29,486 bases of DNA from a virus. Shown piece after piece: positions 1 to 29,486 of the stretch. The notes beneath the pieces are model-generated. The model was given only the letters and a program-made list of their open reading frames with translations. It did no database searches and was not told the DNA's origin. Location of the stretch: positions 1-29,486 of the IMG/VR virus record IMGVR_UViG_3300035198_000159, one strand, 5' to 3'. Made by a program: the position numbers and the translations under genes. The first letter of the stretch is position 1; each line of letters opens with the position of its first letter.

Positions 1-195
1 CTCAGGCTCCACGGTCGAGGGCTCCGCGGTCGAGGGCTCCACGGTCGAGGGCTCCGCGGTCGAGGGCTCCACGGTCGAGGGCTCCGGCTCCGCCGGCTCC
101 GCCTCAGGCTCCACGGTCGAGGGCTCCACGGTCGAGGGCTCCGCGGTCGAGGGCTCCACGGTCGAGGGCTCCGGCTCCGCCGGCTCCGCCTCAGG
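1..195. repeat. 15-bp tandem repeat array (EPSTV-coding)
   Basis: Units of GGCTCCRCGGTCGAG, with R alternating between A and G, repeat in tandem and are broken twice by a GC-rich spacer (GGCTCCGCCGGCTCCGCC). This produces a larger repeat of roughly 90-105 bp. All units are multiples of three and stay in frame with the minus-strand gene that starts at 417. The array reaches the window edge. Confidence 0.9.
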
Positions 196-417
196 CTTAG
201 GCGGCGCAGCACACACCGCTAAACGGGCCACCACTAGATCGACGACATGATTCACCAGGGCGACTACTGCTGCTCTTAGCAGCGCGTCGGGATGCGCATC
301 CCGCTCCCTTTCTGCGTCATCAGGCTTCTGTGAGGCCGCCGGGGCCGGGTCATCCCTCAACAACGGGCACACGTGCACGCACAGACTCAGCCATCGTCCA
401 AATTCGCGCCAAGTCAC
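1..417 (-). CDS. Repeat-rich protein, N-terminal part, runs off left edge
   Basis: An open frame starts at a GTG (415-417) with a very good ribosome site (AAGGAAGGAG, 8 nt upstream) and stays open to position 1. The first ~80 residues hold short hydrophobic or amphipathic stretches (around LCVHVCPLL and a Val/Leu-rich helix with VNHVVDLVV). The rest is a low-complexity tail of EPSTV or EPSTA pentapeptides, coded by a 15-bp DNA repeat and interrupted by EPEAEPAEPEP blocks. I do not recognise the family. The Val/Ala-rich helix resembles the extreme C-terminus of the upstream product (517-1929), which also carries a DAVNQLVNQV-like helix. Its position after head and membrane genes would suit a virion or membrane-associated accessory protein, but that is inference. 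The C-terminus is not in the window. Confidence 0.75.
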   Translation of the reverse strand, partial: MTWREFGRWLSLCVHVCPLLRDDPAPAASQKPDDAERERDAHPDALLRAAVVALVNHVVDLVVARLAVCAAPPKPEAEPAEPEPSTVEPSTAEPSTVEPSTVEPEAEPAEPEPSTVEPSTAEPSTVEPSTAEPSTVEPE

Positions 418-516
418 GAGGGGGGCTCCTTCCTTATACTGCGCCGGCGCGCTCGGGGCGGCGTCGGCTGCCAAACGTGTTACCACGGGGGCACCAATCG
501 ATTCACTCTAACCGTC

Positions 517-1929
517 TCATGCCGTGCCCCCCTGTAGAGAAAGCTTCGCTGTCACCTGGTTCACCAACTGATTGACCGCATCGGCGACAGCAGCATCTTT
601 CGCGGCCGCCGCTTGGGCCACCTGCTGATTGATAAGATTGGCCAGCCGGTCCGCCGCACCTGTAATCGCCGCTTCAGCGGCCGGTTGAGCCGAAGATGGA
701 GCAGAACCAGCCGACGGCGCCGCCGGTGCAGAGCTATCCGGCCTCTTCTTGGGCGGTGCAGGTATCAGGCTCGTCAAATAGCCCAGGAAAAAAAACAACC
801 AGCCTTTCACCACTAGTACGATCAAGACGAACACCACGCCGGCGGCCAAAAGCCACGAGAGGACCACGCGAAGAGGATGCCCCAAGAAATCAAGCAGCCC
901 GGCCAGGAGACTGCCATCCCGCTTTCTGGCATCGCGATCCTTGTCAGGCCGATAATTCGGGTCGGGCTTACGCAATCGTTCGAAGGCCTGCCGCAAGCCC
1001 GGTGCCCCGTCGGCGTAGTCGTCTTGCCGATGCAATACTTTACCATCAGCGTCTTGAACGTAGATCGTCGGCTTGCCGGCCGTGTAGAACCCCGCCTTGG
1101 CCACCGCCCAGTGATCCGGCGGATAGTCTTGGACCAGGCATTGGCCCGCGATATCGGTCAAAGGGCCTTTCAAGTCGTCGAGCACCCGGCGGCGATCGGT
1201 CTCCATGCCGATCACCGTCAGGCGCAACTTGCCGCTATCGTCAACCAAGCTGCCGGCCTGCAAGAACCGCGCGGCATCCGCTCGCGTAATCTGGCGGCCA
1301 TCGAGCATGATCCGCTCGGTCGAACCGTTCAGTCTCGAACGATCAATGCCGAAGTTCTGGACTCCGTCCTGCTCCACCGCTGGTAACTGGTCTTTCGGCA
1401 TGGATGCTGGCGCAGCGCCCGGGCCACTGGGAGGTACAACACGGCCGGTAGCGTCGGGGGTCGTCGAAGACGGCTGAGGCGGCGATGGCAAAGGCGGTGG
1501 CGGCTGAGCCGGCTCGGTTGAGCCCAATGGCGATGGTGAAGCGACCGAGGAGCTGGCCGTTCCCGCGGTGCTCTCCGGCGTCGATGACACGGCTTCATCA
1601 CGCTGGAGCACTACACGGACTGTCTGACCGGGCGAAAAGCTCAGAGTCCACTGGCGCTCCACATTGCCCCACCGGGCCGTTATGCGATACTGGTAGCGGC
1701 CCGGTTCGAGGGGCTGGGGACGGACCCGGGCCTTGCCGGCTACAAGCCGTAATGCGTGGCCATCGAACCAGACTTGCCCGTTCCACGGAATGACTGTCAC
1801 ATCGATGACGGCCGTCTGCCGATCTGCGCGATCGACTACGATCGGTTGCCACTGCGAAGGGTCCGAGGGGATCGCGCAACCGCCAGGCCCACACTGGCCA
1901 AACAAGAATGGAAACAACAGTGCGTACAT
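517..1929 (-). CDS. Membrane protein with TIGR03000-like planctomycete domain
   Basis: A 470-residue protein with an N-terminal hydrophobic stretch that looks like a signal peptide (MYALLFPFLFG). Residues ~43-108 fit the planctomycete-specific TIGR03000 pattern: a V-x-V-x-P start, VWFDGH, then PLEPGRYQYRITARW and a closing GQTVRVVL. A Pro/Ser-rich linker follows (~115-185). A segment at ~200-325 resembles a thioredoxin fold in outline (GKPTIYVQDADGKVL), but I see no CxxC active site. A strong transmembrane segment lies near 350-385, followed by an Ala-rich, charged tail. The start is supported by GAAGGA six bases upstream. TIGR03000 domains are known from planctomycete host proteins, so this suggests host-derived cell-envelope interaction. 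The function is unknown. Confidence 0.85.
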   Translation of the reverse strand: MYALLFPFLFGQCGPGGCAIPSDPSQWQPIVVDRADRQTAVIDVTVIPWNGQVWFDGHALRLVAGKARVRPQPLEPGRYQYRITARWGNVERQWTLSFSPGQTVRVVLQRDEAVSSTPESTAGTASSSVASPSPLGSTEPAQPPPPLPSPPQPSSTTPDATGRVVPPSGPGAAPASMPKDQLPAVEQDGVQNFGIDRSRLNGSTERIMLDGRQITRADAARFLQAGSLVDDSGKLRLTVIGMETDRRRVLDDLKGPLTDIAGQCLVQDYPPDHWAVAKAGFYTAGKPTIYVQDADGKVLHRQDDYADGAPGLRQAFERLRKPDPNYRPDKDRDARKRDGSLLAGLLDFLGHPLRVVLSWLLAAGVVFVLIVLVVKGWLFFFLGYLTSLIPAPPKKRPDSSAPAAPSAGSAPSSAQPAAEAAITGAADRLANLINQQVAQAAAAKDAAVADAVNQLVNQVTAKLSLQGGTA

Positions 1930-1953
1930 GAGAGGTCCTTCGCGTGAGAGCCA

Positions 1954-2601
1954 TCAATCCGCGTTGGTTGGCGGGGGGGGCGGGGGCACCGCCAACAAGA
2001 TCACCGCCCACCCGCCCCCCAAGCCCGTCCATGAACGCCGGAACTCGTCAGGCGTCATCCATTCGATCTGGTTTTCCCCGATGTAGTTGTTATCCAACAC
2101 GGCAAAGTAACGATCGTCGGCGTGGACCAGGTTGACCATGTGGGCGATCCGCCCGCCGCCATAGCGGCCACTGGGGCTATAGCTGTACGTGACCGCGGGC
2201 ATCCGTCCCGTGCGGCAAGCAAGCTTCAACAGCCCCAGGTCGCCGCCCTCGTAGTTCAGAAAAGCGGGCACCTCGGTCTGGCCGCGCTGGCGGGCCATCT
2301 CGGGCAGGTACTTCTCGACGGCTCCGGGATACGCCCCGCCCGGGATGCCATGCTCCTGAATCCACTTGGGAGCCTCTTGATAGGCCGCCACGTTCTGCCA
2401 CAGGGCCGCATGGTGGATCGAGGTCCACACGCAGCAGCCCTGCCCCCGCGAGGTGGTGTTGCGGCGATGCAGCTCCACGGGCAGGTCGCACTGGACCTCG
2501 GTCCCGTCCGGGGCCCGGTTGCCGCCGACCACGGCCCCAAGACCCACTGTGACCAGCCCCATCAGCACGGCCACCAGAATTGCCACATACAGTCGCATCA
2601 T
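1954..2601 (-). CDS. Secreted cysteine-peptidase-like protein (C39/papain-like, putative)
   Basis: A 215-residue protein beginning with a clear signal peptide or membrane anchor (residues 1-27). The mature part has a Cys in GQGCCVWTS (56-57), a His in GRIAHMVNLV (154) and an Asn in LDNN (171-172). Order and spacing fit the Cys-His-Asn triad of papain-like and C39-like peptidases. The C-terminus ends in a run of prolines. It starts six bases after the preceding stop, with GAGGAG upstream of ATG at 2601. It could cleave peptidoglycan peptides or a virion protein; an inactive fold is also possible. The triad assignment is from visual inspection only. Confidence 0.75.
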   Translation of the reverse strand: MMRLYVAILVAVLMGLVTVGLGAVVGGNRAPDGTEVQCDLPVELHRRNTTSRGQGCCVWTSIHHAALWQNVAAYQEAPKWIQEHGIPGGAYPGAVEKYLPEMARQRGQTEVPAFLNYEGGDLGLLKLACRTGRMPAVTYSYSPSGRYGGGRIAHMVNLVHADDRYFAVLDNNYIGENQIEWMTPDEFRRSWTGLGGGWAVILLAVPPPPPPTNAD

Positions 2602-2607
2602 CCTTCA

Positions 2608-2988
2608 TCACTCCTCGTCGATCTGTTTGGCATGAATCCGCAGCAGCTTGTGATACGGATCGCTCCATCGCCACTCGGGTTCACTGCCTGGCGCCAGCAC
2701 CTCGTAGACCAGCGTCTTGCCGTCTTGAGTCTCCCGAATCTGGTCGCCACGCCAGGGCAACGTCTTCTGGCCGGCGAGAATCAGGTCCTCTGCTGCGATC
2801 AAAAAGTCCCGGTCGGTCCACTCCATGCGCACGCCGCCGTAGCCGTCGTCCAGCTTCAGAAGCGTCCGCCCGATGGTCGCCTGCACGGTGATTTCATGGA
2901 TGCCGCGCCTGTAGACCACCGGCCGCGAGACGTGGGACTGGAGCTTCTCGACCAACCAGCCCAGGCCGCTATCGAGCAGGTCGCCCAT
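2608..2988 (-). CDS. Head-completion / head-tail connector-like protein
   Basis: A 126-residue soluble protein directly downstream of the decoration protein gene. It has an early strand pattern (YRRGIHEITVQATIGRT), a WTDRDFLI core and a C-terminal WRWSDPYHKLLRIHAKQI. This composition and the position right after capsid and decoration genes match phage head-tail joining or neck proteins, but the family name is inferred. The start (ATG 2988) lies 7 bases after the upstream stop and has only a weak ribosome site, consistent with coupling. Confidence 0.7.
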   Translation of the reverse strand: MGDLLDSGLGWLVEKLQSHVSRPVVYRRGIHEITVQATIGRTLLKLDDGYGGVRMEWTDRDFLIAAEDLILAGQKTLPWRGDQIRETQDGKTLVYEVLAPGSEPEWRWSDPYHKLLRIHAKQIDEE

Positions 2989-2995
2989 GAGCGGA

Positions 2996-3331
2996 TCACT
3001 GGCTCAGCCGGACGCGGACCGTGGTCGCGCCGCTGCCGGCCACTTGCACGGCCTTGCCCACGAGCTTGTTGGCCCCGCCGCCGTCGGTGGCCACGGCCAG
3101 TTTGTTGGTGGCATCCCAATAGACCTTGCTCCCGGCCGCAAACTCCGTCTCGCTCGCCTTGACCACGTCGAACGCCCCGGCCACGGCGAGCGAGCCCAGC
3201 GCGCCGGCGACAATCGCGCTGCGGGCAATACCCACCAGGTCCGCCTGAACGACAACATCGCCGGCCGCCACATCCGCCGACGGCGTGTAGTCGATCTGGT
3301 CTCCTTGTTGCACAAACACTGCAAGTGCCAT
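2996..3331 (-). CDS. DUF2190-like capsid decoration protein
   Basis: A 111-residue, Ala/Val/Gly-rich, strand-rich protein. The order FVQQGDQIDYTP, AAGDVV, GIARSAI, GAFDV, GSKVYWDATN and LVGKAV is the usual DUF2190 pattern. DUF2190 proteins are small capsid cement or decoration proteins encoded beside the major capsid gene, which is the case here. The start ATG at 3331 has GGAGGG about 8 bases upstream. Confidence 0.88.
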   Translation of the reverse strand: MALAVFVQQGDQIDYTPSADVAAGDVVVQADLVGIARSAIVAGALGSLAVAGAFDVVKASETEFAAGSKVYWDATNKLAVATDGGGANKLVGKAVQVAGSGATTVRVRLSQ

Positions 3332-3376
3332 TGAACTTTTCCCTCCGTATTCAACCTTAAGTCTTTACCGACGCGC

Positions 3377-5527
3377 TTACGCCTCGCCCTTCATCTTCAC
3401 GCCACCCCTCGGGTCCTGGAGGGCGACACCGAAATCATGGTAGCCCCGCATTTGAATGCCGAGCACCGAGAAATCGGCCTCCGCCGTCTCAATCGTTGGG
3501 CTCTCCTGGCCGTTGAGGAATGCCACCTCAATCACCGGCAGATCATCCGGCAGGGCCAGCAAGTACCATGCCTTGCTAGAACTGCCCGAGTAGGCGGCAT
3601 TGGACAGATATCGGCACACCTCCACCCGGAACTTACCTTGGTGTGGGTTGGCAACCGGGTACTTCATGCTGGAGGTCGTGTCGCGCAGCTCCATCGATTT
3701 GTAAAGCTGCGAGCCGATGGCAGATAGCGCCGTGGGCACCAGCAGGATCGCTGGCATGATCCCGATCGGCTTGCCGTCCGTGTCCACCTGGTCCATGAAT
3801 GCCACTTCGGCCTTGGTCAGGCCGTCGATCGAAAGGACCGTATCGGCACCCTCCAGGTAGTTCTTGTTGTCCGCCGTGAAGAAGCTGCTATTGGCAAGGA
3901 ACGTGTTCCAGAAGACATCGTTCAGCTTCAGACTCGACCCGCGACCGAGCTTGCGCGGCACAGTGGTGATCGCCCCCAGGTCGTCGTTGATAATGTCCCG
4001 GCGGTCGATCGAGAGCATCAGGCCGTAGGTGTCGGCCTTGTTCGTGAAGGTTTCGTTGCCTAGGGTGCCATGTTTGAGTTCCCCGCCCGGGGCCACCTGC
4101 TCGTACTGGTCCGTGCCGATCAATCGGTAACTGGTGACGGCCTTGAAGTCCGAGACGTTCCGCACCGCGCAGATATTGCGCCAGGTCTTTTCAACCGAAT
4201 AGAACCCGTCCAAGAGGAACTTGTTGGCGACGTTGCTGAGAATGCCGCCGATGTCGATGGTCGAGAACCCGGCCTCAATCTCCGGCCGGAACGCGAACCG
4301 CAGCACGGCGCGGCTATCACGGAAACTGCGGCCCGTGTAGCCGTTAGCCCAGGCAGCTTCCAACAGCAACTCTTGCAAGCCGATCCCGCCGCGGAACCGG
4401 CGACCGGCCGCTTCCAGTGTGGGCTCGTCGTAGAGGTCTTTCAGACCTTGGCCCTTGGCCGTCAGCATGCAGGCGGCCTCCAGCAATCGCCCGGTAACCA
4501 ACTCGGGACTGCGGATCTGGACTGCTGGGGCCTTGGGGCGCTCGGCGCGCAGCACGGCCAGGGCCGTCCGATTGACATCCCATCGCTCCTCGATTGCCTG
4601 GCTTTCGATCTCCGGATGCTTACCACCGCAGATCATGCGGATCGCTAGCACCTGTGCAGCCTCGACAGCCGGGGTGTCCGAGGTGGATGGCTTGGAAGGC
4701 GGGGATTGGGGGGAAGGTTCGGCGGCGCGTGCGTCTGCCCCTGCATCAGCCACGGCCTGCTTGTCAGTCGAAATTTTCTTGCATTGCATCCTAGTATGCT
4801 CCAAATCCTGTTTGTTGGTGTCAGAAAGGTTTTCCATTTGTTGGGTTTCCTCCTTGCTTGCTGCGGCCAGATTGACGCTAGTGGCCCCGTCGGCCCCCAG
4901 ATCCACGAAACTGATCTCACCTAAGCTGGCCTTGCGGACCACATTGACCGGTCCGGCGAACTGGCGGCCGTTGACCATCACCTCCTGGTTCTCGCGAACG
5001 AACTCGAACTCCTCGACGGCCGCCGCAATCGAGGCCTGCCAAGGGAAGCCGTTTTTGGCCGAAGCGACAATCTCCTTGGCCACCGGCGTGTCGCGGGACA
5101 CCACGCCCGTGGCCACCAGCCGCCCATCCTCGATGCGGATGGCGTCGGTATGCCCCACCCCGCTTGCCATGTCGTGGCCAAAGCGGATCGGCCGGCTCTG
5201 TGCCGAAATGGACAGGCCGGCAAGGTCCACAATCACCGGATACCGCCAGCCGGCGATCCGCATGGGCCCGCCCGTGTAGGCAACCATCGAGAACCGCGGC
5301 AGCTTGGGCCTGCCATCGACATGACCATCCTCCGCCGCCTCGATCGTGATCGAACCCGGATCGCAGATCAGGTTCAGGTACGCCTCAGTGCGGACCCGGG
5401 CTTGTCGCTCGCAGACGGCCCGGCGCTGAGCTGCGTCGGGGAATTCCTCGACCATGACTGCATCGCCCATGCATCGCTCGATGAACGCATCATGCGATTC
5501 GCCGGGTTTCCTTTCAGGCAGCGGCAT
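3377..5527 (-). CDS. Prohead protease - scaffold - major capsid fusion
   Basis: A 716-residue polyprotein. Residues ~1-225 look like a caudovirus prohead serine protease: candidate catalytic His118 in IRFGHDM and Ser166 in WQASIA. Residues ~225-290 are a Gln/Asp/Pro/Ser-rich linker that could act as scaffold. Residues ~300-716 fit a Mu gpT-like major capsid protein (LLEAAWANGYTGRSF, FSTIDIGGILSNVANKFLL, FTNKADTYGL). The start ATG at 5527 overlaps the portal 3' end by 14 bp and has GAGGA upstream. A strong internal ribosome site precedes in-frame Met231. Protease-capsid fusions are known in phages of this kind. The fold assignments are by motif, not by search. Confidence 0.92.
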   Translation of the reverse strand: MPLPERKPGESHDAFIERCMGDAVMVEEFPDAAQRRAVCERQARVRTEAYLNLICDPGSITIEAAEDGHVDGRPKLPRFSMVAYTGGPMRIAGWRYPVIVDLAGLSISAQSRPIRFGHDMASGVGHTDAIRIEDGRLVATGVVSRDTPVAKEIVASAKNGFPWQASIAAAVEEFEFVRENQEVMVNGRQFAGPVNVVRKASLGEISFVDLGADGATSVNLAAASKEETQQMENLSDTNKQDLEHTRMQCKKISTDKQAVADAGADARAAEPSPQSPPSKPSTSDTPAVEAAQVLAIRMICGGKHPEIESQAIEERWDVNRTALAVLRAERPKAPAVQIRSPELVTGRLLEAACMLTAKGQGLKDLYDEPTLEAAGRRFRGGIGLQELLLEAAWANGYTGRSFRDSRAVLRFAFRPEIEAGFSTIDIGGILSNVANKFLLDGFYSVEKTWRNICAVRNVSDFKAVTSYRLIGTDQYEQVAPGGELKHGTLGNETFTNKADTYGLMLSIDRRDIINDDLGAITTVPRKLGRGSSLKLNDVFWNTFLANSSFFTADNKNYLEGADTVLSIDGLTKAEVAFMDQVDTDGKPIGIMPAILLVPTALSAIGSQLYKSMELRDTTSSMKYPVANPHQGKFRVEVCRYLSNAAYSGSSSKAWYLLALPDDLPVIEVAFLNGQESPTIETAEADFSVLGIQMRGYHDFGVALQDPRGGVKMKGEA
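4835..4855 (-). promoter_or_regulatory. Internal ribosome site and in-frame start (Met231) in the capsid fusion gene
   Basis: AAGGAGGAAA at 4855-4846 precedes an in-frame ATG at 4837-4835 by about ten bases. Initiation here would give a protein starting MENLSDTNKQ, i.e. scaffold plus capsid without the protease. This resembles the nested lambda C/Nu3 arrangement. Confidence 0.55.
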
Positions 5528-6986
5528 TAGTCACTTCCTCCTCATCGCGGTCTTTGTCCAAGGATTCTTGATCCGGCATGGGCAGGACTTGGGCTGAAGT
5601 AAGCCCCAGCTCGCGCATCATGGCCTGTTCTTTGGCCCGCTGGCGCAAAGCATCTTCCCAGTCCTGCCCCTGTCGGGCATATTCGTAGGCCAAGGTCGTG
5701 GTGTGGCTGGCTAATCGCGTGGCCTGGGCCGTAGCCTCTTTGGCTGGGTCCACGTGCTCCTGCCCGTCCCAGAACCACTGGTGCGGCCAGTCGGCAAACG
5801 GCCCCAGGTCCTCCGGCCAGAGTTCTGGGATCAGCACCACCTCATCGAGCCAGGCCGAAAGCACCCGGTCCAGGACCGCGGCCTCCAGGTGGGCCTGCTC
5901 GACGCGGAGGCTCTTGTAGTAGGTCTGGTGGTCCAGCCGGCCGGAGGCGTAGTTGTAACTGGACGAGTTGCCCGCCGCGATGTTGAACGGCATATTCAGA
6001 CAGCGGGCGATTTCGTTGAGGATTTCTCGTTTGAACTCCGCGTAGGTGGTGCTGGGCTGTTCGGCCTGAAGCTGGCTCATCTTCCAGCCACCGGGCATGG
6101 TGACCAGGGCTCGGCTCTCCAGTTCGATGGGCTCGAACGGTTCGGCCGCGTCCGCCTCGCCGCCCGGCGGGGCGTCGGTGTAGAGAATGCCAGCGAAATC
6201 GGCCGCCGTCTCAGCCGCGGCGAGCACCGCCAGTGTGAAACGCCGAAGCTGCGCAAAGAGTGGCAAGGCCGGCATGAGGTCGGGAATCCCGCGAACCTGC
6301 CCGGGACGATCGGCCCGGAACCAGTGCACCACGGCCTCAGCCGGCAAGCGGTCATACTGGACGCCCGAAACCACCAGCGCATCGCCCGGATGTTGCCGCA
6401 GTACGTGGTACTCGACCGGGTTGCCGAAGGCGTCGAAGACGATGCCGTCCACAGCGCTGCCGCCAAGGGGGAGCAAGTCTGGGGTGGTTACCTGGTCGGC
6501 CTCGACCAGCCGCAAGTCCAGCTTTACTTGGGTGGGCAATCGCGGGTTACTGGTTAGAATGGCAAAGGCCTCGCCGTCCTGAGCCCGGGCCATGCGCATA
6601 GTACGAAGTTTTTCGGCCAACCCCGCCGCCTTGGCCCATCGGGCAAATTCCTGCTCGATGCGCCGGTTAGCCTCCGCAGTGGCGGTAAGCATTTGAAGCC
6701 GCGGGCCGCTGCCGATCAGGTCATTAGCCAGCGTCAGCACAATGCCCCGCGCGTAACTGTTGTTGGCCACCTCGTACCGGGCGCGGTTCCGCAGGATGCG
6801 CCGGACCTCGGGGTTATTGGCTGCCCGGGCCGAAAGCCCATCGGCAGCCGCCCAATGCCGGCGGTTCTCTTCGGTGGTTGTCGCCGCGTCGTAGCGGGCC
6901 TTGATCGAAACGGCCCGCCACGCACGCGGGCGACGACGAAAGGGGGTGGCCTTCCTGGGCCACAACTGCCGCATCCACGCAAACAA
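5514..6986 (-). CDS. Portal protein (lambda GpB type)
   Basis: A 490-residue protein with typical lambda-family portal features: RARYEVANNSYARGIV near residue 70, an NDLIGSGPRLQ segment, EQEFARWAK, RMARAQDGEAFAIL, the LRLVEADQV strand, VHWFRADRPGQVRGIPDLMP, then the tail FAGILYTDAPP to NYASGRLDHQTYYKSLR. Portals form the dodecameric DNA channel at a capsid vertex. The first codon is TTG at 6986, with GGGGGTG eight bases upstream; an ATG at 6974 is the alternative. Its first ~27 codons and upstream sequence are duplicated beyond the tRNA gene (7089-7194). The 3' end overlaps the protease-capsid start. Confidence 0.93.
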   Translation of the reverse strand: MFAWMRQLWPRKATPFRRRPRAWRAVSIKARYDAATTTEENRRHWAAADGLSARAANNPEVRRILRNRARYEVANNSYARGIVLTLANDLIGSGPRLQMLTATAEANRRIEQEFARWAKAAGLAEKLRTMRMARAQDGEAFAILTSNPRLPTQVKLDLRLVEADQVTTPDLLPLGGSAVDGIVFDAFGNPVEYHVLRQHPGDALVVSGVQYDRLPAEAVVHWFRADRPGQVRGIPDLMPALPLFAQLRRFTLAVLAAAETAADFAGILYTDAPPGGEADAAEPFEPIELESRALVTMPGGWKMSQLQAEQPSTTYAEFKREILNEIARCLNMPFNIAAGNSSSYNYASGRLDHQTYYKSLRVEQAHLEAAVLDRVLSAWLDEVVLIPELWPEDLGPFADWPHQWFWDGQEHVDPAKEATAQATRLASHTTTLAYEYARQGQDWEDALRQRAKEQAMMRELGLTSAQVLPMPDQESLDKDRDEEEVTNAAA

Positions 6987-7011
6987 CTCAGTTCACCCCC
7001 GGCGGAACGAG
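6906..7011. repeat. 106-bp direct repeat, copy A (portal start region)
   Basis: This block holds the last codons of the upstream small gene and the first ~27 codons of the portal gene. It recurs at 7089-7194 with one visible substitution (AAAGGGGG here, AAAAGGGG there), synonymous in the portal frame. It abuts the tRNA 3' CCA with no base between. Confidence 0.95.
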
Positions 7012-7088
7012 TGGAGCTAGCGGAGGGACTCGAACTCACAACCTGCTGATTACAAATCAGCCGCTCTGCCAACTTGAGCTACGCTAGC
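7012..7088 (-). tRNA. tRNA-Thr (anticodon TGT), CCA encoded, T-stem imperfect
   Basis: Minus-strand sequence folds as a tRNA: acceptor GCTAGCG/CGCTAGC (7 perfect pairs), D stem GCTC/GAGC with a GG in the loop, anticodon stem GCTGA/TCAGC with loop TTTGTAA (anticodon TGT, Thr), discriminator T and encoded CCA. The T loop TTCGAGT is canonical. The T stem GTGAG/CCCTC has two mismatches (T-T and A-C), so activity is uncertain. The gene fills exactly the gap between two 106-bp direct repeats. Confidence 0.9.
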
Positions 7089-7194
7089 CGAAACGGCCCG
7101 CCACGCACGCGGGCGACGACGAAAAGGGGTGGCCTTCCTGGGCCACAACTGCCGCATCCACGCAAACAACTCAGTTCACCCCCGGCGGAACGAG
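7089..7194. repeat. 106-bp direct repeat, copy B (duplicated portal start)
   Basis: Second copy of the block at 6906-7011. It supplies the true C-terminus of the small gene at 7171-7368. Read in the portal frame it gives a short peptide that enters the tRNA sequence and stops at TAA in the anticodon loop, so this portal start is a dead-end duplicate. Confidence 0.95.
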
Positions 7195-7368
7195 CTTGTT
7201 GAATCTCAACCCGCGCTTGGTCTTGCCAGTCGCCTCCTTGCTGGCCAGGTAGCGGTCGGCTTCGATCTGGTCGGACAGCGGGTGCTGTTCGACCGTGCCC
7301 GCGTCGCTGGCCACCTTGGCCGGCCCCTGCGCGTTCTGGCGAATGGTATCTTCCAGCTCGTCGGTCAT
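7171..7368 (-). CDS. Small head-region protein between terminase and portal
   Basis: A 65-residue, mostly charged, helical protein (starts MTDELEDTIRQN, ends KLVPPGVN). ATG at 7368 has GAGGG seven bases upstream; the longer open frame upstream crosses the AT-rich promoter region and is unlikely to be coding. Its place between terminase and portal is that of gpW-type head-tail joining proteins in lambda, but I see no clear sequence match, so the role is positional inference. Its last eight codons lie in repeat copy B. Confidence 0.7.
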   Translation of the reverse strand: MTDELEDTIRQNAQGPAKVASDAGTVEQHPLSDQIEADRYLASKEATGKTKRGLRFNKLVPPGVN

Positions 7369-7378
7369 CCTCTGTCCC

Positions 7379-7403
7379 TCTACCCCTATATACGCGCAGC
7401 AAA
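7379..7403 (-). promoter_or_regulatory. Candidate promoter motif, copy 1 (GTATATAG core)
   Basis: On the minus strand this 25-bp block contains TTTGC, then GTATATAG and GGTAGA, just upstream of the small head gene. Twenty of its 25 positions match 23512-23536, which lies upstream of the recombination operon. The TATATA core looks like a -10 element. The motif is seen; promoter activity is inferred. Confidence 0.5.
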
Positions 7404-7428
7404 AAATGCGATTGCTACATATAGCAAT
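7401..7428 (-). terminator. Weak rho-independent terminator after the terminase/zinc-ribbon genes
   Basis: On the minus strand ATTGCTA and TAGCAAT pair (7 bp, loop TATG), then CGCA and a run of six T. The stem is AT-rich, so strength is doubtful. It would separate the terminase genes from the head operon, whose candidate promoter follows at once. Confidence 0.4.
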
Positions 7429-7529
7429 GTCCGATCCGTACCCCCCAAAATTTTTCAAAAACAACTCCGCGGTAGGGCCGCGCTCGGCGGGGGGCCGCCC
7501 CTTCAAAAAGGATGAACGGCGCAGTGCAG

Positions 7530-7775
7530 CTACAGTTCCGCCCCCACAGCTGCACGCTCGACAGTGATTACGCGCCGGCCGCAGTAGCGGCACACACGCC
7601 GGCGGCGGATGCGACCGCTGGGCAAGGGCTCGGTGTGGGTAGTGTGCAAATGGCAACACCCGCACCGCGGGCAGGCAATACCACGCTCCGGTTTAGGAAC
7701 TTGGGGCGTGGGGAGTGTCTGCGAAACTTCTCTAGATGGGCGTTGGGGGGTCTGAACTGAAGATACGTCATCCAT
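7530..7775 (-). CDS. NrdR/Ogr-like zinc-ribbon protein
   Basis: An 81-residue protein whose C-terminal half is a zinc ribbon: CPRCGCC, then RIRRRRVCRYCGRRVITVER. The RRR-x-C-x-x-C-G-R-R-x-x-T-x-E-R pattern resembles the nucleotide-repressor NrdR ribbon and, more loosely, the Ogr/Delta phage activators. The N-terminal ~35 residues look disordered. I chose ATG at 7775: it overlaps the terminase stop as ATGGATGA and has GGAGGAGGCGAGG upstream, which implies coupling. It could regulate late transcription or assist packaging; neither is shown. Confidence 0.75.
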   Translation of the reverse strand: MDDVSSVQTPQRPSREVSQTLPTPQVPKPERGIACPRCGCCHLHTTHTEPLPSGRIRRRRVCRYCGRRVITVERAAVGAEL

Positions 7776-10044
7776 GCTGGCCTCGCCTCCTCCGCTGAAG
7801 CTCTGCAAAACTCACCCGCCGGCGTTCCTTGCTCGGTTCGGCGGACATACCCGGCAGTGAAACCCCCTGGATCGACGCGGCCACCGTAGAGCCCACCAGA
7901 CAATCCAACCAGTGGTTGTCGCCCGCCGACATGCGCAGCTTCCACTCGTCTACGGTCCTGCCCCGCCCTTCGGTCTTCACCCGGTACTCAGCCGTCACGT
8001 GCTCGGCAAACAGCCGGTGTCGCACCGGGTCGTCGCCAAACAGGGAAAGACACCCCGGGTCGCCCATTGCCACGGTCAGCCGGGCGCAGACAAATGATTT
8101 CCAAAAGTTCGTGTCATAGATCACATACCGCACGGCCCGGCGGCCCTGGACATTCGGGATGCGCCAGTTGAGCCCGCAGCGGTCGCCCGGCTTGCGCTGA
8201 TAGTCGTTGAGCTGCCGACTGGATGCCCCGATGAACCGCCCGTGGCTGGGCATCACCACCGCGGCATGGGCCGACTGGCGGCAAAACTGGTAAACCACAT
8301 CGGTGGATTGTCCCCAATTGGCATCAATCAGACACCGCTCGATCCGCAAGCAGGCCCCGTCGTCCCTGTGGAACTCACGGCCCAGATAGTCGTCCGCGAG
8401 TTTTTCCAGCCCGGCGTAGATCGCTCCTTCTACGCCACCGGCCTTGGTCACCGCCGCAAGTGTGGGCCGGGCATCGCGGAGCGAAAAATAGGGCCGATGT
8501 TGCGGCGGATAGGTGCCGTAATCGATCACGTAGCCGGTGAAATCGTCCTCCCATGCCGCCACCACGAAGAACAACAAGCCTTGCTGCACGTCAATGAACA
8601 TCGTCAAATGGTTGCAACCGACAGGCACCTCACCCCGGCGCATCCGGTTCAATTTGGCGGCAATCTGATCCGCCGTCAGATCCTCTGTTTCGACCATTTC
8701 CTCCGGCAAAGGCTCGTTCTGGTACTCAGCCCAAAAGGCTCGCTCGTCCTGAAGCTTCAGGTTCATAACATGCTGTACAGCCGAAAGCTCGTCATAGTTG
8801 TAACGTTCGGGCCAGGCAACAATCGCTCCTTCGTCCATCGCCTCGCGATTCTGCCGATAGAACTCGGTCGCCTCCTCGCCGTGGCCGCCCCGGCGAAAAC
8901 TTGCGGCCCGCAATTCGGCGTAACGGGCCCAAAGCTTCTCGTTCGCGGGAAAGCTGTAAACCAGCTTGGTGCGCTCGCCGTTCCACTCCGGATGTTTGTC
9001 TCGATTCAGAATGTTGTCGGCCATATCGCCTAAGCGGATCACGGTGCAAGGCATGACCCCGGCGATCTTCTTGGCCGGCCCGGCCAGGCCCAAGACGGCC
9101 CCAGCCAAGATGCTCTCCCGCGTGGCACACTGCGAAAGGCTTCGGGCCGATTCGTCAGTCTGCGGGTCGTCGAGCACCACCAGGCTGGGCCTTACGGTCT
9201 TCCCATCGGCCCGCTTAAATTTCATCCCACGGATGCGCCCCGTCAATCCCGCTACCTTGATGATCGCGCCTGAGGCCTTGCTCCCCGGGATGGTCGGCAA
9301 CACGATGTCTTTGGCCGTCCAGCCAATGTGGGTCCGCTCGCCTCGATAAAGTTGGCCGCTACAGCGGTTGGCGATCCCGTCCAGGCAATGGATCGGGTAG
9401 ACCACCTCGGGGAAGTCTTCCAGCAAGAGCTCGTTGCCATCCAGCTCCATCTTGATCGATTCGAGCATGTCCATCGCGTGGCCTTCGTCCGAGCCGATCA
9501 GCGCCACGAACTCCCGATGGCCATAAAGCACGGCCCAAAGGCAGGCGGTCTCCGCGATGGAACTTTTCCCGGTTGACCTGGGCATTGCCAAGGCAAATAG
9601 CCCGCCGTGAAGCACCGCTTGCGCAATCTTGGCCATCACTTTTAGGTGATCCGGCGACCAAGCCAAATAGAACGTCATTGGGAAGTACTGCTCGCAGAAG
9701 AAGCGGAAGTCTTGGGCGGCTTGCGCTTTCCGCTTGGGATGGACCACCACCGGTAGTTCGCCGATGTCGCGGCCGGCAAGCGAAAGGGCTTTGCTCCGGG
9801 CCGCGGCACGCTCTTTGAGCTTCTCGTAGGGGTCGCCCTCGGCTTGCGGCTTGGGCGTGTGCCGCAATTCCACCAGCCAAGCCGCATAGCGGAACAGGTC
9901 CACGCGCCGGCCATCGCCGATGCGAAAACCGGCCCGGGTGCGGTGCCGACGCAGTTGCCGCTCGTTCAAGACCGTGCCCAGCGACGCGGAATTGACTAGC
10001 CGGCATAGCTCGCTGGGACGCAATCGCCTGAGGTCAACCGCCAC
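7768..10044 (-). CDS. Terminase large subunit (GpA-like packaging ATPase/nuclease)
   Basis: A 758-residue protein. Walker A is MPRSTGKS (154-161), Walker B LVVLDDP (288-294). The C-terminal nuclease has candidate metal-binding acids in MFIDVQQ (Asp485), CLIDANWG and DNHWLDC. The GTG start at 10044 has AAGGAG eight bases upstream and overlaps the small gene before it by 11 bp. The first ~62 residues form an extra domain, with LRPSELCRLV followed by a RRVDLFRYAAWLVEL segment. It matches the layout of the neighbouring 92-residue protein and may bind DNA. It would pump DNA into proheads through the portal. Confidence 0.95.
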   Translation of the reverse strand: MAVDLRRLRPSELCRLVNSASLGTVLNERQLRRHRTRAGFRIGDGRRVDLFRYAAWLVELRHTPKPQAEGDPYEKLKERAAARSKALSLAGRDIGELPVVVHPKRKAQAAQDFRFFCEQYFPMTFYLAWSPDHLKVMAKIAQAVLHGGLFALAMPRSTGKSSIAETACLWAVLYGHREFVALIGSDEGHAMDMLESIKMELDGNELLLEDFPEVVYPIHCLDGIANRCSGQLYRGERTHIGWTAKDIVLPTIPGSKASGAIIKVAGLTGRIRGMKFKRADGKTVRPSLVVLDDPQTDESARSLSQCATRESILAGAVLGLAGPAKKIAGVMPCTVIRLGDMADNILNRDKHPEWNGERTKLVYSFPANEKLWARYAELRAASFRRGGHGEEATEFYRQNREAMDEGAIVAWPERYNYDELSAVQHVMNLKLQDERAFWAEYQNEPLPEEMVETEDLTADQIAAKLNRMRRGEVPVGCNHLTMFIDVQQGLLFFVVAAWEDDFTGYVIDYGTYPPQHRPYFSLRDARPTLAAVTKAGGVEGAIYAGLEKLADDYLGREFHRDDGACLRIERCLIDANWGQSTDVVYQFCRQSAHAAVVMPSHGRFIGASSRQLNDYQRKPGDRCGLNWRIPNVQGRRAVRYVIYDTNFWKSFVCARLTVAMGDPGCLSLFGDDPVRHRLFAEHVTAEYRVKTEGRGRTVDEWKLRMSAGDNHWLDCLVGSTVAASIQGVSLPGMSAEPSKERRRVSFAELQRRRRGQHG

Positions 10045-10312
10045 GGCCTATCTCCTTGACCAGCCAGGCCACATACTGCACCAGGTTCAGCGTGCCGTCG
10101 GCGTTGGCCGGGGCCCCGGCGTCAATGTCCGCTTGGAGCCATTCCACGGTCACCGGCCGCGGCCCCAAAGCAGACAGAATTCGGGCCAAATCCGCCAGCC
10201 GTAAGGCCTGGGAGTTGAGCGGGATTGCTTGCCGATGCTGCCGGGCAAGGTGCTTTCGATCACCGACAGGCATGCAAGCGTGATGGGGCCCGAAGGCGGC
10301 GTCGTCAGGCAT
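10034..10312 (-). CDS. Putative small terminase / DNA-binding protein
   Basis: A 92-residue protein directly upstream of the large terminase, where small subunits usually lie. Its C-terminal half (LRLADLARILSALG, VTVEWLQADIDAG, LNLVQYVAWLVKE) lines up with the N-terminus of the large terminase, suggesting a shared helix-turn-helix-type fold. I chose ATG at 10312 because AGAGG lies five bases upstream; an earlier ATG at 10342 overlaps the preceding gene. The family was not recognised directly; the role rests on position and the internal similarity. Confidence 0.65.
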   Translation of the reverse strand: MPDDAAFGPHHACMPVGDRKHLARQHRQAIPLNSQALRLADLARILSALGPRPVTVEWLQADIDAGAPANADGTLNLVQYVAWLVKEIGRGG

Positions 10313-10328
10313 CAGAACCTCTCGCTTC

Positions 10329-10718
10329 TCACGTAGACGCATCGTGTATCCTCTTCACCGGCTGCCATTGGGGCGCCTTCTCTTCGGACAGTTCCACTAC
10401 AAAGTGGACCGGTTTGCCAAGCGCCAGCGCGATGTCAATCTCGGCTTGCACACCCCGACTGTGCTGCCACCCATCGAGCGGAAGCACCCACAGCTCATCG
10501 CAGGCGGCCAAGAACCGCCGGTCATGCCTCTCCCAAAAATTCCAATCCAAAGGCAATCCGTGCCGGGCCATGGAATGGCTGTGGACAATCGGTGAGAACA
10601 CGATGTGGCCGTGCCGGATGAGTGCCGCCGCTGCGCGGCAGGCGGCTTCGAAGCGCTGTTGACGCACGGCCGTGACGGGGTGTGAGTAGGGACTGGCAAG
10701 GTACACAAGATGGTTCAT
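10329..10718 (-). CDS. DUF1937-like protein (nucleoside deoxyribosyltransferase superfamily)
   Basis: A 129-residue Rossmann-like protein opening YLASPYSHP, then HGHIVFSPIVHSHSMA, WERHDRRFLAACDELWVLPLDGW and SRGVQAEIDIALALGKPV. This is the DUF1937 pattern, related to nucleoside 2-deoxyribosyltransferases. The Glu in GVQAEI is at the usual catalytic or nucleotide-binding place. Phages carry such proteins in nucleotide metabolism, although the substrate here is unknown. Start ATG 10718 has AGAGGTAG upstream. It is the first gene after the probable origin. Confidence 0.85.
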   Translation of the reverse strand: MNHLVYLASPYSHPVTAVRQQRFEAACRAAAALIRHGHIVFSPIVHSHSMARHGLPLDWNFWERHDRRFLAACDELWVLPLDGWQHSRGVQAEIDIALALGKPVHFVVELSEEKAPQWQPVKRIHDAST

Positions 10719-10855
10719 TCAACTACCTCTGCCTTCATGCTTGCTTCCTCGCGTCAAGCGTCCGAACTACGAAAAGAAACTCTGCTCAATCGCGGTGGTG
10801 TTCCCGCAGCCCTCTCGGGGGGGTGACCGCCGGGAAGTACCTAATCGATCATCGT

Positions 10856-10930
10856 CCTTGCCCTCGTGCGCGCGAGGGCAAGGGCGCGCGCCCTTGTCCT
10901 CGCGCGCGCGTACGCGCGCGCGCGCGCGCG
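10856..10930. repeat. Overlapping palindromes and alternating CG tract
   Basis: CCTTGCCCTCG (10856-10866) pairs with CGAGGGCAAGG (10873-10883). An 18-bp arm at 10868-10885 pairs with 10890-10907 (17 of 18, 4-base loop), so two exclusive hairpins can form. Next, 10901-10930 is a purine-pyrimidine alternating run of CG with one TA, a sequence type prone to Z-DNA; shorter alternating segments continue to about 10970. Confidence 0.85.
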
Positions 10931-10978
10931 AATACGCGCGCAAACACACGCGCGGACACGTGCGCGTGTAGGGGGGGT

Positions 10979-11196
10979 AGGCGGTAAGGCGGTAACTAGG
11001 AGGAAAAAAATATAAATATATATCATATATATACTTACGTCTTTTCCGGTTACCGCCTTTGCCTAGGCGGTAACCTGGCGGTAACTAGCGGTAACTCCCT
11101 CTTGCTGGTGACATTGCATCGCAATGTTAGGTGCCCGGTTACCGCTTTAAGCAGGCGGTAACTGGGCGGTAACTGGGCGACAACCAGGCGGCAGCT
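10979..11196. repeat. Iterons, consensus RGCGGTAACT
   Basis: Copies on the plus strand start near 10979, 10987, 11065, 11076, 11086, 11153 and 11164; inverted copies lie at 11048-11058 and 11137-11147; two degenerate copies follow near 11175 and 11186. Neighbouring direct copies are spaced 10-11 bp, one helical turn. The inverted pair 11048-11058/11065-11075 is a perfect 11-bp palindrome with a 6-base gap. A further palindrome, ACATTGC-ATC-GCAATGT, lies at 11111-11127. Confidence 0.85.
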
Positions 11197-13495
11197 TCTC
11201 GCCGCCCGACAGCAGTAGACGATAGCGCGCGGCAATCGGCCCGCCGCCGCTGCTGGCACCGATCTCGTAGGCAATGCGCCGCTGGTTCACGAGTGCGTTG
11301 CGAACCTCCTCGATGTTCCGATTGCTCCAACCGAGGCGCCGACACAGATACCAGTGCGGCATCCACTCGTCGCCACGGCGCCGCCGCCACCCGGCGAGCA
11401 CTTCGATCATCCTTTTGCAGCGGGCGTCGAACTCACCCTCAGCCACGTGTTGGCCGGCCATGAAGAGCATCCGCCGCGTCTGGTAGTCCACGAATCGCCG
11501 CGCCCAATGCACGGCCGGCTCGTCGATCCGCATTTGAAGATGGTTCTCGCTTGCGGCGTAGACAAGCGCCAGCTTGCGGGCCTTCTCGTAGGCCCGGGCC
11601 CAGATAGCCATACCTGCCGGGTCGTCTTGATCTTCGGCTTCGGCGTAGCGGTCATCGGCTAGCGCGCGGAACTCCTCCAAGGCGCTTGCGGCCTCCGGCG
11701 TAGCCTCCACGCAGACCGGGACGGGGTGCCAGTTCTGGAGGTTGCCTTCCCCAGGACGGAAATCAGCCCACCACTGCGCGGTGTGCAGGATGGCCTCCGG
11801 AATGGGCAGGGACACCGGCGTCTGGCCCCGGCCCCGCTTGCCCACCTCCAGCACGATCAGCCGGGCGAAGAAGCCGTTGTTAAGCATGCGTACGCTGAGG
11901 GCCTCGTAGTAGTACTTCGGCACGGCCGTGCCGAGTATGCACAGCGAGGGCTGATCGATCACCCCGGGCGACTGGCCGCCGGCCTTGACCCGCATGGGAT
12001 AGATGGTGCTGCTGGAGGTGTACATTTTCAGCAGCACATTCATGATGCCTTCGTGGCGGGCGTCAGAGGCCCGGTTGATGGCGTTCATCAGGCCATCGAT
12101 CTCGTCGGTCTGAAACAGAACCGACGGTGTGACGAACAGGCGGTCCTCGATGCCTTCCCCGGAGGCGAAGGCGTCACCCAAACAATCCTGGAGACCGGCC
12201 TCGACACAGATTCGCTGATTGACCTTTCGGGGCTCGTTCTTGCCCGCGCCGCTGTTGGCTAGGGCCAGGACATAGAGGTTGGTGCGATTGTCGGCCACGT
12301 CGCGTACCTTGCGGCCAGCGAGAAAGGCCTGAAGCACTAGCGCTGTGGCGAAGGCCAGGGCCGGCTGGGGATAGGGCGAGACGGCCAGCGTGTAGTCAAC
12401 CACCTGCTGGATGAAGCCGGGTACGTCCAGAAGCTCTTCCGGCATGGGCCCGGGGTCCGGCGTGGTGGGCTCTGCGGGGGGCGGCGCGTCGCTTGAGCCG
12501 ATGAGGCCCGACAGGTCCACGGGCTGCGGCGGCCCACCATCGTCACCGAAACCCTGAGCTCGCAGCGTGGACGCGGAGGCCGCGTAGTCGCCGCCGTGCT
12601 CCAGCAGGGCGTACACCGCAAACGCTGAGTACGCCTGGTTCGGCTCGAACGGCGCGGCGCTAGACGAGAACACGTAGAACACACCGTCCTTGAGTGTGGC
12701 CGAGGTGCCCGAGGTCTTGCCGGGCCGGCGCCAGTGCTCGTTGCCGTCGCCATTGGCCTTGACCAAAATCCAGCCATGCCGCTGAAGCACGGATCGGATG
12801 TCGCCCCGCTGGTTGAAGTCGTCGCCGGGGCGGCCGTTGGGGTCCGGTCTGCCGCCACTGCCGCCGGCCGGCTGCGGCCAATACTCGTTGAGCGACCAGG
12901 CCGCCTCCAACAGCGTCTCCCGTTCAACCGCCGAGATCACAGGTAGTGCCGTCAAGTCGCCTTGCAACAGCTCATAGCCAGCCGTCGGCGAGCAGAGGAA
13001 GAGCCCACCTTCGCCGCGGGTTTCGATTGTCGTCAGCACGACGTGCCAGCGGCCTTGGGCGTCCTGCCTCGGCTTGTAGGTCTTGCCAGCGATGGCCACC
13101 TCGTCCGGCCCGTTGACCAGCTCGATCCGCTGGGCGAGCTTCAGGTTCCCGCATACTGGCTCCTGACAGCGATAGATGACATGCCAGCCGCCCGAGGGCG
13201 ATTGCTCAATGACCAGCCGGTTTGGAAGCGTTGCGTCGCTTTCTCGCACCTTGGCGTGCCAGGCGTTGAACGTCTCGCCGCCGAGGTCGAAATCGAGCAT
13301 TTCCAGGTTGCCCGAGACGGCCCCGCAGATCAGGCATAGGGCATCGGCGCGGCGGCACCAGGCCGCGAGCTGCTCTTCACTGGGCAGCGCGCGCTGGAAC
13401 TTTTTCCAGCGTGGCACGGCCGGGCGCTTTTCCGCCCGCACCGCCGGTAGCACGCACAAGCCCGCCCACAGGTATTTCAGCGCCGTCTCGATCAT
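11147..13495 (-). CDS. Primase-polymerase plus AAA/helicase-like replication protein
   Basis: A 782-residue protein. The N-terminal ~200 residues fit a bifunctional primase-polymerase domain: LDFDLGG (68-74) supplies the catalytic acids, SPSGGWHVIYR the conserved Ser-Gly-Gly-His strand. Residues ~225-275 hold the GW...HWRRPGK...SAT segment often found in such phage proteins. From ~355 an ATPase (DUF3987-like) has Walker A SGAGKN (415-420) and Walker B LFQTDEID (461-468). The C-terminal ~90 residues look like a winged-helix. Start ATG 13495 overlaps the previous stop as ATGA. Its 3' end carries iterons, tying it to the origin. Confidence 0.88.
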   Translation of the reverse strand: MIETALKYLWAGLCVLPAVRAEKRPAVPRWKKFQRALPSEEQLAAWCRRADALCLICGAVSGNLEMLDFDLGGETFNAWHAKVRESDATLPNRLVIEQSPSGGWHVIYRCQEPVCGNLKLAQRIELVNGPDEVAIAGKTYKPRQDAQGRWHVVLTTIETRGEGGLFLCSPTAGYELLQGDLTALPVISAVERETLLEAAWSLNEYWPQPAGGSGGRPDPNGRPGDDFNQRGDIRSVLQRHGWILVKANGDGNEHWRRPGKTSGTSATLKDGVFYVFSSSAAPFEPNQAYSAFAVYALLEHGGDYAASASTLRAQGFGDDGGPPQPVDLSGLIGSSDAPPPAEPTTPDPGPMPEELLDVPGFIQQVVDYTLAVSPYPQPALAFATALVLQAFLAGRKVRDVADNRTNLYVLALANSGAGKNEPRKVNQRICVEAGLQDCLGDAFASGEGIEDRLFVTPSVLFQTDEIDGLMNAINRASDARHEGIMNVLLKMYTSSSTIYPMRVKAGGQSPGVIDQPSLCILGTAVPKYYYEALSVRMLNNGFFARLIVLEVGKRGRGQTPVSLPIPEAILHTAQWWADFRPGEGNLQNWHPVPVCVEATPEAASALEEFRALADDRYAEAEDQDDPAGMAIWARAYEKARKLALVYAASENHLQMRIDEPAVHWARRFVDYQTRRMLFMAGQHVAEGEFDARCKRMIEVLAGWRRRRGDEWMPHWYLCRRLGWSNRNIEEVRNALVNQRRIAYEIGASSGGGPIAARYRLLLSGGEKLPPGCRPVTAQLPPA

Positions 13496-13872
13496 CCCCG
13501 CTTCTGTTTCCGCGCCGGAATGTCGATCATGTCGGGCATAGCCTCCTCGAAATGGCAGACGCCAAGGATGTTCCACGCGGCATGGGCTAGATGGTCCTCG
13601 CTCGCATCGCCCGCCAAGTACAGGTAGATGTGCCGGAGGGCGTGGTTGAGCATCACGCTGGCCGGGATACCCCGGGCCCAGTTGTGCTCGCCGTACTTGG
13701 CCACTCCTTCGGCGCAGGTCTCAGCCAAGCGCCGCAGGCCGATGGGTGTGATCAGATCCCATCGCTCGCCGTTGGCGTCGGTGCCGCGCACCGCGCCGGT
13801 GGCGAACCGGGTCAGGCCTTCTTGTGGCACTTGGACCACTTCGCCCTGCACTTCAATCTCAAGTTCGCCCAT
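13492..13872 (-). CDS. dATP/dGTP diphosphohydrolase-like protein (DUF5664 type)
   Basis: A 126-residue protein with the pattern FATGAVRGTD, WDLITPIGLRRLAETCAEGVAKYGEHNW, LNHALRHIYLYLAG, SEDHLAHAAWNILG. This fits the phage family annotated as dATP/dGTP diphosphohydrolase, N-terminal (dGTP_diPhyd_N/DUF5664). Such enzymes adjust dNTP pools. ATG 13872 has GAAGGA five bases upstream and overlaps the preceding gene end by 14 bp; the longer frame upstream is unlikely. No adenylosuccinate-synthetase-like PurZ gene is present, so I see no basis for modified-adenine (Z) DNA. Confidence 0.82.
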   Translation of the reverse strand: MGELEIEVQGEVVQVPQEGLTRFATGAVRGTDANGERWDLITPIGLRRLAETCAEGVAKYGEHNWARGIPASVMLNHALRHIYLYLAGDASEDHLAHAAWNILGVCHFEEAMPDMIDIPARKQKRG

Positions 13873-14203
13873 ACGGTTCCTTCTCCTCAGAAGCAAGCAC
13901 GATCGCATCATTCAAGAGCGCCCGGGCGCTGAGCAGGGTCCGCACCAAATCCCGATCCGGCGGCGGAACGATCGGTGGCAGGCAAAAGCCCAAATCCTCC
14001 GCGACGCGCTGCGCCATGGCGGCCACCTGGACCAATTCGCCGAGCAGCTTCTTGGCATGCAGCTCGCGCTGAAAGACCTCGCCCCGCGCCTTCAGAAATG
14101 CTTCTTCCAGGACCGCGATGCCTTCATGTTGGGTTCGGATCGGATGGCAGGCTTTCTGCGCCCGGGCCAGCTCGTCAACTACCAACTCAGTAAATGTCGC
14201 CAT
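13859..14203 (-). CDS. Conserved-looking helical phage protein, function unknown
   Basis: A 114-residue mostly helical protein (MATFTELVVDELARAQKACH, then GIAVLEEAFLKARGEVF). No catalytic motif or domain recognised. ATG 14203 has GGAGG four bases upstream; the reading frame before it belongs to another gene. It overlaps both neighbours by a few bases, so it is part of the tightly packed replication operon. The start region sequence is repeated at 15044-15065. Confidence 0.7.
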   Translation of the reverse strand: MATFTELVVDELARAQKACHPIRTQHEGIAVLEEAFLKARGEVFQRELHAKKLLGELVQVAAMAQRVAEDLGFCLPPIVPPPDRDLVRTLLSARALLNDAIVLASEEKEPYGRT

Positions 14204-14273
14204 AACGCCTCCAGCGGCATATTTCCCGGCCGCAGTCGTGGCAATACACATCGGCCTGATAGATGTAAGCCAT
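14187..14273 (-). CDS. 28-residue Cys-rich microprotein
   Basis: Reads MAYIYQADVYCHDCGREIC..., ending RRYGDIY. The CHDCG pair plus a further Cys suggests a small zinc knuckle. ATG 14273 has AAGGA about eight bases upstream and lies five bases after the upstream stop; the 3' end overlaps the next gene by 17 bp. The opening resembles longer Cys-rich phage proteins I have seen, so it may be a truncated relative. It is short enough that chance cannot be excluded. Confidence 0.5.
   Translation of the reverse strand: MAYIYQADVYCHDCGREICRWRRYGDIY
14192..14213. repeat. 22-bp repeat over a translation start, copy 1
   Basis: Identical over 22 bp to 15044-15065. Here it spans the ribosome site (GGAGGCGTT) and the ATG of the gene at 13859-14203, and also codes the RRYGDI end of the microprotein. 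Confidence 0.85.
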
Positions 14274-14277
14274 TGCT

Positions 14278-15012
14278 CTATCCTTTCCGGCAGAGCTTGC
14301 GGGCGGCCCGCCGCTTGGCCTCATACTGTCCGCGTGACAGGGCCTTTTCCGGCGGATCGGTCAGGTACTCGCGGACCCGCTTGGCAAGCTGTTTCCACTC
14401 TTGAACGTTCAGTGCGGCCGGTCGGAACTTGCCGCCGGGGCTGAAATCGCTGGCGGCGGCATAGAGCGCGGCGGCCAGTTTCGATTTCTCTTCGCTCGTG
14501 GCCGTCGCCTTGGAAAGGTCCGCAGCCGGCCCCGCCCACTTGTTTTGCGTTACCGGGGAGCGGCTTCGCCATACCCGACGCATTTTGTCGCAGCGGCACT
14601 TTTCCAGGGCCGCCTCAAGGCTCGCGGCGTCGATCGCGCCTGTTTCCCCAGCGGCGCTGAGTGCCGCTTGCCGGTCGCTCTTGATCCGCTCCACGATGCC
14701 GTAGACGCTCGTGCGCAGCCAGCGGGCTTCGCGCGGCTCGCCCAGGGCGGCAACCTCCTCTTGCGGCCCGTCCCAGTTCTGCAATCGTCCAATCAGTTGC
14801 AAGGCGGCCGTGGCGGCGGCCCGCGTGGGCAGCTTGGCGACCTGCATCCCGCTTCGGATGTGCGTTACCGCCCAGTCGTCAAGAAAGAAGTCCCAGGCCG
14901 GGTGGATCGCTAGGCCAGGGAATCGCGGATCGACGTAGCCCGTAATCTCGTGCTCGTCGATTTCGCCCTTTGCGTTCAGCGTGGTTTTGATCGTGATAGT
15001 GACCTCTTTCAT
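14278..15012 (-). CDS. Hypothetical protein with DNA/nucleotide operon context
   Basis: A 244-residue protein. The N-terminal ~100 residues contain a strand-rich start (MKEVTITIKTTLNAKGEIDE) and a segment WAVTHIRSGMQVAKLPTRAAA followed by a helix, a layout common in small phage proteins of unknown role. The C-terminal half is basic and helical (KRVREYLTDPPEKA). No catalytic motif recognised. ATG 15012 has AAGGAG five bases upstream. It sits between the helicase and primase blocks, so a replication role is possible but unproven. Confidence 0.72.
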   Translation of the reverse strand: MKEVTITIKTTLNAKGEIDEHEITGYVDPRFPGLAIHPAWDFFLDDWAVTHIRSGMQVAKLPTRAAATAALQLIGRLQNWDGPQEEVAALGEPREARWLRTSVYGIVERIKSDRQAALSAAGETGAIDAASLEAALEKCRCDKMRRVWRSRSPVTQNKWAGPAADLSKATATSEEKSKLAAALYAAASDFSPGGKFRPAALNVQEWKQLAKRVREYLTDPPEKALSRGQYEAKRRAARKLCRKG

Positions 15013-15043
15013 GGTTGCTCCTTATGCCGGGGAGTCGCCGGAA

Positions 15044-15065
15044 AAATGTCGCCATAACGCCTCCA
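15044..15065. repeat. 22-bp repeat, copy 2, in the helicase/14278-15012 spacer
   Basis: Exact copy of 14192-14213. Reading the same frame as the microprotein gives WRRYGDIF and then a short tail that stops overlapping the ATG at 15012, but no ATG or GTG start is available, so it looks like a remnant of a duplicated microprotein gene. Confidence 0.8.
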
Positions 15066-15092
15066 TCCGCATCCCAGGAAGTGTCGCCCTCT

Positions 15093-16790
15093 TCAAAATG
15101 GCACATCCGCCAAGTCGTCTGCCGCTCTCTCGATGGGCACTGTCTCCGGCTTGGGCCCTAGCGTGTAGCCGACGATGCGATCGTACTTCTCGCCGGCCAC
15201 CGTGCGCACCACGATCTTCTCGATGCACGCCACGCCGCCCGCCTCGGCGATCTCCACGGCCCGCTCGGCTGAGTCGGGCACCGGATCGGGCGAACGCCGG
15301 CGCCACCACTGTTCGGCCTTCCAGCGAGCGTAGCCGTCGTGTTCGAAGCAAATCCATTCGGATACCGAGCTGAGTTGGCCAATGCGGTATTCCACGTGCA
15401 TGGTCTTGGGGGCATCCGGCGGGGCGTCCCGCTTGCTGTGGACGCTGTAACGCACGTCAAGCACCTCGTACTCGGTATCGACCACCTGGTTGGAAAGCAC
15501 GCCGGCGGTGCCGGCCCGGGCGTCGTGCCTCTGGCGCTCGGGCGGCGGGAACTCGTAGCCGCACTCGGGGCATTGGGAGTAGCCTGCGGCCACGACCGCA
15601 TGACATTCGGGACATTCCTTGGCCGGGGCTTCGCCGCTGTTCCGCCCGGGCGCTTCGGGCAGCTTCAGTTGATCCACTGGCCCATGGCGCAGGGCGTTGC
15701 CGCCGAAATCCAGAATCAAGGCGTTTTGTTTGCCCGGGTGCAGGCGAAAGCCGCGGCCGACCATTTGATACCACAATCCCAGCGACATGGTGGGCCGCAG
15801 GATGGCCACGCAGTCGATATTCGGGGCGTCGAAGCCGGTGGTCAGCACGTTGACGTTCACCAGGTACTTGAGCGGTGGCGGCGTGTGGCCGAACAGGTCG
15901 CCTGGGAGCGGTTCGCGGCGGAAACGGGCGATCAACTTCCCCCGCTCGGCGGCCGGCGTCTGGCCATCGAGGAAGTCCACCTCTTGGCCGGATATCTCGG
16001 CGAGCACCTTGGCCACGTGGCGTCCGTGCCGCACGCCGGAGGCGAAAACCAACACGCTTTGGCGGTCATGCGTAAAGGCCACGATCTCGCCGCAGGCGGC
16101 CGCCACCAGCCGGTCATCGTCCATCAAGTCTTCCACCTCGTCGGCCACGAACTCGCCGCCGCGGATGTGTAGTTGTCCGAAGTTTACCTTGTGGACTCCG
16201 GCCTTCGTGACCAAGGGGCAGAGGTAGCCGTCGCGGATCAATTCTTTGACGCCCACCTCGTAGCAGATCTGGTTAAGAATGCCGTCCGGTGTGCAAATCA
16301 GCCCGCTGGACAGGCGAAATGGCGTGGCTGTCAGCCCGATGACCCGCAGGTTCGGATTGACAATCTTTGCCTCGGCTACAAACTGCCGGTACATCCCTTC
16401 GCCCTCGGCGGGGATAAGATGGCATTCGTCAACGACTATCAAGTCAAAGACGTCCAGCTCGCAGGCTCGCTTGTAGACCGATTGAATACCGGCGACTATC
16501 ACCGGCTTATGCGTCTCGCGGCGGCCCAGGCCAGCCGAGTAGATGCCGATAGGCACCTCGGGGGCGAGCCGGCGAATCTTCTCGGTGTTCTGTTGCAACA
16601 GTTCCTTCACGTGGGCGAGGACCAACACCCGTCCGTTCCAACAGAGCACGGCGTCTTTGACCAACTGGGCAATCACCCAGCTCTTGCCGGCCGCGGTGGG
16701 CAACACCACGGCCGGATTGTCGTTTCGTGTCCCTAGATGCGCATAGATGGCCTCAACGGCTGCTTGCTGGTAGGGACGCAGACAGCTCAT
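15093..16790 (-). CDS. SF2 DEAD/DEAH-box helicase with zinc ribbon
   Basis: A 565-residue protein with superfamily 2 motifs in order: LRPYQQAAV (Q-like), Walker A PTAAGKSW, VDECH (DEAH-type box), TATPFRL, LTTGFDAPNIDCVAILRP and QMVGRGFRLHPGK. A zinc ribbon (CPEC...CPECGYEF) follows the helicase core. The C-terminal ~130 residues are an unidentified domain. Related to type III restriction/RAD25-type helicases that phages use in replication. ATG 16790 lies inside the 3' end of the upstream gene (38-bp overlap), with AGGGG upstream. It should act with the primase product. Confidence 0.92.
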   Translation of the reverse strand: MSCLRPYQQAAVEAIYAHLGTRNDNPAVVLPTAAGKSWVIAQLVKDAVLCWNGRVLVLAHVKELLQQNTEKIRRLAPEVPIGIYSAGLGRRETHKPVIVAGIQSVYKRACELDVFDLIVVDECHLIPAEGEGMYRQFVAEAKIVNPNLRVIGLTATPFRLSSGLICTPDGILNQICYEVGVKELIRDGYLCPLVTKAGVHKVNFGQLHIRGGEFVADEVEDLMDDDRLVAAACGEIVAFTHDRQSVLVFASGVRHGRHVAKVLAEISGQEVDFLDGQTPAAERGKLIARFRREPLPGDLFGHTPPPLKYLVNVNVLTTGFDAPNIDCVAILRPTMSLGLWYQMVGRGFRLHPGKQNALILDFGGNALRHGPVDQLKLPEAPGRNSGEAPAKECPECHAVVAAGYSQCPECGYEFPPPERQRHDARAGTAGVLSNQVVDTEYEVLDVRYSVHSKRDAPPDAPKTMHVEYRIGQLSSVSEWICFEHDGYARWKAEQWWRRRSPDPVPDSAERAVEIAEAGGVACIEKIVVRTVAGEKYDRIVGYTLGPKPETVPIERAADDLADVPF

Positions 16791-17610
16791 ACATGGCCCC
16801 TGTTTCCGTCTTTAGCTTTTTGATTCGATACGCAGCCGGCCGGGCCCATTTTCGGGCCAAGGCACGCCAGGCGGGCGACCAATCGTTGGTATTTTCGCCC
16901 CGAAATAGCTGCGCGAAGGGCAGGAAGCCGAGTTCGTAAATGCACTCCAATCGCCTCTCGGCATCCGCCAGCGATTCGTCGCCGAATCCGATAAGGGCGT
17001 AGCAACGGCGCTTCTCTTCTGGGATGCCCTCGCAAATGTGGGCCGCGCGCTTTAGGTGCGGAATCGCCGATGCCGTGTCGCAGCTAAACCAGACTGCTTC
17101 CAAATGAATCTTGTCAAGTAGCTTCCTGTGCCAATCACCAAACAGCGTCGCATCCAGGCCGCCGGAGAATACCACGGCGTGCTGGTTGCTCAGCATATCG
17201 AAAACGGCCTGAATGTGCCTTTTGGGGCAAGCCAGCAGGTTGCTGTCCTGGACGATCCGACCCGGGATGATCGGCAGAAGCCGGATCGGCCCTTCCCGGC
17301 GCCATGCAAAGCACCAGGGGCAGCGCTTCGGACAGCCTCGGCTAGTAAACGTTACGCCCGTCTTGACAAACCGACCCGGTACGAAGGTGTCGCCCGGATC
17401 GTCTAACGCCGGCCCGCCAATGCGCACATCCCGGTAGAACCGCAGCCAGCTCTGTTGCAATCGACGCGCTGTAGGCAAATCCCAGGTGAATGTGACCGAT
17501 ATGAGTACCGGTTTCTCTTGATCCATTGGTCGGAAAAGTGGAGGCTCGCCGACAAAGGCCAAATCGTCGGTAGGCGTCCATTTCGTCTTACGCGGGAAAA
17601 CGCGGATCAT
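16753..17610 (-). CDS. Radical SAM-like protein in replication operon
   Basis: A 285-residue protein. The CxxxCxxC motif GCPKRCPWC (Cys93, 97, 100) is the iron-sulfur/SAM signature of radical SAM enzymes. VVFSGGLDA, VWFSCDTASA and CYALIGFGDES follow as strands of the partial barrel, and LPFAQLF near the end. The N-terminal ~80 residues may be a small accessory domain. I chose ATG 17610, which overlaps the upstream stop as ATGA; the longer frame upstream is out of keeping with phage gene packing. The substrate is unknown. Similar phage radical SAM proteins exist, but their role is not established. Confidence 0.85.
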   Translation of the reverse strand: MIRVFPRKTKWTPTDDLAFVGEPPLFRPMDQEKPVLISVTFTWDLPTARRLQQSWLRFYRDVRIGGPALDDPGDTFVPGRFVKTGVTFTSRGCPKRCPWCFAWRREGPIRLLPIIPGRIVQDSNLLACPKRHIQAVFDMLSNQHAVVFSGGLDATLFGDWHRKLLDKIHLEAVWFSCDTASAIPHLKRAAHICEGIPEEKRRCYALIGFGDESLADAERRLECIYELGFLPFAQLFRGENTNDWSPAWRALARKWARPAAYRIKKLKTETGAMYELSASLPASSR

Positions 17611-17888
17611 TTCACTGATCTGTCTACGGCCTCTGTCTGTCGATAGCCCAGCCGCCACAGTGCCCGGGCGATATCGGTGGCGATCTGGGTGATATGTTCT
17701 TCGGCCAACTGCCAGTTGCACGCGTGGAGCAGCTCGTGTAGCAGCACGTCGAGTTGCCGTTCCCCGCGGAGCCGGCGGGCAATCGAGATAGTCTTGTGCG
17801 GCTGATCGGGCGGATCGCATCGGCCCTCATCGGCCATGCGAGACACGAACCGGACCCGCCACCGTTTGCCCACCAGCTTGATGAGCAT
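17607..17888 (-). CDS. Small HExxH metallopeptidase-like protein
   Basis: A 93-residue protein with HELLH in LDVLLHELLHACNW and a following EEHI, i.e. the zinc-binding His pair and catalytic Glu of zincin peptidases with a candidate third ligand. SprT-like and ImmA-like folds are possible but the protein is very short. ATG 17888 follows an intergenic element and is coupled to the radical SAM gene by ATGA. Whether it acts as a protease is unproven. Confidence 0.75.
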   Translation of the reverse strand: MLIKLVGKRWRVRFVSRMADEGRCDPPDQPHKTISIARRLRGERQLDVLLHELLHACNWQLAEEHITQIATDIARALWRLGYRQTEAVDRSVK

Positions 17889-17892
17889 CGCA

Positions 17893-18060
17893 GAGATAAC
17901 CTTGCTTTGCCAAGCCGTGCCTGACTTCGTAATACCCTTGGCGGCATCACGAAGCCAGGCCGCGAAACGTCACACAACCTTGCCTTGCCTTGCCTTGTCG
18001 CGCCGCGCCGGGCCATGCCGCGCCATGCCTAGCCTAGCCTTGCCGGGCCTTGCCGGGCCG
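17893..18060 (-). repeat. Compound intergenic element, copy 1 (pentamer tract + hairpin)
   Basis: On the minus strand: a run of about 15 pentamers of the form GGCNN (about 17992-18060), then GTTTCGCGGC, then CTGGCTTCGTGATGCC pairing with GGTATTACGAAGTCAG. All 16 positions pair in the minus-strand RNA, three as G-U. It lies between the metallophosphatase and HELLH genes. Copy 2 is at 18880-19024. Confidence 0.8.
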
Positions 18061-18063
18061 CGT

Positions 18064-18867
18064 TCACACCTGTAAAAGTTTCGCCGTTTGGTGGCGCAAC
18101 GTCGCCAACACCGGTTCAAATCGGGTAATCGCGCCGCGTCTGACCTCAAAAATCACGAAACCAAAACTGACCAGTCCACTACACTGGCGCGCGCCGAATC
18201 GCGTACCCATTGCCTGGAGCGCAGGAGTTGTCAGGCGGAGGTGAGGTTCCATATCGTCCAACGCCGCAGCAAAGTAATGCACATGTGAGCGAACTACGAC
18301 CTGCGCCCGCGGCGTATACTGCTTGTCTGCCCAAATCAAGCTCCACACAGCGTCACGGTTTAAGGCCGTGTGGCGCCCATAAGGCACTTGTGAACTGTTG
18401 ATATGATGTTTGACGTCGAAGACAACGCCTTCAATGTCAATCCATTCGTGAGAACCGATTTTCATGCTCCCGAGTTCTTTGGCAATATCGTTTTCCCAAT
18501 CCTCTTGGTCGCCAGTGTGATAGGCCGTGCCGTAAGTCATCACCAATTTAGGCTTACCGATCATCGCCTGGCGGATCGCCGTACAAGCCATATCCACTTG
18601 CTCTTGGCGATCGGGAGTGATTTGCTCGCATGACCCCGAGCGATCATTCCGCCCGTCGATGGCGTCCCCGTTGACGACCACCAAATCATAGGGGCCGCCG
18701 GCCGCTACATTCTTGGCGTACCACTGCCACGCCTCGCGCTGGATGGGGGCGAATTTGGCCCGCTTGGTGCGGCCATCAGACTCAGGGGCCTCCGTCTGCC
18801 ACGCGGGCGGCGTGAGCCCGACCAGGTGGCCGCAGTGTAAATCGGCCAACAGCAACAAGCGTTTCAT
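18064..18867 (-). CDS. Calcineurin-like metallophosphoesterase
   Basis: A 267-residue protein with the metallophosphoesterase motifs: LLLADLHCGH (Asp9, His11), VVNGDAIDGRND, an AYHTG loop where GNHE usually lies, a metal-binding His in DVKHHIN, and RSHVHYF. Binuclear metal phosphoesterases of this kind cleave nucleic acid or nucleotide phosphodiesters; the substrate here is unknown. ATG 18867 has GGGGAGG seven bases upstream. It is bracketed by the two compound intergenic elements. Confidence 0.88.
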   Translation of the reverse strand: MKRLLLLADLHCGHLVGLTPPAWQTEAPESDGRTKRAKFAPIQREAWQWYAKNVAAGGPYDLVVVNGDAIDGRNDRSGSCEQITPDRQEQVDMACTAIRQAMIGKPKLVMTYGTAYHTGDQEDWENDIAKELGSMKIGSHEWIDIEGVVFDVKHHINSSQVPYGRHTALNRDAVWSLIWADKQYTPRAQVVVRSHVHYFAAALDDMEPHLRLTTPALQAMGTRFGARQCSGLVSFGFVIFEVRRGAITRFEPVLATLRHQTAKLLQV

Positions 18868-18879
18868 GTTTGCGCCTCC

Positions 18880-19024
18880 CCACGCTTTGCCTGGCTTCGT
18901 GATGCCAAAGGCATCACGAAGCCAGACTACGAAACTTCACCAAACCTTGCCTTGCCTCGCCGCGCCGCGCCTCGCCTGGCCGCGCCCCGCCTCGCCGCGC
19001 CCTGCCCCGCCCCGCCTTGCCTCG
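18880..19024 (-). repeat. Compound intergenic element, copy 2 (pentamer tract + hairpin)
   Basis: On the minus strand a GC-rich tract of NNGGC pentamers (about 18946-19024) leads to TTTCGTAGT and a perfect 16-bp hairpin, arms 18891-18906 and 18910-18925 with loop TTT. The arms match those of copy 1. It lies between the 193-residue gene and the metallophosphatase gene. Confidence 0.85.
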
Positions 19025-19026
19025 CC

Positions 19027-19608
19027 TCAAACTACTCGCCAATTCGTGACTCGAAATTTGCCGTACACGCCCCGAAAGGTGCCAAGACCAATTGCCACGC
19101 CCGCGCGGACGAGGAGGTTCTGCAACGTCTCCTCGTTCACCTCCTCGTTCTGGTAAAGCGTAAGCGTGAACCGGAGTTCCCACGGCAGCGGCAGCACGGG
19201 CCGCAGCTTGGGGTTTGGAACGCCGTTTTTCAGCCGGGCCACCGAGCGATGGACGTATGAGCCGCTTTGGGGATCACGCTCCTTTTCGTCGAAGCCACCG
19301 AAGACGATGGGCTTCCCGTCACGGATGAAGGGAATGTCCATTGGCTCAATGGCCACGAAACTGCACAGCGCGGCGGCCACCCGCTTATACTTTCGGGAGT
19401 CGAGGAACCGCTTTGGCGCGGACGGCGTGTTCTGCGCCGAGAGCAGAGAGAGGACGTTCTGGCACGGCAGGCAGATAGTGCCGTCGCTCTTGAGGTAGAA
19501 CTTCTGGTCCGGCCTCAACTGTGTCTGATTGTCCCCCGCATAGCGGTCGAACATGATGTCGCTGATACCAGTCAGCGTAACCTGCCGCGCGATGTCGTTC
19601 GTCTTCAT
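19027..19608 (-). CDS. Unknown conserved-looking protein, faintly RAMP-like C-terminus
   Basis: A 193-residue protein I cannot place in a family. Features: TLTGISDIMFDRYAGDN at the N-terminus, LPCQNVLSLLSAQNTPSAP, a basic RKYKRVAAALCSF, ARLKNGVPNPKLRPVLPLPW, and a glycine-rich end GVAIGLGTFRGVYGKFRV. The last resembles the Gly-rich loop of RAMP/ferredoxin-fold RNA-binding proteins, but this is only a visual likeness. ATG 19608 has AGAGGG five bases upstream. Lying between DNA nucleases and a phosphoesterase, it may bind nucleic acid. Confidence 0.72.
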   Translation of the reverse strand: MKTNDIARQVTLTGISDIMFDRYAGDNQTQLRPDQKFYLKSDGTICLPCQNVLSLLSAQNTPSAPKRFLDSRKYKRVAAALCSFVAIEPMDIPFIRDGKPIVFGGFDEKERDPQSGSYVHRSVARLKNGVPNPKLRPVLPLPWELRFTLTLYQNEEVNEETLQNLLVRAGVAIGLGTFRGVYGKFRVTNWRVV

Positions 19609-19727
19609 TTTGACCCTCTGCCATCAAATCGGCGAACTCGGTATCCGTTAACCACGCCAGCGTCTCGCGTAGAGACCAGACGGTGATGATCTGCATAACT
19701 GAGCCAGATCTTACTTTGGACTACGAC

Positions 19728-20066
19728 TCATGCGTTCTGGACCAGCGTCAGATAGAGCTGCACGGCCAACTGGGGCAGGTCCTTCAGCCGCAGGATCGCC
19801 ACCCAAGGCTTGCCGTTGGTACGATGGAGAACCAAAGGCACGTTCTGGCCAGCATCCCCCACGGCTTGCTCCAAAGCTGTGTAGAGTCGCAAAGCCTCGC
19901 AACGTTTGACCTCGAAGTGGACGCCCGCGATGGCCGTGCGGATGTCGGGGGCCTCCGGGGCGCCGCAGTACTGCCTGCCCCGGCGGGCCTCGACCCGAAA
20001 CAGTCGCGCGATTTCGGCCGCGGCCTCCCGTTCGCCGCGTTTGCCCTTGCGAGCGCTATTGGGCAT
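19728..20066 (-). CDS. PD-(D/E)XK Holliday-junction-resolvase-like nuclease
   Basis: A 112-residue protein with KGKRGEREAAAEIARLF (first Glu), GRQYCGAPEAPDI (Asp) and VHFEVKRCE (E-x-K). Spacing fits a minimal PD-(D/E)XK nuclease of the archaeal-type resolvase group. It could cut recombination junctions or branched DNA before packaging. ATG 20066 overlaps the Dam gene stop by 11 bp. The gap 19609-19727 holds a short open frame that I could not support as a gene. Confidence 0.82.
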   Translation of the reverse strand: MPNSARKGKRGEREAAAEIARLFRVEARRGRQYCGAPEAPDIRTAIAGVHFEVKRCEALRLYTALEQAVGDAGQNVPLVLHRTNGKPWVAILRLKDLPQLAVQLYLTLVQNA

Positions 20067-20961
20067 GATGTTCTCTCGAGGATTGTTTCAACATTTCGAC
20101 GGCTCGCATATTGGAGAGCACGACCTCTGTACGGGGCGCCTGGCGTCTCGCTGCGCCTGGCCCCTGTAAACCAAAATTGCGCGTGTGTACGGCCGCGTGG
20201 CAGGCAACGGCATACTCCGTTTTTTGCCAACCAGCGGCCACTAAGGGGACATACACGGGATGGTCGTAACACGACAGTACCACAGCTCCGCGGCATGCTA
20301 ATAGCGTTGCCACTAATGCTTCGTGATGGCCATGGCTCGGCTCGACGGCGTAGGTGCTCTTTGTGCGCCGCGTGGCGGGGTGATATGGCGGGTCTACGTA
20401 AAAGACTGCATCCGGGGTATCCCAATAGCGAATCACGTCAAGGGCGTCGCGGTTGTCGATCTGAGCCACCAACAACCGGCGATGCCAGTCGGCCAACCTG
20501 GTGAGTCGCATGATCCAACGGTTTGTCGTATCGGCTATGCCAGATCGAGACGTGAATGTGCGGCTCCAATTGCCGGCGGTGCGAATTGTTGTCGCAACTC
20601 CCAAATTGCGGCTCACAAAAAACGCCCACGCGCGCATCACCGGGTCCGTGACAGGGTGGTCCTTCAATATCTCCAATGCGCGGCAGAACTCAGCTCTGGC
20701 ATAAAGAGTATACAACAACCGATGCCTCAATTCAGCAAACGTCTGCGGATTTTGAAGGCATCGGAACAGATTCACTAATTCGCCGTCAACGTCGTTGAGT
20801 ACTTCAATTGGTGCCGGTGGGCGTGCAAAAAACAGACTAGCGGCGCCCATGTACGGCTCGCAGTACGGCCGCCCCCCAAGAGGCACATGGCGCAGCAGTT
20901 TGGTGACCATAGCACCCTTTCCCCCAAAGTACCGTAGTGGTGCACGCAGGTGATGGCACAT
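20056..20961 (-). CDS. DNA adenine N6-methyltransferase (Dam, D12 class)
   Basis: A 301-residue protein: PLRYFGGKG (SAM-binding motif), CEPYMGAASLFF, NDVDGELVNLFRCL, and catalytic VFYVDPPYH with YHPATRRTKSTY. This is the D12 adenine methylase family. It should methylate adenine in a short recognition site, possibly to evade host restriction or mark DNA. The specificity cannot be read from the sequence. ATG 20961 follows the DUF669 stop by seven bases, with a weak ribosome site. The C-terminus (~20 residues) is basic and variable. Confidence 0.93.
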   Translation of the reverse strand: MCHHLRAPLRYFGGKGAMVTKLLRHVPLGGRPYCEPYMGAASLFFARPPAPIEVLNDVDGELVNLFRCLQNPQTFAELRHRLLYTLYARAEFCRALEILKDHPVTDPVMRAWAFFVSRNLGVATTIRTAGNWSRTFTSRSGIADTTNRWIMRLTRLADWHRRLLVAQIDNRDALDVIRYWDTPDAVFYVDPPYHPATRRTKSTYAVEPSHGHHEALVATLLACRGAVVLSCYDHPVYVPLVAAGWQKTEYAVACHAAVHTRNFGLQGPGAARRQAPRTEVVLSNMRAVEMLKQSSREHHAQ

Positions 20962-20968
20962 GATCGTC

Positions 20969-21421
20969 TCAGCGTCGCCAGGGAGGAGTGTTTGTCAGCG
21001 CCTGCTGCGGCCGGCCGGTCACCGCGTCTCGCTTCTCGAATCCCTGGATGACATTGGCAATCTCGTCGGTGTCCTTGCGCTTCTTGCAGCCCACGCGGAT
21101 GACCAGCGGCAGGTTGTGCAGCTCCACGCTGTCGCGCGGCGTGAGCACCCCGACCGCCCGGCAGACGGCCGACAGTTCGGCCCGGGCGATCTTCACCGCC
21201 AGTTCGTTGGGGTTGTCCAGGTTCAGCCTTGACCAAAGCTGCCGGCCCTTGTGTTCGCTTTCGAGAATCGTGAAGACCAGCTCCAGGTAGCTGCCCGTGC
21301 CCGCCTTGTTCGGCTTCATTTCTGAGGCCGTGATCATCGCCAGGTATTTCCCGGCAGGAATGGGGTCGAAGCTGGTGGTAGGCTCTACCTGGGAAGCGTC
21401 GAATCCGGCCAGATTGACCAT
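20969..21421 (-). CDS. DUF669-like single-strand-binding-type protein
   Basis: A 150-residue protein: PIPAGKYLAMITASEMKPNK, GTGSYLELVFTILESEHKGRQLWSRLNLDN, ELSAVCRAVGV and PLVIRVGCKKR. This is the DUF669 pattern found beside recombinase ATPases in phages and thought to bind single-stranded DNA. ATG 21421 has AAGGAG nine bases upstream; the longer frame is in another gene's coding. The disordered C-terminal tail ends in PPWRR. It probably works with the ATPase gene directly upstream. Confidence 0.85.
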   Translation of the reverse strand: MVNLAGFDASQVEPTTSFDPIPAGKYLAMITASEMKPNKAGTGSYLELVFTILESEHKGRQLWSRLNLDNPNELAVKIARAELSAVCRAVGVLTPRDSVELHNLPLVIRVGCKKRKDTDEIANVIQGFEKRDAVTGRPQQALTNTPPWRR

Positions 21422-21425
21422 GATT

Positions 21426-22172
21426 TCAAGCTCCTTGGGATTGGGGATTGTGATTGCTGATCGCCGCGACAAAGGCCGGCCACGACAGTGGCAGGCTTTC
21501 CGCGATGCCATAGCGGTTCTTGGCCACCAGTTGTGGCGTCTCGTAGAGGATGAGTTCCCGGTCCTGGCCGACTAGGCGGATCGCCCCGCCGACTAGGCGG
21601 ATCGCCCCGACGAAGTCTGACCACTCGATCATCGTGTTGGCCAGGTCGGGATGGATTTCGGGGGCGGACTTCTCCAGCTCGATTCCATCGATCGTGGTCA
21701 TCGAATGACGGATCGCATGGGCCAATAGCAGCACGGCCACGCCTCCATTAACCAGCCGGTCCAGCACGGGTAAGAGGTACTGGTAGACGTAGTTCTTCAG
21801 TACCTGCCGGCCGTTGCCGTAGCCACCGTGCGAGCGGTTCAAGGTCTGCTTCATGCCGGTGGGCGTGCCGTCCACCCCGGCCACGTGCTCTTCGATCCGC
21901 CGCAGGAGCCAGTCGATCGAGTCGATCACGACCGTCTGGTACTCATGGCCGCCGACGGCCAGGCCGTCGAGCCAGGGCTCGATCTCGGGCCAGGTGGCCA
22001 GGTACGGCGTGCGGTGGCACTGCACGTGGGCCGCGCCGTTTTCGCAATCGACGATGAGCGGCCGGTCCGCGGACGCCCCGAAGGTCGTCTTTCCCGCCCC
22101 TGGGGCGGAGTAGATGATGCCCTTGGGGGCCCGCAAATGGGATTGGCTGATCACGGTATCCGGAAGGGGCAT
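21426..22172 (-). CDS. RecA-like/Sak4-type recombination ATPase
   Basis: A 248-residue ATPase: Walker A SAPGAGKTT (22-30), PLIVDCENGA, Walker B TVVIDSIDW, GGVAVLLLAHAI and an AKNRYGIAE segment near the C-terminus. This is the phage AAA_24/Sak4 group, single-strand annealing or RecA-like recombinases acting with a DUF669 partner. ATG 22172 has GGAGAA upstream; the longer frame would cross the hairpin region. A perfect 21-bp tandem duplication (21567-21608) doubles the segment GAIRLVG. Confidence 0.88.
   Translation of the reverse strand: MPLPDTVISQSHLRAPKGIIYSAPGAGKTTFGASADRPLIVDCENGAAHVQCHRTPYLATWPEIEPWLDGLAVGGHEYQTVVIDSIDWLLRRIEEHVAGVDGTPTGMKQTLNRSHGGYGNGRQVLKNYVYQYLLPVLDRLVNGGVAVLLLAHAIRHSMTTIDGIELEKSAPEIHPDLANTMIEWSDFVGAIRLVGGAIRLVGQDRELILYETPQLVAKNRYGIAESLPLSWPAFVAAISNHNPQSQGA
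21567..21608. repeat. 21-bp tandem duplication in the ATPase gene
   Basis: Two identical 21-bp units back to back, in frame, adding seven residues (GAIRLVG twice). The absence of any difference suggests a recent duplication. Confidence 0.95.
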
Positions 22173-22209
22173 GCGAAGTTCTCCGTGGAAAGGACAATGG
22201 GAAGTTCGC

Positions 22210-22296
22210 AAAAAAGGCCGGTCGCCTTCGGGTGCGGCAACGATCCTTGTCCATGACATGCCTACTCAACTTCAAAAGACCCGACAGGCGACCGGC
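22210..22296 (-). terminator. Long-stem hairpin with T-run between nuclease and ATPase genes
   Basis: Immediately after the nuclease stop, GCCGGTCGCC pairs perfectly with GGCGACCGGC; inside, TCGGGT pairs with ACCCGA, leaving a ~45-base loop; C and six T follow. This looks like an intrinsic terminator or attenuator within the operon. A structured RNA is possible given the large loop. Confidence 0.6.
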
Positions 22297-23445
22297 TCAG
22301 ATGCAATCGAACACGCGGCATTCTTCGTAGCCGCTTGGCCACGTATCAGTGGCCATGCACCGTCGCAGCCGCTCGATGGCCGCCTCGTTTTCGCGCCGGG
22401 CCTGTACCAGGGCGTCCGGATGCACCTTCCAAACGCCCGAGCGGTACGGTTCCTTCTTCTCCACGGCGATGAAGTGGACCGGCAGAAGAATATCCACACG
22501 AGCCGGACGCTCGAATTTCCGAAGCAGCACGGCCTGGTAGAACGCCACCTGGTGGACGTAGCCATAGCGCCGGGCGTCGGCCTCGAACCAGTCCAGGTCG
22601 TCACAGGTCTTCAGGTCCACGAGGCCCCGGTGCGGGTCGAACCAGTCCATGCGAATCTGACATGACATTTGGCAATACTCGGCACGCACCACGCCCTCTG
22701 GTGTGCCTTCGCTCAGCAGGTCCGTCGCCAGACCATGCCCGCGAACCCCTTCGGCCATGCGCTGGATTAGGTCGTGTTGCTGGAAGGTGAGCACCGGCTT
22801 GCCCTGCTGGGCGGCCCACTCGGCAAAGGCTTTGGTGTTCGCGCCGTAGATTTCACCTGTCTTCGGGTTGACCGGCCCGCCGACGGCGTAGTCTTTCCCG
22901 AACACTTCGTGGCCTTCCAGCACCAGCGTGTGCAGCGCCCGGCCCACCAGAAACGCCGGCCGGTCCTCCTCTTCGATCAGACCCAGCTTCTTCTTGCGGT
23001 ACAAGAGCGGGCAGCGGCGAAAGTCGGCCAACTGGTGACTCGTAAGGTGTTCCTTCGCCTGGGCACGATAGACGCTTTCGGGTTCGCCCAGAAGTATCCA
23101 GGGAGGCCAATAACCGCTTCTGCGCCGCCACGGCGTCGCCGATTCGGGTGGTGGTTGCAAGGCATGTTGTTTCTCCCAGCGTTTCTGTTTTCGCCACCAC
23201 TGCTGGCGCGTGCGCCCAAGCAGCTTTTGCCAAAAGTCGTCGTCGTTGATCTCCTGGGATGCATGCTCCAGGACGGTCAGCCACAAGGTCTGCTGGAGGT
23301 CCTCGGCATCGGCAGACTGCAATGGCCGGCAGCCTGGCGGGGCAGTGCTATAGCGCTCGACCAGCGGCCGCAGCTTGTCCAGAAAAGACTTGTCAACAGG
23401 CTGGGCCGATGATACAATAGGCGCACCGGGCGCTGTGGTGGACAT
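22297..23445 (-). CDS. PD-(D/E)XK recombination nuclease with sigma-like N-terminus
   Basis: A 382-residue protein. Residues ~125-382 are a RecB/exonuclease VIII/Cas4-like PD-(D/E)XK nuclease (DUF3799-like): HLTSHQLADFRRCPLLY, FLVGRALHTLVLEG (His), QIRMDWFD (Asp), GLVDLKT (D-x-K) and GYVHQVAFYQ. Residues ~45-95 look like sigma-factor region 2: DAEDLQQTLWLTVLEHA, then FWQKLLGRTRQQWWRKQKR. No stop or second start separates the parts. ATG 23445 has GGAGG six bases upstream. It probably resects DNA ends for the downstream ATPase/DUF669 pair; the role of the N-terminal segment is unknown. Confidence 0.85.
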   Translation of the reverse strand: MSTTAPGAPIVSSAQPVDKSFLDKLRPLVERYSTAPPGCRPLQSADAEDLQQTLWLTVLEHASQEINDDDFWQKLLGRTRQQWWRKQKRWEKQHALQPPPESATPWRRRSGYWPPWILLGEPESVYRAQAKEHLTSHQLADFRRCPLLYRKKKLGLIEEEDRPAFLVGRALHTLVLEGHEVFGKDYAVGGPVNPKTGEIYGANTKAFAEWAAQQGKPVLTFQQHDLIQRMAEGVRGHGLATDLLSEGTPEGVVRAEYCQMSCQIRMDWFDPHRGLVDLKTCDDLDWFEADARRYGYVHQVAFYQAVLLRKFERPARVDILLPVHFIAVEKKEPYRSGVWKVHPDALVQARRENEAAIERLRRCMATDTWPSGYEECRVFDCI

Positions 23446-23462
23446 CCGCGGCCTCCGGTATA

Positions 23463-23493
23463 GCCGCCCGGCGTTCATCACACGCCGGGCGGC
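23463..23493 (-). promoter_or_regulatory. Perfect 12-bp hairpin in the 5' leader of the recombination operon
   Basis: Minus-strand GCCGCCCGGCGT pairs with ACGCCGGGCGGC over a 7-base loop, between the candidate promoter and the GGAGG ribosome site. It could stabilise the mRNA 5' end or serve as an operator or attenuator. Confidence 0.6.
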
Positions 23494-23511
23494 AACGTTT
23501 TGTTACGGGCT

Positions 23512-23536
23512 TCTACCTCTATATACACCTGGCAAA
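23512..23536 (-). promoter_or_regulatory. Candidate promoter motif, copy 2 (GTATATAG core)
   Basis: Minus strand TTTGC, GTATATAG, GGTAGA; 20 of 25 bases match 7379-7403. An upstream TTTTCA lies 18 bases before TATATA, a plausible -35. The surrounding gap 23446-23638 is AT-rich with runs of A/T and G. Confidence 0.5.
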
Positions 23537-23638
23537 TTTTTTTTGAAAATTCGTGGGAAAGTGGCCGCAAAAAATTGCAAGAATTTTTTCGGGGGGGCCT
23601 AGACGGCCTACCAGACGGAGGGGGCGTCTCTGACCGGG

Positions 23639-24544
23639 CTACCGGCAATCGGGCACCGGCAATACATCGGCTGCGCTCCGCTCGCCCGTGAGCGTAGGAT
23701 CGACGTAAAACCGCCAGGTCGTCGCCGCCGAAAAGTGCCCCGCCTGGCGCTGGGCCAAGGCGGGATCGATCGCCCAGCAGTAGCTCAGGCAAGTCCGCCG
23801 CAGCCGGTGAAACAGTTGCCGCGGCTGCCCGTCGTAACGCACTCCGGCATGGCAGACGATGGCCCGAAAGGCGACAAAGAGGTGGCCATACGAATAGGGC
23901 CAGAAAAAGAGTGGACGCTGGGCGTCGGGCTGGCGCAATTTGCACAGCGCTGCCAAACAGGTCGGGTGCAGGCGATAGCGCTGCTCGTGTCCCGTTTTTG
24001 TGGCCAGACAAGTCCACACGCCCGCCCGCCAATCTACGCTGCCCGCGCGAGCCGCCATCACGTCGCCGATCCGGACACCCGTCCAGTAGATGCATAAGAT
24101 CAGGGCATACCACCAATCGGCCGCAGCGTGCTCGCCAATGCGGCCGGGCCATCGTCTTGCGGTGCGCAAGAGGGCGCTGATCTCCTCGACTGTCCAGGCG
24201 GCGGGCACCCGGTGTGGCTCGCGCAGGCGGGGCACCCATCGCGGGGGCGCGTCCACAAAGCCCTGACGCCAGGCCCACAGGCGTAGCGTGTTGATCCCCC
24301 GCCGCCGTGTGTTCGCGGTCGCGGGGCTGAGACCGCGCGCCAGCAACCAGCGCAGCCACGCAGTGACCAGCTCGTCGGTTACGCGACACAGGGGCACAGG
24401 GCCCGCAAAGCGCTCGAAGTCGCGCACTAATAGACGGAGTTGATAGGCCGACCGCGAGCGCATGGCCAGACGGGATGGCAGATAGTGCTCTTCCGTGAGC
24501 CGTGTCAACGTGAGATTGACCCGGCAACACATAGGCACCACCAC
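23639..24544 (-). CDS. Tyrosine recombinase / phage integrase
   Basis: A 301-residue recombinase. An N-terminal SAM-like DNA-binding half (~15-95) precedes the catalytic half with Arg158 (WTGVRIGD), Lys183 (ATKTG), His246 and Arg249 (FHRLRRT), His270 (QAGHFS) and nucleophile Tyr280 (WRFYVDP). The full catalytic set suggests activity in integration/excision or dimer resolution. The start is uncertain: GTG/ATG near 24544-24532 have weak ribosome sites, while a good one (GGGAGG) precedes an ATG near 24579 in another frame. It is followed by the gap that holds the recombination operon promoter. Confidence 0.92.
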   Translation of the reverse strand: MVVPMCCRVNLTLTRLTEEHYLPSRLAMRSRSAYQLRLLVRDFERFAGPVPLCRVTDELVTAWLRWLLARGLSPATANTRRRGINTLRLWAWRQGFVDAPPRWVPRLREPHRVPAAWTVEEISALLRTARRWPGRIGEHAAADWWYALILCIYWTGVRIGDVMAARAGSVDWRAGVWTCLATKTGHEQRYRLHPTCLAALCKLRQPDAQRPLFFWPYSYGHLFVAFRAIVCHAGVRYDGQPRQLFHRLRRTCLSYCWAIDPALAQRQAGHFSAATTWRFYVDPTLTGERSAADVLPVPDCR

Positions 24545-24746
24545 GGGGCCTGCCGCGGGGAATAGACCGCGCTCGCGTCATGCGAAGGCCTCCCTGCATC
24601 CAAACACCGGCCGGGCTGGCGGTCGAAGAAGCTCGGCGCAGTGCCTGCGAATCTGTTCGCGGGCCGTCCGTGTGCCTCACAGAGGGCCCGGCTAGTGAAG
24701 CACAGATTCTACCGTTCAGGCAGGCCCTGTCAAGCCCCCTCTTCCC
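24545..24746. other. Upstream region of the integrase, no gene seen
   Basis: About 200 bases between the terminator and integrase. It contains the GGGAGG plus ATG near 24579 in the wrong frame for the integrase, and a CG-rich stretch. I see no clear promoter or attachment site. Together with the tRNA-like sequence and the region to 25039 it makes up a ~495-base gap. Confidence 0.4.
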
Positions 24747-24784
24747 AAAAAAAGCCGTCCTGAGATCAACGATCTCAAGACGGC
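24747..24784 (-). terminator. Strong rho-independent terminator
   Basis: Minus strand GCCGTC-T-TGAGATC, loop GTT, GATCTCA-G-GACGGC: 13 pairs with one mismatch, followed directly by seven T. It ends transcripts coming from the glycosyltransferase cassette and tRNA-like sequence before the integrase gene. Confidence 0.88.
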
Positions 24785-24846
24785 ACACTGAGTCTGAGGC
24801 ACGCGGCGGGAGGCTCCACCGCGCCGGCCGAAGCCGGCAGACTCAA

Positions 24847-24926
24847 TAGAGCACCGGAAGGGAGTCGGACCCTCAATTGCAGCTTGGGAAGCTGGCGGCC
24901 ATGCCGGTCTACCACAATGACAGAAC
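24847..24926 (-). tRNA. Degenerate tRNA-Gly-like sequence (anticodon CCC)
   Basis: Minus strand shows a D-arm (GTC-ATTGTGGTA-GAC), an anticodon arm CCAGC-TTCCCAA-GCTGC (anticodon CCC, Gly), a T arm GAGGG-TCCGACT-CCCTT and a 3' strand CCGGTGC-TCTA. However, no 5' strand complements CCGGTGC and there are about nine extra bases between D and anticodon arms, and T55 is C. It is probably a decayed tRNA or a tRNA-derived site; a functional odd tRNA is less likely. Confidence 0.4.
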
Positions 24927-24943
24927 ATCAACGGGGATGCCGA

Positions 24944-24973
24944 CTTACGACGCCGGCCCCCCCAACCCGAAGG
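24944..24973. repeat. ~30-bp leader-like repeat, copy 1
   Basis: Similar to 25308-25339 (shared CTTACGACGCC, then C-rich, CCCAACCC). Copy 2 covers the start of the CHC2 gene; copy 1 lies just before the tRNA-like sequence and is not coding. Confidence 0.6.
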
Positions 24974-25039
24974 GGTCCACTTACAGATTCCTCTTCTCTG
25001 TTGCCGCTTTGTTCTCTGTCGCCGATTTCTCGGCGGATG

Positions 25040-25330
25040 TCAAGTGGGGGGGGCGAAGGTCGTGGCGAGGCTTTCCGCGGCCTGCCCGAGGGGCAGCCGG
25101 TGATAGGCGGCCCAGAGATCGAGGGTGTTTCCCTGGGCCTGGCACTCGGGATGGAAGCAGCGGAACACGCCCTTTCGCAGGTGGACCGAGAAGGAGCGAT
25201 GCCGGTCGCTGGGGGCGTCGTGCAGGGGGCACGGTCCGCGGCGTTGGGGGCCAAAGCCCCGCAAGGGATCGAGGTAGCCGAGGTGCCGCAGCACTTGTTC
25301 GATCGGCCTTACGACGCCAGCCCTCCCCAA
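25040..25330 (-). CDS. Stand-alone CHC2 zinc-finger (primase-type) protein
   Basis: About 96 residues with CPLH (Cys34, His37), RSFSVHLRKGVFRCFHPEC (Cys58, Cys63) and GNTLDLWAAYHRL. This is the CHC2 zinc finger of DnaG-type primases, which binds template DNA, here without a TOPRIM domain. No ATG is available in frame after the upstream gene; I chose TTG at 25330, with GTG at about codon 13 as the alternative. It is the last gene before the terminator. It could help the origin primase or be a relic of a larger primase. Confidence 0.72.
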   Translation of the reverse strand: MGRAGVVRPIEQVLRHLGYLDPLRGFGPQRRGPCPLHDAPSDRHRSFSVHLRKGVFRCFHPECQAQGNTLDLWAAYHRLPLGQAAESLATTFAPPT

Positions 25331-25339
25331 CCCAAGCGG
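25308..25339. repeat. ~30-bp leader-like repeat, copy 2
   Basis: Counterpart of 24944-24973, spanning the proposed TTG start of the CHC2 gene; 32 bases with a few substitutions and a 2-base length difference. Confidence 0.6.
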
Positions 25340-25374
25340 ACGCCGACGATGCGGTAGGGGGCGAGAAGAATGGC

Positions 25375-26142
25375 TCACTGCGGCGGACTGGCTTCGGGAA
25401 AAGCCTGAGAAGCACGGGCAAGCATTTGGCGCCAGGTTGCGGAGATCAGCGTTTGACCGGCTCCTGAGATTGGAATCAGTCCGGCCCCAGGGTAGTACCC
25501 GCACACAGGGCAAAAGACCTGGTAGAGGTCGCGCATGGTCGCTTCTGTTACGTGCTCCAGGCGTGTGAGCCCGCCTCGGCCACCCCGTATCCGGTCGATC
25601 GCCCCGGCCACAGCACAGCAGTAAAAGCCCGTGAAGGTGAAGCCGAGGGCGCAGTGCCAAGAAACGTTGCAGCCGCCGAAGCGGTGGCCTGCCAAAGCCT
25701 CGGGGGCGCGGTCCACGGGCGCCACGCAGGGGGCGACGAACTCGGGGTGGACCGGACCCGTCTTGCGCGAGTTGTGCACGCGGAGGAACGGAAACTCGCG
25801 CGTCAGTTCCCGCAGTCGCTGCCGTGTGGCCGCCCCGTGACCGTGCGTCGCCAGCCCGAGCTGAAAGTCTCCAGGCCCTCGCCGGTCGCGGTATCGGCCG
25901 ATGCGGCGGACGACGGCCTCCAAGTCGGGGCGGGTGGTCGGCTCTCCGCCGACGAGCCACCAGTGCTGCCAGGGGTATGCCAGGCGCTCTGACGCCTCGA
26001 TGAGTTCGTCGATCTGTTCTAGACGGATATTTTCGTCAGGGCGCCCTGGCATCAGTTGCGTCATGCGATTGCAATTGGCGCAGCCCATGCCGCAGACATA
26101 GGTGATGTCAAGCTCTAGCCACGTCATGTTGGGTCTGGTCAT
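25375..26142 (-). CDS. Radical SAM enzyme in glycosyltransferase cassette
   Basis: A 255-residue protein. ITYVCGMGCANC carries CxxxCxxC (Cys17, 21, 24); WWLVGGEPTTRPDL is the GGEP SAM-binding motif. Later Cys clusters (GGCNVSWHC, GFYCCAVAG, FCPVCGY) suggest one or more auxiliary iron-sulfur sites of the SPASM/twitch kind. ATG 26142 overlaps the upstream stop as ATGA. Its coupling to two glycosyltransferases suggests it modifies a sugar, lipid or peptide in the same pathway, but the substrate is unknown. Confidence 0.88.
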   Translation of the reverse strand: MTRPNMTWLELDITYVCGMGCANCNRMTQLMPGRPDENIRLEQIDELIEASERLAYPWQHWWLVGGEPTTRPDLEAVVRRIGRYRDRRGPGDFQLGLATHGHGAATRQRLRELTREFPFLRVHNSRKTGPVHPEFVAPCVAPVDRAPEALAGHRFGGCNVSWHCALGFTFTGFYCCAVAGAIDRIRGGRGGLTRLEHVTEATMRDLYQVFCPVCGYYPGAGLIPISGAGQTLISATWRQMLARASQAFPEASPPQ

Positions 26143-27587
26143 GGGCACCTGCGCCAATCGGTGTCGGCCATGTAGGACCAGTTTCTGCGCCCGCAGAAGT
26201 GCCAAACGTAATCATCCATCTTGGGAGTCCAGTGGTCCCAAAGCCGCGCCCCGCAACGGTTGAATTGAGAAGGCAGCACGCACAGCGGCGTGCCCAGCGG
26301 CGTGCCAGTCCATTTGCAGGCCAGACTCACGGGGCCTTGGTCGCCAATCTCCCATGAGGAGTGGTCGCCGGTAAGTGCCCAAACGAACCGTGCCGCCTGG
26401 AAGACTTGCCGGTGCCGGTGCGGGGCGAACACCAACACTCCGGAGTTGACATACTCGTGGGCGCAATCCAGCCTCACGCCCAAGATTTCGCCCAACGGCT
26501 GCACCTTGGGCTCGATATGGTGCAACAGGCTGTGGCCCTCCTGCTCCGAGGCCACGGCGCCGATGGCCTCTGCGGGCACGCGATCAAAGAGATTTGGGCA
26601 GTCGGCCCGCACAATCACGTCGCGGTCGAAATACACTACCCGCTCGTAGGCGGCGGCATGCTTGTCGAGGTTCAGCTTTTCCCACCAGGGTTCGCGCCAG
26701 CCGAACAGTGGGCGGGTGATCTCGACGTACTCGGCGCCCCAGCGCTCGGCGGCCGCACGCTGCGATTCACGGATGTTCTGAGGCATCCCATCGCCGTAGA
26801 GATTCAACGTCACCACGGCCCGGCCGGCCGGGACAACCGTAGAATGCAGTCGCGCAGCCGAGGCCCGAATCACGTGCGACAACAGGCGATCAGAGGTCCA
26901 GAGCTCGTGGCGCGTTAAACCCGGAATGTGGTCTTCGAGTGCCGCATCGTGCAGACGATGGTTCGACAGCATGCAGGTCCAGATATTGGGGCGGGCCGCC
27001 AGCCACGCGGCGTGATCCTGCTCGCCTGCCCGCACGGATAGCAGGTGCTGATCTCGCCACGAAATCGGCAAGACGTGATCCAGCGGCAAAAGAGCGCAAC
27101 GCTGGCGGCCGATGCCATTGACGATGCGTGTCATCGGCGCGCTGCTCACTTCCAGCCACCCGGGTCTGCGACCGGATCGAGCGACCTCCAAGATGCAATC
27201 TCGCAATCGCTCGATGGCTTCTGCGCCCGGGCGCGCGGCAAACAGACCGACGCCGATGGTGTTGTCCGTCGAGAGATAGGCCGCCAGGCCCCCCGGCGAG
27301 GTTTCGGCGGCCCGGGCGATAAGGTCGAAGGGCTTCAGCGGCACGCAATCCGCGTCGCACCAGACGCCGCCGTACTCCGCCAGCAGCCACACTCGAATGG
27401 CATCCGATTTCTGGCAGACGTGCCAGGTGTTGATCGCCGCCAGGAACTCAGGCGAAAAACCGAGCCCGGGCAAGTCTTCGGGCCCGAGCAGCCGGGCGCC
27501 CGGGTTGTGAGCCTTCAGAAGGTCGATGCACAGCCGGATGTACGGCGGCATGGGACCTTCCCAATAGAGCCAGACGGGTAGATTCAT
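26139..27587 (-). CDS. Bimodular glycosyltransferase (capsule-type + GT8-like)
   Basis: A 482-residue protein. The N-terminal half resembles sugar transferases of the Gly_transf_sug/GT32 kind: QKSDAIRVWLLAEYGGVWCDAD (DxD at 78-80). The C-terminal half (from ~258, VVTLNLYGDGM) looks like a GT8 transferase with RVVYFDRDVIV (DxD at 321-323), EYVNSGVLVF and DQGPVSLACK. Two retaining transferase domains in one chain could add two sugars in succession. ATG 27587 overlaps the upstream stop as ATGA. The acceptor may be a virion protein, host surface glycan or DNA; none is shown. Confidence 0.87.
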   Translation of the reverse strand: MNLPVWLYWEGPMPPYIRLCIDLLKAHNPGARLLGPEDLPGLGFSPEFLAAINTWHVCQKSDAIRVWLLAEYGGVWCDADCVPLKPFDLIARAAETSPGGLAAYLSTDNTIGVGLFAARPGAEAIERLRDCILEVARSGRRPGWLEVSSAPMTRIVNGIGRQRCALLPLDHVLPISWRDQHLLSVRAGEQDHAAWLAARPNIWTCMLSNHRLHDAALEDHIPGLTRHELWTSDRLLSHVIRASAARLHSTVVPAGRAVVTLNLYGDGMPQNIRESQRAAAERWGAEYVEITRPLFGWREPWWEKLNLDKHAAAYERVVYFDRDVIVRADCPNLFDRVPAEAIGAVASEQEGHSLLHHIEPKVQPLGEILGVRLDCAHEYVNSGVLVFAPHRHRQVFQAARFVWALTGDHSSWEIGDQGPVSLACKWTGTPLGTPLCVLPSQFNRCGARLWDHWTPKMDDYVWHFCGRRNWSYMADTDWRRCP

Positions 27588-29269
27588 GTTGCACCTACGA
27601 TAGCCCGTTGGAGTTCCTCAATACTGTTTGCTTTGATGGTCACCACTTGGCGGGTGGTGGCGGCTTGAAGCATGGCCGCGGTCAGTTGAGGGTGCCGGGC
27701 CGCGACGATCAAGCCGTCGCGATCGCCCTCACGGCACAAAAACTCACACCACTTACGCAGTTCCGCGATCCGTTGGTCGGCAGGCATTTCGCCAAAAATC
27801 CGCTCAAGCCCTTTGTCCAAGCCGGTCTGCCGGTCGCGCCAGTACCCGGGGTGGAATCCATGGGCGGGCAACTCTTCAACCATTTCGCGGGGGCAGGTCA
27901 GGAGCACAATCGGATTGACGTGGAGTGTCGCGCGCTGCCGCATGCGCTCTTGGATTTCGGGCGGCAGGCAAGCGAAGGCCTCTTCAGCCGAGTTTCCGCG
28001 GACCAAATACACTGGGCCGCTCCATGCCTCCCGGAGCAGTTCGGCCGTCGCTTGCGGATGCCATACGGTAGGCAGCAGCCCGCCCACGGATTCGGCCCAA
28101 ATCGACTCCAGCCAGTGTCTGAGGCCCTCGATGCGCTGCCGATGCGTCGCACCTTCCGCCAGACAGCGCCGAAGCGCCACGTCGATCCCATCCGGATCGC
28201 GCTGTATGCCAGGATGGAAACCCAGCGGCAACATCGCCTCCAGGACGTCCCGCGTCACCAAGGCTACTGCCACAGGCCTCGGCGTCAGGTTGGAGGCGTT
28301 CCACCACTCTGTTGGCTTTACAGCGCCACGAATATCGCTACGGCCGCCAGCTTGACCAATCAACCACTCCACGGGCGCGTACACAATGTGCTGATGTTGC
28401 CAATCGCGCATGAGCCAGTCGATATGCACGGTGCCGTTGCCCCAGCGCCGTTGAAGGGCCCGCATATAGTTAGGCCGGGCCGCATAGCCATGCGTCCTCT
28501 GGCAATAGCGCACCCGCACCACACCGGGCATGCTGGTGGGGATAGGCGGAGCGTGGTGCTGCCCGCCCAGCATGATCCCCTGCCAGTCGCTCGGGACGTT
28601 TTCCAAGAAGGCCTTGACTCGCTCGGGAAACCCCTCGGTGATGTCAGCGTCATCTTCTAGGATCAACACCGACGAGACATCTTCCATGAGGCAATCCTGG
28701 AGGATGCGCAGGTGACTCATCCGGCAGCCGTAGGCCCCGCCGCCTTGGGTGAATGCCGGCGGCACACCGACTTTGTCGCCGTCGATGGCCGGATAAACTT
28801 GCGGGGTCCGGAACGGCCAGCCGTAGCGCTGCAGGCGAGCCAGGCAAGTGCGCAGGCGGTCGGGTCGCCGCTTCAAGTTGATCAGGTATACGCGCTCAAA
28901 GTAATCATGCAAAGCATCCACAGCAAGTTGCTCCCCTGACGAAACGTCAAACTTTGCCTGGGGACAAGCTTCGGTAGCCATCGCGAGTTTATTGGCTAGG
29001 GGGATGGACCTGTCTGAGATACGGCACCCACATGCGACACAAAGCTGCTGCTGCGGATCGTAAGCCTGGCAGCGCAGACAATGGATCGCGAGCAAGTGAG
29101 CGACTTCCCGGGCAGACCGGGTGGGCCTGCCGGCGGCCACCCAGCGAGCAACTGCTCGGGTGTAGTGCCAAGTGCGGCGAACACCGCCGGGGCGCCGACG
29201 GGGCTCTTGCGAACCGCGCCGCGACAACAGGTCTGGCAGTGTTGGCACCATAAAGTTGGACGTCCACAA
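27584..29269 (-). CDS. GT25-family glycosyltransferase with C-terminal duplicated domain
   Basis: A 561-residue protein. A basic N-terminus carries a Cys cluster (HCLRCQ...LCVACGC, Cys64, 67, 77, 80, 82). Residues ~122-320 are a GT25 (LPS-biosynthesis type) transferase: RVYLINLKRRPDRL, YGCRMSHLRILQ and VLILEDDADI (acidic metal site ~205-209). Residues 332-435 and 452-557 are two copies of an unknown domain sharing GFHPG, a helix and an ATAELL/LTAAML stretch. The start is TTG at 29269 or ATG at 29251. An in-frame TGA just upstream separates it from the repeat protein. Confidence 0.88.
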   Translation of the reverse strand: MWTSNFMVPTLPDLLSRRGSQEPRRRPGGVRRTWHYTRAVARWVAAGRPTRSAREVAHLLAIHCLRCQAYDPQQQLCVACGCRISDRSIPLANKLAMATEACPQAKFDVSSGEQLAVDALHDYFERVYLINLKRRPDRLRTCLARLQRYGWPFRTPQVYPAIDGDKVGVPPAFTQGGGAYGCRMSHLRILQDCLMEDVSSVLILEDDADITEGFPERVKAFLENVPSDWQGIMLGGQHHAPPIPTSMPGVVRVRYCQRTHGYAARPNYMRALQRRWGNGTVHIDWLMRDWQHQHIVYAPVEWLIGQAGGRSDIRGAVKPTEWWNASNLTPRPVAVALVTRDVLEAMLPLGFHPGIQRDPDGIDVALRRCLAEGATHRQRIEGLRHWLESIWAESVGGLLPTVWHPQATAELLREAWSGPVYLVRGNSAEEAFACLPPEIQERMRQRATLHVNPIVLLTCPREMVEELPAHGFHPGYWRDRQTGLDKGLERIFGEMPADQRIAELRKWCEFLCREGDRDGLIVAARHPQLTAAMLQAATTRQVVTIKANSIEELQRAIVGAT

Positions 29270-29278
29270 CGGCGGCTT

Positions 29279-29486
29279 TCATGACGGCACGGGGCCTTGG
29301 CTTCCCGGCGGTTCGCCACCGGTACTGCTTTCCTCTGATGGCATGGGGCCACTGCCGCTCGGCGGTTCGCCACCGGTACTGCTTTCCTCTGATGGCATGG
29401 GGCCACTGCCGCTCGGCGGTTCGCCACCGGTACTGCTTTCCTCTGATGGCATGGGGCCACTGCCGCTCGGCGGTTCGCCACCGGTA
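29279..29486 (-). CDS. C-terminal end of a GGEPPSGSGPMPSEESST-repeat protein
   Basis: An open frame entering from the right edge reads repeated 18-residue units, GGEPP-SGSGPMPSEESST, and ends GGEPPGSQGPVPS with stop TGA at 29279-29281. Gly/Pro/Ser/Glu-rich repeats like this often form flexible linkers or stalks. This is the frame most likely coded in the array because its last unit ends cleanly. It is in the same frame as the glycosyltransferase after it. Confidence 0.6.
   Translation of the reverse strand, partial: TGGEPPSGSGPMPSEESSTGGEPPSGSGPMPSEESSTGGEPPSGSGPMPSEESSTGGEPPGSQGPVPS
29284..29486. repeat. 54-bp tandem repeat array at right edge
   Basis: Units of 54 bp (18 codons), nearly identical, each containing GGCGGTTCGCCACCGGTACT and CATGGGGCCACTGCC, with about three full copies and a degenerate first copy. 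It runs to the window end. Confidence 0.9.

Follow-up and report, generated by a model that had tools for sequence, protein, structure and literature searches.

A complete CCA-ended tRNA-Thr flush between 106-bp direct repeats at the portal gene start of a phage, and its possible origin from a mature host tRNA

A complete 77-nt tRNA-Thr, running from the first base of the mature molecule to an encoded CCA, exactly fills the space between two direct copies of phage coding sequence at the start of a portal gene. We propose, with moderate confidence, that the insert derives from a mature host tRNA-Thr(UGU) with its CCA tail, of which a DNA copy was captured where the phage genome was broken or carried staggered nicks, with duplication of 106 bp of the target.

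The phage is IMG/VR record IMGVR_UViG_3300035198_000159, a single contig of 29,486 bases, and the whole of this contig is the window analysed here. Its minus strand encodes a lambda-type portal, a gpA-type terminase, a protease-capsid fusion, a primase, a helicase, and a tyrosine integrase. Both contig ends (1-223 and 29282-29486) lie in tandem repeats, with periods of 15 nt and 54 nt, and thus they were probably set by assembly breaks, not by genome ends. The features around the insertion, and the integrase, are listed below.

5514..6986, minus strand: portal protein gene, 490 aa, lambda-type (PF05136, E 4e-60; PHROG 21), intact, with a TTG start in R1
6906..7011, minus strand: repeat copy R1, downstream in gene sense (repeat search, alignment of relatives)
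7012..7088, minus strand: tRNA-Thr, anticodon UGU, 77 nt, mature base 1 to encoded CCA (ARAGORN, Rfam RF00005, host-gene comparison)
7089..7194, minus strand: repeat copy R2, upstream in gene sense (repeat search, translation, alignment of relatives)
7171..7368, minus strand: small gene, 65 aa (ORF), with an intact 3' end in R2
7768..10044, minus strand: terminase large subunit (PF20454; PHROG 38/15)
23639..24544, minus strand: tyrosine integrase (PF00589), 16.5 kb from the tRNA

The tRNA matched RF00005 at 59.2 bits (gathering cut-off 29) over 7015-7088, and the remaining positions, 7012-7014, are the CCA. Its cloverleaf, anticodon, and conserved positions, scored above the model cut-off, are those of a functional tRNA gene. 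The T-stem contains U50.U64, which is also present in host genes and is thus native, as well as a private A52.C62 mismatch. R1 and R2 are direct repeats of 106 nt with one mismatch, and at both junctions with the tRNA there are no spare bases and no microhomology. R1 provides the functional portal gene with its ribosome-binding region and its first 81 nt, and the full portal ORF begins at the TTG of R1 at 6986. R2 holds the final 24 nt of the small gene together with a truncated portal start, which begins at the matching TTG at 7169, reads LFAWMRQLWPRKATPFRRRPRAWRAVS and then ASVAQVGRAADL, and stops within the tRNA. The initial annotation had described both the flush arrangement with one substitution and the portal start ending inside the tRNA; the former was borne out by ARAGORN, Rfam, and a repeat search, and the latter by translation. 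Since the duplicated stretch covers both the point where the small gene finishes and the point where the portal gene begins, neither neighbouring protein was lost, and this explains why the event was tolerated.

The 65-aa gene matched no PHROG or Pfam family; in alignments of related phages it is kept upstream of the portal gene. In seven close relatives, the small gene, a single repeat region, and the portal gene follow one another uninterrupted, with no tRNA, and the repeat region aligned over 82-101 nt at 84-93% identity. Two further relatives found through their terminase (L471 and L472) likewise have a single copy, so that the uninterrupted junction suggested by the initial annotation as a comparison does exist. 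Therefore, the tRNA-Thr was inserted here and 106 bp of the target were duplicated, and it shows both the target duplication and the empty site in relatives that are expected of an inserted processed RNA. The single difference between the copies is a derived base in R2, a synonymous change of a proline codon from CCC to CCT, while the relatives agree with the functional copy R1. Over the repeat, the nearest relatives diverge from the phage by 7-16%, so a single difference between R1 and R2 means a fairly recent event.

Any tRNA is found in only 2 of 45 related records. In one relative, IMGVR_UViG_3300049594_000559, with a portal identity of 74%, about 30 predicted tRNA genes form an array at 20719-25209, while 43 of the 45 records have no tRNA. 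None of the genes in this array, which belongs to the same portal family, matched the inserted tRNA-Thr.

To place the structure among other tRNAs, the same script, allowing 4 nt of slack, was applied to 1083 distinct viral tRNAs from 260 IMG/VR loci (970 in a first pass) and to 243 tRNAs of host genomes. The viral sample was picked by patterns of CCA-ended tRNAs, and at least one such tRNA was required per locus. Flush direct repeats in these samples were at most 13 nt long, and thus flush duplications like the present one were absent from this broader viral sample. This bears on the possibility of an assembly or library artefact, in which a chimeric contig would have put a tRNA sequence into a phage region. 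The structure is known from one contig, assemblers loop at repeats near the k-mer length, and R1 and R2 are near that length. However, random chimeras are not expected to give two independent junctions that are base-exact at the ends of a mature tRNA, the two copies differ by a base that the relatives mark as derived in the truncated copy, and none of the 1083 other viral tRNAs has the structure. We consider an artefact unlikely.

The predicted host of the phage is within the Planctomycetes. Portal relatives that occur as prophages are mainly from Planctomycetota, many of them in Pirellulales and Thermoguttaceae, and the closest tRNAs are tRNA-Thr(UGU) of Pirellulales, the order of many of these prophages and of the Thermoguttaceae genome G053, at 95-96% identity. 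The insert has four differences from the commonest Pirellulales form. G26 and G57 are present in some members, while the extra base in the D-loop (+1) and G52A are private and were found in none of the compared genes. The exact donor was not found: the first 49 nt of the tRNA had no exact match in 84,980 genomes, so that the host-genome search proposed in the initial annotation yielded close Pirellulales genes and not an identical one. Neither the tRNA-Thr nor its junction with the repeat occurs in any other viral contig of the collection, from which near-identical records were perhaps left out, and a BLAST search of the tRNA against a phage database gave only general tRNA similarity.

The CCA distinguishes the insert from most candidate donors. 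A pattern search over 147 genomes of the order, blind to CCA state, gave 65 body-matching tRNA-Thr(UGU) genes, the exact donor not among them, and 64 of the 65 have no encoded CCA. The CCA of the insert, rarely encoded by host genes, together with the exact mature ends (base 1 to CCA, no extra bases), as expected of a processed RNA, suggests that a mature tRNA molecule served as the template. The simplest explanation of the CCA would be that it is the tail which a mature tRNA receives after transcription, although the argument is a statistical one, since a minority of Pirellulales encode CCA in tRNA-Thr(UGU). These are L223 and L253-L256. Their CCA-bearing copies are part of the native Thr-Tyr-Gly-Thr-Trp tRNA cluster, which in L251 is accompanied by EF-Tu, and no repeats flank them; thus they are not further retro-insertions. 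In the tRNA clusters around tRNA-Thr(UGU) in Pirellulales (L192-L260), the encoded CCA varies by gene, with 33 of 59 for Tyr, 1 of 54 for Gly(UCC), and 1 of 55 for Thr(GGU).

The existence of such genes leaves room for capture at the DNA level, in which a CCA-encoding tRNA-Thr gene of the host or of another phage would have been acquired through end joining or template switching, accompanied by a tandem duplication of 106 bp. Encoded CCA is also common among viral tRNAs (852 of 1083, in a sample selected by CCA pattern), and tandem duplications at filled-in breaks are known in other systems (PMC8355091). Against this, both DNA breakpoints must by chance have hit mature base 1 and the A of CCA, only one of the 65 host genes of this type encodes the CCA, no flanking donor DNA is left, and no donor was found in the viral or genome collections. 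We regard capture of a DNA gene as a minority possibility, less probable than the copying of a mature tRNA.

Tyrosine integrases often use tRNA genes as attachment sites, and a tyrosine integrase is encoded in the window. However, an attP would hold a 3' fragment of a tRNA beside the integrase gene, whereas here the tRNA is whole, has a copy of a phage gene start on either side, and is 16.5 kb away from that gene. A BLAST search of the tRNA against the window gave no other tRNA-Thr piece with an exact match longer than 11 nt. An ordinary integrase attachment site is thus highly improbable, in agreement with the initial annotation, which had argued that normal integration into a tRNA gene does not give this pattern. 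The initial annotation had offered two alternatives, insertion of a mature tRNA sequence or of a repeat-tRNA unit. The first is favoured by the CCA count in host genes. A mobile repeat-tRNA unit or homing cassette would fit formally, since the structure equals one tandem tRNA-repeat unit added to a resident repeat, but the tRNA and its junction have no other copy in the viral collection, and the repeat is ordinary phage coding sequence that is single in relatives. This alternative is scarcely credible. A transposon or IS insertion, with a transposase, terminal inverted repeats, and a short fixed duplication, was rejected because the insert is the 77-nt tRNA alone and the duplication is 106 nt. 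An LTR retroelement or retroplasmid, with its own reverse transcriptase and RNA replication, was also rejected, since the window has phage structural and replication genes and Pfam found no reverse transcriptase among its ORFs.

The insertion could also have formed during circularisation or concatemer joining, if linear ends redundant by 106 bp at the repeat had been joined not by homologous recombination but with a tRNA, as ligated RNA or as a copy, acting as filler. This would account for the arbitrary length of the duplication and for the homology-free junctions, and the gross form equals that of LTR-tRNA-LTR circles. Among 80 portal relatives, 15 have a contig end at most 500 nt upstream of the portal start, which is an enrichment. 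However, these ends share no single base, and no evidence places genome ends at the repeat. We consider this route very unlikely. The clustering of contig ends upstream of the portal gene may in itself mark a site of packaging, or else a variable region at which assemblies break.

In the reading that we favour, the copying of a mature tRNA, the event would have run in three steps. First, nicks on opposite strands about 106 nt apart, or equivalent overlapping ends, would have arisen at the junction of the small gene and the portal gene. Second, the long overhangs would have been filled in, leaving the 106-nt stretch once on each end; it is the 106-nt duplication that points to two staggered nicks, or to overlapping ends, with fill-in ahead of joining. 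Third, the tRNA would have been reverse-transcribed, starting at its CCA and running through to the 5' end, and the full-length copy joined between the two ends without homology. The exact mature 5' and 3' ends and the CCA argue for an RNA template. The enzyme would most simply be a host reverse transcriptase of the group II or retron class, or a DNA polymerase with reverse transcriptase activity. Of 40 genomes from the presumed host order, 19 have a reverse transcriptase (PF00078) and 12 have Ku. Several observations count against the copying of an RNA: the structure is from a single contig, the window itself encodes no reverse transcriptase detectable with Pfam, the exact donor was not matched, and 106 nt is a long duplication for target-primed reverse transcription to have left. 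tRNA-primed synthesis at the site was considered and rejected, because the CAAG before the repeat does not match the tRNA 3' end, TCCA.

Parts of this route have parallels elsewhere. In a retroviral circle, a reverse-transcribed tRNA lies between terminal repeats (Colicelli and Goff 1986, as described in PMC12220202). The phage structure shares the repeat-tRNA-repeat layout and the reading of the tRNA as a reverse-transcribed mature molecule. According to the same account, however, the retroviral case involves LTRs, a reverse transcriptase, and a tRNA that was a (spurious) primer and has no 5' bases, whereas the present case is a dsDNA phage with no reverse transcriptase, with repeats of coding sequence and a complete tRNA. 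In an HIV case presented in PMC12220202 itself, where a reverse transcriptase is likewise encoded, the CCA was taken as a mark of an RNA intermediate. In mitochondrial retroplasmids of Neurospora, a mitochondrial tRNA was copied in between the terminal ends of the plasmid, and what the retroplasmid reverse transcriptase recognises in a tRNA structure is the CCA at its 3' end (Chiang and Lambowitz 1997; Mohr et al. 2000; both as described in PMC12220202). The phage insert would similarly be a tRNA copy within a DNA element. Unlike these retroplasmids as described there, which have their own reverse transcriptase, the phage encodes none and has a long target duplication. In mammalian cells, tandem duplications arise when long overhangs are filled in ahead of end joining (PMC8355091). 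This is the same kind of fill-in as in our second step, but there the breaks were made with a Cas9 nickase and no RNA-derived filler of exact gene length was involved. Finally, a bacterial group II-like reverse transcriptase, G2L4, is active in double-strand break repair and is a plausible kind of actor, although the available part of that work reports no tRNA insertions (PMC12337344). We found no report of a repeat-tRNA-repeat structure in a DNA phage in the open-access literature searched, which does not prove its absence. The initial annotation had likewise named no described mechanism for this pattern in phages; retroviruses and retroplasmids do provide precedents.

The gain of tRNA genes by phages is usually explained by imprecise excision or by recombination of chromosomal DNA. 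If the proposed reading is true, a phage tRNA gene was gained in one step by an RNA-to-DNA route, with the flanking genes unharmed. With a clean case of RNA-templated gain, a second route of tRNA acquisition would be open to phages and perhaps to bacteria, and such a case would also stand as a natural footprint, left in a bacterial cell, of DNA repair on an RNA template. This route could be looked for by its signature, namely exact mature ends, a CCA that is missing from the host gene, and a target duplication flush with the insert.

The tRNA-Thr may still be usable by the phage, and it is probably co-transcribed with the late genes. Codon need as a driver of the gain is not evident: the main ORFs contain 429 Thr codons, of which 56 are ACA. 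Two other unusual stretches were noted in the window. A direct repeat of 117 nt (17943-18059 and 18910-19026; 77% identity, 967 nt apart) lies partly in short intergenic stretches, and a long, Z-DNA-like run of alternating CG/CA with overlapping palindromes occupies 10841-10990, flanked on one side by the gene at 10329-10718 and on the other by the primase gene.
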